Source of the DNA: Methanomicrobium sp. W14
GTDB taxonomy: Archaea; Halobacteriota; Methanomicrobia; Methanomicrobiales; Methanomicrobiaceae
DNA: 64,000 nucleotides
Direction of reading: 5' to 3'
NCBI RefSeq assembly: GCF_017875315.1
Contig: NZ_JAGGMM010000001.1
Coordinates: 248,001 to 312,000 of the forward strand
Positions 1 through 64,000 of the stretch are shown piece by piece. The position numbers were made by a program, and so were the translations under genes. The notes below the pieces were generated by a model, which saw only the letters and a list, made by a program, of their open reading frames with translations, searched no databases and had not been told where the DNA came from. Each line of letters starts with the position of its first letter. Position 1 is the first letter of the stretch.

Positions 1-788
1 GTACTGTATACAGGCCCTTCGTAGCCGTACTTGTATAGCATAGGAACAAGTGCACAGTGGTCAAGGTGTGCATGAGTAAGCACAACGGCGTCAAGGGATT
101 TGAGAGGGCTTATTTCGGGAACGTAAAGGTATGGGAACCCGTCGGAGCTTCCCGGTTTTTCACCGCAGTCGATAAGTATCTTGCTTTCAGGTGTTGAAAG
201 AAGAAATGCCGCTCTTCCTACTTCCCTGCAGCACCCGAGCGTTGTTACACGGACCCATTTGTCCTTGCTTGTAATGTCCCGGTGTATTCTTCTTCCTATT
301 GTGCGTAAAAATGCTTTCCTTTCATCTTTTACAGCACGCAAAAACTGCCTTGTCTGTTTGACGGTTGAACTCTCTATCGGAGGAGTCCTTACGACTTTTG
401 GAGTCCAGCCTATTTCTTTTGTGATATCCCTGAGAGTCGTTCCGTTTTTGCCTATTACAACACCAGGCTTTTCAGCTTCTATTAAGACCTCACCGGTATC
501 GGGATCAAAGAAAATATCTGTTATTCCCGCCCCGTCAGGCACAACAGCATTTATTTTTGTTGTAGCTATTTCGGGGTCTTCAAGAACGTTGGGTCTTACG
601 ACTATTCTTTTCCTAAGATCTCTTGCAAGAATTTTTATAAGGTCTGCTTCGTCTGCAAATTTCTTAGGGTCATCCGTATAGATTACAAGTTCCGGGCCTT
701 CGAATTCGACTTCGGATACATTTATACCGGCCGGAACTTTTGCGTTAATCTTCTCTTTTAGCTCTTTAAGCCTGTCTTCTATTAACAT
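1..788 (-). CDS. aCPSF1/FttA termination ribonuclease, N-terminal part
   Basis: This is the archaeal homologue of CPSF73, a KH-domain plus metallo-beta-lactamase/beta-CASP nuclease that cleaves nascent RNA and terminates transcription. The gene reads leftward and its C-terminal part lies outside the window, leaving about 262 residues. An ATG at 788 opens MLIEDRLKELKEKI. A KH signature VVIGKNGTTLRDI lies near residue 95. Close to the window edge the metal-binding motif THAHLDHC of the nuclease domain is visible. Two N-terminal KH modules ahead of the lactamase domain are typical of this family. It precedes the proteasome beta gene on the other side of a short gap and is probably transcribed in the same direction. 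Confidence 0.93.
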   Translation of the reverse strand, partial: MLIEDRLKELKEKINAKVPAGINVSEVEFEGPELVIYTDDPKKFADEADLIKILARDLRKRIVVRPNVLEDPEIATTKINAVVPDGAGITDIFFDPDTGEVLIEAEKPGVVIGKNGTTLRDITKEIGWTPKVVRTPPIESSTVKQTRQFLRAVKDERKAFLRTIGRRIHRDITSKDKWVRVTTLGCCREVGRAAFLLSTPESKILIDCGEKPGSSDGFPYLYVPEISPLKSLDAVVLTHAHLDHCALVPMLYKYGYEGPVYS

Positions 789-826
789 AAAAAAACGTCC
801 CAAAAAAAAGAAATGGGTATTATTGA

Positions 827-1444
827 CTAATTTGTAATTCCTTTCTTACTGAACTCTTCGTATTTGTCTTTTGTTATAACGACAATGCTGATGTCCTCAC
901 CGGATGCGGAGTCCCTCCTCATGGCGGATGTTACAGCTCTTGCTGCGAGTTCTGTTGTCTCTTTTTCATTCATTCCCTTTTCATAGCGGTCTTCTAAGAC
1001 ACCATATGCGAAAGGAGAGCCTGAACCTGTTGCAACTATATCTTCTTCAGGCGAGGCGCCTCCCATTGCGTCAACAGAATAGATTGAAGGGCCGTTTTTG
1101 TCTACACCGCCCACAAGAAGCTGAACGTAGTAGGGCATCATCCTGTGCTGGTTTAACACATTGCTTAAAAGCGATGCGGCTGCACCGACTGTCATTGGTC
1201 TTCCCCTTCTGATGTCGTAGAGGCTGCATTCAACCTGCATAAGCCTGACCAGCTGCTGGGCGTCACCTACACCTCCGGCTGTTGTCATACCAATCTTTTC
1301 TGCTATCTGGTAGACTTTTTTTGCTTTTTTACTTGCAATCATATTGCCCATCGTGGCTCTTCTTTCGGTGGCAAGTACAACACCGTCATCGAAGATGAGC
1401 CCGACTGTTGTTGTTCCTTTTAATATCTCGGAGCTCTGCTGCAT
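827..1444 (-). CDS. psmB: 20S proteasome beta subunit
   Basis: Catalytic beta subunit of the archaeal 20S proteasome, a threonine protease in the cytoplasm. The open frame extends upstream to 1555, but the family start fits the ATG at 1444, giving 205 residues. This leaves a short propeptide [10 protein letters not shown] before the catalytic TTTVG, where autoprocessing exposes Thr. The following [13 protein letters not shown] and the later [13 protein letters not shown] segment are classic for the family. A TATA element lies about 45 bases upstream of this start, inside the longer frame, which supports the internal start. TGGGAGTG just upstream of the start can serve as ribosome binding site. 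Confidence 0.96.
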
Positions 1445-1488
1445 AAATAGTACACTCCCATTTTTGTCAAATGATGAGTTTGAAAGAG

Positions 1489-1496
1489 TATAAAAA
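1489..1496 (-). promoter_or_regulatory. TATA box of the proteasome beta gene
   Basis: On the minus strand the stretch reads TTTTTATA, 45-52 bases before the chosen psmB start. With the usual 25-base spacing transcription would begin around 1463-1466 and give a short leader carrying the GGGAGTG Shine-Dalgarno-like sequence. Confidence 0.55.
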
Positions 1497-1635
1497 CGCT
1501 TCAGATATACAGATGCTATAATCTGACTTAAATGTTTTTGTATAACCCGTAACAAACCCGGCTTTGCCCGAAAAGGTCGAAGCTTACAATTTATAAGTTT
1601 TTTTCTAAAATTAAAAAATATAATCTGATTATTTT

Positions 1636-2454
1636 TCAGTTTATAAGAATTTTTATCAGTTTGCGATCAAAGAGCATTGATGTTATCTTTTTGTCGCCGT
1701 TTACTACAGGAAGCTGGTCGACCCTTGAGCGTTTCATCTTAAGGGCACATTCGCTGACTTCGGCGTTCTGGGGGACCGCGACGACGTCCTTTACCATGGC
1801 CTCCTTTACCAGTTTGTCGGGAAGCTGAACTTTGGAAATGCCGAATGATATCGTATGCATGTCCCTGATGCTCTCCCATGTCCATTCATCGTCGTCGGTT
1901 CCGTTTGAAAGGTCGCTTACTTCAACGCTGTCCTCTATCATCGCGTTTTTGATGAGATCACGTTCCGAGATTATGCCTGTAAGCATTGAGTCACGGTTGA
2001 GAATAGGTATTGCGTCAAACCCTGATATTTCCATAATTCTTCCCACCAGGGGCAGTGGTGTCTCCTCCCAGAGCGCAAATGTAGGGCGTGTAAAACCTTC
2101 CTTAATCTCGGTTTTGAATTTCATCTGTGCAATTGCGCCTATAAGGTCTGCAATGCTGAGAATACCTATAAGTCTCCCGTTTTCGACTACAGGAAGCCTC
2201 CTGAACTTCTTTTCGTCCATAATCCTTGCGGCTTCGTTAATAGTGGAATTGGGAGAAATCGTGACTGGGCTGGAGGTCATTAAAAGACTCAGCTGTGTTT
2301 CGTCTGATTTTCTTAAGAGGTCTTTTCTTGTAATTATTCCTACAAGCTCCCCGTTCTGGGTTACGGGAACTCCGCTGATGCCTGTTCTCTTCAGGATTCT
2401 TAAGACATCGTCCCTGTTTCCGGGCGTTTCCACGGAAACCACGTCTTCTATCAT
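1636..2454 (-). CDS. Four-CBS-domain protein
   Basis: A 272-residue protein made of two CBS-domain pairs, modules that usually bind adenine nucleotides and act as energy or ligand sensors. Repeated units are visible: [63 protein letters not shown] and a weaker last one around [18 protein letters not shown]. There is no fused enzyme domain, so the partner or target is unknown. It sits 23 bases downstream of the universal stress protein gene in the same orientation and is likely cotranscribed. The first repeat begins almost at the ATG, and the preceding in-frame codons (ERLVRDY before MIEDVV) look like conserved CBS sequence, so translation may begin upstream at a non-ATG codon. Confidence 0.9.
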
Positions 2455-2477
2455 GTAGTCCCGTACAAGTCTTTCCT

Positions 2478-2906
2478 CTATACTCTCACCACCATTGTCG
2501 ATACTTTGCTGTTGCGTATTACATATTCAGAAACACTGCCCAGGAACATGCGGTCAACATTACTTTTTCCGGTTGACCCGACAACTATGAGATCGGCATT
2601 TATTTCATCGGCAAGTTTGAGGATTTCATCCCCCGCGTGCCCCTTTCTGATATATGTTTTTATCTCGACATTGCTCTTTTTGGCAACGTCTTCCCCCTGA
2701 CTGAATGCTTCCTTTCCGATAGTCTCAAACTTTGTATACAAAAGTTCCATTGTGCTGTCGGTTGGAATATCCCTGAAAAGCCCTGTTTCAATCACATATA
2801 CTGCGTTGACAGCGGATTTCCGAATTTTAGACTCGTCGATGGCTGCTTCAATTGCCTTTTCACTGGCCTTTGAGCCGTCCACTGCTACGAGGATGGTCTT
2901 AAACAT
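2478..2906 (-). CDS. Universal stress protein, UspA family
   Basis: A 142-residue single-domain Usp protein of the ATP-binding type. The N-terminus MFKTILVAVDGSKASEKAI is the family beta1-alpha1 unit. The C-terminal phosphate-binding motif is present as VVGSTGKSNVDRMFLGSVSEYV, matching G-2X-G-9X-G(S/T). It is likely a homodimer in the cytoplasm with a stress or sensing role that the sequence does not specify. It heads a probable two-gene unit with the CBS protein. GAGGTAGGG upstream of the start is a fair ribosome binding site. Confidence 0.93.
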   Translation of the reverse strand: MFKTILVAVDGSKASEKAIEAAIDESKIRKSAVNAVYVIETGLFRDIPTDSTMELLYTKFETIGKEAFSQGEDVAKKSNVEIKTYIRKGHAGDEILKLADEINADLIVVGSTGKSNVDRMFLGSVSEYVIRNSKVSTMVVRV

Positions 2907-2930
2907 AAATTCCCTACCTCAAAATTGTGA

Positions 2931-2938
2931 TTTATAAA
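2931..2938 (-). promoter_or_regulatory. Probable TATA box of the Usp gene
   Basis: AATTTATAAA on the minus strand lies 25-32 bases before the Usp start, in the 32-base gap after the amidohydrolase gene. This suggests that usp-CBS has its own promoter with a very short leader. Confidence 0.45.
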
Positions 2939-3985
2939 TTATTTTTTTATCTGCTTAAAATAGGTTCTCTCAATCATCCCTAAATTCACTCTGTTTACAA
3001 TTGTTTTTATTGGAGAGAGGCTGAAGCGCAGATTCGAGTCTGCCGGCATAACGCTGAAAAAAGCCGCTATTTTATTTTCTCCGATAAAAAATGGTTTTCC
3101 AAAGATTTCAGAGCCCTGGACAGCCATCCTCAGGGTGTCGTTTGGGTTTGTCCGGTATGCATACGAGAGAAAAGACATTTCCGAGAGCATGTCAGGCTGA
3201 ACGAACATCACGTTGTCTGTTCCCAGAAGGACCCTGCATCCGTATTCAAGCATTCTTTTTACCGGCGGGTATTTGTCCGAGTCTGACACGCCAAGCGCGT
3301 GGTTTGACCTTGGGCATATGACTATTGGTATATTCATATCTGCACATCTTTTGATCTGTGCGTCGGTTGCATGCGTCATGTGTATAAGGAGGTCTGGTTC
3401 TGCATCTATTGCGGAGTCGACGTCCCGGCTGTCTTTTTCGCCGGCATGAAAGGCAACATATCCACCTGTTTTTCTGGTATTTTCAGCAAAAATTTTTGTC
3501 TGTGGCCCTTCTTTTGTGCTGGAGATGCCTATCCCGTCCGAAATATCCTCTCCTCCTTCTCTTCCGAGAATGATTCCGAAACTTCCTGTTTCCTTTAAAG
3601 CTTCCTTTAAAAGCCCGGCACCTGTTACTCCTCCCTCCCTGAAGTCACAGAACCCGAATGTTGCGGAACGTTTCATATATTCGATGCTTTTTACCATGGC
3701 CTCTTTCAGGACCTCAGGCGGGGTTTTCCTGAGTATCCTGTGCTTTAAGCCGTCAGGCGGTGCGACAAGTTCTGAAAGGCTTCCAAAAACCTCTGCGTCC
3801 ATTGCAACGGTGTCTGCAAGGTGTGTGTGCGAATTGAAAAATCCGGGAAATATCCACCTGTCGGGGACGTTTTTCTTATCGTTTATTTCTGAAATGATTC
3901 CGTTTTCAACCACAATCTCAACGTCGCGTACTTCCAGGTCCTCTCCTGTACATGCTCTTCCTGATATTGTAAAACAATCAGACAT
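2939..3985 (-). CDS. Amidohydrolase family protein (TRZ/ATZ-like)
   Basis: A 348-residue metal-dependent hydrolase of the amidohydrolase superfamily, which removes amino or amide groups from small cyclic substrates. The N-terminal beta-sandwich leads into WIFPGFFNSHTHLADT, where HTH supplies two metal ligands. Later ligands are the His in YVAFHAGEKDS, the HMTHATDA segment and the Asp in LLGTDNVMFV. The pattern is that of cytosine/guanine/SAH deaminase-like enzymes, but the substrate cannot be read from the sequence. It is divergent from Sec61-beta across an AT-rich promoter region at about 3990-4040. Confidence 0.85.
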   Translation of the reverse strand: MSDCFTISGRACTGEDLEVRDVEIVVENGIISEINDKKNVPDRWIFPGFFNSHTHLADTVAMDAEVFGSLSELVAPPDGLKHRILRKTPPEVLKEAMVKSIEYMKRSATFGFCDFREGGVTGAGLLKEALKETGSFGIILGREGGEDISDGIGISSTKEGPQTKIFAENTRKTGGYVAFHAGEKDSRDVDSAIDAEPDLLIHMTHATDAQIKRCADMNIPIVICPRSNHALGVSDSDKYPPVKRMLEYGCRVLLGTDNVMFVQPDMLSEMSFLSYAYRTNPNDTLRMAVQGSEIFGKPFFIGENKIAAFFSVMPADSNLRFSLSPIKTIVNRVNLGMIERTYFKQIKK

Positions 3986-4007
3986 TTTTATGCCCGCCCT
4001 CTCTGAA

Positions 4008-4025
4008 TCTTTTATATATTTATAC
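4008..4025. promoter_or_regulatory. AT-rich divergent promoter between amidohydrolase and Sec61-beta
   Basis: The stretch ttttatatatttata lies 23-34 bases upstream of the Sec61-beta ATG and 23-40 bases upstream of the amidohydrolase start. It can serve as TATA element in both directions. Confidence 0.4.
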
Positions 4026-4041
4026 AGCTGATATTATATGT

Positions 4042-4203
4042 ATGGCAGCGAAGAACAAAGGCGGGAGGCTGGTTTCATCCGCAGGTCTTGTCACATACTA
4101 TGACAGTGAGGACAGGCGTTCGTTTCATATATCCCCGAAAGCAGTGCTTATTGCCGCAGCGGCAACCGGTATAATTATTGCAGTCCTGAATCATATGTTC
4201 TGA
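4042..4203 (+). CDS. Preprotein translocase subunit Sec61-beta
   Basis: A 53-residue protein that is the small tail-anchored subunit of the archaeal SecYE-beta translocon. It reads MAAKNKGGRLVSSAGLVTYY, then DSEDRRSFHISPKAV, then one hydrophobic segment LIAAAATGIIIAVLNHMF at the C-terminus. The GGRLVSSAGLVTYYDSED block and the single C-terminal membrane helix are characteristic of archaeal Sec61-beta, and the length is normal. A 70-residue frame on the opposite strand covers the same DNA but has no recognisable content. Confidence 0.93.
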   Translation: MAAKNKGGRLVSSAGLVTYYDSEDRRSFHISPKAVLIAAAATGIIIAVLNHMF

Positions 4204-4407
4204 TATTTTCCAATAGAAGGACTTTTCAATTTTATGAGTTTTTTTGGGTTTATTCCAATCTAACCGGAAAGGTTTTTTTGGAGTCATGTCTTTTATGAAG
4301 AGCCGGATTTGTCTTGGATTTTTGAGTTTTTATTTGCAGGTTTTGTGCTGGTTTTAAAAAATTCCGGTGTTTGTTGAATAATTCTGTTTCGGAAAAAAAG
4401 TGTAAAA

Positions 4408-5160
4408 TTATTCCTTTTTATTCTCTTTTTTCATGGCCTTTATTGTGATGTCTTCATCAGGGCTGAAAAAGAGACTGTCATGGCCTTTCCATTCGGGGCA
4501 GTTCCTGAAAATTACTACTGGGACACCTGTGTTGCTCTCACCCATAAGAAAGTTTGAGAATGCCGCAAACTCGTCCACGACGGCTTCTTCAGTAATCTCC
4601 AGAACACGCCCGAAGAGGTCGCAGTCTCCCCTGAAGTCACGGATTGCCTTCATTCCTGCCCAGCCGATGGCAACGCCCGTCTGCCCTCTCCTAAACGACC
4701 TTCCGCAGGTGTCGGTTATTATCACGCGTGTTGCGGCGCCGGATATTTTTTTTATCTCCTCTCTTATCTCTTCAGCACAACCCATAGGGTCGGGGGGAAG
4801 CCTTATGATGTACCCTCTTTCTATATTGCTGTTGTCAACTCCGGCACGTACTCCCACGTGTCCTGACTCCATTTTGGAGAGGACAAACGGGTATTCTATT
4901 ATAAGCTCTTTTGTATCGTCAAGGACTGCCTGAATGAAACGCGGGTCTTCTTTGGTTTTTTCAGCAATTCTCTTTGCCCTTTCCCCGGGAACAATTGATT
5001 CGAGAAGTCTTGTATAACCTTTTGTTTTGGAATATACCGATGACGCGACACATATAACATCACCGTCTTTTAGCTCTGCTCTTTTACAGACCTCTTCTGA
5101 AATATTATCCCCCTCGTGGAGGATGGGAAGACCTTCAACGGGAAGAACTTCTATACTCAT
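4408..5160 (-). CDS. cofE: Coenzyme F420-0:L-glutamate ligase
   Basis: CofE adds gamma-linked glutamates to F420-0 with GTP, the last step of the methanogen hydride carrier F420. The chosen ATG at 5160 gives 250 residues, the family length; the frame stays open for another 43 codons upstream but without family similarity. Hallmarks are VLPVEGLPILHEGDNI at the N-terminus, GDVICVASSVYSKTKG, the DTCGRSFRRGQTGVAIGWAG block and a GRVLEITEEAVVDEFA segment. It is divergent from the NifX-like gene at 5324. Confidence 0.95.
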   Translation of the reverse strand: MSIEVLPVEGLPILHEGDNISEEVCKRAELKDGDVICVASSVYSKTKGYTRLLESIVPGERAKRIAEKTKEDPRFIQAVLDDTKELIIEYPFVLSKMESGHVGVRAGVDNSNIERGYIIRLPPDPMGCAEEIREEIKKISGAATRVIITDTCGRSFRRGQTGVAIGWAGMKAIRDFRGDCDLFGRVLEITEEAVVDEFAAFSNFLMGESNTGVPVVIFRNCPEWKGHDSLFFSPDEDITIKAMKKENKKE

Positions 5161-5323
5161 ATACTGTGAATATTGGATTTTACCGGTAAAAAGTATCCCT
5201 TTTGAGTTGCAGGCGAAAAAAATCACCGGCAGAACCGATAAGACATTTTTTTCACCAGAACCATAGCATTTAAGCCTGTAGTATTCCAAAGTGATTAACT
5301 ATAGTAAAAACGGATGGATTATT

Positions 5324-5653
5324 ATGAAGATAGCAGTAGCAAAAGAAGATGAGAACGTTGCTGAGCATTTCGGACACTGCACGGAGTACGCTTTCTTTGA
5401 CGTCGAAGACGGTAAAATTGCCGGCAGAGAGGACCTTAAAAGCCCTGAACATGCACCTGGTGTTATTCCTAAATTTTTAAAGGAGAACGGGGCTGATGTT
5501 GTCCTTGCATGCGGGATAGGCCAGGGGGCTTTGGACCTTTTCAGTGAAATGGGGATAAAAGTTTATATCGGTGTCCAGGGAAGCATTGATTCAGCAATTA
5601 AAAGCTATCTTGACGGGACACTTACGAGTGGGTCTAATTTCTGCGATCACTAA
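5324..5653 (+). CDS. NifX/NifB-type dinitrogenase iron-molybdenum cofactor-binding protein
   Basis: A 109-residue stand-alone DIM domain (PF02579-type) that in relatives binds iron-sulfur or iron-molybdenum cofactor intermediates. The ATG at 5324 gives MKIAVAKEDENVAEHFGHC, with the conserved HFGHC; the frame extends 11 codons further upstream without similarity. ADVVLACGIGQGALDLF and VYIGVQGSIDSAI complete the domain. No nif genes are nearby, so a role in general metal-cluster handling is as likely as nitrogen fixation. Confidence 0.88.
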   Translation: MKIAVAKEDENVAEHFGHCTEYAFFDVEDGKIAGREDLKSPEHAPGVIPKFLKENGADVVLACGIGQGALDLFSEMGIKVYIGVQGSIDSAIKSYLDGTLTSGSNFCDH

Positions 5654-5721
5654 ACCTTAAAATTTTCATTTTTTTATTTGTGGTAAGTTTAATATTGGTG
5701 TAGTTCTATCAGATATTTTTA

Positions 5722-5994
5722 GTGTATCTTATACTCCGCTGTCCGGGATGCTCATCATTCACGTACGTCGACAACTTCAGCCAGCGGAGGCTCTGCCCTG
5801 TCTGCGGGGAGATAATAGTGGTTAAGTCCTCACCTGTCTATCTTGAGGTGGAGGACTACAGGCAGGCCGAGGCGATTGTCGAAGAGCTTGACAGGTATCT
5901 GAAAAAGAACAGGCGTAAAGACCTGACGCCTGAAGAAAAAAATATAATCGTTGAGGAATATGCCGAGTGGATGAGAAAAAACCTGACAGTATGA
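5722..5994 (+). CDS. DUF1922-type zinc-ribbon protein
   Basis: A 90-residue protein starting with GTG. The first half is a rubredoxin-like zinc ribbon with CPGC and CPVCGE pairs; the second half is a charged helical segment (QAEAIVEELDRYLKKNRRKDLTPEEKN). This fits the archaeal DUF1922 family of unknown function. It converges with the small zinc-ribbon gene at 6000, with only five bases between the stops. Confidence 0.72.
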   Translation: MYLILRCPGCSSFTYVDNFSQRRLCPVCGEIIVVKSSPVYLEVEDYRQAEAIVEELDRYLKKNRRKDLTPEEKNIIVEEYAEWMRKNLTV

Positions 5995-5999
5995 GTCTG

Positions 6000-6149
6000 T
6001 CAGCCCCAGGGTTTCCCACACCCCGGACAGATCATGACCACCTGCCTTCCGCAGTGTGGACAGTAAAGCCCTGACTTGTTTTCTATCAGAGGGGCCCCGC
6101 ATTTTTTGCAGCGTATATCGTCCTCGTAGCCGCATTCGTGTTTTATCAT
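6000..6149 (-). CDS. Small zinc-ribbon protein
   Basis: A 49-residue protein, MIKHECGYEDDIRCKKC onward, with several cysteine pairs (CKKC, CPHC, CPGC) arranged as a double zinc ribbon. The ATG at 6149 is chosen because the upstream extension of the frame runs into the polyferredoxin gene and lacks family features. It lies 49 bases behind the hydrogenase operon on the same strand and may be its last gene. Function unknown. Confidence 0.6.
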   Translation of the reverse strand: MIKHECGYEDDIRCKKCGAPLIENKSGLYCPHCGRQVVMICPGCGKPWG

Positions 6150-6198
6150 AATTCTGAATATAATGTTTTTTGATATAAATTCTTTTTTGGTCGCAGCC

Positions 6199-6807
6199 TT
6201 ACTCCGTGTCCTGGTCCCCCTCGACGATTCTTGCAACCCTTATCGCCCTGTTCGGGCATGTCTCTTCGCATGTCTTGCAGCCTGTGCATTTTTCAGGATG
6301 AAGTATTGTAAGCTTTGAGTTTTTGACCCTCATTATCACGTCACCGCTTGACGATGTGGCATTGTATGCAAGTTCAGGGTCGATTTCCTTGTTTACGGGG
6401 CATGCGACCGAACAGTTGCCGCATTTCATGCACAGTGCATCGTTTACGGTTATGTGAAACGAAGCAAGGTAAGATGTCCTGTCGATTTCGTTCTGCTCAA
6501 GAATCCTGCCTGATGTAAGCACATCGTCAGGGCAGGCCTCAACGCAAAGCCCGCACCTTATGCAGTGCCCTTTGTAAATGACAGGGCCCCATTTGCCTTC
6601 GTCGTCTTTTAAAACTTCTATTGCCCCGGGAGCCGGGCATATCATCATGCACCGCAGTTCATGTGTGCATTCTTTGTCTGTAACTACAGGAAAGTCCCTG
6701 AAGTGCGGCGGAGTTTTAAGGGGGGGCGTTTTTGCAAAGAAGAATTTTTTCAGCCATTCGGCCCGCGTGAACTCTTTAATGTAACAGATTATTGAAAACA
6801 TGTCCAA
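6199..6807 (-). CDS. Polyferredoxin of the Eha hydrogenase
   Basis: A 202-residue iron-sulfur protein, probably the electron conduit of the adjacent hydrogenase (EhaP/EhaQ-like). Three canonical 4Fe-4S motifs are visible: CIRCGLCVEACP, CMKCGNCSVACP and CTGCKTCEETCP. An irregular N-terminal one reads CTHELRCMMICP, with five residues between its first two cysteines. It starts three bases after the large-subunit stop, so it is translationally coupled with the operon. Position and motifs support the role; which Eha letter it corresponds to is uncertain. Confidence 0.85.
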   Translation of the reverse strand: MDMFSIICYIKEFTRAEWLKKFFFAKTPPLKTPPHFRDFPVVTDKECTHELRCMMICPAPGAIEVLKDDEGKWGPVIYKGHCIRCGLCVEACPDDVLTSGRILEQNEIDRTSYLASFHITVNDALCMKCGNCSVACPVNKEIDPELAYNATSSSGDVIMRVKNSKLTILHPEKCTGCKTCEETCPNRAIRVARIVEGDQDTE

Positions 6808-6810
6808 ATC

Positions 6811-7896
6811 TCACCTCTCGTTGCACGCGATGCACGGGTCGGAGCTTATGAAGGTCGACGTAACGTCAGCCGCCGAGTCCGCGTCCTTTAGCATGTAGTG
6901 TGCACATGCCTCTATGTTCATTATGGACGGGGTCTGGATGCCAATCTCTGAGATTCTTCCTTCTTCATCGGTTATGACGTGGTATGTGAGTTCTCCTCTC
7001 GGAGCTTCGCCTTTCCATGTAAACTCCCCGCCAGAAACTATCCCGCCGCCCCGGATAAGACCTTTTGGGAGTTCGTTAAGGCATTTTCTGATAATATTTA
7101 TGCTCTGAAGAATCTCTTCGAAACGCAGGGCAATTCTTCCGTAGTTGTCGCAGGAGTCCATGACGACCGGCTCAAAACCAAGGGCCTGGTAGGTCGGGTG
7201 GTTCGTCCTCTGGTCAACGCCGATTCCGCTTGCACGTGCTGTAGGTCCGACCGCGTGCGAGATGACCGCGTCCTCTTTTGTAAGTTTTCCGACGTCTACA
7301 CTTCGAAGGGCTATCAGGGGACCTGTCTGAAACATTTTGTAAAACCTTTTTATGTCGTCCTCAAGTTTGTCGAGGGCGGAAAAAAGAGTCTTTTTGTCCT
7401 CTTCTCTTAAGTCGAACCTGACGCCGCCGGGGATTATGTACGCACAGGTTATCCTTGCCCCGGTTATGAGTTCGAGCTGGTCGAGGGCCGTTTCACGGAG
7501 GTTTATCAGGTACATCGCAAGGGTCTCGTGCTCGATTGTGTAACAGTAGGAGTAGTTTGCAAGGATGTGTGACTGTATCCTGTCAAGCTCGTTTACGATG
7601 ACCCTTAAGTATGCAGCCCTTTCAGGGACGTCGATTCTGCTTATCCTCTCGACTGTTTCAATAAAGACCATGTTGTGTATGACGGAGCAGATGCCGCAGA
7701 TTCTTTCCGCAAGAAACATCACCTCCTGCCATGGTCTTCCTACCATAATTTTTTCTATGCCCTTTTTGACGTATCCGAGTTCGACCTCGGCGGAAAGTAC
7801 TTTTTCGCCTGCGGTCTCACATTTGATTCTTGCAGGCTCCTTGAAGCAGGGGTGGACAGGGCCTATCGGAAGTGAGACGTCTACAGTTTTTTTCAT
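6811..7896 (-). CDS. ehaO: [NiFe] hydrogenase large subunit, Eha type
   Basis: Catalytic subunit of the energy-converting hydrogenase, 361 residues. The two nickel-binding cysteine pairs are present: [13 protein letters not shown] near residue 65 and DPCIACNER at the C-terminus. The protein ends four residues after the last metal-binding cysteine, so there is no long peptide to be cleaved off by a maturation protease. The N-terminus [15 protein letters not shown] and the [11 protein letters not shown] segment are typical of the group 4 / NuoD-like branch. It overlaps the small-subunit stop by four bases. Confidence 0.93.
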
Positions 7897-8348
7897 CCCT
7901 GTCTCTCCTCGTAATCCTTAAAGACCTTCGGGGCAAGCTCAAGAATCGTGCTTATTATTTCCGTCGGCCTAGGCGGGCACCCCGGAATCGATGCGGCTAT
8001 AGGTATGTGCTTTGAGACCGGCGGGTCTATGTAGCTCCCCCTCCTGTTGAACGTGCAGCCCGATACGGGGCAGTTACCTATAGTTATTGCAGCCTTCGGC
8101 TCGGGTATTTTGTTCCAGATGTCCGCAAGCTTGTCCTCCCACTGTTCGCACATCGCTCCGGTAACAAGAAGGATATCGGCCTCACGCGGGTTGTTGTGGA
8201 CATATATTCCGTACTGCTCGATGTCGTATCTTGGTGAAAGGCATGCAAGTATTTCTATGTCGCACCCATTGCATGAACCGACGTTGACGTAGCAGACATG
8301 AATTGACCTCTGCCTGACTGAATTTTTTATCGACTGAATTATGCCCAT
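7893..8348 (-). CDS. ehaN: [NiFe] hydrogenase small subunit, Eha type
   Basis: Small (NuoB-like) subunit carrying the proximal iron-sulfur cluster, 151 residues. Visible cluster ligands are [10 protein letters not shown], the Cys in [19 protein letters not shown] and IPGCPPRP. It has no Tat signal, as expected for a cytoplasm-facing group 4 enzyme. It overlaps both neighbours by a few bases in the operon. Confidence 0.92.
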
Positions 8349-8737
8349 TTCAATATCTCCACTAATACCTCGTTTCTTCCGCTTTTTACCGCGTCCTGTT
8401 CACTTGTTCCCGATTCCTCAAGTCTTATGACGGACTTATTTATCTCCTCCATCCTCTCTTTTTTTATCACCGGGATGTAGGTGGTGAAAAGTTTTGAACA
8501 AAGTCCTGACTTCAGGTCTTTTTCGTGGTCGGGGTTTTCTTCGCACCAGCTTTTGTAGCGTGCCGGGATGTTTTCAAGATAGGACATGTCAAGGGTTTCG
8601 ATAAGGGACTTTCTTAAGTCCTGTATGTTTAAGCCGAGACCCCCGGAAATTTCCGATATGACCCTGTTGTGGACAGGGCTTATCAGAATCCTAAACTTCA
8701 TCGCAAACAGGTCCTTTTCGTAGATGTAGTCAGTCAT
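8339..8737 (-). CDS. ehaM: Eha hydrogenase subunit M (DUF1959)
   Basis: A 132-residue soluble protein from the ATG at 8737, which overlaps the preceding stop as ATGA; the frame is open further upstream but only as a shadow. The segment [22 protein letters not shown] and the following helical sequence fit the DUF1959 family found only in eha operons. It probably serves as an accessory structural subunit on the hydrogenase peripheral arm. Confidence 0.75.
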
Positions 8738-8982
8738 AATATCCCCGCTGCCTTCAGTATGCCGTAGACCGCAAAGAGGAATATGCATCCCCAGACAACT
8801 GCCATCTCGGCTTTTTTTAGTTTCTCTTCGTCTTTTGCGAACAGAAGACAGGCTGCCCCTAAAAGGACTGCCGCAAGCACTGCGGCCTGGACAATTACTT
8901 CAGGTCTTTGCACTCCCTGCCAGAGCACTATGATAATGTATACGAAAGCTCCTGCAATTACAGGAATATACGTTTTTTTCAT
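8734..8982 (-). CDS. Small Eha membrane subunit (EhaL-like)
   Basis: An 82-residue protein with three hydrophobic segments (about residues 5-22, 29-48 and 60-80). Length and place between the NuoH-like subunit and the DUF1959 subunit fit the DUF2104/EhaL family. Assignment is by position and topology rather than by a strong motif. It overlaps both neighbours by four bases. Confidence 0.6.
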   Translation of the reverse strand: MKKTYIPVIAGAFVYIIIVLWQGVQRPEVIVQAAVLAAVLLGAACLLFAKDEEKLKKAEMAVVWGCIFLFAVYGILKAAGIL

Positions 8983-9824
8983 CCCGTCACCACCAGAAAT
9001 CCTGCATATATGAGAACTATGACTATTACTCCTATCTGAATCGTAACCGCATCATACGGCGAAAGCATTGGGGAAAGAGCACATATGAACGACATCGTCA
9101 GGAGGACTAAAAGGGAGCATATGACAAGCATCCAGAAAGGCATTGCACCTAAGAAGAGAGTTACGAAGACAGCCAGGAGGACAAACGTCTTCAGAGCGAA
9201 GCCTGTTTCAAGTCCTGCCCTCCACACCCCGAAGTGCTCGGTCTTGTTCCCGCTCACTATCTCTTTCGCTTCGATTATCCCAAACGGGCTGTAGGGGACT
9301 TTCGAAAGGACGATTATGTACATCGCAAGTGCGAGCGGAAGGGCGGTTACCAGGAGGACTCCGTGCTGCGCCTGGTAAGCTTCGATGTCAGAGATCATCA
9401 AAGACCCTGTGACAAGGTATATTACCGCAATCGATGCGATAAGGGGAATCTCGGAGGCTGCGGATATGACTGACCGTATTGCGCCGAATTTTCCGTACGG
9501 CGAACCGGACGAGAGGCCGAGACCGTGCTCGGTAATCTTGTGAAGCAGGTAGACGCCGAATATTATCAGGAGGCTTCCGCCGGTTACAAGGACGTAGAGT
9601 GCTCCCGACCAGATGGCGATGACGGCCATTATTACCGCTACGTAGAGCACATGCGATGCTGTTTTTGGGATCCAGGTCTGTTTGAACATGAATTTGAGCA
9701 CATGAAGATACTCCTGCCATATCGGAGGCCCTGGTCTTGTCTGAATCCTTGCTATGACCTTCCTGTGAATACCATGAAACAGAAGACCTGCGAATATTGC
9801 AAACAGAATATAAAGAATAATCAT
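8979..9824 (-). CDS. ehaJ: NuoH-like membrane subunit of Eha hydrogenase
   Basis: A 281-residue protein with about eight membrane helices, related to NuoH/HyfC, which links the hydrogenase module to the ion-pumping arm. The conserved amphipathic segment RIQTRPGPPIWQEYLHVLKF and the GLSSGSPYGKFGAIR and PFGIIEAKEIVSG motifs are diagnostic. In complex I the region after GPP lines the quinone site; in group 4 hydrogenases it is kept without quinone. Confidence 0.9.
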   Translation of the reverse strand: MIILYILFAIFAGLLFHGIHRKVIARIQTRPGPPIWQEYLHVLKFMFKQTWIPKTASHVLYVAVIMAVIAIWSGALYVLVTGGSLLIIFGVYLLHKITEHGLGLSSGSPYGKFGAIRSVISAASEIPLIASIAVIYLVTGSLMISDIEAYQAQHGVLLVTALPLALAMYIIVLSKVPYSPFGIIEAKEIVSGNKTEHFGVWRAGLETGFALKTFVLLAVFVTLFLGAMPFWMLVICSLLVLLTMSFICALSPMLSPYDAVTIQIGVIVIVLIYAGFLVVTG

Positions 9825-9825
9825 T

Positions 9826-10038
9826 TCAGTAACCTATAAACGGGAAATCCCCCTCTTTGTCAGAGGCCTTCAGGAGCAGTCCTAGTGAGAGGACGAATAC
9901 CGGAAAGGAGACGACGACTGCAGCCGCCGCCGTCCACCCGGCAATGACGCCTTCCAGGGAAAGTGCTGTCGAAATTACGCACAGCAAAGCCGATATTAAA
10001 AGTAATACTTTAATAATGCTTTTTTTCATCTTCATCAC
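9826..10038 (-). CDS. Small Eha membrane subunit (EhaI-like)
   Basis: A 70-residue protein with two membrane helices (about residues 8-28 and 32-56) and a short charged tail KASDKEGDFPFIGY. Its place between the EhaH-like and NuoH-like genes matches EhaI. It overlaps the preceding gene by four bases and stops one base before the next start. Confidence 0.6.
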   Translation of the reverse strand: MMKMKKSIIKVLLLISALLCVISTALSLEGVIAGWTAAAAVVVSFPVFVLSLGLLLKASDKEGDFPFIGY

Positions 10039-10712
10039 ATCGAGACCACTATTTCAATTACTCTCAGAAACATCACAAGCGAGCTTACGTGGACCATGAG
10101 TATGTACGGAGCACCGGGAGCCCTTGTTATTTCCGCCTTTGCAACATATACAGGCGCCATCCCCTCGGCAAGGACTCCAATCACCAGAAGAAGCTTTGCC
10201 ACAAGAGGGACTGCGACCACAGGTGTGAAAAGAATCCACATGCTCAGAGTCCCGGTAGACGCGAGGACTATTGCAGCGCCACCGAAAAGGGGCATTGTCC
10301 CGACCATAGCAAGTATCCCGTATTCAAAGGCGTTGTCGAGGATATGCTTGTTTTTAACCGAGGCTACTATTCCTATGTTCGCGATTCCGACCATTGCCGT
10401 AAAGAGGGTGAAGTTGAAGACGTCGCCGCTCAAAACCCCTCCCATTGTCGCAAGACCGCACGCCGTTGCCATGAAGCGCTGAAACCTCATCTGCTTTTTT
10501 GAAATGTCTTTTGTATAGTATGCATCTCCTCCGAACGCTATATCGACCTGCCTTTCGGGTTTTGAAATTATTGCGATGACCGTAAAGACAAGTGCGAACG
10601 TGAAGAGTATCGCAGTGTATGGCGTCAGGTAGTCGACAATGTCCCCGAACGGTATGCTGAAAAGCGCCTGTCCTTCGATGTTGGTGTTTACCAGTTCATA
10701 CATCGTTTCCAC
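10035..10712 (-). CDS. ehaH: Antiporter-like membrane subunit of Eha hydrogenase
   Basis: A 225-residue polytopic protein related to the proton-translocating NuoN/MrpD family but much shorter. GLATMGGVLSGDVFNFTLFTAMVGIANIGIVA resembles the central antiporter helices with a membrane Glu/Asp region, and LLLVIGVLAEGMAPVYVAKAEI follows. It is the likely ion channel that lets the H+ or Na+ gradient drive ferredoxin reduction. It overlaps the EhaG frame by 17 bases. Confidence 0.78.
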   Translation of the reverse strand: METMYELVNTNIEGQALFSIPFGDIVDYLTPYTAILFTFALVFTVIAIISKPERQVDIAFGGDAYYTKDISKKQMRFQRFMATACGLATMGGVLSGDVFNFTLFTAMVGIANIGIVASVKNKHILDNAFEYGILAMVGTMPLFGGAAIVLASTGTLSMWILFTPVVAVPLVAKLLLVIGVLAEGMAPVYVAKAEITRAPGAPYILMVHVSSLVMFLRVIEIVVSM

Positions 10713-11307
10713 CTCTCATTGTCCCTACAATCGTCATCTTCGCCGCGACTTTTGCAAATACTCCTGTCCCCGCAAGAATTATCGCAAAGAACCAGTACTG
10801 CGGAAGCGTCATGAAAATTATGAACGCCAGGACCCACAGTGCCCATGCATAGCCGCTGACCGTTTCAAGAATTTCCGTTCTTTCACTGTTTTTCCTGCAC
10901 ATGAAGTAGAACACAAGACCTAGCCCTGCAACTGCTCCCCCCGTGAACCCAGAAAGGACTATTCCGTACAGAAGCATCAGGGACGAGAGGATTTTGGGAG
11001 CCGTCTCCATTACCTCAATGTCCAGAAAGTTTTCGGGAATTTTGAAGAGACTCTCCTTTTCGATATAAAGCTCTGACATTGCAAGAATTTCAGCGATTCC
11101 GACGACAAGTCCGGGGAGTATGAGGGCTTCTGCGAGGTCTGTTCCCACAAGAGCTATTATTGAGAGTGTCACAACTTCTACGAGGTCTGTCAGAAGGAGC
11201 CTGTGGAGGTCGTCGGTCTCTTTTAACATTGCATAAAAGGCTATTATTACGCAGACGAAGGCTATGAAGAGCCCGAGCGAATAGTCACTAAAAAAAGCCG
11301 GGATCAT
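10696..11307 (-). CDS. ehaG: Eha hydrogenase membrane subunit G (DUF2105)
   Basis: A 203-residue protein with about six membrane helices. Segments such as LLTDLVEVVTLSIIALVGTDLAEALILPGLVVGIAEILAMSELYIEKE are characteristic of EhaG. The acidic residues inside membrane segments (DLVE, DLAEA, GIAE) suggest a share in ion movement. It overlaps EhaF by four bases. Confidence 0.8.
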   Translation of the reverse strand: MIPAFFSDYSLGLFIAFVCVIIAFYAMLKETDDLHRLLLTDLVEVVTLSIIALVGTDLAEALILPGLVVGIAEILAMSELYIEKESLFKIPENFLDIEVMETAPKILSSLMLLYGIVLSGFTGGAVAGLGLVFYFMCRKNSERTEILETVSGYAWALWVLAFIIFMTLPQYWFFAIILAGTGVFAKVAAKMTIVGTMRGGNDV

Positions 11308-11756
11308 TCGTGCCTCCTGAAAAGAAACATTGCTATTGCAAACGCCGTGAAAAGTATGCTTGTTTCAACGATTGTGTCCAGACCTCTTGTGTAATAGAGT
11401 ATTTCGTCGATTATTCCACCTGGATGCGATACTATTGTTGTCCCGGCATAAAGTGTGTTCTGGGCTATAAAAAGCGAAAGAGGCGTGAGGTACGCCGTAA
11501 CGTAGCCCAGGTACTCTGAATTCTGAGGGTACTGCGCTTTGACCTCGGTCTTTTCAAAGGGTTGTCCTCCCCTGTCATACGGGTTGAGGGGGTTGTTTAT
11601 GTCAATTGACTTCGGGTAGAGCTGGTTGTTGTCATAGGAGACTGAAGGAAGGGCTGCAATCCCTATCAGGACTACAATTATCACGAGTATGGAGTAAACC
11701 CTGACAAGGTTGTTCTGGTTCTGCAGGATTTTAGAGACCTTTCTTATGATGCTCAA
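11304..11756 (-). CDS. ehaF: Eha hydrogenase membrane subunit F (DUF2106)
   Basis: A 150-residue protein with an N-terminal helix, an external segment (YPKSIDINNPLNPYDRGGQPFEKTEVKAQYPQNS) and two C-terminal helices with PGGIIDEILYYTRGLDTIVET. The last motif resembles MrpB/MbhF-type subunits of ion-pumping modules. It overlaps both neighbours by four bases. Confidence 0.82.
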   Translation of the reverse strand: MSIIRKVSKILQNQNNLVRVYSILVIIVVLIGIAALPSVSYDNNQLYPKSIDINNPLNPYDRGGQPFEKTEVKAQYPQNSEYLGYVTAYLTPLSLFIAQNTLYAGTTIVSHPGGIIDEILYYTRGLDTIVETSILFTAFAIAMFLFRRHE

Positions 11757-12004
11757 TTTACCTCCCTCCTTTCAAGTACTCTTAAAAGGACGAACGTGCT
11801 TATCGCCGTTACCGCTATGAAGGTTAAAAGGGCAAGTGTCTCGTTGTACGAGAGCATTACAAGCAGAAGTCCGAACCCTGATATCTCGAGGTTTATGAAC
11901 CGGTTCAGGTATGTCTTCGGGTTTGGAAAGCCTGCTGCGATGACTCCTATCACAAGAATTCCGAGACCGAGGATAAATTCCGGTGTCACCTCCGGCACCT
12001 CCAT
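11753..12004 (-). CDS. ehaE: Eha hydrogenase membrane subunit E (DUF2107)
   Basis: An 83-residue protein with three membrane helices. GFPNPKTYLNRFINLEISGFGLLLVMLSYNETLALLTF fits EhaE and is distantly NuoK/MrpC-like. The start overlaps the EhaD frame by 19 bases. Confidence 0.8.
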   Translation of the reverse strand: MEVPEVTPEFILGLGILVIGVIAAGFPNPKTYLNRFINLEISGFGLLLVMLSYNETLALLTFIAVTAISTFVLLRVLERREVN

Positions 12005-12216
12005 ACAGCCTGGAGCATTATTATCGTAGTCATCGGGATTATCAGTGACAGCGCTATTGCGACGTCGAAGTACCCGCTTTCGATGATAAACGGGATTACG
12101 CCTGCAAAAAGCATTCCCAGGGATATGAGCTTGTCATACGGGTTTTTCTGGACCGCTGTTCCCGCTGCCCCGGCGACTGCGATAAAAGCGAATATTACAA
12201 GCAGGACGTTATTCAT
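11986..12216 (-). CDS. ehaD: Eha hydrogenase membrane subunit D (DUF2108-like)
   Basis: A 76-residue protein from the ATG at 12216, which lies eight bases before the end of the preceding gene; the longer upstream frame has no membrane character and is rejected. Three short helices with QKNPYDKLISLGMLFAGVIPFIIESGYFDVAIALSLI match the EhaD pattern (MrpG-like). Confidence 0.72.
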   Translation of the reverse strand: MNNVLLVIFAFIAVAGAAGTAVQKNPYDKLISLGMLFAGVIPFIIESGYFDVAIALSLIIPMTTIIMLQAVWRCRR

Positions 12217-12457
12217 CGCGGAACTCCTCGTTTTTAGCGTATGTGCTTGCGATTGCGTTGGACTCAAGAGTCGAACCCACGAAGTAGGCCGCCGCTGCAA
12301 CTATTCCGAGCGGGTAGGGAAGAAGGAGTGCTATAAGGCCTGTTACGGCAAAGTTGAGCACATTTAAGAATGGCAGTTTCCGGAGTGTGTTTTTCTCGAA
12401 AATTACTCTTAATGCTGCATACAGTGCCACGACTCCGCAGACCGTTTCTGCTATCAA
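12209..12457 (-). CDS. ehaC: Eha hydrogenase membrane subunit C (DUF2109-like)
   Basis: An 82-residue protein with three membrane helices. RVIFEKNTLRKLPFLNVLNFAVTGLIALLLPYPLGIVAAAAYFVGSTLESNAIA matches the EhaC family and is MrpF/G-like. It overlaps EhaB by four bases and EhaD by eight. Confidence 0.72.
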   Translation of the reverse strand: MIAETVCGVVALYAALRVIFEKNTLRKLPFLNVLNFAVTGLIALLLPYPLGIVAAAAYFVGSTLESNAIASTYAKNEEFRDE

Positions 12458-12945
12458 GCCCTTATCCTCCAGAATATCCCCAGTATTCTGCTCGCGTATT
12501 TATGTGAAATCCCCTGTATGGTAAGAATAGCAAGGACCATGCCGGCGATGAAGTATTCAGGTGCAAATCCTGAATAAGTGAACGCATAGATGACGAATGT
12601 GGCTATAAATGCACCTGTCGTTCCCGCGTACCCTTTATCGTGGCATATCCGGTTTCCTATGTATACCAGAACTGTAGCAAAAAGCCCTCCCCAGATACCT
12701 GCAATGTATACTCCGCATGCCGCGAGAAGAGTGCCTGCCGATGCATCGGGAGACGATACAATGTTTCCCATCATGTATCCCCCGTTTATGTCGCCGCCGG
12801 CTTTTTTTATCTCTTCGCCGATTGCCTGTGCACCACTTACTCCCCCCTTCTCAGGCAGCCGGAATATTATGTCTGTTGCTGTAAATAGAATCCAGGTGAC
12901 CGCAAAAGCCACAATTATGTGTGCTATTTCGGTAAGTGTATCCAA
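12454..12945 (-). CDS. ehaB: Eha hydrogenase membrane subunit B-like, first gene of the operon
   Basis: A 163-residue membrane protein starting with TTG, with GGGAG nine bases upstream as ribosome binding site. It has about four helices and a conserved-looking loop GGVSGAQAIGEEIKKAGGDI, then MMGNIVSSPDASAGTLLAACGVY and KGYAGTTGAFIATFV. This fits EhaB, and the position at the head of the cluster agrees. No separate EhaA gene is seen upstream. Confidence 0.68.
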   Translation of the reverse strand: MDTLTEIAHIIVAFAVTWILFTATDIIFRLPEKGGVSGAQAIGEEIKKAGGDINGGYMMGNIVSSPDASAGTLLAACGVYIAGIWGGLFATVLVYIGNRICHDKGYAGTTGAFIATFVIYAFTYSGFAPEYFIAGMVLAILTIQGISHKYASRILGIFWRIRA

Positions 12946-13528
12946 TTTTTTAATCTCCCAGTATAAATTCTTTCATTGCGGCAAAACAATAAATGTTTTG
13001 ATTAATTCCTTCTGTTATGCCATTTTTGTTCCCAAATTTCTTTGATTTATAAATGCCGACTGCCGGATTTCTTTTGTGATTATCATAACCGATTTGTATA
13101 TGGGAACCTCTTTTGTAAACCATTTGTGTTTTATTAAGCCTTCAAAAAAACAATACGCGGTTTAATGTTTTGAAAAAAATTTAACTTTGAAGCTGCCCTC
13201 TTTTTTAACTGAGCGGTTTTTGTTTTTTGCCGCGCTTTTTTGTGGTGTTGGTCTCCGACCCGCCTGAAAACAATTCAACGGGGCAGAAGAAGCGGGCTAA
13301 AAAAGAAATTCAACCGGACCCCGATTGGAATTAATTGTTTGTTTGTCTTAAATAGAATCAATTTATATCTTTAACGGGTCAATTAAATTCTGCAATTTCT
13401 ATTGCAGCGGATTGATTTTTCGGTAAATCCCCGGATTTGTTAATCCGTGTCAGGACGGTTTGAGTAATAAAAAATAAAACCAGTGACAATATTCTTAATG
13501 CCGGAATATCCCGGAAAATTTTTGTGTT
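12946..13528. other. Intergenic region with the eha promoter
   Basis: AT-rich sequence without a convincing gene between the start of the hydrogenase operon and tRNA-Leu. A minus-strand TATA element TTTATAAA at 13046-13053 would place the operon transcript start near 13020, giving a leader of about 75 bases. Nothing else recognisable was found; a 100-residue frame on the minus strand that crosses the tRNA gene is a shadow. Confidence 0.5.
13046..13053 (-). promoter_or_regulatory. Probable TATA box of the eha operon
   Basis: Perfect TTTATAAA about 100 bases upstream of the first eha gene, followed on the minus strand by an AT-rich leader with the GGGAG ribosome binding site near the TTG start. 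Confidence 0.4.
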
Positions 13529-13613
13529 GCGAGGGTTGCCAAGCCAGGTCAAAGGCGCAGGGCTTAGGACCCTGTCTCGCAGGAGTTCGAGTGTTCGAAT
13601 CACTCCCCTCGCA
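13529..13613 (+). tRNA. tRNA-Leu (anticodon TAG)
   Basis: An 85-base class II tRNA. The acceptor stem pairs GCGAGGG with CCCTCGC, followed by discriminator A. The anticodon arm is CAGGG-CTTAGGA-CCCTG, with TAG at positions 34-36. The long variable arm and GTTCGAATC T-loop fit leucine tRNA. There is no intron and no encoded CCA. The accessory island starts directly downstream, so this gene may mark an integration site, although no downstream attachment repeat was found. Confidence 0.95.
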
Positions 13614-13689
13614 TTTTTTTGTTTAATAGTGGTCAGTACCCTGAGAAATGTTGGTATTCCGGTCACGTAAAAATTCCCCAAAAGGGTTT

Positions 13690-14146
13690 TTACCAGTCAG
13701 CTGTTCTAATGCCGCTGTCGACAATCCCGTTTTGGAGTTTTTTTAGTTCAATTATTTTCATTGACTGTATTATTTCGGGGAATACCGTTTCATTGCATAA
13801 ATCTTCATCCGAGTACCAGCCTACTTCGATAATGCCCTCTTTTTTTGCATCAGAAGTCAGGGACGAATCCCCGCTGAGGTAATCGCAAAGGTACCAGATT
13901 TTTACCATCTGGTAACGGAGGGTTTTGAGATTGTCAATCATTACAGGTCATTTGGTTTTGCATACGACACCGGTTTCTTCTTTTACTTCTCTTTTTGCCG
14001 CATCTGCAAGTGATTCGCCGTCTTCAACTGCACCTCCGGGTGCGACAAGATAGGTATTTTCTCCATCTTGGTATCTTACCAGCAGAATTTTATCATCGTT
14101 GAATTATGATTCCGCCAGCGGCGATTCTGTGATTATGACATGACAT
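13690..14146 (-). pseudogene. NUDIX hydrolase, inactivated by frameshift and stop
   Basis: Reading leftward from the ATG at 14146, MSCHNHRIAAGGIII begins a NUDIX domain. A one-base frame change near 14104 is needed to continue into NDDKILLVRYQDGEN, then the full NUDIX box: GGAVEDGESLADAAK followed by REVKEETGV. Then an in-frame TGA at 13948-13950 interrupts it, and the same frame resumes as MIDNLKTLRYQMVKIWYLCDYL, a normal NUDIX continuation. Two independent lesions with an intact catalytic box indicate recent loss of an (oxidised) nucleotide or nucleoside diphosphate hydrolase. Substrate unknown. Confidence 0.85.
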
Positions 14147-14516
14147 TTTAAAAGATCACTTTGTATATTTCGCGGTTAGATTAAGTTTTAAGTTTTAGTA
14201 TTTCCACATTTTTTTGTTTGGAAGTGTGATTTAGATTATCTTTTGATGTATAAAATTAAAAATTCGGTTGTGTTTTTTTATTTTTGAATAATTGTCCTTT
14301 TGTATAACCTAATGAATAAACAGGCGTATTTTTGTGATTTGAAAATTTTAAGTCTCTAAATTAATTTTAAATCATATTTTGAAAGTTTCTATAAAACCTG
14401 TAGTGTCCTGCAATAATTTACTCTGAAAAAATCTATTTCAGGTTTTTCTAATTTTATATCTCGTGAAATCAGCAATGTTCCTCACAAATACAATTGAGAC
14501 AGTGATTTACGAGGGA
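14147..14516. other. AT-rich non-coding stretch
   Basis: About 370 very AT-rich bases between the NUDIX relic and the CARF regulator, with long T and A tracts and stops in all frames. I see no gene, repeat array or tRNA in it. Confidence 0.6.
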
Positions 14517-15182
14517 CTAAGGGAGCATGGAATGGGCGATTCTTCCGGAAAGTGTGATTGAGATCAACGTTTCCCTACCATTTACTTCTTTTATCACCAG
14601 ACTTGCCTCCTCCAAAACCCCGACTGACTGGGATAAAACCTGAGGACTTAACGTTTTATTATTATTGGGATTTTTTGAAATTCGCTGCCTGAGTACACTT
14701 TGGTTTATTTTAGTCCCCGGGTTCTCAGAAAGAATCTTTAAAATCTTTTGATACAGTTTATTCTTTGAAAGAGTGCTCATTGGCATTTTTGGGGTAGGAA
14801 ATTCCAAAGGTTCATTAAATTCTTTCGGAAGATAATATCCTGTTCCGTCAAGCCAGAGAGCTCCCATAAACGTCATAATAGCGAAATCTTTGCGCCCAAA
14901 AGTGACATTGAAATACAAATTTGCATCTGGGTATCTTTTGCGAATATCTATCAGTTTCAACATTAGATCATTCAGGTTCCCATTCTTATACCTGATTAAC
15001 TCGACGTCAATGTCAAGTGTTGAATTGCAAATATTAATAACATTTTTTATACTTGATCTGACCTCTTCAGGTGGGTTTTCTTCAGTTACCAGAATATATT
15101 TCTGAACAGGATAAAACCTGATAATTTTTTGGATACCTTTGTCAACATTTGCTCCAGTTGTGAGAATATGGATATTCAACAT
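14517..15182 (-). CDS. CARF-domain winged-helix regulator (Csa3-like)
   Basis: A 221-residue predicted transcription regulator. The N-terminal Rossmann-like CARF domain (about residues 1-125) opens with IHILTTGANVDKGIQKII and contains the second CARF motif as LYFNVTFGRKDFAIMTF, in the place of the usual N-x-TGG-x-K. The C-terminal third (about 140-221: YQKILKILSENPGTKINQSVL to the end) is a winged helix. CARF domains bind nucleotide second messengers, often cyclic oligoadenylates. It is divergent from the viperin operon across 50 bases and is probably its regulator. No CRISPR-cas genes are in the window. Confidence 0.82.
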   Translation of the reverse strand: MLNIHILTTGANVDKGIQKIIRFYPVQKYILVTEENPPEEVRSSIKNVINICNSTLDIDVELIRYKNGNLNDLMLKLIDIRKRYPDANLYFNVTFGRKDFAIMTFMGALWLDGTGYYLPKEFNEPLEFPTPKMPMSTLSKNKLYQKILKILSENPGTKINQSVLRQRISKNPNNNKTLSPQVLSQSVGVLEEASLVIKEVNGRETLISITLSGRIAHSMLP

Positions 15183-15183
15183 A

Positions 15184-15234
15184 TAATATTTAATATCAAC
15201 ACTTATATCTATAACATTTTCTGTAATATTTAAT
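15184..15234. promoter_or_regulatory. Symmetric divergent promoter of the CARF regulator and viperin operon
   Basis: The 50-base gap is highly ordered. An 11-base direct repeat TAATATTTAAT occurs at 15184-15194, next to the regulator start codon, and at 15224-15234, overlapping the viperin start codon. Midway lies TTATATCTATAA (15203-15214), nearly its own inverse, about 30 bases from each start codon. This suggests leaderless transcripts in both directions from a shared TATA region, with the repeats as operator candidates. Confidence 0.5.
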
Positions 15235-16105
15235 GATCATGCTTCCAAAGATTAAAAAGCAAAAAGAATGTGTTGCAATTCGTTCAGCGAACTGGCATAT
15301 TACTTCGAAATGTAATTACAATTGTAAATTTTGTTTTTCACAGAACCTGAAAGGAGAACTGAAAGATCTTAAAAAAATGAACGAAGTACTGTTACATCTC
15401 AAACAGCTTGGGATTACCAAAATCAACTTTGTCGGCGGGGAACCCCTGATGTATCCACATATTATTGAAGCAATAAGGACAGCCAAGGATCTTGGATTTA
15501 CAACAAGTATTACGACAAACGGATCACTTTGCAATGAAAAATTGATTTCAGAATTTGAAGATATTCTTGACTGGATCGGTCTGTCCGTAGATTCGGTTTC
15601 TGAGAAAATTGAACGGGAATTAGGAAGAGGAAATGGCGGACACCTGTCACATATCATGAAAATTACCGGATTAATTCATCTGTCAGGAATAAAATTAAAG
15701 GTCAATACTACAGTTACAAGAAAAACCTATCTTGAAGATATGCATGAGTTCATTGAAAAAACAGACCCTGATCGTTGGAAAATTTTTCAGTTTCTCCATG
15801 TAAAAGGGCAGAACTCGAACGCTGCAGAGAGTTTGTCAATCAGTAGTGAAGAATACAGGCTGTTTAAGTTACGGCATCAGGATATTGTACTTAAAAACGG
15901 AATAGCACCGGTCTTTGAATCAGCAGAAGACATGGTTGACTCCTATCTTATGATTAATCCGGAGGGGAATATATTCATAAATAAAAACTGTAATTACAGA
16001 GAAATTCCTTTATTAAATCTTAACAGGAAGAATTTTTCAGAACTTGTCAACCAGGAAAAATATATTTCACGAGGGGGTCTGTATGACTGGAAACGGGAAA
16101 AATAA
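15233..16105 (+). CDS. Prokaryotic viperin (radical SAM ddhNTP synthase)
   Basis: A 290-residue radical SAM enzyme of the viperin family, which converts a nucleoside triphosphate such as CTP to a 3'-deoxy-3',4'-didehydro chain terminator. The cluster motif is CNYNCKFCF (Cys27, 31, 34). Viperin-specific features follow in order: KINFVGGEPLM, TTNGSL, DWIGLSVDS, GRGNGGH, LKVNTTVTR, DPDRWKIFQFLHVKGQN, DSYLMINPEGNIF and the C-terminal YISRGGLYDW. These match animal viperin along its whole catalytic part; the animal amphipathic N-terminus is absent. The next gene overlaps by 23 bases. No nucleotide kinase, a frequent viperin neighbour, is adjacent. Substrate base cannot be read from the sequence. 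Confidence 0.93.
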   Translation: MIMLPKIKKQKECVAIRSANWHITSKCNYNCKFCFSQNLKGELKDLKKMNEVLLHLKQLGITKINFVGGEPLMYPHIIEAIRTAKDLGFTTSITTNGSLCNEKLISEFEDILDWIGLSVDSVSEKIERELGRGNGGHLSHIMKITGLIHLSGIKLKVNTTVTRKTYLEDMHEFIEKTDPDRWKIFQFLHVKGQNSNAAESLSISSEEYRLFKLRHQDIVLKNGIAPVFESAEDMVDSYLMINPEGNIFINKNCNYREIPLLNLNRKNFSELVNQEKYISRGGLYDWKREK

Positions 16106-16574
16106 TGAGATTATCCATTTCCTGATTTTAGGAAATTCCAAAGTGCATATTCTCAGGGCTATCGACTATTTTGATATAAAAAAGGCCGTAATCTTTACAT
16201 CTGAAAATATGATGATTGAGAATCAGCCGTTTATTGACGAAATAGAGCAAAATGGTGTTAATGTTATCAAAGTAGTCCTTCTTTCTCCCTTTGAAGAAAA
16301 GGCACTTGAAAATATGAGTCAAAAAATTCTGAAGACCTACGAACTATATTCAAATAGAGGGTCCTCTGAGGTTATTGCCGGACTTACCGGGGGAACAAAC
16401 CTCATGGCTCTTGCAATGGGCATGTTGTGTCTTTCTGCCGGTTTAAAGGCTCATTATGTTCTCAATAATGAAGTAAACGACCTCATCGAAATTGATTATT
16501 TCAAAAAACTGTGGAAGAACAGAGATCTTTCAAATTTGAAAGATTGTATCTTAGAAGGTGTGGCCGATGAGTAA
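16083..16574 (+). CDS. Stand-alone CARF-domain protein
   Basis: A 163-residue protein that consists of a single CARF-like domain. It opens with IIHFLILGNSKVHILRAIDYF, has KKAVIFTSENMMIE at strand 2, and carries the clear nucleotide-binding motif GLTGGTNLMALAMG near residue 103. There is no fused nuclease or winged helix. The ATG at 16083 with an upstream GAGGGGG is chosen over an earlier in-frame ATG inside the viperin gene. It overlaps the viperin end and the helicase start (ATGA-type), so the three are translated together. It may be a ligand-binding sensor subunit or a ring-nuclease-like enzyme; the sequence does not decide. Confidence 0.8.
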   Translation: MTGNGKNNEIIHFLILGNSKVHILRAIDYFDIKKAVIFTSENMMIENQPFIDEIEQNGVNVIKVVLLSPFEEKALENMSQKILKTYELYSNRGSSEVIAGLTGGTNLMALAMGMLCLSAGLKAHYVLNNEVNDLIEIDYFKKLWKNRDLSNLKDCILEGVADE

Positions 16575-19473
16575 TCTTTATTTTGAAAACCTTGGAGAAG
16601 AAGATCCCGAATTTTTAGAAAATTTGGTCGTACGGAGACTTAAAGATTTTTGGTATTATCTGAACAATGCTGAAAATCAGCTGGGCAGGCATACATACAA
16701 ATTTTCGTTTACAGTTAAGGGCATAAATGGAGTTATAAGGCTTTCAGATGAAAAATCATGTATAAATCTCTTTTCCTGTGAAGATTTATTTTATGATGAA
16801 AACCTGAGGCAGAAAATCAACAAGAGTAATATTGATAAAAAAAACAGGACTGTATCTCTTGAATACAGTTTATATAAAGGAATGATATACGCAAAGTCCA
16901 ACAATAAAATAATATCCTGCAGATTCGAACCCAAATTCTATACATTGACTGACATTCAGCCTGTGGGAACACACTCTGATGAGGAGTATAACATTGCACT
17001 TGATTTTCTGAATAATTCTGATTCTATTCGGATAAGAGTAAAGGGTAAGTTTAGATCAATAGATTTTAAAAATAATCTGAAGAAGAAAGAATCGATAACA
17101 GTAAAGACACTTCCGGATGACAAACAAAACTTTTGGGTTTCATACAACACTTACATTCTTCGACGGCAAAGAGAAGCGATAGAGTCCCTTGCCCTTTCAC
17201 CCCGGAAACATCAGATTCCTATACTGAATCTGCTCAGGCAGAAAGGCCGCGATTTCAACTGGGGAGATGTTGACATGTCTTTTGAACCGGCTCGGTGGTT
17301 CATACTAACAGATGATTCAAGAGACGGAACTTCCGAACAGCGGGAATTTGTTAAGAAGGCCTGGGGGACACCCGATTTTGCAATACTGGAAGGTCCGCCG
17401 GGTTCCGGGAAGACAACAACACTCCTTGAATTAATTGCCCAGGCAATTTCCAGAAACCAGCGGATTCTGATGGTAGCCTCTACCCATGTAGCTGTTGACA
17501 ATGTTTTGGAAAAACTTCTGGATACACCCATTCAGACAGATGATGGTGAAAGATCTTTAAAGGAAGCCTGTGGGGCGATTCCACTTCGAATAGGAGATCA
17601 GGGTGATGTCTCAGTTAAGATTCAGCCTTATTGTCTTGAGAGGTTTGCCGAAAGTGAGATCGATTCGATATCAGAACATCTCAAAAAAAAATCGACGAAG
17701 AGCAGCCTTACAGAAGCAGAGAAGATGTGGAAGGGGACGTTAAAAAAGGACAGGAAAAAAGCAAAAGAAAACATGGAAACTCTGCTTTTGGATGTTGCAA
17801 ATCTAATTTGCGGAACTACGATAGGAATCCTGAAAACACCTATTATAGAGAATTCAAATATTTCAGAACCTCTGTTTGACATAGTAATTCTTGACGAGGC
17901 TTCAAAAACGACATTCCAGGAATTTCTTGTCCCTGCACTTTACGGCAAAAAGTGGATCATATCAGGAGATATAAAGCAGCTTTCACCTTACGTTGATCAA
18001 ACCCCAATTGAAAAAAATCTTAAAACAATTAAATCATTTACCAAAGAGGACGGGTATAAAGACAGACAAATATGTCTTTCTGCATTTCAGGCGTCAAGGG
18101 GAGGAAAAAATAGTGAAAACAGTGTTTTGATACTAAAGGAAACTGAGGAAGAAATTTCTGAATGCATTCACTATCTTAGTCAGCAGGCTGAGGGAATAAG
18201 TAAACTGTGTAAAAATTCTGATCACGGAAAATCTCGTATAAATTGTTTGGGATTAGAGCAATTGCCATACACGAATTCTAAGAAACTTGAGATTTTGGCC
18301 TCTGATATTATCGTTACGAAAAAGGATCTACTTCCGCAGATCGAGCAATATCTTCCGCCTCATGTTTATCTTGACGCAAAAATACTAAGAGAAAATTTCT
18401 CAGATGAATATATCCGGAGAAGAAAAGCATTTAACGTCAGACCAGACGAGAAAAAAACATGGGAAGGTGAAATCGCGTGGCGAATTTGCAGAATGCACGA
18501 ACTGCAAAATGTCAAGGACAAGTATGACTCTCTTAATCATGAGGTTAGTCTGCTTGTCCCTCAGTTTGAAAGAGTTGAAGGGAAAAAGAAAAGATTTGAT
18601 CTGTTCAGGGACAAGATAGACACTATCAGGAGAATTGCGCTTCCTTCGGTTCTTGAACTTCTTCAGAATGGTTTTGAGACATCCCAAAAATTCAACGATT
18701 CAGACCTGATTGCACTTTACAGTGGTCTTTCTTATGCAGGAAATGAACCAGGGGTCCTTAAGACAAGGCACACACTTCTCACTTATCAGTACAGAATGCA
18801 TCCTCAAATTTCCTATCTGCCGCATAAGTATGTGTATGAAGGAAAAGCTCTTAAAAACGCCAACGGCGATGAATGGATGAAAAAAGAACGAGAATGGGGA
18901 TATGATAAATATAGTTCACGATGTGTCTGGATTGACATAAGACCAAAAAAAGGAGACCTCCAGGCTGACAAATCCAAATCCAACCATGCAGAAGTACTGG
19001 CAATCAGAAATGATTTCGACCAGTTCAAAAATTGGGCGAAAGAGAATCCCAACAAAAAAAACGGATATTGGTCGGTAGCAATTCTTACATTCTATAACGG
19101 ACAGTTGGATGAACTAAAAAAAGAATTTGCAGGCGAACACGGAAAAGAAGGAATTTCATCCGAATTTGTTCTGAAAAAATCAAATGTTTCAGTAAAAATA
19201 TCCTCTGTTGATCGCTACCAGGGACATGAAGCTGACGTTGTATTTCTCTCATTTGTCCAATCCTGCGGGTTTAGAGATAAAAGAAAGTGTAAAAAATCAG
19301 TCATCGGTTTTCTCAATTTTCAAAACCGTCTCAACGTTGCAGTTACACGGGCACGTTATCAGCTGGTGATGTTTGGTGATAAACAGAACTTCGAATCATG
19401 CAACGCAGAATTTCTCCGTGCACTGGCAAGTGAATCAACTGCCGGGGATATTGAATTCGGAGGTGTAAATTAA
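16567..19473 (+). CDS. Upf1-like superfamily 1 helicase (COG1112 type)
   Basis: A 968-residue SF1B helicase. Motifs in order are Walker A EGPPGSGKTTTLLEL (about residue 276), Walker B DIVILDEAS (about 438), motif III ISGDIKQLSP, motif IV region TYQYRMHPQIS, motif V SSVDRYQGHEADVVFLS and motif VI RLNVAVTRARYQLVMFGD (about 923). The first 230 residues and an insertion of about 230 residues between motifs III and IV are family-unknown and charged. Relatives act on RNA or DNA 5' to 3'. The start ATG at 16567 sits inside the CARF gene end; GAAGGTG precedes it. The family match is to helicases of Mokosh-type defence systems, but no kinase domain is seen here. Confidence 0.88.
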   Translation: MSNLYFENLGEEDPEFLENLVVRRLKDFWYYLNNAENQLGRHTYKFSFTVKGINGVIRLSDEKSCINLFSCEDLFYDENLRQKINKSNIDKKNRTVSLEYSLYKGMIYAKSNNKIISCRFEPKFYTLTDIQPVGTHSDEEYNIALDFLNNSDSIRIRVKGKFRSIDFKNNLKKKESITVKTLPDDKQNFWVSYNTYILRRQREAIESLALSPRKHQIPILNLLRQKGRDFNWGDVDMSFEPARWFILTDDSRDGTSEQREFVKKAWGTPDFAILEGPPGSGKTTTLLELIAQAISRNQRILMVASTHVAVDNVLEKLLDTPIQTDDGERSLKEACGAIPLRIGDQGDVSVKIQPYCLERFAESEIDSISEHLKKKSTKSSLTEAEKMWKGTLKKDRKKAKENMETLLLDVANLICGTTIGILKTPIIENSNISEPLFDIVILDEASKTTFQEFLVPALYGKKWIISGDIKQLSPYVDQTPIEKNLKTIKSFTKEDGYKDRQICLSAFQASRGGKNSENSVLILKETEEEISECIHYLSQQAEGISKLCKNSDHGKSRINCLGLEQLPYTNSKKLEILASDIIVTKKDLLPQIEQYLPPHVYLDAKILRENFSDEYIRRRKAFNVRPDEKKTWEGEIAWRICRMHELQNVKDKYDSLNHEVSLLVPQFERVEGKKKRFDLFRDKIDTIRRIALPSVLELLQNGFETSQKFNDSDLIALYSGLSYAGNEPGVLKTRHTLLTYQYRMHPQISYLPHKYVYEGKALKNANGDEWMKKEREWGYDKYSSRCVWIDIRPKKGDLQADKSKSNHAEVLAIRNDFDQFKNWAKENPNKKNGYWSVAILTFYNGQLDELKKEFAGEHGKEGISSEFVLKKSNVSVKISSVDRYQGHEADVVFLSFVQSCGFRDKRKCKKSVIGFLNFQNRLNVAVTRARYQLVMFGDKQNFESCNAEFLRALASESTAGDIEFGGVN

Positions 19474-21104
19474 TGGAAATAAATCTTAAAAGGGACGTTT
19501 CAGTTGAGTCATTTGAAGCAATTATGGAAATTGCCTCTTTTGATGAAAAATATGATTTTATTCTCCCCGTTCTGAAACTGGAAGAGGAGGGGGGGATTAC
19601 GGTAGAGCAGGTGAATACAAAACTTTTTAATAAGAAACCGGATCATGAAATCGGAAAGCGTCTTCTGGACAGGATAGTTCGGTACAGGCTTATAGAAAAT
19701 TACAATGAAATATCCAGTGACTCAAGAAGTAAGGAAATAAAAGATGCAGAGACAGTTTATTATCAGCCAACCAAAAAAGGAAAAATAGTTTTAAAAGCGC
19801 TTGATAAGAAAGATCTATATTCTTCATTCTTAATTCAAAATTCCTTTGGAAAAGATATATTTGATAAATTTCAGGATTATGAAATAATTGGTTTTGGTTC
19901 TAATGAACCGAATTCGGTAAACTCCTCTAATGGAGAGAATGATTATTACCTTGACACTTTTGGAAAAAAATTAATCCATTATTCATGGCCTCATTCTCCT
20001 CAAGATGAAGATGAAGATGAAGATGAAGATGAGGATGAGGATGATTTATTCAAATATCTTGAATCTGCGGAACTTCTTGAAAAGATTGTACCGAAAAATT
20101 ATGAGGGAGGCTATGATAATGAATCTCCCTCAAATGAGAGTCTTAAAACATTATATAAGTATAATTTAACTGAACTTGGGAAAAAGGCACTTGAAAAAGG
20201 AAAAGTGCCTGTTCCTGAGAAGGGTTCGTATGTGTTATATGCAACAGAAGATCCGCTTTTCCCTGAAAACCTGATAGCCTACGAACCAAAACCTGAAACA
20301 AGAAAAAATGATTTTATAGAGAAAACCCAAAAACACCAAAACGAGGCTAAGAAAACTGACGTATCCAGAGAGACTGAAAGCCCCGACTGGCTCAAACAAC
20401 TTATTAAATCCTTAAAGGACTCTCCCAGGATTATCGAACTTGCTGCACAGGACGGAACGGAAATCCAGCTGACGGAGATCGAGGGGAATATTAAAAGCTC
20501 TAATCAAAACAGAAAAGTATCTATCGTCCTAAGGATAAAATCATCCCAAAATCCACAGATGGAAGTTGCTACAGCCGGAAAAGGAAGTGGATTGAAATCC
20601 ACCTGCACACCGCAAATAAGGATGGATCTTTTAGAGGTGCTAAAAAATATTATCCCGGAAAGAAGCGGTGATCTGACAGAATTCGAAAATGAACCGGCTC
20701 TTCTGGTGAGTTTTGATGAAATAGAAAACAATGCTCAGGAGATAAACTCCGGAAAGAAAAATGTCTTAGTTAAGTCACCTGAAATTCAGGGATTTGGCCG
20801 GTTCGACGATTTAACAGTTAATGGTATCACATTATTGCCAAAGACTTTTCAGGATGCTGTCTCATGGGTAAATCGCCTGATAATTGATTCAATAAATTAT
20901 TACATCGACGAAAATTCTTACGAGGAACAATGTAAAAGAATAATTGAACGATTCTCAAAGAGATTCAGACAAGGGGAGTTAAAAAAAGCTGTGGTGTCGT
21001 TTGATGAGATGAAATCAATTATAAAATCCGAAAAAACAAAGAACCCGGAAAAATACTGGTTCGTAACAGCTCCTGAAATCCTTACGTTAAAGGAGATGAG
21101 ATAA
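19473..21104 (+). CDS. Unknown 543-residue operon protein with winged-helix-like ends and acidic repeat
   Basis: I do not recognise this protein. The first about 120 residues look like a winged helix (FILPVLKLEEEGGITVEQV to KKGKIVLKAL), and a second such unit may end near LTELGKKALEKGK. Between them lies a run of alternating Asp and Glu at about residues 178-191, encoded by a hexanucleotide repeat. The C-terminal half (from about 300) is mixed alpha/beta with no catalytic motif I can name. The start ATG shares one base with the helicase stop (TAATG), and the PLD gene follows after a single base, so it is surely part of this operon, perhaps as adaptor between helicase and nuclease. Confidence 0.75.
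   Translation: MEINLKRDVSVESFEAIMEIASFDEKYDFILPVLKLEEEGGITVEQVNTKLFNKKPDHEIGKRLLDRIVRYRLIENYNEISSDSRSKEIKDAETVYYQPTKKGKIVLKALDKKDLYSSFLIQNSFGKDIFDKFQDYEIIGFGSNEPNSVNSSNGENDYYLDTFGKKLIHYSWPHSPQDEDEDEDEDEDEDDLFKYLESAELLEKIVPKNYEGGYDNESPSNESLKTLYKYNLTELGKKALEKGKVPVPEKGSYVLYATEDPLFPENLIAYEPKPETRKNDFIEKTQKHQNEAKKTDVSRETESPDWLKQLIKSLKDSPRIIELAAQDGTEIQLTEIEGNIKSSNQNRKVSIVLRIKSSQNPQMEVATAGKGSGLKSTCTPQIRMDLLEVLKNIIPERSGDLTEFENEPALLVSFDEIENNAQEINSGKKNVLVKSPEIQGFGRFDDLTVNGITLLPKTFQDAVSWVNRLIIDSINYYIDENSYEEQCKRIIERFSKRFRQGELKKAVVSFDEMKSIIKSEKTKNPEKYWFVTAPEILTLKEMR
20004..20045 (+). repeat. Hexanucleotide repeat GATGAA/GATGAG in the unknown operon protein
   Basis: Four GATGAA units, two GATGAG units and a final GATGAT in tandem, all in frame and coding Asp-Glu pairs. 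Unit changes would alter linker length by two residues without frameshift. Confidence 0.85.
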
Positions 21105-21105
21105 A

Positions 21106-22665
21106 ATGGCAGGAGATTATTCAGGAAACATTCTCAAATCACTTGAAAAGCCCCTGACTGAAACGTTCAGTTTTGAAGATGAAAATCTCGGGCCGTGCTG
21201 GACATACAGAAATTATGCAGACACAGATGATAAAAGGTCAATGAGGTGGGTCTTTCATTCAAATCAAAGAGATTTCATCGTACCTCAAAAAAATGGTAAA
21301 TTTATAACTTATCTCGTTGAGAAAATAGAAGAGGCAAAAGAAACAATCTGCATTTCTTCGTTTTTAATTCAAAAGACCGGTGTTACAGATGCTCTTATAG
21401 CAGCAGAAAAGAGGGGAATCAATATTTTTATCCTTACGGCAAGGGAAGAAGACCTTAAAAATATTGACGATGACAGGCTTGAGGGTGAAGATAAGATAAT
21501 TAAAGAACATATTAATCTTCTAAACTCATTTGCAGAAAAGATCCTCGTAAGGACATGCGACAGTTTCCATGCGAAATATATAATAATTGATCCCGTGTCT
21601 TTTAATCCGTTCGGGTTGATGATGACCTGCAACGCGACATCGGCACCAATGAACGGTTCAAATATAGAGATTGCAACTAATTTGAAAAATGATGAAATCA
21701 AATCATTCTTTGCCCATTTTATATACGGTTTCTGGAAGATGGCCAATCATGAACTTCTGGAAAACAATAAACTCACCGCTGTAAAAAAAGAACTCGCGTT
21801 CAAACCTCAACTGGGGGAGATTACACTTCCGGCAACAACTGACAAGTTATTTTCATTGAATGATAGTATCCTCAAACTTATCAACACTGCCAGAAAATCG
21901 ATAACGATTACTGCATGGTCTTTTGATGAAGGAAACAAAATTGTTGAGGCGCTTGAATCAGCGTCTGACCGGGGTGTTTCAATTAAGATCGGAACAAAGC
22001 AAAACAAAAGGAATACAAAAGCTCTGTTAAATGTTATAGCGAAAGGCGCTGAAGTATTCGGGCATCCAAGATTCCATGCCAAATGTGTCATTGTGGATGG
22101 GAATAAAGGACTTATAACTACATCAAATTTCACAAAACTCGGTCTTGAAACCGGATTTGAAACATCAGTAATTCTTGATGCAGATGAAGCACAAACTATG
22201 GAACCGGTTATTTCAGGATGGCTAAAAAGTTGTCCCTGGGAACTGAAAAAAGATCTTTTGTTGAGAGATGCAAATGAAAAAATTTTGCAATTGAATGAAA
22301 ATAAAAAGGATCTTGATGAAATATCTATTGTTTCTGAAGAAAAAACAGAACTTGAGGATTATATGCCGGATTCACTGGAAAAAATTTTGGGATACACCAT
22401 ACAAAAATCACAGGCTGAAAGAGAAGTAAAAAATCTTAAAAATAAAAAGATTCAGAGATTGATCCTCTCTCAGAAAATCATCGCACCCAACCTTTCGGCT
22501 AACTCAAAAAAAGAGGCAGATATAGATGATAGTCCATTTGATGTTTATAATTCAGGAAAAGGAAAAAGGTTTATTGTTGTGAAAAACTGGGACGATCTTA
22601 AGCCGGCTGAGGAAGTGGCCAGGAAGATAAAAGCCAAAATAGTTGTAAAAAAAGAATTACTGTAA
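21106..22665 (+). CDS. Phospholipase D-superfamily nuclease with two HKD motifs
   Basis: A 519-residue PLD-fold protein. The first catalytic motif is FHAKYIIIDP followed by TCNATSAPMNGSN, the second RFHAKCVIVDGNKG followed by TTSNFTKLG, so both HxKxxxxD sets are complete and the protein can form the active site within one chain. No signal peptide is present, so a nuclease acting in the cytoplasm is more likely than a lipase. About 130 residues after the second motif are charged and probably helical. It is the last gene of the viperin operon, one base after the unknown protein. PLD nucleases paired with SF1 helicases occur in known defence systems. Confidence 0.87.
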   Translation: MAGDYSGNILKSLEKPLTETFSFEDENLGPCWTYRNYADTDDKRSMRWVFHSNQRDFIVPQKNGKFITYLVEKIEEAKETICISSFLIQKTGVTDALIAAEKRGINIFILTAREEDLKNIDDDRLEGEDKIIKEHINLLNSFAEKILVRTCDSFHAKYIIIDPVSFNPFGLMMTCNATSAPMNGSNIEIATNLKNDEIKSFFAHFIYGFWKMANHELLENNKLTAVKKELAFKPQLGEITLPATTDKLFSLNDSILKLINTARKSITITAWSFDEGNKIVEALESASDRGVSIKIGTKQNKRNTKALLNVIAKGAEVFGHPRFHAKCVIVDGNKGLITTSNFTKLGLETGFETSVILDADEAQTMEPVISGWLKSCPWELKKDLLLRDANEKILQLNENKKDLDEISIVSEEKTELEDYMPDSLEKILGYTIQKSQAEREVKNLKNKKIQRLILSQKIIAPNLSANSKKEADIDDSPFDVYNSGKGKRFIVVKNWDDLKPAEEVARKIKAKIVVKKELL

Positions 22666-22753
22666 TATTATCAAATATCTCATTTTTAAAATAAGTATAA
22701 CCCAAAATAAAATCCCGTTTTTAGTATTTCTTTTAAGAAATCTCCGTTGCGTT

Positions 22754-22867
22754 TTAAAAAAAATTCAGAGCATTTTCTATTGCTTCATCATATTTTATTT
22801 TCGGAACAGCCCTTTTGCCGGCGTTTGCATTTATCTTCAACCAGATATCGGCCGGGCTCTGTATCAT
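22754..22867 (-). pseudogene. Fragment resembling a YdeI/OmpD-associated family protein
   Basis: A short reading on the minus strand, MIQSPADIWLKINANAG then KRAVPKIKYDEAIENALNFF, resembles the N-terminal part of YdeI-like proteins (pattern WLKI, then Tyr-x-Glu-Ala-x-x-x-Ala-Leu). It stops where the conserved GWIDG would follow. The rest of the 22.67-22.99 kb gap shows no gene. Confidence 0.4.
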
Positions 22868-22993
22868 ATGCCGGCAGACCCCTGTAACGAAAAGTGCAAA
22901 ATATACAGTCTTTTCTGTTTGGATAAATAATCGAAAAGTATATCGCAGGTAAATTCAACAGGAAATAATTAAAGCCGGGGGGGAAAGATTATA

Positions 22994-25145
22994 TTGAATT
23001 TGACATTAAAAAATGTTGCCAGCTATAAAACTCCTGTTAATGTAAAGATTGACAAAAAAATTAATTTGTTTTACGGTCTCAACGGTTCCGGAAAAACCAC
23101 CATATCGAATTTCTTACAAAACCCAAATCTGGATTGTTTTTGTGACTGCAATATTGCAGATGGAAAAAACAAATAATTTGTAGTGTATAATGAAAATTTT
23201 GTAGAAAATAATTTATGAAAGCTCAAAACAAAGAGGAATATTCACTCTCGGAAATGAGAACAAAGAGGCTGAAATCAATATATATGAGGCCAGGGATAAA
23301 ATAACCTCTCTGGAAAATAGAAGAGAAGAACTGAATAAAGAATTTATTGAAACCGAATCTGAAATAGAAGACCTTGAAAATAATATCCAAAAACAAATCT
23401 GGGATGCCGGGATATGCTATAAAAATTCCCTCTTTAGACTTTTGTCTTACCGGATATAAAAATAATAAAAAGAAATTCTTTAACGAAATATTGAAGACCA
23501 AGCCTGAAACAAATGCAGACATCAGTTTTCAGACTCTTGAATCCGAAATCAGCTTTTTAGAGGAAGGAGACACTGAGATTAAAGCTGAAATTCCTGAAAT
23601 TTCTCTTAATATAGGTATTATTGAAAACGATCCAATATTTCAGGACATAATAGTCGGAAAAAAAGATAACCCGTTTTCAGGTCTTATTGGAGAACTGGAT
23701 AATTCAGACTGGGTAAAAAAAGGGTTGTCCTTTATTGATTCTCAAAAAAAATGCCCCTTCTGCCAACGGGAACTTGGAGAAAAAATTCTGATTAATTTAA
23801 ATGATTATTTTGATAAAACATATTCCCAGAGAATTGAATATCTTGATTATTTGAGGACTCAGTATGAAAAAGAAATTAAAAATCTTCCTGATCCTGAAGC
23901 ATTAAAGAGAGAACAATTTGCAGCTGACTGCCCTGCCTTTATTACTGAATTTATAAATCTTAAAATGCTGCTTTTTCAAAACCTTGAAACTATTGATAAA
24001 AAAATAAGTGAACCAAACAGAAAAATTAAATTAACGGATACCAAATCCCGGTTTAATAAATTAAATCATTATATTGATGCGATAAACCATAATATCCGGG
24101 AGCATAACGACAGAATCAACAGAACTGATGAAATCAATGAAAAAATCAGGGTATCGTTTCTTAGATGTGTCCGAAGAGAGAATGAAGCAGGTATTAAGCA
24201 ATACTTTGTAAATAAGTCAAAATATACTGGAAAACTGGAAAAACTGAGATCTGAAAAAGATAATCATATCCCTGGCGAAATTCAAAAAGAGAATGAAATA
24301 ATTTCAGAAAATCTTGATAAGATAACTAATTTAGAGTCTTCAGTAAACAGCATTAACGATTACCTGAGATACCTGGCGATATCAGGTTTTCAAATCAAAA
24401 AATTTCAGACAAATTTCTACAGGATTGTCAGAGAGAACAATAGTGGTGACCAGTTTAAGTCGTTAAGTGAAGGAGAAAAAACAATAATCAGCTTTCTTTA
24501 TTTTTTGGAGCTGTGCCAGGGGTCAGTATTATCCAATTCATCAGTTGATAAAGATAAAAGGATTATAATTATTGATGACCCTGTTTCAAGCCTTTCATAT
24601 ACTTACGTTTTCAATATTGCGGACCTGATAAAAAGCAGAATTATAGACACGAATTACGCTTCAGTATGCATTTTAACACATAACCTGTATTTTTTCCATG
24701 AACTTTGCATGAGAACAAAAAAGCCATGAATAGAGGAGATGTGAACCTGTACCGGATTTCCAAGAGTACTGAGACTCATATAAAAGAACTGGGTATGAAC
24801 GAAATTCAAAACGACTATAGTGCATACTGGAGGGTAATTAAAGACTTTGATGAAGATGAACGTATGGTCTCAAATTCAATGCTGGCAATTTCAATGAGAA
24901 ATATTATCGAGCATTTTTTCACATTCATTAATGACAAAAAAGATTTAAACGAAGTGATGACGGACATTAAAAAGACTGATTCCGGATATTCTGCTTTTCA
25001 CAGATATATGAATCGAAATTCCCACTCCGATTCTGTGAACCTGTCAGATGTAAATGATATTGACCCTTATATTTTCAGGAATGCTTTTAAAGAAGTCTTT
25101 TACAAATCTGGTTATCAGGACCATTACTTAAAAATGTTAAAATGA
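22994..25145 (+). pseudogene. AAA_13-type P-loop ATPase (RloC/PrrC-related), multiply frameshifted
   Basis: A decayed gene starting with TTG behind a purine-rich site. Part one has LTLKNVASYKTPVNVKIDKK and the Walker A FYGLNGSGKTTIS, then an in-frame TAA at 23174-23176. After it the frame continues FVVYNENFVENN; a one-base shift near 23212 is needed for YESSKQRGIFTLGNENKE and a coiled coil. Another shift near 23400 leads to the large middle part with a zinc-hook-like CPFCQRELGE, the signature LSEGEKTIISF and Walker B IIIIDDPVSSLS. A last shift near 24725 gives the C-terminal domain, with HFFTFINDKKDLN and RYMNRNSHSD. At least four lesions. Intact relatives include restriction-linked anticodon nucleases and other abortive-infection ATPases. 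Confidence 0.85.
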
Positions 25146-25305
25146 TTTAATTCAGTGCACCAGTAATCATAACGTCAGGATATATGCCTGAATAATCTTG
25201 AAAATTCAGAATACATAATTTGTGCGCATGTTATCAGGTATGTGTCTTTCAGATTAAATCACCTGGAAGAAATGTATATATACAATCCCGGATACCCGGA
25301 AACGT

Positions 25306-26199
25306 ATGTTCAGAAATTACATCGCGGCGGTACTTTTTTTTGCGTTGTCGGTTTTGTTCTGGTCTGCCGGAAATTTTTTTAACGTAAACCTGTATTACAA
25401 AATATCGCTCTCTTTTCTTCTTGCAGGCGCCGTTTTTGCAGGCTACGAAATAATCACAGGCAGGATTGCAAAGAGGGTTATAAAGAGCAGGAGAACGCAG
25501 TATACATTCAATAAAGGCATTTTCATTCTGTCGGCTCTTGTTTTTCTTATTTTTATTACGCAAATCTGGATTGAAAATACGGAGTCGCTTGTAATCTCCT
25601 ACGGAATAATTGCCGCCGGAATTGCAATCGCCCTTCAGGACCTGTTCAGAAATTTTGTCGGCGGAATTATAATCGCCGTCTCGGGCGTTTACAGGGTGGG
25701 AGACCGTGTCAGGGTAAAGGACTCTTTAGGCGACATCATGGATATCGGGATAATGAACACCACCATGATGGAAGCCGGAGGCTTTAACGATTCCGAACAG
25801 CCTACCGGGCGTCTTATTACAATGCCCAATTCGGTCGTGATTTCAGAGACGGTCTACAACTATACGAGGGATCACAGCTTTATATGGGACGAAATAAAAG
25901 TTTCCCTTACATGCGAAAGCGACTGGAAGAAAGCCGCGGAAAATTTCCTTAATATTGTCACGGAAGAGACCGGGAGCCTGACGAAACAGGCCGAAAACGA
26001 GATAGAAATACTCGGGGAAAAATATTACCTGCCAAAAAAAATGGTTGAACCGGCAGTTTACATAAGGCTTGCAGAAAGCCGTGTGGAGCTTGGAATACGC
26101 TATGTAACAGACTCTAGGGACAGAAGAATAATAAGCGATGCCCTGAACAGAAAAATACTTGAGGACATTAAAGAGTCAGGCGATTACATTTTGGCCTGA
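25306..26199 (+). CDS. MscS-family mechanosensitive channel
   Basis: A 297-residue small-conductance mechanosensitive channel for osmotic downshock. Four N-terminal membrane helices end in the pore-lining helix IAIALQDLFRNFVGGIIIAV. The beta domain follows with GVYRVGDRVRVKDSLGDIMDIGIMNTTMM and ITMPNSVVISETVYNYTR. The C-terminal alpha/beta domain is complete. It marks the return to ordinary chromosome sequence after the accessory island. Confidence 0.92.
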   Translation: MFRNYIAAVLFFALSVLFWSAGNFFNVNLYYKISLSFLLAGAVFAGYEIITGRIAKRVIKSRRTQYTFNKGIFILSALVFLIFITQIWIENTESLVISYGIIAAGIAIALQDLFRNFVGGIIIAVSGVYRVGDRVRVKDSLGDIMDIGIMNTTMMEAGGFNDSEQPTGRLITMPNSVVISETVYNYTRDHSFIWDEIKVSLTCESDWKKAAENFLNIVTEETGSLTKQAENEIEILGEKYYLPKKMVEPAVYIRLAESRVELGIRYVTDSRDRRIISDALNRKILEDIKESGDYILA

Positions 26200-26300
26200 T
26201 GAAATAACCGGAACTGGATTTATTGCTTTTTTTAAATGTAAACTGATATTATTATGTCCGTCTTTTTCGTTTACACAATTTTTAACCCTACGTCATGTAT

Positions 26301-27026
26301 TTAGTCAGAGTTTTGTAAAATCGTCTTTTTAGCGTAATAATGGTTTGAATTTTTTTCTTTGTTTATACTTACAAGATTGCCTGAACTAAGTTTTTCAATG
26401 TGCCATAATATTGTAGAGTATGATAATTTTGTATATTCTATAAGGTCTTTCTGAGTACATCCCGGATGTCTGTTAATGTACCTGTAGATATTTTCGGTTG
26501 TAGAACAATTCAGAACTAACCTGAAAATCTGGTCGTCCCTGTTGTATCTGCTGCCATTACCAAAATAGTGGCGTGTTTTAAAAATTTTTCTTGAAGATAT
26601 TTTGCCTTCCCGCATTAGAATTCTAAGATGATACTTAAGTGAACTTCTGTTTATTCCTGTTGCATTTTCGATTTCATTATGACTTATTCCGGGGTTGTCC
26701 ATTATTGTCTGAAAAATATCCTGTCTTCTTTTATTTTCAAGAACATTTTTTGGATTTATAGTCCTGATTCCAAATGAGAAACAGGAAAGTATTACAATAA
26801 TTCCCGTTATCGGTATCAGAAAAGGCAGATATAATCCAATCATTGCAAAAAAATAGTGCACAGGAGAGACTTCCCACCAGTCAAGGACATAAACATTGTC
26901 TTCTCTTATCAGATCAGACGTTCCTTCACCGGGTATTACAATAACATTCGACTCTACAGAAACCTGATGTACGTATGCTAAAATAAATATCATACTTATA
27001 GCAATTAGTGTCCCCCTGCGATTCAT
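26301..27026 (-). CDS. Membrane-anchored double winged-helix regulator
   Basis: A 241-residue protein with an N-terminal membrane segment (about 5-22), a short external loop and a second membrane segment (about 62-86), then two cytoplasmic winged helices: RRQDIFQTIMDNPGISHNEI with SLKYHLRILMREGKI, and NIYRYINRHPGCTQKDLIEY with STILWHIEKLSSGNLV. This looks like a one-component sensor-regulator that reads a signal outside the membrane. The gene 43 bases upstream encodes a small secreted protein, and the same pair is repeated at 40.0-41.2 kb, which suggests that the secreted partner is part of the sensing. Confidence 0.75.
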   Translation of the reverse strand: MNRRGTLIAISMIFILAYVHQVSVESNVIVIPGEGTSDLIREDNVYVLDWWEVSPVHYFFAMIGLYLPFLIPITGIIVILSCFSFGIRTINPKNVLENKRRQDIFQTIMDNPGISHNEIENATGINRSSLKYHLRILMREGKISSRKIFKTRHYFGNGSRYNRDDQIFRLVLNCSTTENIYRYINRHPGCTQKDLIEYTKLSYSTILWHIEKLSSGNLVSINKEKNSNHYYAKKTILQNSD

Positions 27027-27069
27027 AACAGATATCTGTATCTATTAAAATAAGTTATATATTTCTCTG

Positions 27070-27530
27070 TTAAATAATTGAGTAACTGACAGATGACCCT
27101 GAAACCTCTCTTCCGTAAACATTAAGTTTCCAGTCTCCGATAGGCAGGTAACCTGATGCTGATTTTATATCGACATCAATCGTGCCGTCTTTTTCGGAAC
27201 TGTCATAAAGATCAGTATAGTGCCCGATAAATGTATTATCCGGCTGGTAAATGTATAGTTCAAGTTCCCCGTACTGCTCATCCCAGGTTAACGTGACATC
27301 GACCTTCGAGGTAAACGGCCAGATATAGCGGGAATGATAAACCATCTCTCCCTCTGAAATGCTGTTTTGAGCCTTTGTCCCCAAAAGTTCAGAACAGGAT
27401 TTGTCAATTGAAGGTAAAACAATTATTTCATTTTTTCAATTTTATCCATGACATTTCCTGCCATGACTGGTGCAGTAAATAATGCCGCAAGTATTGTTGC
27501 AATTAATAAAGCTGATATTTTTTCTGACAT
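27070..27530 (-). pseudogene. Small secreted beta-sandwich protein, frameshifted in a poly-A run
   Basis: From the ATG at 27530 a signal peptide MSEKISALLIATILAALFTA with VMAG cleavage context is followed by KIEKMK and a stop. Adding one base in the A6 run (27431-27436) restores the frame: EIIVLPSIDKSCSELLGTKAQ, then VYHSRYIWPFTSKVDVTLTW and LELYIYQPDNTFIGHYTDLY up to 27070. The mature part matches the intact paralogue at 40773-41240 (tryptophan before Asp/Gly, LxIYxPD, GxYxD, then a final GxWxxxVYGxxV). Whether the lesion is real, a phase-variable slip or a sequencing error cannot be told from one sequence. Confidence 0.7.
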
Positions 27531-27779
27531 TATATTGTATTTATAAAATTATGATAAATAACTGTTCAGGCCAGACAGTCGTTAAAAACTTTTTTTATCA
27601 CGATTATCCGGCCAGAGCAAGTATTTACTGTGAAGTAAAATTAGCACTTTGGTAAATATCTCACTTGAAGATTTCGTGAACGTTAAGAAAAACGAATTTT
27701 TTGAGAAAGATTATCATAAAATTCTATTTATGAAAAGAAATGAGAAAAATTTGCCAAAAAATATTATGGGTGCTAAGAA

Positions 27780-28413
27780 ATGAAAATAAAAATCAGAGCA
27801 TTGCAAATATTTCTTCTGTCCGCATTTTTGCTGGTTAGTTTAGCAATGATGCCGGTAAGTGCAGAAAAAATGAGCATTTCCAGCTTTTTTAGTGAAAAAG
27901 GCGGAACTGAAGTAAGTGCCGGAGAATACCTGGAAATTGTCGATCCGGGTAACTTTTACAACCTCACGGAAAAACAAAAAAATCAGTTTTATTCAATGAA
28001 AGTCGTTGTTCCTGATCTGTCCAAAAGCACTAAGGGCAACTCCAGTGTCACTGAGATAACAGAGTCTTCCCAAAGCCGGGCGGTATATCTTGTCCATAAC
28101 CATAACAGTGTGAGCCCTGCACTTTTGGGAATCGACTGGAAAGCCAGTTCAGAGACGACGGCAATATTTCCTGAGGTAAATGTTGCCGCCCAGCTGTTTT
28201 CAAGAGCTGTTTTCAAGTAGTGACAAAGATTCATGGGAAGAAGAGGAAAGCGAATCTGAAAGCGGGAGTGCGACAAGCTATGTAGAAATTTCAAAATATA
28301 AATTTTTACCTTCTACAGCGTACTATAAAGTCGTATCCACGCATTGAGGATATACACCCGGAGGAAATCCTTACATGGGCACACTCACTTCTAACATTCT
28401 GTATTACTCCTGA
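27780..28413 (+). pseudogene. Secreted protein broken by a 13-bp tandem duplication
   Basis: A signal peptide (MKIKIRALQIFLLSAFLLVS, ending PVSAEK) leads a secreted protein that stops at 28220 after 146 residues. The break coincides with AGCTGTTTTCAAG present twice in tandem (28192-28204 and 28205-28217). Removing one copy restores the frame: QLFSSSDKDSWEEEESESES, then TSYVEISKYKFLPSTAYYKV to a TGA at about 28345 and on through GYTPGGNPYMGTLTSNILYYS. The second stop suggests continued decay. Function unknown. Confidence 0.72.
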
Positions 28414-28550
28414 ATCACAGGAGATTAAAATTCTCTTTTTTTGTCAGACTCCGTTTTTTTGTACACTTTAAATTGCAGTCCTGTAAAAACCAAAAAAAAC
28501 CCTTCCGGTTTGGATAGATTTTTCAGTTGTCTAAACAAAAAAAGGGTATT

Positions 28551-29021
28551 GTGAAGAAATATTCAATAAAAATATATTTTGTCCTCATTGTCCTTTTTAC
28601 CCTCCTTGTGTTCTGCTGCGGGTGCATAGGAGATCTAGGGGAGAACAGCAAAGAAAAATTAAATGGAACTGTACCAAAGACAATTGAAGACCAGAGCTGT
28701 TATGACCGGGCGGTTGAGTCTGAACCGGATAATGCGACGGCGTGGTGCCTGAGGGGGATGTATTACAACAATAACCTCAACAGGTATGACGAAGCCCTGA
28801 AAAGTGCGGATAAAGCTATTGAGATCAATCCCGGATACGGTCTCGCGTGGCTTTTGAAAGGGTATGTCCTCTTAAACACCGGCAATATCAGCGAAGCGGA
28901 GTCATCTTTTGAAAATGCGACCTCCTATAACCCTGAACTGAAAGAATACGTTCCGGATGCCGAAGATTACAATTTCGGTGGCTCGGATGCATTCTGCCTG
29001 TTTTATTCGGTTTCAGACTGA
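28551..29021 (+). CDS. TPR lipoprotein
   Basis: A 156-residue lipid-anchored protein. The GTG at 28551 with GGG seven bases upstream gives MKKYSIKIYFVLIVLFTLLV and a lipobox around VFCCGC; an alternative TTG start at 28527 adds eight residues. The mature part has two tetratricopeptide repeats: AVESEPDNATAWCLRGMYYNN and ALKSADKAIEINPGYGLAWL, followed by a third partial unit. TPRs mediate protein contacts; the partner is unknown. Confidence 0.75.
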   Translation: MKKYSIKIYFVLIVLFTLLVFCCGCIGDLGENSKEKLNGTVPKTIEDQSCYDRAVESEPDNATAWCLRGMYYNNNLNRYDEALKSADKAIEINPGYGLAWLLKGYVLLNTGNISEAESSFENATSYNPELKEYVPDAEDYNFGGSDAFCLFYSVSD

Positions 29022-29138
29022 AGGACCCTTATTTTTTTCCGGAGATCAATAAAAAAAACCTTTAATCTGAACGGATTTCGAAATGTTTATAACAATTTGA
29101 TGCGTATATTGTAGAGCACCACGGAAACAAAGACGAGT

Positions 29139-29210
29139 GCGCCGATAGTGTAGTGGTTATCACTAGGCGTTGCCAACGCCTAAACTCGAGTTCGAATCTC
29201 GGTCGGCGCA
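29139..29210 (+). tRNA. tRNA-Gly (anticodon GCC)
   Basis: A 72-base tRNA. The acceptor stem GCGCCGA pairs with TCGGCGC, followed by discriminator A. The anticodon arm is AGGCG-TTGCCAA-CGCCT, with GCC as anticodon. GTTCGAATC forms the T loop. No intron and no encoded CCA. Confidence 0.95.
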
Positions 29211-29471
29211 TAAAAAATTTTTTAATATTCTTTTTTAGGTAAAATTCATGTGTCATTTTTGTGCTCCTGTGATACATTTAAGTGCATAGCCGGAAAAAAA
29301 GCCGGGTGTTTTTCTTTTCGGTTAAGATTTCAAATTTTTTTTTCAATGTTATAAAATACCGGAATATGTTCCTGAATTTAAAAACATACCCGCTGAATCT
29401 CCTTAATCGGGGAATGTCTTTGTTAAATCCTGCGGATTTCTAATTGAAACGCAATTTATTTCACTTATGAT
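29211..29471. other. Intergenic region after tRNA-Gly
   Basis: AT-rich, no gene seen. A T-rich tract right after the tRNA and a second T-rich tract after CCGG-A7-G-CCGG (around 29288-29320) may serve as terminators. Confidence 0.3.
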
Positions 29472-30965
29472 ATGTTATATCAGATTACTATGGCGGCTTA
29501 CCAGGACGTCGATCTTAAAAAAATAGCATGGGACGCCATGCAGAAATACGGTTTTGATCCTGAGTTCTCGGACAAAGTCCGTGAAGAGACGGACAGACTT
29601 AACCCTGAGAAAGTCTACAGGAAAAAAAAGAAAGTTACTGATTTGCGTTCCCTTCTGTGGTCTTCAATCGACAACTACGACTCGATGGACCTTGACCAGA
29701 TAGAGTTTGCAAGAAAAAATTCGGACGGCTCAATCGAGGTCCTTGTCGCGATAGCAGACGTCGACCTCTTCGTTTCCCGCGACTCTTTTACGGACAGGCA
29801 CGCAGCGCATAACGGGACGTCGGTCTACACCGGTGTTGAGACTTTCACGATGATACCGAAAAAGCTGTGCGAAGATATAACCTCCCTTCTTCCCGGACAT
29901 GACAGTATGGCTGTCGTCATCTCGTACACAGTCATGAACAACGGCAGTGTGAAAAGAGGGGACGTCTACAGGGCGCTTGTCTCGAATAAGGCCAAGCTTG
30001 TCTATGAAGAGATAGGCGACTGGCTCGAGGGAAAGACCGGCGTCCCGGATTCGGTTTCATCTCATTCCGACCTTGAAGAGCAGATACTTGTCCAAAACGA
30101 AGCTGCTCTCAGGATGAAGCGCCGCAGGACAAAGAAAGGGGCCCTTGTCCTTGAAACGATTGAGGCGACTCCCGTTATGGACGACGGAAACGTAAAGGAC
30201 CTTGTCGTCCAGGAGCAGAACACTGCAAGAAACCTAATCGAGGAGTTTATGGTGGCCGCCAACAAGACTGTCGTTGCTTTTATCGAAAAAGCCGGTGTCC
30301 CGATGATACAGAGGGTTGTAAAAAAACCGAGGGACTGGAAGGGAATCGTTGCAACAGCACAGAAATACGGCGAAAAACTTCCCCGGAAACCCGACTCCGG
30401 TGCACTGACGAAATTTTTAATCAGGCAGCAGAAAAGAGACCCCGAAAGGTTTCCGGACCTTTCAGTGACAGTGATAAAACTTATCGGGCAGGGGGAGTAC
30501 CTGCCGTTAAAGCCCGGAAAAACGCCTGTCGGTCATTTTGCGCTCGCGGTAACCGATTATACGCACTCGACAGCACCCAACAGGAGGTACGTCGACCTTG
30601 TAAACCAGAGGCTTATAAAGTCCATACTGCGGGGGAAAAGGAGCCCGTATAATTATGAAGAGCTTGAAGACCTTGCACTATGGCTTTCGGACAGGGAGAA
30701 GAACTCGAAAAAAGTAGAGAGATATATGCGCAAGTCCGCCGCCGCAATGCTTCTTCGTGACAGAATCGGTGAAGTGTTCGACGGGTTCATAACAGGCTCT
30801 TCGCAGAAGGGCGTCTATGTAAGACTTGTTTCCCCTCCGGCTGAAGGAAGGATTATGGTAAACGAGGAGTCTTTGTATGTCGGTGAAAAGGTTAAGGTAA
30901 AACTTCTGCTTGCAGACCCCTACAAGGCATATATTGATTTTGAATGTGTTGAAAAGGAAGAGTAA
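29472..30965 (+). CDS. RNase II/R-family 3'-5' exoribonuclease
   Basis: A 497-residue RNB-domain protein. The catalytic acidic cluster is seen in DNYDSMDLDQIEFA and VLVAIADVDLFV. The RNB signature near the C-terminus reads DYTHSTAPNRRYVDLVNQRLI. A C-terminal S1-like beta segment (GEVFDGFITGSSQKGVYVRL) follows; N-terminal cold-shock domains of bacterial RNase R are lacking. A later ATG at 29490 is an alternative start. It converges with the AlkD-like gene one base downstream. Confidence 0.92.
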   Translation: MLYQITMAAYQDVDLKKIAWDAMQKYGFDPEFSDKVREETDRLNPEKVYRKKKKVTDLRSLLWSSIDNYDSMDLDQIEFARKNSDGSIEVLVAIADVDLFVSRDSFTDRHAAHNGTSVYTGVETFTMIPKKLCEDITSLLPGHDSMAVVISYTVMNNGSVKRGDVYRALVSNKAKLVYEEIGDWLEGKTGVPDSVSSHSDLEEQILVQNEAALRMKRRRTKKGALVLETIEATPVMDDGNVKDLVVQEQNTARNLIEEFMVAANKTVVAFIEKAGVPMIQRVVKKPRDWKGIVATAQKYGEKLPRKPDSGALTKFLIRQQKRDPERFPDLSVTVIKLIGQGEYLPLKPGKTPVGHFALAVTDYTHSTAPNRRYVDLVNQRLIKSILRGKRSPYNYEELEDLALWLSDREKNSKKVERYMRKSAAAMLLRDRIGEVFDGFITGSSQKGVYVRLVSPPAEGRIMVNEESLYVGEKVKVKLLLADPYKAYIDFECVEKEE

Positions 30966-30966
30966 A

Positions 30967-31704
30967 TTACCAGTCCTTTTTCATAGCTTCTTTTTTCAGG
31001 TCTTTCGGCATAAGTTCGATTGCGTACCTCAGAGAAGTCCTCGGCATATTCTTTTTGTTCTTCATAACGTAATCGAATATTTCGTCCGTGTGCTGTCTGC
31101 TCTCCTCTTTTAATAGCCACCCGTAGCCTTTCTGCACCATGTCGTCAGTATCTTCAAGAAGGATGTCTGCGATTTCAATGGCGTCGTCAAGATAATTTCC
31201 CTTTCTTGCAGGCATAATAATAGACACCGCAGCGGCCCTTCTCATCCACCTGTTTTCAGATTTTGCCAGGACTTTAAGTTCTTCTAGGTATTCAGGGTAC
31301 TGGACGATAAAGTCCCCCATAGTATTTGTGCAGAAACCGTCGCATGACGCCCAGTTGTTTATGTATGTGTCAATCCAGTGCCTGAAAACTTCGAAGTCGT
31401 CCTTTTCGTACCTGCCTGAAAACCTGTGCGACCAGTTTGAGACGACAAACGATTCCTCAAGGTACCCGGATTTATAGAGCTCTTCGCAGAGTGAGAATAT
31501 TCCCGTTTTCGGCAGGCTTTTGACCTCCTTCCAGTATTTTTTTGCTATTTTGATTACTTCTGCTGTTTTGAGGCCATAGCAGAGGATTTCGTCTTTAAAA
31601 AATCTCTGGGATGATTCACGTGCAGAAGGGCTGGCCTTTTCCTTTAGTTCTTCACGTATTCGTTCGACGACACCGTCCATAGATAGAGTTTGACCTGAAT
31701 GCAT
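30967..31704 (-). CDS. DNA alkylation repair protein, AlkD-like
   Basis: A 245-residue helical-repeat protein of the AlkD family, glycosylases that remove N3/N7-alkylated purines by wrapping DNA in HEAT-like repeats. Recognisable parts are CYGLKTAEVIKIAKKYWKEV near the N-terminus, WIDTYINNWASCDGFCTNTMGDF in the catalytic middle and RWMRRAAAVSIIMPARKG. Activity on DNA is family inference. Confidence 0.85.
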   Translation of the reverse strand: MHSGQTLSMDGVVERIREELKEKASPSARESSQRFFKDEILCYGLKTAEVIKIAKKYWKEVKSLPKTGIFSLCEELYKSGYLEESFVVSNWSHRFSGRYEKDDFEVFRHWIDTYINNWASCDGFCTNTMGDFIVQYPEYLEELKVLAKSENRWMRRAAAVSIIMPARKGNYLDDAIEIADILLEDTDDMVQKGYGWLLKEESRQHTDEIFDYVMKNKKNMPRTSLRYAIELMPKDLKKEAMKKDW

Positions 31705-31788
31705 AATATAAATTTTTCACCGGGATGCAGGATCTGTTTTAAGTATTATCCTGAGTTATAGATCTCCAGCGAACTCTGGTCTGCAATT

Positions 31789-32118
31789 ATGGATGAAAAA
31801 CGGTATAATCTGGGAGAATCCCGGAAAAAAATAAAAAAAACAGGCAGTTCCGCTCATCCTTATGAAAAGGGTCACCGTGAGGTGTCTGAACCTGATTTGT
31901 CCACCGTGAAAGATACAAAATCCCTCTATCGCTGCATACCTGTCAATAAATCCGGTAAGCAGGGTTTTGTTACAAAAATGTCCCCCGGAAGCATAAAAAT
32001 ATCATGCGGTACAAAGTGGAGTGAAAACGGATATATCCCTTCATTTAAAAGTACAGATGAAGTCCTTATGAAAGCCGCCAAAAGGACATACAATAGTCAT
32101 GGCGTAAAGGACAGATGA
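31789..32118 (+). CDS. Putative antitoxin partner of the zeta-like kinase
   Basis: A 109-residue basic, polar protein without a domain I recognise. It ends four bases into the next gene (ATGA overlap), which encodes a zeta-toxin-like kinase, so an antitoxin or substrate-binding role is likely by position. About 50 N-terminal residues are probably disordered (ESRKKIKKTGSSAHPYEKG); the second half reads GFVTKMSPGSIKISCGTKWS. Confidence 0.6.
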   Translation: MDEKRYNLGESRKKIKKTGSSAHPYEKGHREVSEPDLSTVKDTKSLYRCIPVNKSGKQGFVTKMSPGSIKISCGTKWSENGYIPSFKSTDEVLMKAAKRTYNSHGVKDR

Positions 32119-32771
32119 AAGATTTTTTTCTTTTTGCCGGGCCAAATGGTTCCGGAAAATCTACAATAATTAAGCCTTTTATTGACAATAACAGTATTGT
32201 ATATTTAAATGCAGATTATTGCGCACGTGCAGATCCCGTGATTTCCAAGATGCCCGACGGTCCGGAAAAGTTAAAAAAAGCACAGGCTGAGACCGAAAGA
32301 CTACTTAAAGAAATGATCTCGGAGGAACTGACTTTTGCATGGGAGACGGTATTTTCCCATAAAAGCCGTCTGGGTATTATGGAATATGCAAAAAAAGAAG
32401 GTTACAAGATTCATCTGACTTATATTACAACTAAAAATCCTGATATTAATGTTGCCCGTGTTCACCAGCGTGTTTTAGAGGGAGGCCATGATGTGCCGGA
32501 GGACAAGATCCGGGGAAGATATAATCGCTCCGTTGCTTTTCTGCCTGAAATGGTTCAGATAGCAGATGAAGTATTAGTATATGATAATTCCTACGAGAAT
32601 GTTGATCCTAAGCTTTTATTCCAGAAATTTATTCAGACTGAAGAAGGTGTTGAACCTGAGATGGTGGTCTGGAAGACTGAAGATACAGAGGTCAACGACT
32701 GGGTCATAAAATATTTGTCCGGGCCGCTTATGAACAAGGGTATTTCTGTTAAATGCTACAAAGAGATTTAA
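32115..32771 (+). CDS. Zeta-toxin-family P-loop kinase
   Basis: A 218-residue protein with Walker A FLFAGPNGSGKSTIIKPFI at the very N-terminus, then IVYLNADYCARADP, AWETVFSHKSRLGIMEYAKKEGY and RVLEGGHDVPEDKIRGRYNRS. This is the zeta/UMP-sugar-kinase-like pattern, including the Asp in NADY and the arginines of the lid. Plasmid zeta toxins phosphorylate UDP-N-acetylglucosamine; related chromosomal proteins have other targets, and archaea lack murein, so the substrate is open. It forms a likely toxin-antitoxin pair with the upstream gene. Confidence 0.82.
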   Translation: MKDFFLFAGPNGSGKSTIIKPFIDNNSIVYLNADYCARADPVISKMPDGPEKLKKAQAETERLLKEMISEELTFAWETVFSHKSRLGIMEYAKKEGYKIHLTYITTKNPDINVARVHQRVLEGGHDVPEDKIRGRYNRSVAFLPEMVQIADEVLVYDNSYENVDPKLLFQKFIQTEEGVEPEMVVWKTEDTEVNDWVIKYLSGPLMNKGISVKCYKEI

Positions 32772-32834
32772 AACCAAACAATCTTCAGGTTTTTTCAAGT
32801 CTTTAAACGAAAAATTTCAGGAGAAAAATTAAAT

Positions 32835-33590
32835 ATGTACACTAAAAGACACTGCATAAGAGGCGGCGTTTCCGGTTATGAGGAGTCTTTTGCAGATGTT
32901 GTGTCGGAGTCGCCCGTCGGCATATTCGTAAACGGGAGGCAGGCCGCGACAGTGATGCTTAGTCCTGCAATGCTGAAAGAGTACGCAGCAGGTTTTCTTT
33001 TAACGGAAGGCATAGTTAAATCGCCGGACGAGATAGAGTCCGTCCTTGTCGAGGATAACAAAATAAGCGTCCTGATGCAAAACCCCAGAAAAATGCTCTT
33101 TTCAAAGAAAACCGTCCTTTCAGGGTGCGGCGGGGGTGCGACGTCACTGGACTATTCAAGAATTCCTGCGGCACCGAAAGGAAAAATATTCCCGCCTGAG
33201 ACAATAAAAAAAGCTGCCAAAGAGGTTTATGCCCGCAAAAGTCCGGTGAAAGCCGACAGCCTGTTCTCAGCGGGAATTTTTTCAGACGGAAAAACGGTAT
33301 GCATCGCACAGGACATCGGGAGGGACAACGCACTGGACAAGGCAGTCGGAGACGTATTTCTGGAAAAAATCAGCCTTCCCGGATGCTTTGCAGTTGTGAC
33401 GGGAAGAATTTCATCCGAAACAGTCAGGAAATGCCTGTATGCACAAATCCCTTTTGCCGTCTCTCTCGGGGGGGTGACCTCTCTTGCATGCGATGCCGCA
33501 CAGGAAAAGGATATGACAGTGATATACTTTGACGGTGGGGAAGTTTTCAGCATCTTCTCCGGAGAAAAAAGGGTTGCAGGCATCCGTTAA
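32835..33590 (+). CDS. fdhD: Formate dehydrogenase accessory sulfurtransferase FdhD
   Basis: A 251-residue FdhD, which passes sulfur from a cysteine desulfurase to the molybdenum or tungsten cofactor of formate dehydrogenase. Features are GYEESFADVVSESPVGIFVN, LLTEGIV, SGCGGGATSLD, LFSAGIFSDGKTVCIAQDIGRDNALDKAVG and VTGRISSETVRKC. The site that is CxxC in bacterial FdhD has a single Cys here (GCGGG). The next gene, 50 bases downstream, carries a desulfurase domain and is a probable sulfur donor. Confidence 0.93.
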   Translation: MYTKRHCIRGGVSGYEESFADVVSESPVGIFVNGRQAATVMLSPAMLKEYAAGFLLTEGIVKSPDEIESVLVEDNKISVLMQNPRKMLFSKKTVLSGCGGGATSLDYSRIPAAPKGKIFPPETIKKAAKEVYARKSPVKADSLFSAGIFSDGKTVCIAQDIGRDNALDKAVGDVFLEKISLPGCFAVVTGRISSETVRKCLYAQIPFAVSLGGVTSLACDAAQEKDMTVIYFDGGEVFSIFSGEKRVAGIR

Positions 33591-33640
33591 GGCCCTGCCA
33601 TCACTAATATTATCCCCCGAAAAACCCCTTTTATTATGTA

Positions 33641-36346
33641 ATGCGTGATCCTCCTGTAAAGAAAATACTGTACTGGTGTCCGAAATGCAATGTGCCTCTT
33701 ATAGGCAGCAGCTGTTCCTGTGGAAGCGAAGCGGTAAAGGTGCCGCTCCTAAAGCCCTATGAGGTAAGACCTGCCCTCTCCGCCGACGTTGCACTTATAA
33801 AGAGCCTTGTCAATGAAAAGTTCGGTGACGCTTCTTTGTCTGACATAATGCTTCTGAACAAGTCCGGAGGCGATGACAGGGCCGAGCTTGTCATCATGAA
33901 CGGCGAGAGGTTCGGGTGGCTTGTATTCAGCCCGGTCAACAGGAAATACAGGTTTGATATAGCTCCCGAAGGCATCAAATATGTCATCGGTTCTGCAACA
34001 AAGGGAATTCTTGATATAGAAAAAGATACCGGCTACTCGAAGAGTATGGGCCGTATCGGCGGAAAAAGAATACAGCTCAACACTTTTTTCCCGGACGGAA
34101 CGTATATCGTAAAATACAGGAGCAGGTACGGCACCGGAATTGTACGGGATGATACCGTAAAGATTAAGGAGCTTGTTGCAGCAGAACCCGCAACCGCCCT
34201 TAACCCCGGATGGAAGGAAGCGGTAAGGAGAAACAAAAACCACCTGAAAAATCTGGAGCATACCGCGATAAGGACCATAAAGCAGCATATGAACGACAGA
34301 CCCTGTGTAAATGTGTCTTTTTCCGGGGGCAAGGACAGCACGGTCGCCCTTAACCTTGCCGGAAAAGCCGGTGTAAAAAAGGCTTTTTTCATTGATACCG
34401 GCCTTGAATTTCCGGAAACCATCGAATTTGTAAAGTCGAAGGGTGTTGACATAATAGAGAAGGGGGGAGACTTCTGGAAGGCTGTCGAAAGGGCGGGTCC
34501 TCCTTCAAAGGACAACCGCTGGTGCTGCAAGCTCTTAAAGCTCAACCCCCTGAAGGTGTACCTTTCCGGGATCGGCCCGTGCGTTACCGTCCAGGGCAAC
34601 CGCTGGTATGAGTCATGGAACCGTGCCGGGCTTGACGAGACGAACCAGAACCCTGCAAATCCTCTGCAACTCAATATATCCCCGATAAGGGGCTGGAGGG
34701 CTCTTGAGGTGTACCTTTACATCTGGTGGCAGGACCTTTCGATAAATCCGCTGTACGAGAAAGGCCTTGAGAGAATCGGATGTTATCTCTGCCCTGCAAT
34801 GCTTGAGAGTGAGTTTGAGGAGATGAGGAGTATTCATCCTGATTATACTAAGAGGTGGGATGATTTTCTTGAGAAGTGGGCGGAGAAGAAGGGCTATCCT
34901 GAAGAGTTTTATGAGTGGGGGCTTTGGCGCTGGAAGGCTCTTCCACCCAAGATGAGAGAAATCTGCAGGGATAACGACGTAGAGGTAAACTATGATTATA
35001 CCCTGAAGACAGGGTCTTTCGAAAGAAAAACTCCTGCCGGACAAAAGGCCGGAAAAACCGAAGAGCCCCCGGAGTCCCGTGACTCTGAGGATAAAAAGAA
35101 TTCCGCCGGCCGGCCTGAAACTGTGCCCGTGAAAGTGTTGGAATCAGGTAATGAAGTTGCAGCCTGCGGTTATGATGTAGCGGCGGTCAGGAAGGACTTT
35201 CCGATTCTCGGCGACGTCACATATCTTGACAATGCAGCGACCGGCTTTTCCCCGGAAAAGGTCCTTGACGCTGTAATCGACTTCGAGCACAACTACAGGT
35301 CGAACGTCGGCCGGGGTGTCCACAGCCTGATGCAGATTGCGTCGCAGAAGTACTGGCATGCCCATGAAAAGGCGGCGAAATTCATAGGCGGCGAGGACGG
35401 AGTGATGGTCTTTACGAAAAACACGACCGAAGCCATAAATATGGTTGCAATGGGGATGTCATGGCAGCCCGGAGACCGCATCATAACGACCGTCCTGGAG
35501 CACCATTCGAATCTCCTGCCCTGGAGGGCCCTGTCAAAGTATGGAGTTTCGGTCGACGTAATCGGCCTCGACTCATCGTATTCGCCTGACCTCTCGGAAC
35601 TTAAAAGGGTTATATCTCCAAAAACGAAACTTGTTGCAGTAACGCACGCCTCGAATGTCCTCGGTGTCGTTGTGCCTGTAAAAGAGATAGCGGAAATCTG
35701 CCACGAGAACGGGGTAAAGCTTCTTGTCGACGGTGCACAGAGTACACCACACATTCCGGTAAACGTCGCCGATATAGGCTGCGACTACTTTGCTTTTTCA
35801 GGCCACAAGATGCTTGGCCCGACGGGAACGGGTGGTCTGTGGATGAAGATGGCTGACCTGAACCCCGTTTTTCTGGGCGGCGGAATGGTGGAATCGGTGA
35901 CAAAGGACGGATTCGTCCCTGAAAAAGGCTACAGGATGTACGAGGCCGGAACACCCAATATATCCGGCGGAATAGGTCTTGGTGCAGCAGTCGACTACCT
36001 TTCAGGCATAGGGATGAAAAATATCCGTGACTATGAGGAGTCCCTGACAAAAAGGCTCATCGAAGGTCTTGAGAGTATACCGGGAGTAACTGTATACACT
36101 GCAAAGGACCCCAAAATGCGTATAGGTGTCGTGTCGTTTACAATCGACGGCCTTCACCCGCACGAGGTTGCACAGATGCTTGACGAAAATGCGGATATTA
36201 TGGTCCGCTCCGGAAACCACTGCTGCCAGCCGCTTATGGAGTGTCTCGGTCTTAAAGAGGGGACTGTCCGTGCAAGCATCGGGCTTTACAATACCGTGCA
36301 CGAGATAGACCTTCTGGTAGCATCGGTTAAGGAAATTGTAAGTTAA
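33641..36346 (+). CDS. Fusion of APS-reductase-like PP-loop protein and cysteine desulfurase
   Basis: A 901-residue multidomain protein. An N-terminal zinc ribbon (YWCPKCNVPLIGSSCSC) and a PUA-like domain precede a PP-loop adenylyl/sulfate-reductase domain with SFSGGKDSTVALNL. Cysteines NRWCCKLLKLNPL and GCYLCPA match the Cys-Cys...CxxC iron-sulfur motif of APS reductases. After a charged linker (about 465-500) comes a complete SufS/class V desulfurase: YLDNAATGFSP, LEHHSNLLPW, the PLP lysine in AFSGHKMLGPTG, and the active loop RSGNHCCQPLM. Such fusions suggest direct sulfur handover from cysteine to an adenylated substrate. Standing beside FdhD, it may serve cofactor or tRNA thiolation. Confidence 0.88.
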   Translation: MRDPPVKKILYWCPKCNVPLIGSSCSCGSEAVKVPLLKPYEVRPALSADVALIKSLVNEKFGDASLSDIMLLNKSGGDDRAELVIMNGERFGWLVFSPVNRKYRFDIAPEGIKYVIGSATKGILDIEKDTGYSKSMGRIGGKRIQLNTFFPDGTYIVKYRSRYGTGIVRDDTVKIKELVAAEPATALNPGWKEAVRRNKNHLKNLEHTAIRTIKQHMNDRPCVNVSFSGGKDSTVALNLAGKAGVKKAFFIDTGLEFPETIEFVKSKGVDIIEKGGDFWKAVERAGPPSKDNRWCCKLLKLNPLKVYLSGIGPCVTVQGNRWYESWNRAGLDETNQNPANPLQLNISPIRGWRALEVYLYIWWQDLSINPLYEKGLERIGCYLCPAMLESEFEEMRSIHPDYTKRWDDFLEKWAEKKGYPEEFYEWGLWRWKALPPKMREICRDNDVEVNYDYTLKTGSFERKTPAGQKAGKTEEPPESRDSEDKKNSAGRPETVPVKVLESGNEVAACGYDVAAVRKDFPILGDVTYLDNAATGFSPEKVLDAVIDFEHNYRSNVGRGVHSLMQIASQKYWHAHEKAAKFIGGEDGVMVFTKNTTEAINMVAMGMSWQPGDRIITTVLEHHSNLLPWRALSKYGVSVDVIGLDSSYSPDLSELKRVISPKTKLVAVTHASNVLGVVVPVKEIAEICHENGVKLLVDGAQSTPHIPVNVADIGCDYFAFSGHKMLGPTGTGGLWMKMADLNPVFLGGGMVESVTKDGFVPEKGYRMYEAGTPNISGGIGLGAAVDYLSGIGMKNIRDYEESLTKRLIEGLESIPGVTVYTAKDPKMRIGVVSFTIDGLHPHEVAQMLDENADIMVRSGNHCCQPLMECLGLKEGTVRASIGLYNTVHEIDLLVASVKEIVS

Positions 36347-36400
36347 AAAAGATTTTTTCCTTTTTTCCCGGTTTGGTTCAGGAACTTTCTCTGAATATTT

Positions 36401-36562
36401 TTATAAGGATGTCCTCTGTTTTTTTATTTTTTTGGGACTTATTCTTCCAGCTTTGTACAGCACCAGAGATGCTATAACAAGAACTGGTCTTTTTTTGGTT
36501 TTAGACAGATCTGAAAAAGGAAAGGGGACTACAAGGACATCGCCTTTTACAAATCTTTCCAT
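36401..36562 (-). pseudogene. Truncated PemK/MazF-like toxin
   Basis: A 53-residue frame overlapping the antitoxin stop (start ATG at 36562). It opens as a PemK/MazF toxin, MERFVKGDVLVVPFPFSDLS then KTKKRPVLVIAS, and then loses all similarity and stops after KAGRISPKKIKKQRTSL. The remaining two thirds of a toxin, including the catalytic strand region, are missing. Confidence 0.68.
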
Positions 36563-36789
36563 GCCTCATCTTCTTCTTTTGTATCCCAGTCTTTTTTAAG
36601 AGTATTTTCAGATGCATATGCACATTCAAGTGCCCTGCTGATATCTTTTAGAGGGCGTAGTTCAATTCTGTCATGATATGCGATTATGGCAATTTTGTCT
36701 TCCGGGCAAAAGCGCTCCCTTAATGCTTTTGGAATGACAATCTGCCCTTTTTCCGTAATTGTCCCCGTTTTAATTTCAAGTAGTGACAT
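36547..36789 (-). CDS. AbrB/MazE-family antitoxin
   Basis: An 80-residue protein with an N-terminal swapped-hairpin AbrB domain: TGTITEKGQIVIPKALRERF, then KIAIIAYHDRIELRPL. The acidic C-terminal tail (DTKEEDEAWKDL) would bind a toxin. It overlaps the toxin relic by 16 bases, as in classic toxin-antitoxin operons. It may be an orphan antitoxin and autorepressor now. Confidence 0.85.
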   Translation of the reverse strand: MSLLEIKTGTITEKGQIVIPKALRERFCPEDKIAIIAYHDRIELRPLKDISRALECAYASENTLKKDWDTKEEDEAWKDL

Positions 36790-37025
36790 GTCTTATCTTA
36801 TATGTAAGATTTGTAAGATATATAATATATGGGATGTTAGTGGAGTAAAGTAACTTCCTAATTGGAAACAAGAAATTTCTGTTATAAGATGTTTATTTGA
36901 CGTATTCATCCGTTATTTCCTGTTATACAGCAAGTGATTCCTCAGTTCATTTATTTCTGCCGCAGTTCTGCTGGAATTTCACTGAAAAGAATATAAAAAA
37001 AGATTGAATCTCCTCCCTGAGATTT
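36790..37025. other. Intergenic region upstream of the AbrB gene
   Basis: No gene seen. A minus-strand promoter probably lies in the AT-rich 36795-36840 stretch (ttatatgtaagatttgtaagatatataatatat), where the direct repeat GTAAGAT is a possible AbrB-type operator. Confidence 0.35.
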
Positions 37026-38546
37026 TTATTCTTCAGGCTTAAGGTCCACTGTAAAGTAGTCTTCAGCCAAAAGGTCAAGGTCGTTTACGGCTGTGTCGCA
37101 GACTATTGCAGGAGTCTGCCTGACTATCCTTAGCGCCACTGCGTCCGGGGAAAACTCCGGTGACATCTCTGCATCGACGTTTTTCTGGATAATATATCTT
37201 GTCGGGTCAAGGTTTGATGAATAATATTTCTTGAACTCGTCACGTTTTTCATCGGAAGTATTCACCCAGTCTGCTACGTCGGCGACCGTTATATCGCACG
37301 GGACCCAGCCGTATCCTTCAATATAGTATTCGGCCCAGAAGTGGGTCCCGGGTTCCCCTGAAATAAGCATCTGGTATCCGCCGATGGCCCTTGCAGGAAT
37401 CCCCACCGCCCTGCACAAGGCTGAGAAAAGAATGCTCTGCGTCCCGCAGTCCCCGTGTCCTGTTTCAAACATGTATGTTGATTCCGGGGTTTTTGGCTCA
37501 ACCGTATCCAGATTTACATGGGGGGCGTGACTGTAGGGGTAAGTTGTGGTTATGTAGTCGTATATCAGCTGTGCCATCAGGTACGGGTTTGTCTCGTTTC
37601 CGACAATTTTTTTGGCTTTATCTCTGATATCACCGCTGATTTCAATGTTTCTTTCGGAAGCCGTATATTTAATGTATTCCGGACTGCTTTTGTTGTAGGC
37701 CTCTACTCTTTCAGGGTCTACAATGAACCTCTGTTCGTATGATGTAAATTTTATATCTGCTGCTATTGTGAGGTTTCCGTCAATCTTTTCTGCCGGAATT
37801 TCATAATATATGTACCCTATATCACCTGTGGTTACCGGTTCTTTTACGACGTATTCAGGGTATGAAAGATTTCGGACTGAAACATTTCTTTGTGAATCCG
37901 TTTCAACAGGCAGCGGGAACCATATTTTCAGGGTCCCGTTTTTTGGGAGAAGGTCTTTTTGGACCTCCAGTTTTTCAGAACCGGTGTACCGTATGGGGTT
38001 TATGTACGGGTTATTTTTACCGGAATCAGGTGTACTTTCATCTGTTATTGCATATCCCGGGATAGAGCCGAAGTCCAGAATGTCCATGTTCTGAAGGATT
38101 TTGAAGTTTTTATACAGGTAGTACTGTGATATCCCGGCGAAGTATAGTGTTTCACCACCGGATTTTATTTTTTGGGCGGAATTTTCAAGCCAGTCGCCAA
38201 TTTCGGAATCGGTTATGCCGGGGATTTTACTCTTCATATTTTCAGCGGCCTCCGTTCTGTTGAACGGGAATTCTACTGCCGCCCTTTCGGCCAGAAACAT
38301 CCCGTTTCGTGCGGCAAGAGCTTTTTTTGAATCGTTATGTTTTTTATAGGCGTTCCATGCCTCTTCATAGAGTGAGGACGCCGTTTTGTAATTGTCATTC
38401 TTCATCTCATACTGTGCCTGTGAGTATAAGTTGTCCGCATTACCCGTGGAAGCTTTTGAATCATATTCTGTTCCAGTGCACCCGGCAGTGAGGATGAGTG
38501 CGGCAATTGCTAAAAAAAGAAGGACTCCGTGAACCTGTATTTTCAT
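37026..38546 (-). CDS. Transglutaminase-like lipoprotein with TPR-like N-terminus
   Basis: A 506-residue cell-surface lipoprotein (signal LFLAIAALILTAGC, lipobox Cys23). Residues 40-110 contain a helical-repeat-like segment (NLYSQAQYEMKNDNYKTASS). The C-terminal half is a transglutaminase/protease-fold domain with the full triad: Cys in HGDCGTQSILFSALCR, His in GTHFWAEYYI, Asp in WVPCDITVAD. Such archaeal proteins probably act as surface peptidases or cross-linkers; the substrate is unknown. Confidence 0.82.
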   Translation of the reverse strand: MKIQVHGVLLFLAIAALILTAGCTGTEYDSKASTGNADNLYSQAQYEMKNDNYKTASSLYEEAWNAYKKHNDSKKALAARNGMFLAERAAVEFPFNRTEAAENMKSKIPGITDSEIGDWLENSAQKIKSGGETLYFAGISQYYLYKNFKILQNMDILDFGSIPGYAITDESTPDSGKNNPYINPIRYTGSEKLEVQKDLLPKNGTLKIWFPLPVETDSQRNVSVRNLSYPEYVVKEPVTTGDIGYIYYEIPAEKIDGNLTIAADIKFTSYEQRFIVDPERVEAYNKSSPEYIKYTASERNIEISGDIRDKAKKIVGNETNPYLMAQLIYDYITTTYPYSHAPHVNLDTVEPKTPESTYMFETGHGDCGTQSILFSALCRAVGIPARAIGGYQMLISGEPGTHFWAEYYIEGYGWVPCDITVADVADWVNTSDEKRDEFKKYYSSNLDPTRYIIQKNVDAEMSPEFSPDAVALRIVRQTPAIVCDTAVNDLDLLAEDYFTVDLKPEE

Positions 38547-38765
38547 TTTCTTTTTTTTATGGTATTAGTATAAATTATGATAGGACCTGTGTGTTCCCGT
38601 TTGACCACTAAAACGGTCTGTATGTTTCTTTTTGTCTTTAAAATAAGTTTAATGCCCAAAAAAGTCAGGGAATAGATAAAAATGTATGATTTCCTTTTTT
38701 TGAAACCGGGATCTGCCGTGCAGTAAACAGGTTTAAACTGCCTGAAGGCAAAATAATGACAGTCA

Positions 38766-39983
38766 ATGAAGATGCCTGAACTCCTGGCCCCCGCCGGCAA
38801 CTGGTCCTGCCTTAAAACTGCCGTAATTAACGGTGCAGATGCTGTTTACTTTGGCGTCAAGGGCATGAATATGCGGGACAGTGCCGACAATTTTGAGGTG
38901 AGCGAAATTCCCGTCGTCATGCGTTATCTTCATGAAAACGGCAGAAAAGGCTACCTGACCCTTAATACCGTCTATTACAACAGGGAACTGAAAAAACTGG
39001 AAAAGGTGGTATCGGCGGCGAAAAATGCAGGTGTCGATGCTGTAATCTGCTGGGATATGGCTGTTATGAATCTGGCGGAAAAGGCCGGTCTCTGCGTCCA
39101 TATTTCAACGCAGGCCGGAGTCTCAAACTACGGGGCGTTCAAATTCTATGCAAAACTCGGAGCAAAGAGGATAATTCTTGCGAGGGAATGCTCTTTGTCC
39201 GACATTAATGAAATTCATCTGATGGCTGGGGCTGACGGCCTTGACTGCGAGATTGAAGCTTTTATACACGGTGCCATGTGCGTAAGCGTTTCCGGAAGGT
39301 GTTTTCTTTCGGCTTCAACTTTTAAAAAGTCCGCAAACCGGGGCCAATGCGTCCAGCCGTGCAGGAGGCTTTACAGGATAACCGATGTCGAGGACGACGA
39401 AAATTCGTATGTCCTCGGAAAAGACTTCGTCCTAAGCCCTAAGGACTTATGCACGATAGAAATTCTTCCCGAACTTGTCGGCGCCGGAATAAATTCATTC
39501 AAGATTGAGGGGAGGAGCAGGCCGCCTGAATACGTGAAGACGGCGGTTTCGTGCTACAGGTCGGCACTTAATGCAATAAAAGACGGAAGTTTCACTCCCG
39601 AGTATGCAAAAAAGCTTAAGTCTGAGCTTTCAAAAGCCTACAACCGCGGGTTTTCGACAGGGTTTTACGAAGGTATGGACGACGACTGGATAAGCACGGG
39701 GCCAAAGTCAAAGGAGTTGAAGGTCTACTGCGGGGACGTCGTAAACTACTACAAAAAAATAAATGTGGCCGAATTTTTTATCAGATCGGAAAAAATTTGT
39801 GTCGGAGACAAAATTCTTGTCTATGGGAAAACGACTCCTGCCGGGTACAGCGCTGTGGAAGAAATTCAAATTGAGCACAACCCGGTTGACTTTGCAGACA
39901 AAGGGCAGAGGTGCGGCATAAAGCTCCCGTTTTTTGCAAGGCCGGGGGACAAACTGTTTCTGGTCAGGGATTCAGGAAGATAA
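38766..39983 (+). CDS. Peptidase U32 family protein
   Basis: A 405-residue U32 protein. MPELLAPAGNWSCLKTAVIN at the start, GADAVYFGVKGMNMR, and the signature EAFIHGAMCVSVSGRCFLS are diagnostic, with the cysteines of RGQCVQPCRRLY completing a likely iron-sulfur or metal site. Bacterial relatives hydroxylate tRNA or rRNA; older annotation as collagenase-like peptidase is weaker. The second in-frame ATG at 38772 is an equally good start. Confidence 0.88.
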   Translation: MKMPELLAPAGNWSCLKTAVINGADAVYFGVKGMNMRDSADNFEVSEIPVVMRYLHENGRKGYLTLNTVYYNRELKKLEKVVSAAKNAGVDAVICWDMAVMNLAEKAGLCVHISTQAGVSNYGAFKFYAKLGAKRIILARECSLSDINEIHLMAGADGLDCEIEAFIHGAMCVSVSGRCFLSASTFKKSANRGQCVQPCRRLYRITDVEDDENSYVLGKDFVLSPKDLCTIEILPELVGAGINSFKIEGRSRPPEYVKTAVSCYRSALNAIKDGSFTPEYAKKLKSELSKAYNRGFSTGFYEGMDDDWISTGPKSKELKVYCGDVVNYYKKINVAEFFIRSEKICVGDKILVYGKTTPAGYSAVEEIQIEHNPVDFADKGQRCGIKLPFFARPGDKLFLVRDSGR

Positions 39984-40001
39984 TTTTTTTTATCGATATT
40001 T

Positions 40002-40745
40002 TTATGAATTTTCGTTTTTCAGGAATTCCGCAAGTTCTTCTTTAATATCGGGGTTTATGGACCATTTTTTGTACCTTCCGTCCGTAAGGGATGTAGCAAT
40101 GTCAAAACGCTGAAATCTGTCAAGGTACCAGTGGACTGTACTTCTGCTCATGTTGAATTTGTCTGAAATTTCACCGTTTGTCGTTCCCGGATTGTCCAGA
40201 ATATTCTTGAGCAGCATTCTGTTGGTCTCATTCCTTGCGATGGAGGCAATCGTTTTTTCATTTTCGCTGTATGTGTTTGAGTTGACAAAAAGACGTGTGA
40301 ACTTGCCGTTTTTGAACAGTACTATTTTATTGTCCGAACAGAGTCTGTGAATATAATATTTTGCTGTTCCTCTGTTGAGACCGAGATTTTTTGATATTTC
40401 GGTTAGGTTGCTGCCGGGATTTTTCAGGATGTATTGATATATGTTGTTTATAGTGCCATTTTCATGGTTTCCTTTAATTTTCCCGAAAACAAACGGCAGT
40501 ATTTTAAAAATTCCAAAGGCAGCCGTACATAAACCTGCGATATAAAATACCTGGATTTTCAAAGGCAGTTCCCAGAATGTAATCGTCGAATCCGCACCGT
40601 CTGAGTCCATGAGCCCCTGTTCTGTTAGTTCAGGGTCGTCTGTATGTGGTAATATTGTATAGTCTGTTTGTGCAGCCGAAACATTTGTTCCGGTAAATAT
40701 CAGAAAAAAAAGAATCAGTAAAAAAATAATTTTTTTAGGGTTCAT
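40002..40745 (-). CDS. Membrane-anchored double winged-helix regulator (paralogue)
   Basis: A 247-residue paralogue of the regulator at 26301-27026, with the same layout: signal-anchor (about 4-24), an external segment of about 35 residues, second membrane helix (about 65-87), then two winged helices, NIYQYILKNPGSNLTEISKN with YYIHRLCSDNKIV and MLLKNILDNPGTTNGEISDK with VHWYLDRFQRFDI. The upstream gene codes for a small secreted protein 27 bases away. The pair likely acts as an envelope signal to transcription switch. Confidence 0.75.
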   Translation of the reverse strand: MNPKKIIFLLILFFLIFTGTNVSAAQTDYTILPHTDDPELTEQGLMDSDGADSTITFWELPLKIQVFYIAGLCTAAFGIFKILPFVFGKIKGNHENGTINNIYQYILKNPGSNLTEISKNLGLNRGTAKYYIHRLCSDNKIVLFKNGKFTRLFVNSNTYSENEKTIASIARNETNRMLLKNILDNPGTTNGEISDKFNMSRSTVHWYLDRFQRFDIATSLTDGRYKKWSINPDIKEELAEFLKNENS

Positions 40746-40772
40746 AGTCCGAATTTTAAAAGGAATTATAAA

Positions 40773-41240
40773 TTATATGGTGTAATCTTCAGCTCCGTCC
40801 ACCCTGTAGCCGTAAACCTCATAATGCCAGGTACCCGTTTCTATTCCTGTTGACCTTTTTATGTCAATGTTTATTCTGCCGTCCGTTTTTTCGTCTGCAT
40901 TGTCATAATATTCACCGAGGCACTGCCAGTCGGGAGTGTATATTTTCAGTCTCAGTGAATCGGATTTGTCGCCCCAGTTAAGGTCTACGTTTAGGACAGT
41001 TGTATGAGAATTCACGTTTTTGGTATGCCAGTTTGTTTCACCCTGTGAAATTGTATCCGAGACATATTTTGGATTATAATAGTTGTTCCCCGGATTTTCG
41101 GCAGGTGTTATAGAGTAATTTTCGTAATTGAGTGCGGATGATGCAAAATTGATGCCTGCTTTGTCTTCGTTTGCCGCGCCGGATACAAAAGATACGCAAA
41201 ACAGTAGTATAACTGCCAATAATGCAATATTTTTCAGCAT
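40773..41240 (-). CDS. Small secreted beta-sandwich protein (regulator partner)
   Basis: A 155-residue secreted protein, signal peptide MLKNIALLAVILLFCVSFVS then GAANEDK. The mature domain has SQGETNWHTKNVNSHTTVLN, VDLNWGDKSDSLRLKIYTPD, LGEYYDN and TGTWHYEVYGYRVDG. This resembles pre-peptidase C-terminal (PPC) or jelly-roll domains. It is the intact version of the frameshifted gene at 27070-27530; both are followed by a membrane winged-helix gene. Confidence 0.72.
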   Translation of the reverse strand: MLKNIALLAVILLFCVSFVSGAANEDKAGINFASSALNYENYSITPAENPGNNYYNPKYVSDTISQGETNWHTKNVNSHTTVLNVDLNWGDKSDSLRLKIYTPDWQCLGEYYDNADEKTDGRINIDIKRSTGIETGTWHYEVYGYRVDGAEDYTI

Positions 41241-41318
41241 ATGTCCTCATCAGATCTAATATAATTATACAATATATATTTGCCATATTTACAGTTTATG
41301 TCCAAATCGTCGAAATGT

Positions 41319-41600
41319 AAAATTTTTCAGTTTCATGATTTGGACATAATGTACTAATAAAAACAGTTACAAAAGGCATCATTGTGACATCGAAAATATG
41401 AATGATGTTGCAGGGGATTTTTGCCCGGACCTTATCGAAATACGTGCAATAATCCCTGCATGCCCGGGGGCATAACTGAAAGTTATAGGCTTGCAACTAC
41501 TTGAAACCTTTGTCAATTTTGTCTTCTGAGGCATGAGCATGAAATGTGGAGACGAAATTTATGAAAACGAAAAAAGGAATGTGGGCTTTGAGCCTGCTGT
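41319..41600 (+). repeat. Leader cassette, copy 1
   Basis: About 280 bases almost identical to 43549-43830, with a constant offset of 2230 from the hairpins to the start codon and one single-base indel further upstream. It covers the upstream region, the ribosome binding site and the first seven codons (MKTKKGM). It contains two adjoining hairpins: ATGCCC-GG-GGGCAT (41460-41473) and ATAACT-GAA-AGTTAT (41472-41486). Confidence 0.85.
41460..41486 (+). other. Two tandem hairpins in leader copy 1
   Basis: Perfect arms ATGCCC/GGGCAT around GG and ATAACT/AGTTAT around GAA, sharing two bases, 75-100 bases upstream of the start codon. The same pair recurs at 43690-43716. It could be a structured RNA leader element or a binding site. 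Confidence 0.45.
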
Positions 41601-42745
41601 TTGTTTTAGCATTGATTGGAACAATGTTTGTCCCTGTCGTCAGTGCTGAGGAAGTCAAAAATTCTAAGGTTATAAATACAACTATTTTGGATCTTAATAA
41701 GATTGAACTGCCTGTTTTGCAATTTGATACTCAACAAGAGAAAAAAATTATAACCAACGAATTAAGTCTGACTGAATCTAATGGTGTTTCTTCCAAAGGT
41801 ATTTCTTCCATTCCGAGTGGTTCAATTATTTATCATTCAAAAGATGGAATAACTACTGTTTTTAGTTCATCTGGAAAACAAATTCTTGCAGCGGAGGATA
41901 AACAGTCAGGCATTATTCAGACGCCTGCAGGAATTGATAAACCTGCAACATATATCTGTCAGGTTCCTGGTGAATCTCATGTATATTCCAAAGAAAATGT
42001 CATATATGTAGCAAATCAAAAAAATGAGCTCATTTTGACTATAATAAATAATAATGTAAACACTAATTTATCTAATGAAATTAATTCAAAAAGTGTTCGG
42101 TCATTATATAGAGGCTGGTTAGAATATGCTGAAGATGTTGTATCTGGGGGTTTAACTCAATTTGATGCTTACTGGCATGTACCTTCAAAACCTCCAGATA
42201 TGGATTATGGGAAGGCAATTTTTATATTTAATGGTGTAGAACCTCCAGATGAAACATATGGACTTCTTCAACCGGTTTTGGCTTTTTACCCTTATGAAAA
42301 CGGTCAGGAATGGTATGGAGAGGCATGGTGCTATGCAATGAACCCCTATGATCCTGATAATGATTGTATAGTAGGGCCTCGTATCAGTGTAAATGAAGGA
42401 GACAGGATTAAAGGAAGGATTCTGTGGAGTAGCACATATAATCAGTGGTATGTCCAGTTCACCGATCTGACTACAGGGGATCTAAGTACTATTTGGTCTT
42501 CTCTGGTTCATCGTCATAACAATCTTGATGTATCAGTTGTTTTAGAGGGAAAGGTTGTTGATGACAATAATGACATGCCAGGAGATATTGAGTTCTATAA
42601 TATGGAATTTAAGAACAACGGTGCTGCTGTAAACGGAGTCTACTTTGAAGGTTACGTTGATTCAAACAAACCTTCTGGAATAACTGGTCTTTGGCCTCAA
42701 ATAATTTCAAATCCTTCGGATGTTAAGCTGAATACCTATAATTAA
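41561..42745 (+). CDS. Secreted protein, lectin- or eqolisin-like fold suspected
   Basis: A 394-residue exported protein. GTGGAGAC is the ribosome binding site for the ATG at 41561, giving MKTKKGMWALSLLFVLALIG and cleavage after VVSA. Residues from about 190 on form a beta-rich domain with GWLEYAEDVVSGGLTQFDAYWHVPSKPP, then KAIFIFNGVEPP, LLQPVLAF, WYGEAWCYAM and NQWYVQFTDLTTG. This recalls neprosin/eqolisin-type or lectin-like sandwiches, but I cannot assign catalytic residues. It shares its signal peptide with the gene at 55781. Confidence 0.65.
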   Translation: MKTKKGMWALSLLFVLALIGTMFVPVVSAEEVKNSKVINTTILDLNKIELPVLQFDTQQEKKIITNELSLTESNGVSSKGISSIPSGSIIYHSKDGITTVFSSSGKQILAAEDKQSGIIQTPAGIDKPATYICQVPGESHVYSKENVIYVANQKNELILTIINNNVNTNLSNEINSKSVRSLYRGWLEYAEDVVSGGLTQFDAYWHVPSKPPDMDYGKAIFIFNGVEPPDETYGLLQPVLAFYPYENGQEWYGEAWCYAMNPYDPDNDCIVGPRISVNEGDRIKGRILWSSTYNQWYVQFTDLTTGDLSTIWSSLVHRHNNLDVSVVLEGKVVDDNNDMPGDIEFYNMEFKNNGAAVNGVYFEGYVDSNKPSGITGLWPQIISNPSDVKLNTYN

Positions 42746-42758
42746 ATAGAGAAGATCC

Positions 42759-43349
42759 ATGATGAAAAAAAATAAAAAATTTATTTTTTTAGTCGTTCTG
42801 GCTATAGTTGCCGTATCAGGATGCGTTAGCGATAGAACTAACAGTTTTTTAAACCAGAGCAATGACATCACCAATAACACTCAAGAATTATCGTTATCCA
42901 TAGAGGAGCAGTATGGAATTAATCTGTCGGATATACCTGTTGATACCCCTGATCTTCTGAAGACAAACGGATCATATATCGCGGGTATTGCCTTAAAGGA
43001 CGAACGTGCGCAGGAATTGCTCAGGAGTGGAGCAAAACCTGTATCAATTGCAGTAGTTTTTCATTCCTGTCCTTTAAATGATCCATATTGCGATGAGAAC
43101 CCTAAATTAATCCTGGATTACTATGGTATAAGGTTTGCATTTACTGTTGATGAAGATACAGGAAAACTGCTCGGCGGTACCGCAATGGTGCCTTCTGTCC
43201 AGGATTCCGCAACCAGAACTGAAATACCATACTCCAAGGAAAGAGACCTCTCAAATCATCTGGACTACGTATATAACGGCAGTAACCTGATGATGATATA
43301 CAATGACACTTCATTCATGTATTTCAATGAATCCTGGAATTCAAAATAG
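42759..43349 (+). CDS. Lipoprotein of a local paralogue family (family B)
   Basis: A 196-residue lipoprotein: MMKKNKKFIFLVVLAIVAVS then GC as lipobox. The mature domain has YGINLSDIPVDTPDLL, IAGIALKDERAQELLRSGAK, FHSCPLNDPYCDENPKLILD, RFAFTVDEDTGKLLGGTA and a C-terminal NHLDYVYNGSNLMMIYND. Decayed copies of the same family lie at 46791-47313 and 62669-63066. It follows the secreted gene by 13 bases and may be cotranscribed. Function unknown. Confidence 0.7.
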   Translation: MMKKNKKFIFLVVLAIVAVSGCVSDRTNSFLNQSNDITNNTQELSLSIEEQYGINLSDIPVDTPDLLKTNGSYIAGIALKDERAQELLRSGAKPVSIAVVFHSCPLNDPYCDENPKLILDYYGIRFAFTVDEDTGKLLGGTAMVPSVQDSATRTEIPYSKERDLSNHLDYVYNGSNLMMIYNDTSFMYFNESWNSK

Positions 43350-43790
43350 TTATAGGGGGTTTTAGGACAGAGATAATGACCTCAAAAAAATTGTGAAGAT
43401 CAGTTAATGAGTGACGTATAAACTAAGTTGTGGACTGGTAGCGTTACGGTTTCATGCTAAATTTTATCATTTTGCAGGGAGTTGCACTGATTGTTTTACC
43501 GGGTGTGAAATTAATTTATCTGGGGCTCTCTTTTTTAGATTAATAATCTAAAATTTTTCAGTTTCATGATTTGGACAGAAGGCACTAATAAAAACAGTTA
43601 CAAAAGGCATCATTGTGACATCGAAAATATGAATGATATTGCAGGGGGTTTTGCCCGGAACTTATCGAAATACGTGCAATAATCCCTGCATGCCCGGGGG
43701 CATAACTGAAAGTTATAGGCTTGCAACTACTTGAAACCTTTGTCAATTTTGTCTCCTGCGGCATGAGCATGAAATGTGGAGACGAAATTT
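43350..43790. other. Intergenic region with leader cassette copy 2
   Basis: The first about 200 bases show no gene. From 43549 the region is the second leader cassette. Confidence 0.6.
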
Positions 43791-43830
43791 ATGAAAACGA
43801 AAAAAGGAATGCGGGCGATTTACCTTATTT
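43549..43830 (+). repeat. Leader cassette, copy 2
   Basis: Near-identical to 41319-41600, including both hairpins (43690-43703 and 43702-43716), GTGGAGAC and the codons for MKTKKGM; similarity stops inside the signal peptide. The last about 45 bases of this cassette also precede and open the gene at 55781. Confidence 0.85.
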
Positions 43831-44831
43831 TTATGGTAATTATGTTATGTATTATCTTTATACAATCTGTAAATGCGACCTCTGTTGCAAATAACGAGAA
43901 AGCATTATCTACGTATAAAGTTACTGATTTGTCAAATCCGATCTCTATACAGGATTTAGAAGAAATGAGAGCCAGCGTTGTTGAAAATTACCAAAGTGAA
44001 AAAAACAGTCAGACCTCATTTGCATATGCAGATCCTGAAGTGCCAGATGGTGCAGAAATTGTTGCCTATGGTTTTGCTATAGATTCTCAGGGAGTTCCTA
44101 TACAGTATGTTGGAATAGCAGGTGATGAAAAATCTGTTGAGATTATCCATAAAAAAGCGCAAGAATGGAGAGACAAAAGCACCCTTGAGGAAAATAGTGA
44201 ATCGTCTAATAAGCAGAATACCTTAAGTTCAAATTGGATAGTAGTTGGCCGTAATACTGGAGATTGCTATCAGGACCCTTATGGAGGAGTAACTAATAAT
44301 TTTGAACTTCGAAAGTTATCAAATGACAGAGATTCAACAAAAGACTGGTTTGCAATCAGACAAGTTTTCTCTATGGAACCAGGAATAAGAGCTTATCAAT
44401 CGTCTTATTTAAATCATGTTGGATCTATGACAAACAATTGGTCGGCAAGTACTGCAGGAAATCCACAGTTATATGAGTGGGATCCACTTGGAACTATTAC
44501 TGGGACTCATACAGTTTCAGTCTCAATTACAGGCGGAACAGGGGGTGCCTCCACATCTTGGAGTTGGAGTTATACCCAACCGGATGTTAAAACAGTTGAT
44601 CTAAGCAGTTCTAACACTGAAAGAGCAAAATGGAGTATGTCGTTTAACAGCGATGATTCTAAAGAAACTACTGGAGGAATGAAACCTGGAAGTACTTGTT
44701 CAATGAATCAACTTAGTAGTGGAAGTGGTATTTGTAAAATATTAGACCTTAAAGCTGAAGGGAAATTTTACGATCAATTGATTCTCTATCATACATTAAG
44801 TGATGTATGGAATATATACTACACATATTAA
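43791..44831 (+). CDS. Secreted protein, family A member
   Basis: A 346-residue exported protein beginning MKTKKGMRAIYLIFMVIMLC with a diverged signal peptide. Near residue 85 it carries a version of the family A motif, DGAEIVAYGFAIDSQGVPIQ, compared with DEKLAGYYMKVLPDGVSTSY in the other members. The middle is Ser/Thr/Trp-rich beta sequence (THTVSVSITGGTGGASTSWS). Function unknown; the leader is copied from upstream of 41561. Confidence 0.65.
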   Translation: MKTKKGMRAIYLIFMVIMLCIIFIQSVNATSVANNEKALSTYKVTDLSNPISIQDLEEMRASVVENYQSEKNSQTSFAYADPEVPDGAEIVAYGFAIDSQGVPIQYVGIAGDEKSVEIIHKKAQEWRDKSTLEENSESSNKQNTLSSNWIVVGRNTGDCYQDPYGGVTNNFELRKLSNDRDSTKDWFAIRQVFSMEPGIRAYQSSYLNHVGSMTNNWSASTAGNPQLYEWDPLGTITGTHTVSVSITGGTGGASTSWSWSYTQPDVKTVDLSSSNTERAKWSMSFNSDDSKETTGGMKPGSTCSMNQLSSGSGICKILDLKAEGKFYDQLILYHTLSDVWNIYYTY

Positions 44832-44874
44832 ACATAGTGAATATACTAATATAAATATTTTATAGTATATATAA

Positions 44875-45624
44875 TTGAAGAATATGAGGCAAACTGAAAT
44901 GTCTGATGAAGATAAATCTAACATTAAAATCTGTTTTATTACGCTGGTTGCAGTGGGAACTTTTTTATTGGGATGCATTTTTTACTTATATAATGACTCC
45001 TCCTTAGAATCAGGAAATTTGTATGACCGCCTTAGTGTTTTTTCCACAGATTCAGCATGGAATACCATCCTGAATCTGACAGGAACTGATAATTCATCAG
45101 CTGTTCTTGATCAGGTATACATCAAAACCTTCAGTAACGGGACTATTGACTCGTTTAACCTGTATTTCTATGGACAAAACGGAACCCAGAATAAGTGGTA
45201 CAGAATTGAAGGCGGCTGCGGCAGAAGTCTGGATTGGGATTCTGCAAATATAAGTGATAGTCCCGAAGGTGTTCATCCGCTTACTTTGCTTAATGAGATA
45301 GGCAGGATTCATGAGATAGGCAGGATTCCGTATGACCGGCTGGCATGTAAAGATAAAGGAATTGTAATCTCTGTTGACTCACAGTCAGGAAATATGGAGT
45401 ATGATTCGGCATATGAAAGAATTTTTCTTGTTGATGAAGGGAATCTTACACCTGTTAAAAAAGTAATATTTCATACCGCTGAACCTGTCTACGTGATCTC
45501 GGTATGCTGCAGGTATAACAGTTCAAGTCCAGAACGTTCCGAGATTTTACCGGATATAGAGAATTCATGCATTGCACTATTCACAAATACTGATCTTGGC
45601 AAAGCGGAAGTTGTGGAATATTAA
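44875..45624 (+). CDS. Membrane-anchored extracellular protein
   Basis: A 249-residue protein starting with TTG (an ATG nine bases later is also possible). One N-terminal membrane helix (ICFITLVAVGTFLLGCIFYL, about 20-40) anchors a domain outside the cell with several potential N-glycosylation sites. An 18-base tandem duplication gives EIGRIHEIGRI at about residue 142. No family recognised. Confidence 0.6.
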   Translation: MKNMRQTEMSDEDKSNIKICFITLVAVGTFLLGCIFYLYNDSSLESGNLYDRLSVFSTDSAWNTILNLTGTDNSSAVLDQVYIKTFSNGTIDSFNLYFYGQNGTQNKWYRIEGGCGRSLDWDSANISDSPEGVHPLTLLNEIGRIHEIGRIPYDRLACKDKGIVISVDSQSGNMEYDSAYERIFLVDEGNLTPVKKVIFHTAEPVYVISVCCRYNSSSPERSEILPDIENSCIALFTNTDLGKAEVVEY

Positions 45625-45733
45625 TTATTTTCAGTTTTATTATTTGTGTCAGGGGAAGAAGAATGAAAAAAAGGCTGAGTGTTTTATTAATAAAATCACC
45701 AGATTTTTAAAAATTCGGTAGGAAGTGAAAAAT

Positions 45734-46752
45734 ATGTCAATGCCTGAAAGAAAAAGATTTTTCCTGAGAATCCCGGACCCGCTCTTTCTAAAAGCTGGGA
45801 AAAATAAAATATCCTATGAAAAAAGATTTTTGACCGTATCACTGCTAATCTGTTGCAGTCTATTTATACTTTCAGGTCAGGGCTTTGCATCCGCACTTTC
45901 TTTTACGGATGAGGACATCAATGAGAACATAAATAACCCGGATACGGATTACTTTCTGTCCTGTACAAATTTTTCATCAGACGAAATCACCGACTGGAGA
46001 AACACAGAGCCCAGCGTTTATTTTGGATCTGAGATTCACGTCAGCCGTTATAATTACAGTGTCGTTTTTTTCCCCGACATCTCCGGTGACGAAAAACTCG
46101 CCGGGTATTATATGAAAGTCCTCCCGGACGGGGTTTCGACGTCATACGCCGAAATTATAGATGCCAGTGCAGCGCCTCCCTCACCTGAAGCTTTTCTCTC
46201 ACGTGCAGAAGTGCGGGCGGACAACATGTCGGATTCTCTTACAAAAGCCATGAATTCTCTGCTAACTATAATTTTGCCGCAGGGTATGACTCGCTGAAAT
46301 CTTTGGACGCTCCTGCCGCACGTTCACACCCGCAGACATCGTCGAAGTACATGCAGTCGGGAGATCCGTTAGGGGGGTTTCTGAATGCATTTGATAAGTT
46401 CGGTCTTTTTGCAGGGCTTTTCGGTCATTCCGTAAGACTTCATTCAGAGAATTTCAATAACCTCACATGGACTGCCCGGTGCGGTTATTTCACCGAAAGT
46501 GCATCCGGTTCACTTGACCTCAGCCCGGTAATAGAGACTATGCCGAAGCAGACTTCTGTGGACGATTCCGACTGGCATGTCCTTGCAGGAGTAGGAATTG
46601 GTGCTGATTCGGGGTGGTCACGCCTTGGAGGATTAGTCCGTGAGCCTTCGGATTCCCCGGAATGCATAAGTTATATCCTTGTACATAAAGTGCCCGACGG
46701 GAATTATTCCGGCAACAAGTTGAAAGGGAGAGAGAATTCTGATTTTTCCTGA
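45734..46752 (+). pseudogene. Family A secreted protein with internal 226-bp deletion
   Basis: From the ATG at 45734 (MSMPERKRFFLRIPDPLFLK) a membrane/signal segment leads into NNPDTDYFLSCTNFSSDEIT and the family motif. At 46257-46264 the sequence GAATTCTC joins what are separate places in the intact paralogue at 56921, where the same eight bases occur at 57391 and 57617. The 226 missing bases shift the frame and cause a stop at 46297. The remaining C-terminal part continues in another frame (DAPAARSHPQTSSKYM, then WTARCGYFTESASGS) to 46752. Confidence 0.85.
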
Positions 46753-46790
46753 GCTGAGTATGATAAAAAAACAACTGTGAACTGATAATT

Positions 46791-47313
46791 ATGAAAATCG
46801 TTTTCATTTTTTTACTTCTGGTGATGCTTCTGACAGTTAATGCTTCATGTTGTGTCAGCCACGACGCTGATGCACAAAAACAGCTGCCTTCTGAGATAAA
46901 TAACACAACAAAATGCAATTTTTCTGATGAACGGATTTTTGGGATTAACGTTTCAGATGTACCATATCCTGGTTCTGAATCGATTCAGACAAATGAATCT
47001 TTTTGTAGCACGAATTGCCTTATGCAATAAAAACGTTGGGGAGATTCTTCGTCACGGGGGCGGCGTAAAAGGAGTTATTGATTTCACGCCGTCAAGACCA
47101 AAAGGATGGAATCTCAGCACCGGACCAACGCTTTGGGTTGTCTACCAGGGCATAGATGTCTATTTCTACGTTAATGAAACGAAAAAAATTGTTGTACCCG
47201 GGTATCTTTACGGAAAGAAAAAAATGGAAAATGGCACCTTTATTGTTGACGGTAACGGCACATGTGTCATTGCATTTAATGGAAGTGACATCTGGTTTTC
47301 AGGGGGCATGTGA
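46791..47313 (+). pseudogene. Family B lipoprotein, frameshifted
   Basis: MKIVFIFLLLVMLLTVNASC starts a lipoprotein with FGINVSDVPYPGSESIQTNE, matching the N-terminal part of the gene at 42759. A frame change near 47000, next to a T5 run, is needed to continue into ARIALCNKNVGEILRHGGGV and LWVVYQGIDVYFYVNETKKI up to 47313. The C-terminal half has diverged from 42759. Confidence 0.65.
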
Positions 47314-47501
47314 ATATATTGCCGGTTATGGTGTTAGTTTATCAGTGACTTACTTTTTTTTATATCAATAGCCCAGACAATTTTAGTAATAATGTTACGC
47401 CAGCTCTGATAGTACTTGGGAATTGTCTTATCTGTTCTATGCTCTTTATCCCCCTTTCAGCGTTTTCTGGTTGTCGCCCGGCTGCTCCCGGTGTCAGGTC
47501 T

Positions 47502-48938
47502 TCAGCATCCTTTTGATTTAAGCGGGACGTCTTCCAGCCTGAGCATCAGGACCATCGCTGCCGCCGCGAGCAGGATACAGGATATGAAAACCAGCTGTAT
47601 CGCGTGGGACATGATCTCCGGCGGCAGGAGCGACAGGCTGTTTTTGTCCGGCTGTGGCCCCAGTCCTTCATACATTATGAACCCGAATACCGGAGTGAGA
47701 AGGGTTGACCCCATATTCCTGAAGAACTGCTGTAAGGATATGACGGCGCCGATATCCGTTACGGAGACGGTAGTCTGGGCGGCGATTACAAGGGCCGGAT
47801 ACATTGTGCCGATACCTAAACCAAGGAGAATCGAGGCGGCGACGATGAAGGCGAGGGGCGAAGCCGGGTTAAGGGTTGAAAGCATCAGGGCGCCGGCCCC
47901 TACAGTCGCAAAACCGCCGACTGCAACAGGCTTGTAGCGCCTGGTCGAGGAGATTAACCTTCCCGCCGCAGTCGATGCTGCGACAAGGGCGAGGACCATC
48001 GGTGTGATGACAAGGCCGCTTGCCCCTGCACCAATCTTCTGAACGTCCTGCATAAACAGCGGGAGATAGATGGTTCCGGCGCTCATAATTGCACTGACCG
48101 TGAAGGCTGCTGCGGCGGTATAGGTGAATACGGATTTCCTAAAAAAATGCAGCGGGATTATCGGGTTTGCTGCACGCCGTTCTATACGGATAAAGAGGGC
48201 AATCAGGATCAATGAAATTGCCAGCATCCCGGTGACCTGAACGGAAGTCCAGTCGAAGACCGTCCCCCCGCATGATACGGCGATGAAAAGAGGGACCATT
48301 CCCCCGGTAAAGCATGCAATACCTTTGCAGTCTACCTCATGACTGCTTTTGGCGTCAGTCGTTTCAGGAAGCGCTGAATGGATGATTAGTGCGGCAGCCA
48401 GCCCCAAAGGCAGGTTGATGAAGAAAGTCCAGCGCCATCCCAGGGCTTCCGCGATAAATCCTCCCATTACAGGTCCGGCGACACTCGCGACACCGAATAC
48501 GGATGCAAGAATTCCCATGTACTTCCCGCGTTCGTAAATCGGGAACAACCCCGCAACTATAATAAAAGCAAGGGATGTGAGGATACCGCCGCCGATTCCC
48601 TGAAGGCCGCGGGCAAGTATGAGCCATATAATTCCCGTTGAAATTCCGCAGAGAACTGATCCTGCAATGAATACCCCTATGCCGAAGATGAAGATTCCTT
48701 TTCTTCCGAACTGGTCCGAGCATTTCCCGAAGATGACGACTGAGACGGTCGAGGTCAGCATGTATACGGCGAAAGGCCAGGTATAATACTGCATCCCGTT
48801 TAGGTCTGATGCGATTATCGGCATTACCGTGCTTACGATAGTCCCGTCAAGTGCGGCCAGAAAGAGGCCCAGCATGACGCCGGCCATTATGATCATAATC
48901 TGTTTTGAGTTTTTAATCGTCTGGTTTTTACCGTCCAT
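47502..48938 (-). CDS. MFS drug exporter, DHA2 (EmrB/QacA) type
   Basis: A 478-residue transporter with about 14 membrane helices. The chosen ATG at 48938 gives MDGKNQTIKNSKQIMIIMAG; the longer frame crosses the operator and is rejected. Motifs are AALDGTIVSTVMPIIASDL in helix 1, FGKCSDQFGRKGIFIFGIG (motif A) and LARGLQGIGGGILTSLAF with the following GVASVAGPVMGG (motif C). It likely exports hydrophobic or cationic drugs with protons. It is divergent from a TetR gene with an operator palindrome between them. Confidence 0.9.
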   Translation of the reverse strand: MDGKNQTIKNSKQIMIIMAGVMLGLFLAALDGTIVSTVMPIIASDLNGMQYYTWPFAVYMLTSTVSVVIFGKCSDQFGRKGIFIFGIGVFIAGSVLCGISTGIIWLILARGLQGIGGGILTSLAFIIVAGLFPIYERGKYMGILASVFGVASVAGPVMGGFIAEALGWRWTFFINLPLGLAAALIIHSALPETTDAKSSHEVDCKGIACFTGGMVPLFIAVSCGGTVFDWTSVQVTGMLAISLILIALFIRIERRAANPIIPLHFFRKSVFTYTAAAAFTVSAIMSAGTIYLPLFMQDVQKIGAGASGLVITPMVLALVAASTAAGRLISSTRRYKPVAVGGFATVGAGALMLSTLNPASPLAFIVAASILLGLGIGTMYPALVIAAQTTVSVTDIGAVISLQQFFRNMGSTLLTPVFGFIMYEGLGPQPDKNSLSLLPPEIMSHAIQLVFISCILLAAAAMVLMLRLEDVPLKSKGC

Positions 48939-48996
48939 GATATGTCCTTCGGTTTTTCCTGTTGGTGTGAATATAAAATACGCATCGGTCATTATT

Positions 48997-49020
48997 AAAA
49001 CTGTCTGGTCAGCCAGTTTT
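48997..49020. promoter_or_regulatory. TetR operator palindrome
   Basis: A 24-base near-perfect palindrome with outer arms AAAACTG and CAGTTTT and inner arms CTG and CAG; only the central and two single spacer positions break symmetry. It lies between the divergent exporter and TetR starts (59 and 49 bases away), a typical place for autorepression. Confidence 0.75.
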
Positions 49021-49068
49021 ATTACCTGAAGGTCAATCTTATTGGTGAAGAGGTTCAATAATTTCTTT

Positions 49069-49659
49069 ATGCCGAAAGTAGTGCCGGAGTACAAGGAAGA
49101 GGCCAGAAAAAAAATAATCGATGCAGGTCTTGAAGTGATGAGTAAAAAGGGTTATTGCAGTACTACTATGGATGACATCGCTTCTCATCTCGGTGTGAGC
49201 AAGGGGGCTTTATACCTGTATTTTAAAAATAAGGACGAGCTCGTGGCCGCCATCGTGGAAAATTTTCATATAAAAAACCATGATCTGGCCAGGGAGACCT
49301 TCCCCACCGAAAAACCGCTGAAGGCATGGTATGATTTCTTCGATCGCATAGTGACCTTCGACCCTGAGTATAGTGCATTCATCTTTGAAATTGCTGCGAT
49401 GGCCGTAAGAAACGACGTCATCAGGGAGAGTTATTCGGACGATCTGAAGCAGAGTCTTGAAATGGCTTCGAACGGGATTGCCTGCCAGCAGCGCAATGGT
49501 CTTGTCAGGTCGGATATTGAACCGCGTACTCTTGCAGTCGCTATTATTGCAATATTTTCCGGAATCAGGACTCTTGCCATAGCGGGAGTCGAGCCGGATG
49601 AACTGCGTGAACGCTGGATTACTATAGGAAAGGTAATTTTGGGGATCTCTGAAGAATGA
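49069..49659 (+). CDS. TetR-family repressor
   Basis: A 196-residue repressor from the ATG at 49069 (MPKVVPEYKEEARKKIIDAG). The helix-turn-helix is TTMDDIASHLGVSKGALYLYFKNK, a canonical TetR sequence. The C-terminal ligand domain (about 60-196) is helical. It almost certainly controls the divergent exporter and itself through the palindrome at 48997. Confidence 0.92.
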   Translation: MPKVVPEYKEEARKKIIDAGLEVMSKKGYCSTTMDDIASHLGVSKGALYLYFKNKDELVAAIVENFHIKNHDLARETFPTEKPLKAWYDFFDRIVTFDPEYSAFIFEIAAMAVRNDVIRESYSDDLKQSLEMASNGIACQQRNGLVRSDIEPRTLAVAIIAIFSGIRTLAIAGVEPDELRERWITIGKVILGISEE

Positions 49660-49753
49660 TTATCCGGTTGCAGGTATTACAGCAATTTGTTACAACAATG
49701 TGGTCTGACCTGAATGCAGCTGAATAAATCCGGCCGTTCTTATTTGCGGGGGG

Positions 49754-50764
49754 ATGTCAACATTGAAAGAAATGAATTTAATAAAAATCCTGTGGGCACT
49801 GATTCTTTTTAATGCACTGTTCTCTGTAGTCTCGGCGGACCCGTCCGTTTATCTCGGCATGACCTGCGTCCCGGATGAATACGCAACGCACCTTCCAGTA
49901 TATCCGTACAAAGAGGAGGTTATGGTAAATGTCACGCTTTTTAATGACGGCCCCGGACCTGTAACCATAATGGGTGCACCACCGTTAATGAAGATAATAA
50001 AAAACGATGACGGGTCTGATGTCCGCAGGTACCAGCGTTCGGATGAAGTTTTGGTCCTTTCGGAGGGAAAGTCCTATGAAACGCTGTTGACATGGGACCA
50101 GAAAAATGATTCAGGAAATCAGGTCGGACCGGGTGTTTATACCATCGGTGTCTATTTCCTTTATTCTCCAGAAGACAACGGGGGAATATGGGATACGTCT
50201 AATCTTCGCCGTAAAAACGGGATAAAAGAGATCATCGTCAGTTCTCCCGAAGGTGTCCTGACGGGTAATTTCACGTTTGATGACGTGAAAAAAGACAGCG
50301 GGGTAACTTCCTCTCTTGTATCACTTAACTGCACCCAGAAAAGAGGGGTAGTGTCCTTTAACGTTGAAATTCCCGAGAAAAAAGTTGATGCTACACCAAG
50401 GCCCGAAGGCCTGGTGCCCTGTGACGTCAGTGCATACCCGGAAGGTATGTACAGGATAAACGGCGGGGAATGGAAAAATTTTCTGGATATTAACTGGTTC
50501 TGTGACACCGGTCCTTCACAGGTGCACCGAATCCATATGATATCAGGGCCGGTTTTTGCAGATACGGAAACGATGGATATCAAAATTACGCAGTTCGGAC
50601 ACCACAAGGGAAAATGGGATTATCATATCAGGTTTTCATCCGAAAACGGTTCAACGACCGCCGTATCCGCCCCGTCCGAGCCTGCACCTCTGCCAGCTGC
50701 GGTTTCCTTAACGGGAATTTTCATATCGGGAATAATTGTTGTTCTGAGACGCAGGGGTCTTTAG
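49754..50764 (+). CDS. Surface protein with BsuPI-like domain and C-terminal membrane anchor
   Basis: A 336-residue protein with a signal peptide (IKILWALILFNALFSVVSAD). Residues 60-140 resemble the BsuPI proteinase-inhibitor fold: VMVNVTLFNDGPGPVTI, LLTWDQKNDSGNQVGPGVYT. The C-terminal half is beta-rich, and the protein ends with a proline-rich linker and one membrane helix, VSLTGIFISGIIVVLRRRGL, a typical surface anchor. Target unknown. Confidence 0.65.
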   Translation: MSTLKEMNLIKILWALILFNALFSVVSADPSVYLGMTCVPDEYATHLPVYPYKEEVMVNVTLFNDGPGPVTIMGAPPLMKIIKNDDGSDVRRYQRSDEVLVLSEGKSYETLLTWDQKNDSGNQVGPGVYTIGVYFLYSPEDNGGIWDTSNLRRKNGIKEIIVSSPEGVLTGNFTFDDVKKDSGVTSSLVSLNCTQKRGVVSFNVEIPEKKVDATPRPEGLVPCDVSAYPEGMYRINGGEWKNFLDINWFCDTGPSQVHRIHMISGPVFADTETMDIKITQFGHHKGKWDYHIRFSSENGSTTAVSAPSEPAPLPAAVSLTGIFISGIIVVLRRRGL

Positions 50765-51041
50765 GTCTTCTTTAAAGCACCGGCTTTTTGCGTGCCGCAA
50801 ACTCTAGAGAAATTTTTAAAAACTGTATAATATTTATTCAGAGATTTTCAAAACCCCGTCTCTGAGATCTTCAGGTTTATTCTGAAGATATCCCTGAGGA
50901 TATAATTATCAGTTCTAAAACAGGCATGGATGAGAACATCACTGATTCCTGCAAGATTCTTCCGGCCGCCTGCAGGGACGAGAATATAAATGCATTGAAA
51001 ATTAACGGGTGTATTATTAAAAAATCAAGTGGAGGAAACTT

Positions 51042-51680
51042 ATGTTTACAGTCTATGTTTACGTTCTTGACACTTTAGCCGACTGGGAACCGGGGCATGT
51101 CATTTCGGAGCTGAATTCCGGCCGGTTTTTCAAAAAGGGCGAGCCACGTGTTACGCTTAAAACGGTCAGTTATTCTAAAGAGCCGGTCAGTACAATGGGC
51201 GGGATGACAATATTGCCCGATTGCTTAATTGATGATATTGTTGTTAGTGAAACAAGCGTGTTGATATTACCTGGCGCAGATACATGGAACGACCAGAAGC
51301 ACGGCGCGATTGTTGAAAAAGCAGGCGAATTTCTCTCTTCAGGCGCTACGGTGTGTGCAATCTGCGGGGCTACCGTTGCGCTTGCCGGCTCTGGGCTTTT
51401 GGATAATCGTTTCCATACCAGTAACGGACCGGGATTTCTTGAAATGTTTTCTCCTGAATATAAAGGGCAGAGTTTTTATGTAGACAAGCCGTCTGTAGCG
51501 GATAACAACCTTATTACTGCAGGTTCCACCGGGGCTTTGTTGTGGGCGAAACAAATTATTGAGCATCTGGGTGTTTTTCAGTCAGACACGCTGGAATCCT
51601 GGTATGAATTTTTTAGGACCGGTGAGCCAGAACATTTCTTTGCCCTCATGCAGACTTTGCCGTCCGGCAATGAAAGCTGA
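51042..51680 (+). CDS. DJ-1/PfpI-family (class I amidotransferase-like) protein
   Basis: A 212-residue DJ-1/PfpI protein with GTGGAGGAAAC as ribosome binding site. VLILPGADTWND provides the family acid region, and TVCAICGATVALAGSGLLDN the nucleophile elbow with its Cys. Relatives act as glyoxalases, deglycases or chaperones; the exact activity is not readable. Confidence 0.87.
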   Translation: MFTVYVYVLDTLADWEPGHVISELNSGRFFKKGEPRVTLKTVSYSKEPVSTMGGMTILPDCLIDDIVVSETSVLILPGADTWNDQKHGAIVEKAGEFLSSGATVCAICGATVALAGSGLLDNRFHTSNGPGFLEMFSPEYKGQSFYVDKPSVADNNLITAGSTGALLWAKQIIEHLGVFQSDTLESWYEFFRTGEPEHFFALMQTLPSGNES

Positions 51681-51835
51681 TTCCACTTTTGTCATAAACA
51701 AAAAGGGGACATCGCACACAGGAAGGCAGAACCCTCCACCGTCCCGTTTACTGTTCACCCTGAAAATGGAACAGTAAATTCCTGTGGACGTAATACAAAC
51801 CAACTCAAACGGAGAAGACAAACAAGGTACTTCCG

Positions 51836-51920
51836 ACATTAAGTTAGAGAAATGTGTTCATCATCCACAAAATAAGTTGCAATAATGTGTTACTGGACAT
51901 ACATAATTGAGATTTAAAGT
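51836..51920 (+). repeat. Direct repeat, copy 1, downstream of the HD relic
   Basis: About 80 bases similar (roughly three quarters identical) to 52682-52764 in the same orientation. Each copy contains TAAGTT twice, 33 bases apart, each followed after a short gap by a GTGT-containing segment, and shares CCACAAAATAAGTTG. Confidence 0.7.
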
Positions 51921-52532
51921 TGCAAAGGCCACTCCAACGATTCTCGCCCGGCACTTTTAATCTCATCCTCCAGTGCGTCGGCAAACTTTTGCAGTAGTTC
52001 ATGCCTTTCTTCGGCGAACCCTTTCGCGGTATCAGTGTACATCAGTTCTTTGAGTTTTAGCAGTTTTTCATGGAAATGAGCACCGGTATCTTCAATACCG
52101 TTCCCGTGTTCTCCGGCCTGCATAAAAGCCCGTGCAATCCCGATTGCTCCCATAGAATCGAGTTTGTCGGCGTCAGACAGGACCTTTGCCTCCAGAGTTT
52201 CGGGTTTTGTATCCCCTGCTGAAACGGTGGGAACGTATTGCATGAACGATTGCCTGGATTTGACTTTCATCGCAGCCATTCGACCTGAGATATTCCTCTG
52301 CAATCCGTGCTCCTTCCTCCTCGTGTGGAATTCCGGTTTCTTTCTCCAGCGGACGGGCAACATCCTGAAAGAGAGCCGCAGGAATGAGGATCTGCATATC
52401 TGCAGCTTCTGCTTTTCCGATCTCTGCACAGAGACGAGTAACACGGAGTGTGTGATCAAGACCATGTGCTCCTGACTGTCTGAAGAAGGTTTCGACAAAG
52501 ACCAGTATCCTCTCAATCCCGGTGTTTTCCAT
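51914..52532 (-). pseudogene. HD-domain phosphohydrolase, frameshifted and missing the catalytic His
   Basis: From the ATG at 52532, MENTGIERILVFVETFFRQS, the sequence has the first His in GAHGLDHTLRVTRLC. The usual HD pair is altered to QD (AALFQDVARPLEKETGIPHE). After AIVHAIRSHRF a frame change near 52218 is needed to reach AGDTKPETLEAKVLSDADKLDSMGAIGIARAF and the C-terminal part to 51914. The order of motifs is that of small archaeal HD phosphohydrolases. Two defects imply a dead gene. It lies between two direct repeats. Confidence 0.8.
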
Positions 52533-52681
52533 GTTAAGAGAGATTGTCGCTGAGCGGAAATAAGGGGTTTGTCATTTACAGGCGACAGTTGCAGGACAAA
52601 TACAACCACAAGGGAATGAATATTTATCATTTTACATAAGCTCCTCTCCAAAACAGTTCCCTCAAAACCACATCTCTTTCA

Positions 52682-52764
52682 ACGTTAAGTTAGAATAAAG
52701 TGTACATCTCCCACAAAATAAGTTGTAAAAATGTGTGCCTGGTACACATAATACAAATTTAAGG
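52682..52764 (+). repeat. Direct repeat, copy 2, upstream of the HD relic
   Basis: Second copy of the 51836-51920 repeat, with the same internal 33-base spacing of TAAGTT units. The two copies bracket the HD relic and about 760 bases in all. Confidence 0.7.
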
Positions 52765-53063
52765 CTATTTTATGAAGCTATTTCATAAATAGAAGATTTC
52801 TCAGAAAAAATAGGTTTCACAGATGAATTAAAAAGTCACCCGCCTGAAATGGGGCACAGGGGACCCCCCCCTTCCCCCCATATTTAATTCATCAATGCAG
52901 TTACTGTCCCGGCAAAGACAGTGAATTACTATCACCGTATGAAACAGATGAAATGATCCTTATCCTACATGCACCGTTCTTCATAAGTGAACCACCCAAT
53001 ATAAAGAACCGTTCTGTGTGAGAGAACAGTTATATAAAGTGAGACCTAATAGGAACTTACGAC
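52765..53063. other. Intergenic region upstream of the DUF4143 ATPase
   Basis: No gene seen. It contains an unusual C-rich run around 52863-52879 (two C8/C6 tracts) and, close to the next gene, an inverted repeat and a TATA element. Confidence 0.5.
53007..53031 (+). promoter_or_regulatory. Inverted repeat next to a TATA element
   Basis: Arms AACCGTTCT and AGAACAGTT (one mismatch) around a seven-base loop, directly followed by TTATATAAAG, about 30 bases upstream of the ATPase start. It is well placed for an operator that controls access to the TATA box. Confidence 0.45.
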
Positions 53064-54365
53064 ATGGACAAAGACCAGTTATTGGATGTAATCTTACAGC
53101 AGCAGGAGATCTTCAGAACAATACCTGGAGATATTATCGAGCGTGAGATTGATCCAGAAAAATACATGCACGGAAAAGAGATAGTAGTCATAACCGGAAT
53201 AAGAAGGTCGGGTAAAAGTACTGTCTTAAAACTCATCGCAGAAAAGTACCTGAATACGGGCGAAAATATCCTGTTCATAAATTTCGAGGATATAAGGCTT
53301 GCAGATATTAATATAGAAAATTACAATGATATTGAAAATATTGCAATAGAACTGTTCTCTGCCGAAAAAAAGACAGTATTTTTCTTTGATGAGATCCAGT
53401 ACGCCCCGTCATGGGAAAGATGGCTCAACAACCTTCATTTCAAAGGGCACAAAGTCTTTGTTACAGGTTCGAATGCGAAAATACTTGGCAGTGAGATTGC
53501 AACAGCACTTACGGGAAGAAATGTCGTACTTGATCTCTATCCATTTAATTTCAGGGAATATCTCAAATTAAAGGGAGTTGAAATTCCGCCGGAAAATATG
53601 CTCACCTCAAAAAAATCAGCAGAGATTCTGCATTTCTTTAAATCATATCTTGAAAAAGGAGGATTTCCCGAAGTTCTAAAAGAAGACAACATTGAACTTT
53701 CAGGCTACTACTTCAACGATATTCTGAAGAGAGATATCGAGAACCGCAACAACATTAAGGACAGCACGGGCTTATCGAGGCTTGCTACTTACCTCGCAAC
53801 AAATTCCTCTTCGATATTTACATATTCAACACTCCGGCAGATTACAGGAATAAAGAGCAATAATACTATCAGCCAATATATAGATTATTTCAGGGATTCA
53901 TACCTGTTCTATACCCTGCCGGCTTTTTACTATTCTCTTAAAAAACAGGTTCAGGCATCATCGAAGATCTACTCGGGAGACAACAGTTTCCTGAGAACTG
54001 TATCATTCAGCTTTTCAGAAAATACCGGGCAGAAACTTGAAAATCTTGTGTTCTTATATCTACTTCAATCAAAAACCGACAATAAATTATTCTATCATTC
54101 CGACAGGAGAAACAGTAATGAATGTGATTTCATAATAATGAAAGGTACATTCATCGTATCTGCCATTCAGGTTTCATCCGACATCAGGAACAATAAAACA
54201 AGGAAAAGAGAGACAGACGGATTAATCGATGCTTTAAATGAATATAATTTGAAAAAGGGTTTCATACTGACTATGGGAACCGAAGCCAAAGAAGAAATTT
54301 CAGGAAAAGAGATCATAATACTTCCTGCATGGAAATATATGCTCTATCCTGATTCATATTACTAA
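53064..54365 (+). CDS. AAA_14/DUF4143 ATPase
   Basis: A 433-residue ATPase of the family found in many archaea in variable numbers. The AAA_14 domain has Walker A VVITGIRRSGKSTVLKL and Walker B TVFFFDEIQYAPSWERWL, then VFVTGSNAKILGSEIATALTGR, and the DUF4143 nuclease-like C-terminal domain includes ENLVFLYLLQSKTDNKLFYH and NECDFIIMKG. Glu, Asp and the IQVSSDI strand resemble a restriction-endonuclease fold. Function is not established for the family. Confidence 0.88.
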   Translation: MDKDQLLDVILQQQEIFRTIPGDIIEREIDPEKYMHGKEIVVITGIRRSGKSTVLKLIAEKYLNTGENILFINFEDIRLADINIENYNDIENIAIELFSAEKKTVFFFDEIQYAPSWERWLNNLHFKGHKVFVTGSNAKILGSEIATALTGRNVVLDLYPFNFREYLKLKGVEIPPENMLTSKKSAEILHFFKSYLEKGGFPEVLKEDNIELSGYYFNDILKRDIENRNNIKDSTGLSRLATYLATNSSSIFTYSTLRQITGIKSNNTISQYIDYFRDSYLFYTLPAFYYSLKKQVQASSKIYSGDNSFLRTVSFSFSENTGQKLENLVFLYLLQSKTDNKLFYHSDRRNSNECDFIIMKGTFIVSAIQVSSDIRNNKTRKRETDGLIDALNEYNLKKGFILTMGTEAKEEISGKEIIILPAWKYMLYPDSYY

Positions 54366-54547
54366 TACATCTTCGAAAGGACGACAGCCTTTCTGTTGCT
54401 CCCGGCCGGCCAAAAAGTAAGACAATAACATTAATGCTTATTATGCAGATAAAAGGAGTTTACAATAGGAGACGGGTTGAAGGGTTTCGGGTTAATTTAT
54501 ATCCCGTGTGCATTTTAATCCGCTTAAACGGGGTGTGAAGGAATACA

Positions 54548-54937
54548 ATGGAAAAAACAGTCAGAAATATCTTAACCGCCGTCATTCTCATTTTTGTTGT
54601 ACTTGGCTGCGTTTACGTGGCGCCATACGTCCTCAGTCTGTTTGTAGGCGATCCGTACCAGCTGGACTTGGTGGAGATGAACAGCAACCTGACTGATGTG
54701 GAGAACAGGACGCTGGTTTATTTGTCTGAAGCTGATTTCGGCAAATACCCTGAACTGAGAGAGCTTTTCAAAGACGTTGCTCCGATATCTGAAGAGACTT
54801 TTGCAGGGAGCAATATGAAAATCGTCAGTCATGCGAATACAAATGGCAAAAGGGCCGGTGAAATACGAAATGAGTACTCAAATAAACTCATCTGCCGGAA
54901 TGGGGGTTATTACGGAATCCTGGTTCAGCAGCCGTAA
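54548..54937 (+). CDS. Small membrane-anchored protein
   Basis: A 129-residue protein with one N-terminal membrane helix (ILTAVILIFVVLGCVYVAPYV). The external part includes YLSEADFGKYPELRELFKDV and a terminal LICRNGGYYGILVQQP. The gene at 62035 has the same architecture (an acidic-plus-hydroxyl first strand, HLKDDDF..., and a final NGRYFEIG) and may be a distant relative. Function unknown. Confidence 0.6.
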   Translation: MEKTVRNILTAVILIFVVLGCVYVAPYVLSLFVGDPYQLDLVEMNSNLTDVENRTLVYLSEADFGKYPELRELFKDVAPISEETFAGSNMKIVSHANTNGKRAGEIRNEYSNKLICRNGGYYGILVQQP

Positions 54938-55780
54938 GGTCCGGGTAACACACAAAAGGCATGGGTCGCAGGTTCTGGTTCTGTTTTAAAGACCTGTTCA
55001 AATTTTTTTTGAGTATAAAGAACTTTATTGAAGGGCAGGGACTGTGTCTATACAGACTGAATTTTTTTTTAGGAAAAGTCCGGGGAGTCGAATCGGAAAT
55101 TACGTAAAATCTCCTTATTAGCTATCTTAAAAAAAATGTACATACGAGTGACATTTTTATGAATACATAAATTTTTATACAATTTAAAGAATTTCATTAG
55201 TATTTGCTTTTACTATCTCTGGTACGAATATAAAAATATAAAACAAGTCTTTTTCTATCTCTGCTATGAATCTATTAATTATGTGCAACTAATATAAACA
55301 GTCTTTGGATATTTTTAATTTTGGTATAAAATCAATGGAAAAGGATTTTTAAGCATGACATATATCCGCGCATAGAAAAATACATAAAAGATCGGCAGAT
55401 CATCATGCATATATTAAGTATAACGCCGGATTTCTATATAATTCCTGAATTAATTGGTTTTATTTGTATTTATGAAAGATTTTTTCTTATTTTTTAAGTA
55501 TTAGTTCAAGTACATGGTGAGAAGACGTATAAAGTATTTTTTTCAAATTACAAATTGGGGAGATCTAAGTATAAACTGCTTTGATTGAACCTATAAAAAA
55601 GCCAAAGGTAATTCAGGGGGAAGAAAAGGAAATGAATTGTATGTCATCTTTCCTTTTTATCCCCGGTCATTTACCGGCTTAGAATACCGGTAATTAAATT
55701 ACTGCACTTAAGTAGTATATTAATATTTGCAAGTTTAATATTTGCAATCCGGTACTCCATGAAATGTGGAGACGAAATTT
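54938..55780. other. Long AT-rich non-coding region
   Basis: About 840 bases with stops in all frames. No gene, tRNA or array recognised. The last 23 bases before the next gene belong to the shared leader cassette. Confidence 0.6.
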
Positions 55781-55868
55781 ATGAAAACGAAAAAAGGAAT
55801 GTGGGCTTTGAGCCTGCTGTTTGTTTTGGCACTGATTGGAACAATGTTTGTCCCTGTCGTTAGTGCTG
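55758..55868 (+). repeat. Leader/signal-peptide cassette, copy 3
   Basis: About 110 bases almost identical to 41538-41648: ribosome binding site, start codon and the whole 29-residue signal peptide coding sequence. The 240-base upstream part of copies 1 and 2, including the hairpins, is absent here. Confidence 0.85.
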
Positions 55869-56905
55869 AAAACAATACATTACAGCCTGATCAAGAAAAC
55901 CAATATAACGAAGAAAAATACACGGTACGCCTTGTTGGTTCAGGGATCTCTCAAGATCAAATTGATGCTCAGGATCAGGAAGTACTAAATTCTTTTGAAA
56001 AAGAATTTAAATCGCTTCCATCACAGTATATTGGTTTTGCTGAACCTGATATTTCTAAAGATGAAAAAATCGTTGGATATGCATTTAGGGTACTCCCCAG
56101 TGGGGAAAGTTTATCCTATGCTGAGGTGGTTCCATCCAATGAAACTTATTCATCTAAGAAAGCATCAACAAACATAGATAATTGGATTAACGGTCCATTA
56201 AATGTTAAAACGCTTGAGTCTTTTAAGGAGTTAAAAACTAGTTCTAGTTCTGGACCCCATCAAATTCATACATCTAGGATCTCCCGTAATTATCCTGGTG
56301 TTGGAAATGCGCAACTTATATCCTCATGGTATTGGGATAATCTAGAAACAAATTCCGATCAGGATTATTTCTTTACAAAGACTATTTTGAGAACCGATCC
56401 AGGTATCATAGTTTCAGGGTATGAACCGTACAAAAATTTTCAATTTAATGTAGAAATAAACTCTGATTATTCGTTGGGTTCATATCAGCATTTGCCAAGT
56501 GTGTTTGTAAGTCAGAATAATCCGCAAACAACAACAGGGTATACTAATATGGGTCTATCTCTTAATTCTGGAGGCTGTAGCCTTGAATGGACAACAGAAA
56601 TTCCAGATAGATGTGTTGAATTCAACCATTTATCCGGAAATAAATTTAGTTGGGATGAAGAATTTAGATCAGGAACGGATTGTGCAGAACATTCATTTGA
56701 ATTTTCACCAGGTCAGGAGTCTGTGTGTTCACAAGCACCTGCGCGTGATGGTAATACTTACATAATCTCACGGGTAAAAGCCGATGTTTCAAATGGATGG
56801 ACAATATTTAAAAATGGAGTTCCAGGTTATGCACCTTCAGGAACAAATGCATGGGGGCATTATTGTAAAGTCCGTTGGACCGGAAATGGTTATGTCCACG
56901 TCTGA
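55781..56905 (+). CDS. Secreted protein, family A member
   Basis: A 374-residue exported protein with the same signal peptide as the gene at 41561, cleaved after VVSA. The family A motif is clear at about residue 90: PDISKDEKIVGYAFRVLPSG then ESLSYAEVV. The C-terminal part has several Cys (GGCSLEW, DRCVEF, DCAEHSF, VCSQAP, YCKVRW), which may form disulfides outside the cell. It is followed 15 bases later by another family A gene. Function unknown. Confidence 0.68.
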   Translation: MKTKKGMWALSLLFVLALIGTMFVPVVSAENNTLQPDQENQYNEEKYTVRLVGSGISQDQIDAQDQEVLNSFEKEFKSLPSQYIGFAEPDISKDEKIVGYAFRVLPSGESLSYAEVVPSNETYSSKKASTNIDNWINGPLNVKTLESFKELKTSSSSGPHQIHTSRISRNYPGVGNAQLISSWYWDNLETNSDQDYFFTKTILRTDPGIIVSGYEPYKNFQFNVEINSDYSLGSYQHLPSVFVSQNNPQTTTGYTNMGLSLNSGGCSLEWTTEIPDRCVEFNHLSGNKFSWDEEFRSGTDCAEHSFEFSPGQESVCSQAPARDGNTYIISRVKADVSNGWTIFKNGVPGYAPSGTNAWGHYCKVRWTGNGYVHV

Positions 56906-56920
56906 AAGGAGACAACTGCA

Positions 56921-58501
56921 TTGAAAACCATAAATCCATTTTTTTTTGAGGTGAATAAAATATTCCTTGCGAAAAGATTTTTGTCCGTATCACTGCTCAT
57001 CTTTTTCAGTCTTTTCATACTTTCAGGTCAGGTTTGTGCATCCGCCATTCCCCTGCCGGATGAAAACATAAATAACCCGGATACGGATTACTTTTTGTCC
57101 TGTACAAATTTCTCATCAGACGAAATCACCGACTGGAGAAACACAGAGCCCAACGTTTATTTTGGATCTGAGATTCACGTCAGCCGTTATAATTACAGTG
57201 TCGTTTTTTTCCCCGGCATCTCCGGTGACGAAAAACTCGCCGGTTATTATATGAAAGTCCTTCCTAACGGAGTTTCGACGTCATACGCCGAAATTATTGA
57301 TGCCGGTGCAGCGCCCCCTTCACCTGACACTTTTCTTTCACGTGCAGAAGTGCAGGCGGACAATATGTCGGATTCTCTTACAGAAGCCATGAATTCTCTG
57401 TTCGGGCATGAAATTTTGTTTTTTGACGGGTATTCCGAAATTGCCCGGCACACAACTGTCAGGGACTATCTCGATATCGGAAAGGTGACCGTTACGACCG
57501 TCCTTTATCAGTACCTAAATGACGGAGACCCTGACAGGGATTATTTCTGCATAGGTTCCCACGTCGAAATGAAAGCCGAAAACGAATCAGGGAACATGAC
57601 AGGCTGGAAGAATTCGGAATTCTCCGCAAACTATAATTTTGCCACAGGTTATGACTCGCTGAAATCTTTGGACGCTCCTGCCGCATGGTCACACCCGCAG
57701 ACATCGTCGAAGTATATGCAGTCACGTGGAGATCCGTTAGGGGGGTTTCTGAATGCATTTGATAGGCTGGGTCTTTTTGCAGGGCTTTTCGGTCATTCTG
57801 TGGTTTTCAATGCAGAGAATTTCAATAACCTCACATGGACTGCCCGGTGCGGTTATTTCACCGAAAGTGCATCCGGTTCACTTGGCCTCAGCCCGGTAAT
57901 AGAGACTATGCCGAAGCAGACTTATGTGGACGATTCCGACTGGCATGTCCTTGCAGGAGTAGGAATTGGTGCTGATTCAGGATGGTCACGCCTTGGAGGA
58001 TTAGTCCGTGAGCCTTCGGATTCCCCGGAATGCATAAGTTATATCCTTGTACATAAAGTGCCCGACGGGAATTATTCCGGCAACAAAGTCACGCCGACTC
58101 TTATAGTCCCCGGAAAGTCTCATTTCGGTGCCTCTGAGGAGTACCTGAACCCGAATTCCGGTGAAATAAGAGCCGGAGAAAACATGACTTTCGTATTGAG
58201 GATTGAGAAAAACAAGGAACTGACCGGAAATGAGACAATTAATGTTACCGGAGTGAGTGAGTACTATTCAGAAAATCAGGTGCCGTTGCCTCAGGGTATC
58301 AATGTTACATGCATTCCGTCAGAATTTGTTTCATATCCAAAAAATAATTACAGCGTTAATGTCAATATCACGACAACAAAGGACGTTCCTGAAAACTTAT
58401 ATCATTTTCTGCTTAAAAGGTATTTCAGGCTCAGGCATCCCAATTCCAGTGCAGGTATTACAACAATGTGGTTTGACCTGAATGTAACCAAATCAAAATG
58501 A
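56921..58501 (+). CDS. Secreted protein, family A, full-length reference copy
   Basis: A 526-residue protein that starts with TTG behind GGAGAC. A signal segment (FLSVSLLIFFSLFILSGQVC) is followed by NNPDTDYFLSCTNFSSDEIT, the family motif DEKLAGYYMKVLPNGVSTSY and a C-terminal region with WTARCGYFTESASGS and SGWSRLGGLVREPSDSPECI. The last about 150 residues look like an Ig-type surface domain (VLRIEKNKELTGNETINVTG). This is the longest intact member and the template that explains the deletion in 45734-46752. Confidence 0.75.
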   Translation: MKTINPFFFEVNKIFLAKRFLSVSLLIFFSLFILSGQVCASAIPLPDENINNPDTDYFLSCTNFSSDEITDWRNTEPNVYFGSEIHVSRYNYSVVFFPGISGDEKLAGYYMKVLPNGVSTSYAEIIDAGAAPPSPDTFLSRAEVQADNMSDSLTEAMNSLFGHEILFFDGYSEIARHTTVRDYLDIGKVTVTTVLYQYLNDGDPDRDYFCIGSHVEMKAENESGNMTGWKNSEFSANYNFATGYDSLKSLDAPAAWSHPQTSSKYMQSRGDPLGGFLNAFDRLGLFAGLFGHSVVFNAENFNNLTWTARCGYFTESASGSLGLSPVIETMPKQTYVDDSDWHVLAGVGIGADSGWSRLGGLVREPSDSPECISYILVHKVPDGNYSGNKVTPTLIVPGKSHFGASEEYLNPNSGEIRAGENMTFVLRIEKNKELTGNETINVTGVSEYYSENQVPLPQGINVTCIPSEFVSYPKNNYSVNVNITTTKDVPENLYHFLLKRYFRLRHPNSSAGITTMWFDLNVTKSK

Positions 58502-58563
58502 TTATTCTCATTTTAATGGAAAAATAGTGCTGAATAAATTAAGTCCTCTAAAATTTTTCATTA

Positions 58564-58755
58564 TTGTCCGGCACTCTCAAAAAAAGTTATGAAACAGCGC
58601 CCGACGATATAAATTTCAGTATCCTTTTAAGAGTGTCCACTGGAAAGACCGGATTTATGACGACTTCAAACGACTACAGGTTTACGGTTGAAAAGTCGTT
58701 GAGCATAAACAGTTCAGGCTTCACGCCTGTAAACGTGAGTGTTCACGTTTCGTGA
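58564..58755 (+). pseudogene. Orphan C-terminal fragment of a surface protein
   Basis: A 63-residue frame without a good start: SGTLKKSYETAPDDINFSIL then RFTVEKSLSINSSGFTPVNV. It reads like the last strands of a beta-sandwich surface domain. It is probably a relic left behind the preceding family A gene. Confidence 0.4.
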
Positions 58756-58957
58756 TTTTCGCAGTTTTTTCGCTAAGAAAAAAATCAGGCAAAAAAAATT
58801 TTGAAAACTTTTTTTTAAACGAAATCATTTAGTGATTTTGAAACGTCTGAGTCCTGACCGCTTTTCTGACAGTTCGATGATTCAAAGAGAATTTATTTAA
58901 ATCATAACCATAATATTATTCTTTGAAAATCCGGGGTTTGATAAAGGGGTAAAACAG

Positions 58958-59542
58958 TTGCACGAAATCATCAAAAACGCATTTTATGTTTTGGCCAGTC
59001 CTTCTCATGCAATACAAAAAGTTAGAAAAAGTGACTACAGGGAAGACCTTCTCTTTTTTGTTTTCATTACACTGGCCGGGTCTGTACTTTACCTGCTTGC
59101 GTCTCTTCTTTACAGGTACAGTTCTGTAGGTACCTCCGGGAACTGGGGCATTGCCTGGCTTTTTGTCGTATTCGTGGTCAATTATATTTCATTTATTGCA
59201 TCCGGCATATTTCTTGTCCTTGCCATAAGTCTGATAATTCATTTTTTCCTTCTCTTTACAAAAGGCGGGGCGGGAAAATATAATGAGACATTTAAGGGAG
59301 TCATCTATTCCGGGACGCCGGTAGTGTTGTTTTTGTGGTTAACAAAATTTTTCGGAGCATTTTATGTTTTACTGCCTCTTTTGGTCTGGTTTGGTGTAAT
59401 TACTTACATAAGCATCAGAATACTGAAAGAAAAAACCAATATGCAGTCAACACTTGTAACGCTTTTTATTTCTGCCGTTCTTTTGGCAATTATTTATTTT
59501 AATTACGGGACCGGGGCGGTGCCGGTATTGTCTGGAGCCTGA
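58958..59542 (+). CDS. Yip1-family membrane protein
   Basis: A 194-residue protein with a short cytoplasmic start (IIKNAFYVLASPSHAIQKVR) and five membrane helices. The SP-x-x-A-type N-terminus and the GVIYSGTPVVLFLW segment fit the archaeal Yip1 domain. It starts with TTG. Function unknown; relatives concern membrane organisation. Confidence 0.68.
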   Translation: MHEIIKNAFYVLASPSHAIQKVRKSDYREDLLFFVFITLAGSVLYLLASLLYRYSSVGTSGNWGIAWLFVVFVVNYISFIASGIFLVLAISLIIHFFLLFTKGGAGKYNETFKGVIYSGTPVVLFLWLTKFFGAFYVLLPLLVWFGVITYISIRILKEKTNMQSTLVTLFISAVLLAIIYFNYGTGAVPVLSGA

Positions 59543-59613
59543 ATAAAAAAAACTGTTGAGCATGTTATCTGAAAAATACTTTAAAATTAAAAATCCGGTG
59601 GGAAGTGAAAAAT

Positions 59614-60867
59614 ATGCGGGTGCCTGAAAGAAAAAGAATTTTTCTGAAAATTCCAAACCCATTCTTCTTAAAATCTGAAAAGAATAAATTATCCAGTACG
59701 AAAATATTTTTTTCCGCATCACTGCTTCTCTTTTGTAGTGTTGCTATACTTTCAGGTCAGGTATGTGCATCCGCACTCTCTCTTCCGGGTGAAAACACAA
59801 GCGGGAGCAACGGGAGCATCAGCAGTGCAGGTGCGGATTACTTTTTGTCATATACAAATTTCACTTCAGATGAAATTCTGGGCTGGAGAAATACAAAACC
59901 GAATGTTTCCTATGAATTTGAATACCCCGGCACCCGCTGCAATTACCGTGCGGTGTTTTTCCCCGACATCTCCGGTGATGAAAAACTCGCCGGTTATTAT
60001 ATGAAAGTCCTTTCAAACGGAGTTTCTACTTCATACACCGAAATTGTAGATGCCGACGCAACTCCCCCTTCACCGGAAGATTTTCTTTCGCGTGCAGAAG
60101 ACTGGGGGAAATTCAGGACGGATTCGGTTATAGTCTCGGGGGATAACCCTCCACAGTGCAGACCGCTGTTATACGACGACTATTATCAGATAGCCCGGCA
60201 TACGACAGTCAGGGAATATCAGGGAAAAGGAAAGGTGACAGCCACGACGGTCTTCTCCCAGAGTCCGGGCGACCTTGACCCCGAAAGGGATTATTTCTGC
60301 ATAGGCTCCCATGTCGAGATGAAAGCCGAAAACGAATCAGGTAATCCGACAGGCTGGAAGAATTCCGAATTCTATGTGAACTATAATTTTGCCGCAGGGT
60401 ATGACTCAATGAAGTCCTGGGACGCTCCTGCCATGCGGTCACATCCGCAGACATCGTCAAAGTACATGCAGTCGTGTGAAGATACATCCGGGGGTTTTCT
60501 GAATACATTTGATAAGCTTGGTCTCTTTTCAGGACTTTTCGGTCATTCCGTGAGACTTCATTCAGATAATTTCAGTAACCTCACGTGGACTGCACGGTGC
60601 GGTTATTTCACCGAAAGTGCATCGGTTTCGCTCAGTCTTAACCCGGTATCGGAGACTGCGCCGAAGCAGTATTATCTGGACGATTACGACTGGCATGTCC
60701 TTGCCGGAGTGGGAACAAATGCCAATTCGGGGTGGTCACGCCTTGGAGGATTAATCCGCGAACCTTCAGATTCCCCGGAATGCACCGGTTATATCCTTGT
60801 ACAGAAAGTGCCCGACGGAAACTATTCCGGTGACGGGTCAGTCGGAAGATATATATTTGTACCGTAA
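59614..60867 (+). CDS. Secreted protein, family A member
   Basis: A 417-residue paralogue of 56921 that lacks the C-terminal Ig-like part. The start MRVPERKRIFLKIPNPFFLK closely matches that of the relic at 45734. The core has GADYFLSYTNFTSDEILGWR, DEKLAGYYMKVLSNGVSTSY, HTTVREYQGKGKVTATTVFS and WTARCGYFTESASVS. It ends shortly after DGNYSGDGSV, at a point near where 45734 also diverges. Confidence 0.72.
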   Translation: MRVPERKRIFLKIPNPFFLKSEKNKLSSTKIFFSASLLLFCSVAILSGQVCASALSLPGENTSGSNGSISSAGADYFLSYTNFTSDEILGWRNTKPNVSYEFEYPGTRCNYRAVFFPDISGDEKLAGYYMKVLSNGVSTSYTEIVDADATPPSPEDFLSRAEDWGKFRTDSVIVSGDNPPQCRPLLYDDYYQIARHTTVREYQGKGKVTATTVFSQSPGDLDPERDYFCIGSHVEMKAENESGNPTGWKNSEFYVNYNFAAGYDSMKSWDAPAMRSHPQTSSKYMQSCEDTSGGFLNTFDKLGLFSGLFGHSVRLHSDNFSNLTWTARCGYFTESASVSLSLNPVSETAPKQYYLDDYDWHVLAGVGTNANSGWSRLGGLIREPSDSPECTGYILVQKVPDGNYSGDGSVGRYIFVP

Positions 60868-60930
60868 AGCCGTATAAATAAACCTTAAACCGCCCGTTAC
60901 CTGCGGGACTGCCCGGACAAGGATGATAAA

Positions 60931-61881
60931 ATGGAAGAAAGAAAGAGAAGAAGGATAATTCTTGGGATAATACTGGTGATTGCTGTATCTGCATGTATTG
61001 CGTTCTCTGCCGAAATAATCGGAAATATTTCCGGGCAGGCATACATTTCGGAAAATCCGGGAAATAGTTCCGGGAAGTACCTGATTATATTGAACACACA
61101 GTTGCCGGATGAAAAAGATGCTGTGACGCTATACAAAATAAATAACACAAAAGCGGACCCGGAGGAAATAGATGACATCGCCGCATTTTTTGGTCTTAAA
61201 GGAGAACTAAAGGATTATATTGAAAATACCGGCGAGTTCATAATGACTGACGGTTCCGACCAGAAAAGACAGGTGTCGTATTATTCACGGTCGGGTGCGG
61301 TGGTCTATTCCGTTCCGGACCTGGAATTTCCGAATACGGTTGAAGAGCAGCCGAATCTCCCTTATGGCGATGAAGCGGTTGATATTGCGGATTCGTTTCT
61401 GAAGAAGACAGGGATGTACGAAGAGGAAAGTTTCGTCAAAACCGCCGGAGTGAACCAGAAGCAGCAGGTCTGGAGTGGCGGCTCATGCCCGAAAGAGTCA
61501 TACAATGTAACTGTCGCCGTTTCATATGCCAGAGAACTTGACGGAATGCCGGTTTACGGGGACGAATTTTCGGTCGTCATAGGTGACGGCGGCGAAGTTG
61601 TCGGGATGACAAAAAACTGGAGAGAGGCTGAGCCTTTTGGAGATGTGGCCATTAAAACCGCTGAAGACGCATACGATGACCTGTGCAGCCGCAGGACTGT
61701 CAGTAATTTAAGCATCGCCGGGTATGACAAAATCATAGTGGACAACATTTCCCTCGGATACCTGATGGAACCGAGGATTTATCAGCAGGACGAGCTGAAG
61801 CCCGTATATTTATTCAGCGGGACAGCCTTTTCGAAAGGAGAGGAAAGACCCTATGCCGAATATGTGTATGCTTCAAAGTGA
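60931..61881 (+). CDS. Membrane-anchored protein with PepSY/YycH-like domains
   Basis: A 316-residue protein with an N-terminal anchor (RIILGIILVIAVSACIAFSA) and an extracellular region. The segment VAVSYARELDGMPVYGDEFS, followed by VVIGDGGEVVGMTKNW and AIKTAEDAYDDLC, follows the pattern of PepSY/YycH-type domains (strand, GxPV, dG-evvg, then a helix). Such domains often restrain proteases or sensor kinases. No such partner is adjacent. Confidence 0.55.
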   Translation: MEERKRRRIILGIILVIAVSACIAFSAEIIGNISGQAYISENPGNSSGKYLIILNTQLPDEKDAVTLYKINNTKADPEEIDDIAAFFGLKGELKDYIENTGEFIMTDGSDQKRQVSYYSRSGAVVYSVPDLEFPNTVEEQPNLPYGDEAVDIADSFLKKTGMYEEESFVKTAGVNQKQQVWSGGSCPKESYNVTVAVSYARELDGMPVYGDEFSVVIGDGGEVVGMTKNWREAEPFGDVAIKTAEDAYDDLCSRRTVSNLSIAGYDKIIVDNISLGYLMEPRIYQQDELKPVYLFSGTAFSKGEERPYAEYVYASK

Positions 61882-62034
61882 AACCCAAAATTTTTGGAAG
61901 AGGGCAAAATTTTTCAGTTGCCGGGTCTTAAAGAGACCTGTCCCTGAAAGTTTTTCAAAATTTCATGCAGTTTCACATGTACCTGTTAAACTGTTGACTT
62001 TCGGTGTTAGTCCAAAACAGTAAAATAAATTTCT

Positions 62035-62544
62035 GTGGATGTGTCCGATATGATGTTATCAAAGACTCAGAAAGGCCGTCTGGCACTTGTTTTATGTATT
62101 GTAATCGCGGCAGCTGTATCGTACTTTTTTTGTTCTTCTTTCATTCAGCCTGAAAAATCACCGCAGGACTCTTATTTGTCCGGGGACGCCAATAAGACCG
62201 CCGGCTATTGCACGGTTCAGGAAGTGCACCCGGATTATATCACAAATGAAACTATTGTTCACTTAAAAGACGACGACTTTATCAGTTTTCCCAGGGTCGG
62301 GGAAGGTTTAAAAAACCGTACGGATGATTTGGGGAAATGGTATAACGGCCACAGGTTTGTCTATGACTTCAAGGGCCCGGTAGATAACATTACAAAGTTG
62401 CGCAATTTATCGTGCAGAGATACGGCCGGTCAGAAATGCACACCGTTCGAATTCCCGGTAGTCTATGAATATAACGGACGGTATTTTGAAATAGGGTGCC
62501 TTGCGGGTTTCGGTCACCCCTCACATTTGCTGTCGGCGGAATAA
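62035..62544 (+). CDS. Small membrane-anchored protein
   Basis: A 169-residue protein starting with GTG (ATG at 62050 possible). One membrane helix (LALVLCIVIAAAVSYFFCSS) is followed by an external domain: VQEVHPDYITNETIVHLKDD, DLGKWYNGHRFVYDF and YEYNGRYFEIGCLAG with three Cys. Similar in layout to 54548-54937. No known family. Confidence 0.58.
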   Translation: MDVSDMMLSKTQKGRLALVLCIVIAAAVSYFFCSSFIQPEKSPQDSYLSGDANKTAGYCTVQEVHPDYITNETIVHLKDDDFISFPRVGEGLKNRTDDLGKWYNGHRFVYDFKGPVDNITKLRNLSCRDTAGQKCTPFEFPVVYEYNGRYFEIGCLAGFGHPSHLLSAE

Positions 62545-62600
62545 TTCCCTGGTTTTCTGTGTAATTTGCGATTAGTGGCGGACTGAACGAGTTTAGTTTA

Positions 62601-62644
62601 GATTATAATCAGTACAAACCTGAATATTCATTGGATTATAATCC
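62601..62644. repeat. Twin palindromes GATTATAATC
   Basis: The palindrome GATTATAATC occurs at 62601-62610 and 62634-62643 (second copy extended to GGATTATAATCC), 33 bases apart, upstream of the truncated family B gene. Possible operator or TATA-containing promoter relic. Confidence 0.4.
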
Positions 62645-62668
62645 TGAGAAAATGACTTTAACGGGAAG

Positions 62669-63066
62669 ATGAAAAAAATTATTCAGGTTTTGTACTGAAG
62701 GACCACCTCGCTGGTATTGCTTTAAAAGACGAACGTGCACAGGAACTGCTCAGGCACGGGGGAAAACCTGTTTCGGTTGCGGTGGTCTTTCATTCCTGCC
62801 CTTTGAACAGACCATACTGCGACGAAGACCCGGAATTAATTATGGACTATAAAGGCATCAGGTTCGCATTCACCGTTGACGAGGGTGCAGGTGAACTGCT
62901 CGGAGGCAACGCAAAGTTCCCTTTTGTTCAGGACTCAGGGACAAGAGCCGGAATACCGTACTCCAGGGAAAGAGACTTTTCAAATCATCTGGACTACGTA
63001 TATAACGGCAGCAGCCTGGTGATGATATACAATGAAACTTCATTCCTGTACTTCAATGAGTCCTGA
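62669..63066 (+). pseudogene. Family B lipoprotein lacking the N-terminal region
   Basis: ATGAAAAAAATTATTCAG at 62669 resembles a family B start but runs to a stop after nine codons. In the next frame the body of the family follows without a start codon: LAGIALKDERAQELLRHGGK, FHSCPLNRPYCDEDPELIMD, then NHLDYVYNGSSLVMIYNE to 63066. Compared with 42759 about 70 N-terminal residues are missing, consistent with a deletion that fused the start to the middle of the gene. Confidence 0.7.
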
Positions 63067-63234
63067 AATGAAAAAAACGGCAATAATATTTTTGCGGTCG
63101 GCATTCAGGAAAAAAAGTCAGTTACTCCGATGATTTTTTTTAACCGGAGTCTGGCGTTTTATGGCTGGCAGGCAGGATTCAATACAGCAGTTGTTTATAT
63201 TTTAAAATCAATATACCCCGTTGCCGGAGAAAAA

Positions 63235-64000
63235 ATGAATTATACAAATATATTTATTGACGGGTCACTGGACTGTATACTAGACTCTCTCATACTTACC
63301 TGCATTGTCTTTGCAGCGTTTTCAGTCCTGGTTTACCTGGTCCTGACAAGGATAAAAGATGAAAAAATACAGCTTGTCTCAGGGGTTGTCGCCGGATTCG
63401 TTCTTATTGCACTGTCCGCATTTACAGGCCGTGGGATTTTAGGCCCGGCGCTTGCTGCGGTCGGAACTTCCCTTGTAATGGTCTCGCCTGTTGTCGCCTT
63501 CCGGGACTACCTGAACAAAAAATTTGTTCTGCCTGCGGTATTTCTGGTTGCCCTGACTTATCCGGTCTACTTCATAACAACACAGTACCTGTGTGACTTT
63601 TATTACCCGTATCTCCGTGTCCTGGGAGATTTTATCGGGCCGTTAATCCTTTCGACTTCGGCGACGTCACTATTAGTGTTCGTTCAGAGGTTCTATGACA
63701 GTTTCAAAACGGATAAGCGGGCCCTTTTTCTCCTGCTCCTTTTAATCCCCGGAATCATCCTGTTTCTTCTTCCCGTTGCAGCGGCGTCGCTTTCGGTGAT
63801 GGTCCTTATGACAGTGAATGAAATAAATAAAGGCGCCCGGAAAATTTCAGGCCCGAAGGTTTTTGCAGTCATGATAGCTGCGGCTTTTTTTGTTTTTCTG
63901 CCCCTGCCTTTTCTTGCAGCCATCCCCTGCATCACGAGTCTTTTTCCGCTGTGGATTCTTACGGCTATCGCGGTCTCTCTGGTTTCGGCAGCAGTTATAT
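63235..64000 (+). CDS. Polytopic membrane protein, C-terminus outside the window
   Basis: An open frame from the ATG at 63235 (CCGGAGA upstream as ribosome binding site) to the window end, 255 residues so far. At least seven hydrophobic segments are visible, beginning with SLILTCIVFAAFSVLVYLVL. Typical loops are LTRIKDEKIQ, FRDYLNKKF and FVQRFYDSFKTDKRA. No family recognised. The minus-strand frame over its end is a shadow. Confidence 0.65.
   Translation, partial: MNYTNIFIDGSLDCILDSLILTCIVFAAFSVLVYLVLTRIKDEKIQLVSGVVAGFVLIALSAFTGRGILGPALAAVGTSLVMVSPVVAFRDYLNKKFVLPAVFLVALTYPVYFITTQYLCDFYYPYLRVLGDFIGPLILSTSATSLLVFVQRFYDSFKTDKRALFLLLLLIPGIILFLLPVAAASLSVMVLMTVNEINKGARKISGPKVFAVMIAAAFFVFLPLPFLAAIPCITSLFPLWILTAIAVSLVSAAVI

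What the first reader, a model, noticed from the sequence alone, without database searches (positions are those of the whole stretch)
14517..22665. Candidate composite defence system: CARF regulator facing a viperin-CARF-helicase-X-PLD operon
Five plus-strand genes overlap or lie within one base of each other (23-bp overlap, ATGA-type overlap, TAATG overlap, 1-base gap), so they form one translational unit. The domains are viperin, CARF, SF1 Upf1-like helicase, an unknown protein and a two-HKD PLD nuclease, with a divergent CARF-winged-helix gene. Each is a defence-type module on its own. I do not know of a described system that combines chain-terminator synthesis with nucleotide-sensing CARF proteins and a helicase/nuclease. 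The working idea: CARF proteins sense an infection nucleotide (or ddhNTP itself) and control the helicase-nuclease.
Basis: partly seen in the sequence, partly recalled or inferred. Interest (0 to 1): 0.92.

Follow-up and report, generated by a model that had tools for sequence, protein, structure and literature searches.

The report
CARF-controlled viperin plus helicase-nuclease operon
A methanogen carries two copies of a six-gene cluster that joins an antiviral drug-making enzyme (viperin), nucleotide-sensing CARF proteins and an RNA-type helicase with a PLD nuclease; the cluster recurs across distant archaea and its helicase-nuclease core across bacteria, usually beside a CARF regulator, so it is very probably a real and so far unnamed antiviral system, although nobody has tested it.

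Summary
All six genes are intact at the stated places. A second complete copy lies on another contig of the same genome, a third in a sister species (viperin and CARF split by an insertion), and versions occur in other archaeal families and phyla. The core is helicase-X-PLD; X belongs to no family in Pfam, NCBIfam or PADLOC, and its confident AlphaFold model has no PDB match. In bacteria the triad is followed by an RtcR-type CARF/sigma-54 activator (36 of 52 loci with enough sequence); in archaea it lies by a CARF-winged-helix gene (9 of 11), often with viperin. All six full triads in the class sit beside a viperin. Viperin with a Csa3-like CARF regulator is already catalogued, with a TPR partner; the helicase-X-PLD partner is in no library or paper I found. 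A palindrome, GTTTC-N8/9-GAAAC, recurs upstream of viperin with both partners. Two complete carrier genomes lack Cas10 and CD-NTase hits, so the CARF ligand is probably not type III cOA. Best reading: a CARF-induced antiviral operon with viperin and a UPF1-like helicase/X/PLD machine as parallel effectors. Ligand, target and protection are untested.

The parts
14517..15182 (-). CARF-winged-helix (Csa3-like) regulator, 221 aa, divergent
   Evidence: PADLOC Csa3 1.5e-23, CARF3 8e-15; 46% identical to the regulator of the G153 locus
15183..15232 (.). Divergent intergenic region; the 11-mer TAATATTTAAT occurs twice across it (possible operator, weak)
   Evidence: read from sequence; the GTTTC-N8/9-GAAAC palindrome of related loci is absent here
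15233..16105 (+). Viperin (radical SAM), 290 aa; CxxxCxxC at 15311-15334
   Evidence: NF038283 8.7e-78 over cut-off; PADLOC pVip 2.4e-76; solved viperins hit at 1e-40 to 1e-37
16083..16574 (+). Stand-alone CARF domain protein, 163 aa (longer TTG-start ORF from 16044); invariant TGGTN at 16386-16400
   Evidence: PADLOC CARF families 3e-11; alignment of seven homologues
16567..19473 (+). UPF1-like SF1 helicase, 968 aa; Walker A 17392-17415
   Evidence: Pfam AAA_11/AAA_12; UPF1, SMUBP-2 and SEN1 are the best solved relatives
19473..21104 (+). Protein X, 543 aa: predicted N-terminal winged helix, hypervariable insertion, conserved C-terminal domain; no known family
   Evidence: no Pfam/NCBIfam/PADLOC family; AF2 pLDDT 81.7; no PDB match; 52-member alignment
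19710..20171 (+). Hypervariable segment of X (about residues 80-233), which differs strongly between otherwise near-identical operons of relatives
   Evidence: 44-65% identity where the helicase is 97.7% identical; pS and pN both raised
21106..22665 (+). PLD-family nuclease-like protein, 519 aa, two HxK(x)4D motifs (21568-21591 and 22075-22098)
   Evidence: PLDc_2 twice, 5.5e-27; DrmC/MkoB PLD similarity; Nuc endonuclease among solved relatives

Best explanation
This is an inducible antiviral operon controlled by CARF sensors. Shown: the gene set and order, its recurrence, intact motifs, purifying selection, and CARF linkage of the helicase-X-PLD core in both bacteria and archaea. Inferred: (1) infection produces a nucleotide or RNA-fragment signal; (2) the divergent CARF-winged-helix protein binds it and turns on the operon; (3) viperin makes chain-terminating ddhNTPs that poison viral RNA synthesis; (4) in parallel the UPF1-like helicase, with X as its recognition or adaptor subunit, moves on viral RNA or RNA-DNA and hands it to the PLD nuclease; (5) the small CARF protein, translated with viperin and the helicase, is a second sensor: a gate or a ring-nuclease-like off-switch for the machine. 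In bacteria an RtcR-type CARF/sigma-54 activator replaces the regulator and viperin is absent, so viperin is an added effector arm and helicase-X-PLD the core.
For: Six-gene order conserved in a second copy (X 49%, helicase 62% identical), in G019 (viperin and CARF separated by an insertion) and in G153 of another family; rearranged version (viperin, convergent PLD-X-helicase) in G062 and G025. Recurrence of the triad with viperin and/or CARF genes in Methanomassiliicoccales, Heimdallarchaeota, Prometheoarchaeum, Thermoplasmata, Lokiarchaeota and Thaumarchaeota. 9 of 11 archaeal triads found by the scan have CARF-wH (the other two contigs end upstream), 6 of 11 have viperin; 36 of 52 bacterial loci have the RtcR-type CARF gene and none has viperin. 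All six full triads of the class adjoin a viperin although only 25 viperin genes occur in 231 genomes. The viperin tree forces at least four changes of the triad label. Palindrome GTTTC-N8/9-GAAAC in 10 of 14 CARF-wH/viperin spacers, shuffled mean 0.07. The operon moves as a unit: C3 and G019 share it at 94.5-98.5% with unrelated flanks; bacterial four-gene form on Vibrio plasmids. [quoted passage not shown]
Against: No experiment. Ligand, helicase substrate and nuclease activity are unknown. Some archaeal triads have CARF but no viperin (L072, L098, L045, L027), and the rearranged form lacks the small CARF, so neither is essential. The palindrome was noticed before it was counted, some loci are near relatives, and it is absent from the window copy. 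The role of X rests on a predicted winged helix and variability only.
Confidence: 0.58

Rival explanations
1. Two independent defence modules share a promoter: a viperin/CARF-regulator cassette and a helicase-X-PLD module, co-induced but biochemically unconnected.
For: Viperin occurs with a TPR protein instead of the triad in 12-13 class loci, mostly with CARF-wH; the triad occurs without viperin in bacteria and some archaea; partner exchange is visible in the viperin tree.
Against: Overlapping or abutting reading frames from viperin through X in several genomes; repeated pairing in archaea; in every co-directional viperin-CARF form the small CARF sits between viperin and helicase.
Confidence: 0.25
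2. An accessory of type III CRISPR: CARF proteins bind cyclic oligoadenylate made by Cas10 and switch on the operon.
For: CARF domains; the window genome has a Cas10 gene about 11 kb right of the window; Csa3-like regulator.
Against: No Cas10 hit in the 14 other genomes searched, including two complete carriers (G019, G025); no CD-NTase over cut-off in G000, G019, G025, G062 or G153.
Confidence: 0.07
3. A divergent member of Mokosh or of the CoCoNuT CnuH/CnuE type (helicase plus wHTH plus PLD) that happens to lie beside viperin.
For: MkoA 1e-83 and MkoB 1.6e-14 profile hits; CnuH-type helicases are usually followed by wHTH-nuclease genes, PLD in type III-C (PMC11090510).
Against: MkoA hits are limited to helicase regions and no kinase or NERD domain is found; X has no PADLOC model; no McrB/McrC gene in the operon; CARF and viperin are tightly and repeatedly linked.
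Confidence: 0.06
4. Not defence: an RNA repair or RNA-stress operon, as RtcR operons are.
For: RtcR-type regulator in bacteria; RtcR normally controls RNA repair (PMC7790460).
Against: No RNA ligase or cyclase gene in the operon; patchy occurrence, plasmid carriage and near-identical copies in different genera; viperin partner; PglZ gene beside the C3 copy.
Confidence: 0.04

Closest known systems
Archaeal viperin with Csa3-like regulator and TPR protein (PADLOC PDLC02903/02909/02907; PMC12988326 reports viperin-TPR as archaea-only)
   Same: Viperin with a CARF-winged-helix gene, mostly divergent, and a downstream partner; related regulators (38-47% identity to those of G062/G025) and a shared palindrome
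   Different: Partner is a TPR protein, not helicase-X-PLD; no small CARF
CoCoNuT CnuH/CnuE helicase-nuclease modules (PMC11090510)
   Same: UPF1-like helicase followed by a wHTH-bearing protein and a nuclease (PLD in type III-C); RtcR-type and other CARF genes nearby
   Different: No McrB/McrC; protein X and PLD are separate genes; viperin present in archaea
Mokosh type I/II
   Same: UPF1-like helicase domain and PLD domain
   Different: Only the helicase and PLD parts of the profiles match; no X, CARF or viperin in the PADLOC Mokosh models
RtcR CARF-AAA-HTH regulators
   Same: CARF sensor controlling a neighbouring operon; RtcR_PspF1 model matches the bacterial fourth gene
   Different: RtcR controls rtcBA RNA repair; here the gene follows helicase-X-PLD
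DISARM DrmC
   Same: PLD protein hits DrmC profiles (1.8e-24)
   Different: Below the NCBIfam DrmC cut-off (82.7 of 133 bits); no other DISARM gene in the operon

Membership tests
Prokaryotic viperin | Score above curated viperin cut-off with CxxxCxxC radical SAM motif | tested here: met
   NF038283 261.3 of 180 bits; motif at 15311-15334
Prokaryotic viperin | Makes ddhNTP and gives antiviral protection | not testable with these tools
   no assay
Viperin-TPR (Csa3) archaeal system | Csa3-like CARF-wH gene beside viperin | tested here: met
   PADLOC Csa3 PDLC02909 1.5e-23
Viperin-TPR (Csa3) archaeal system | TPR partner protein | tested here: not met
   partner is helicase-X-PLD; the TPR model hits only other class loci
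Mokosh type I | MkoA full-length match (helicase plus its other domains) | tested here: not met
   match limited to helicase regions (best stretch profile positions 542-843 of 1112); no kinase or NERD hit in Pfam
Mokosh type I | MkoB PLD protein | tested here: inconclusive
   only the PLD region matches, 1.6e-14
CoCoNuT type II/III | McrB-like GTPase and McrC partner in the operon | tested here: not met
   none among the six genes
CoCoNuT type II/III | UPF1-like helicase followed by wHTH protein and effector nuclease | tested here: inconclusive
   helicase and PLD yes; X is predicted to start with a winged helix, homology to CnuE not tested
DISARM | DrmC above cut-off with drmA/drmB/methylase | tested here: not met
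   82.7 of 133 bits; no other DISARM gene in the operon
CARF superfamily | Conserved CARF motif and profile match | tested here: met
   PADLOC CARF and Csa3 hits; invariant TGGTN in the small CARF
Type III CRISPR accessory | Cas10 in carrier genomes | tested here: not met
   1 of 15 genomes, the window's own

The most novel reading that the evidence does not exclude
Viperin acts as a signal synthase: ddhNTP, or an RNA or oligonucleotide ended by it, is the ligand of the CARF proteins, which then switch on the operon and license the helicase-X-PLD machine, i.e. a nucleotide second-messenger immune system without a cyclic-oligonucleotide synthetase.
Probability: 0.08. Interest if true: 0.95.

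Novelty: new variant of a known kind. Interest (0 to 1): 0.74.

Why it matters
It shows a helicase-X-PLD machine tied to CARF regulators of two quite different kinds in bacteria and archaea, and that archaea, Asgards among them, repeatedly joined it to viperin, an enzyme shared with human innate immunity. It gives a directly testable case of CARF signalling in genomes without Cas10, a candidate regulator and operator for archaeal viperins, and a new orphan protein family (X) that looks like the recognition part.

Tried and rejected
Single-sequence scan of genome contigs with X found nothing; the helicase alignment worked. Viral-contig scan with the helicase: none. X in phages: none; helicase in phages: one partial hit. 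X-PLD DNA in E. coli: none. First AF2 model of X was poor (pLDDT 59) and unmatched; the second (81.7) also has no PDB match. Mokosh, DISARM, CoCoNuT and type III membership were considered and rejected or left open (see tests). Positive selection on the variable part of X rejected: pS rises with pN, so local allele exchange is more likely. tRNA-Leu 3' end as attachment site: no second copy in the window. The papers defining prokaryotic viperins and the CARF classification are not held, so 'not described' rests on PADLOC 2.0.0, NCBIfam 20.0, Pfam and the open papers found.
Full report
OBSERVATION. The window is G000:C1:248001-312000 of a 2.54-Mb genome; gene content and kin mark it as a methanogen of the Methanomicrobiales (inference; the G153 locus in the same order is titled Methanomicrobiales archaeon). 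The operon lies in a G+C-poor stretch (0.34-0.38 against 0.43-0.50 to its left), near tRNA-Leu.

GENES. The divergent gene is a CARF-winged-helix protein (PADLOC Csa3 1.5e-23). The first plus-strand gene is a viperin above the curated cut-off, with solved viperins as best structural relatives. The next is a lone CARF domain with an invariant TGGTN. The helicase is UPF1-like. X matches nothing in Pfam, NCBIfam or PADLOC at a meaningful score, nor do its bacterial homologues. The last gene has two PLD domains with both HKD motifs.

RECURRENCE. The same genome has a second full copy on contig C3 (CARF-wH divergent; viperin-CARF-helicase-X-PLD, then a coiled-coil gene), at 48-62% protein identity for viperin, helicase, X and PLD, with a different regulator clade. 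G019 has a third copy in which a 4.6-kb insertion with an IS66-like transposase and another CARF-wH gene separates viperin from CARF. G153, of another family, has the same order. G062 and G025 carry a rearranged form: CARF-wH divergent to viperin, then convergent PLD-X-helicase, without the small CARF. In the class (232 genomes) the X profile finds six genomes, one of them (G131) a distant form without viperin or CARF; a phylum sample of 394 adds none.

THE CORE IS WIDER THAN THE COMPOSITE. A scan of 84,980 species genomes with the helicase alignment kept 80 of 187 relatives. Profiles built from the archaeal genes show helicase-X-PLD as a unit in most of them, bacterial and archaeal. Of 67 bacterial loci with a helicase call, 54 have X and 57 have PLD; of 11 archaeal ones, 11 and 9, the two lacking PLD being cut off by contig ends.

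CARF IN BOTH DOMAINS. In 36 of the 52 bacterial loci with at least 5.2 kb downstream, a gene just after PLD is an RtcR-type CARF-AAA(sigma-54)-HTH protein (four scanned: PADLOC RtcR_PspF1, 1e-134 to 6e-212; Pfam Sigma54_activat). No bacterial locus has viperin or CARF-wH. In archaea 9 of 11 have CARF-wH within 4.5 kb (two of these, L027 and L045, are weak profile matches) and the other two contigs are cut off upstream; 6 of 11 have viperin. Some archaeal loci add a further CARF and a PIN-like gene (profile-tested in L092; by resemblance in L078, L088, L027) or an NYN ribonuclease (L071, L098). So two different kinds of CARF regulator are tied to the same effector triad.

VIPERIN SIDE. Of 25 viperins over cut-off in 231 class genomes, six adjoin the triad, and these are all the full triads found in the class. 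Most of the others have a CARF-wH gene and a large TPR-type protein (12 in the tree set, plus G009 where no CARF-wH was called); the TPR proteins scanned match PADLOC TPR (2e-32 to 9e-269) and one CARF-wH scanned matches Csa3 at 1e-92. Five have an unknown ~555-590-aa protein instead. The viperin tree needs at least four changes of the triad label on supported branches, with the triad viperins of G062 and G025 inside the TPR set, so partners were exchanged. The helicase tree also needs at least three changes between viperin-linked and CARF-only helicases (quick method; clustering there is not above shuffled labels). A palindrome GTTTC-N8/9-GAAAC (with slight variants) occurs in 10 of 14 CARF-wH/viperin spacers, nine of them 57-68 bp before viperin and one, C3, at -115, with both partner types; shuffled spacers average 0.07. 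The pattern was noticed before it was counted, and some loci are near relatives.

WHAT SIGNAL. Of 15 genomes searched only G000 has Cas10. G019 and G025 are single-contig genomes at 99% completeness without it, and no CD-NTase passes the cut-off in the five class carriers (the weak hits lie in ~470-aa frames that may be CCA-adding enzymes, an inference). Type III or CBASS signals are therefore unlikely to be the general ligand. RtcR's CARF is known to bind tRNA halves with 2',3'-cyclic phosphate (PMC7790460), which would suit a system that answers RNA damage. Transfer of that to the archaeal regulators is inference.

X. With 52 homologues the AF2 model reaches pLDDT 81.7 and still has no PDB match (best E 0.86). 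It starts with a strand-helix-helix-helix-strand arrangement that I read as a winged helix. Between the C3 and G019 operons (helicase 97.7% identical) residues about 80-233 fall to 44-65% identity with both pS and pN raised, the mark of local allele exchange, as in specificity subunits. I take X as the recognition or adaptor subunit; this is inference.

MOBILITY. The C3 and G019 operons share 94.5-98.5% DNA identity from the coiled-coil gene to just beyond CARF-wH and nothing outside it in the stretches compared. Near-identical bacterial copies occur in eight marine gammaproteobacteria of several genera, and the four-gene form is on two Vibrio plasmids, annotated only as helicase, hypothetical, PLD-like and sigma-54 regulator. 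The C3 copy lies near a PglZ gene.

KNOWN OR NEW. The 2026 survey of archaeal immunity names viperin-TPR as the only archaea-exclusive system type (PMC12988326), and no held paper that I found describes viperin with this CARF/helicase set. The CoCoNuT paper states that CnuH-type UPF1-like helicases are typically followed by a wHTH protein with an effector nuclease, PLD in type III-C, with CARF genes nearby (PMC11090510). That is the nearest mechanistic relative. Mokosh matches only by domain. I therefore rate it a new variant of known kinds: new in combination and in its core protein X, not in its domain types. The papers that define prokaryotic viperins and the CARF classification could not be read here, so some context may already be in them.

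LIMITS. No experiment; several archaeal loci are metagenome bins; the helicase scan was seeded by two motifs and capped at 80 loci, so counts are of that sample, not of nature.

Noticed in passing
window 22994-25145 (+): AAA_13-type ATPase gene apparently broken by frameshifts directly right of the operon; looks like a decayed neighbour.
   Followed up: partly
window 13690-14140 (-): Fragmented ORFs that read like a NUDIX hydrolase remnant between tRNA-Leu and the operon; not tested with a profile.
   Followed up: no
G000:C1:323323-323880: Cas10 gene about 11 kb beyond the right end of the window; the only one among 15 genomes searched.
   Followed up: partly
L030 13846-16829, L051 13435-16541, L047 13341-16351 and others: RtcR-type CARF-AAA-HTH gene directly after PLD in bacterial helicase-X-PLD operons; the four-gene system is unnamed in the libraries used.
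   Followed up: yes
L096 7196-17614; similar in L076, L082, L083: Longer-helicase subclade of the triad with an NrdG-like radical SAM protein (and in L096 an AAA+ ATPase) nearby and no RtcR-type gene; possibly a separate system.
   Followed up: partly
L092 6134-7731, L078 6127-7733, L088 14961-16528: CARF plus PIN-like gene pair beside Asgard and euryarchaeal triads; NYN ribonuclease genes in L071 1-375 and L098 1761-2288.
   Followed up: partly
L145 6922-8589, L147 6603-8270, L148 4068-5843, L149 4036-5736, L150 3818-5491: Third viperin partner in the class: a ~555-590 aa protein of no known family, divergent from viperin, without CARF-wH.
   Followed up: partly
L008 12145-16715: Insertion between viperin and CARF in G019 carrying an IS66-like transposase, a window-like CARF-wH (76% identical) and a 406-aa protein of no known family.
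   Followed up: partly
L028-L030, L032, L033, L037, L038, L042: Near-identical triads in eight marine gammaproteobacteria of several genera, a sign of very recent spread.
   Followed up: partly
L156 (Klebsiella pneumoniae plasmid CP052287.1): Incomplete copy of the bacterial four-gene operon with IS elements beside and within it.
   Followed up: no
L155 9418-10375 (Vibrio aerogenes plasmid): cas1 and cas2 lie a few genes from the helicase-X-PLD-RtcR operon.
   Followed up: no
L088 1-3225 (-): A second, distant relative of the same helicase on the same contig, about 6.5 kb from the triad helicase.
   Followed up: no
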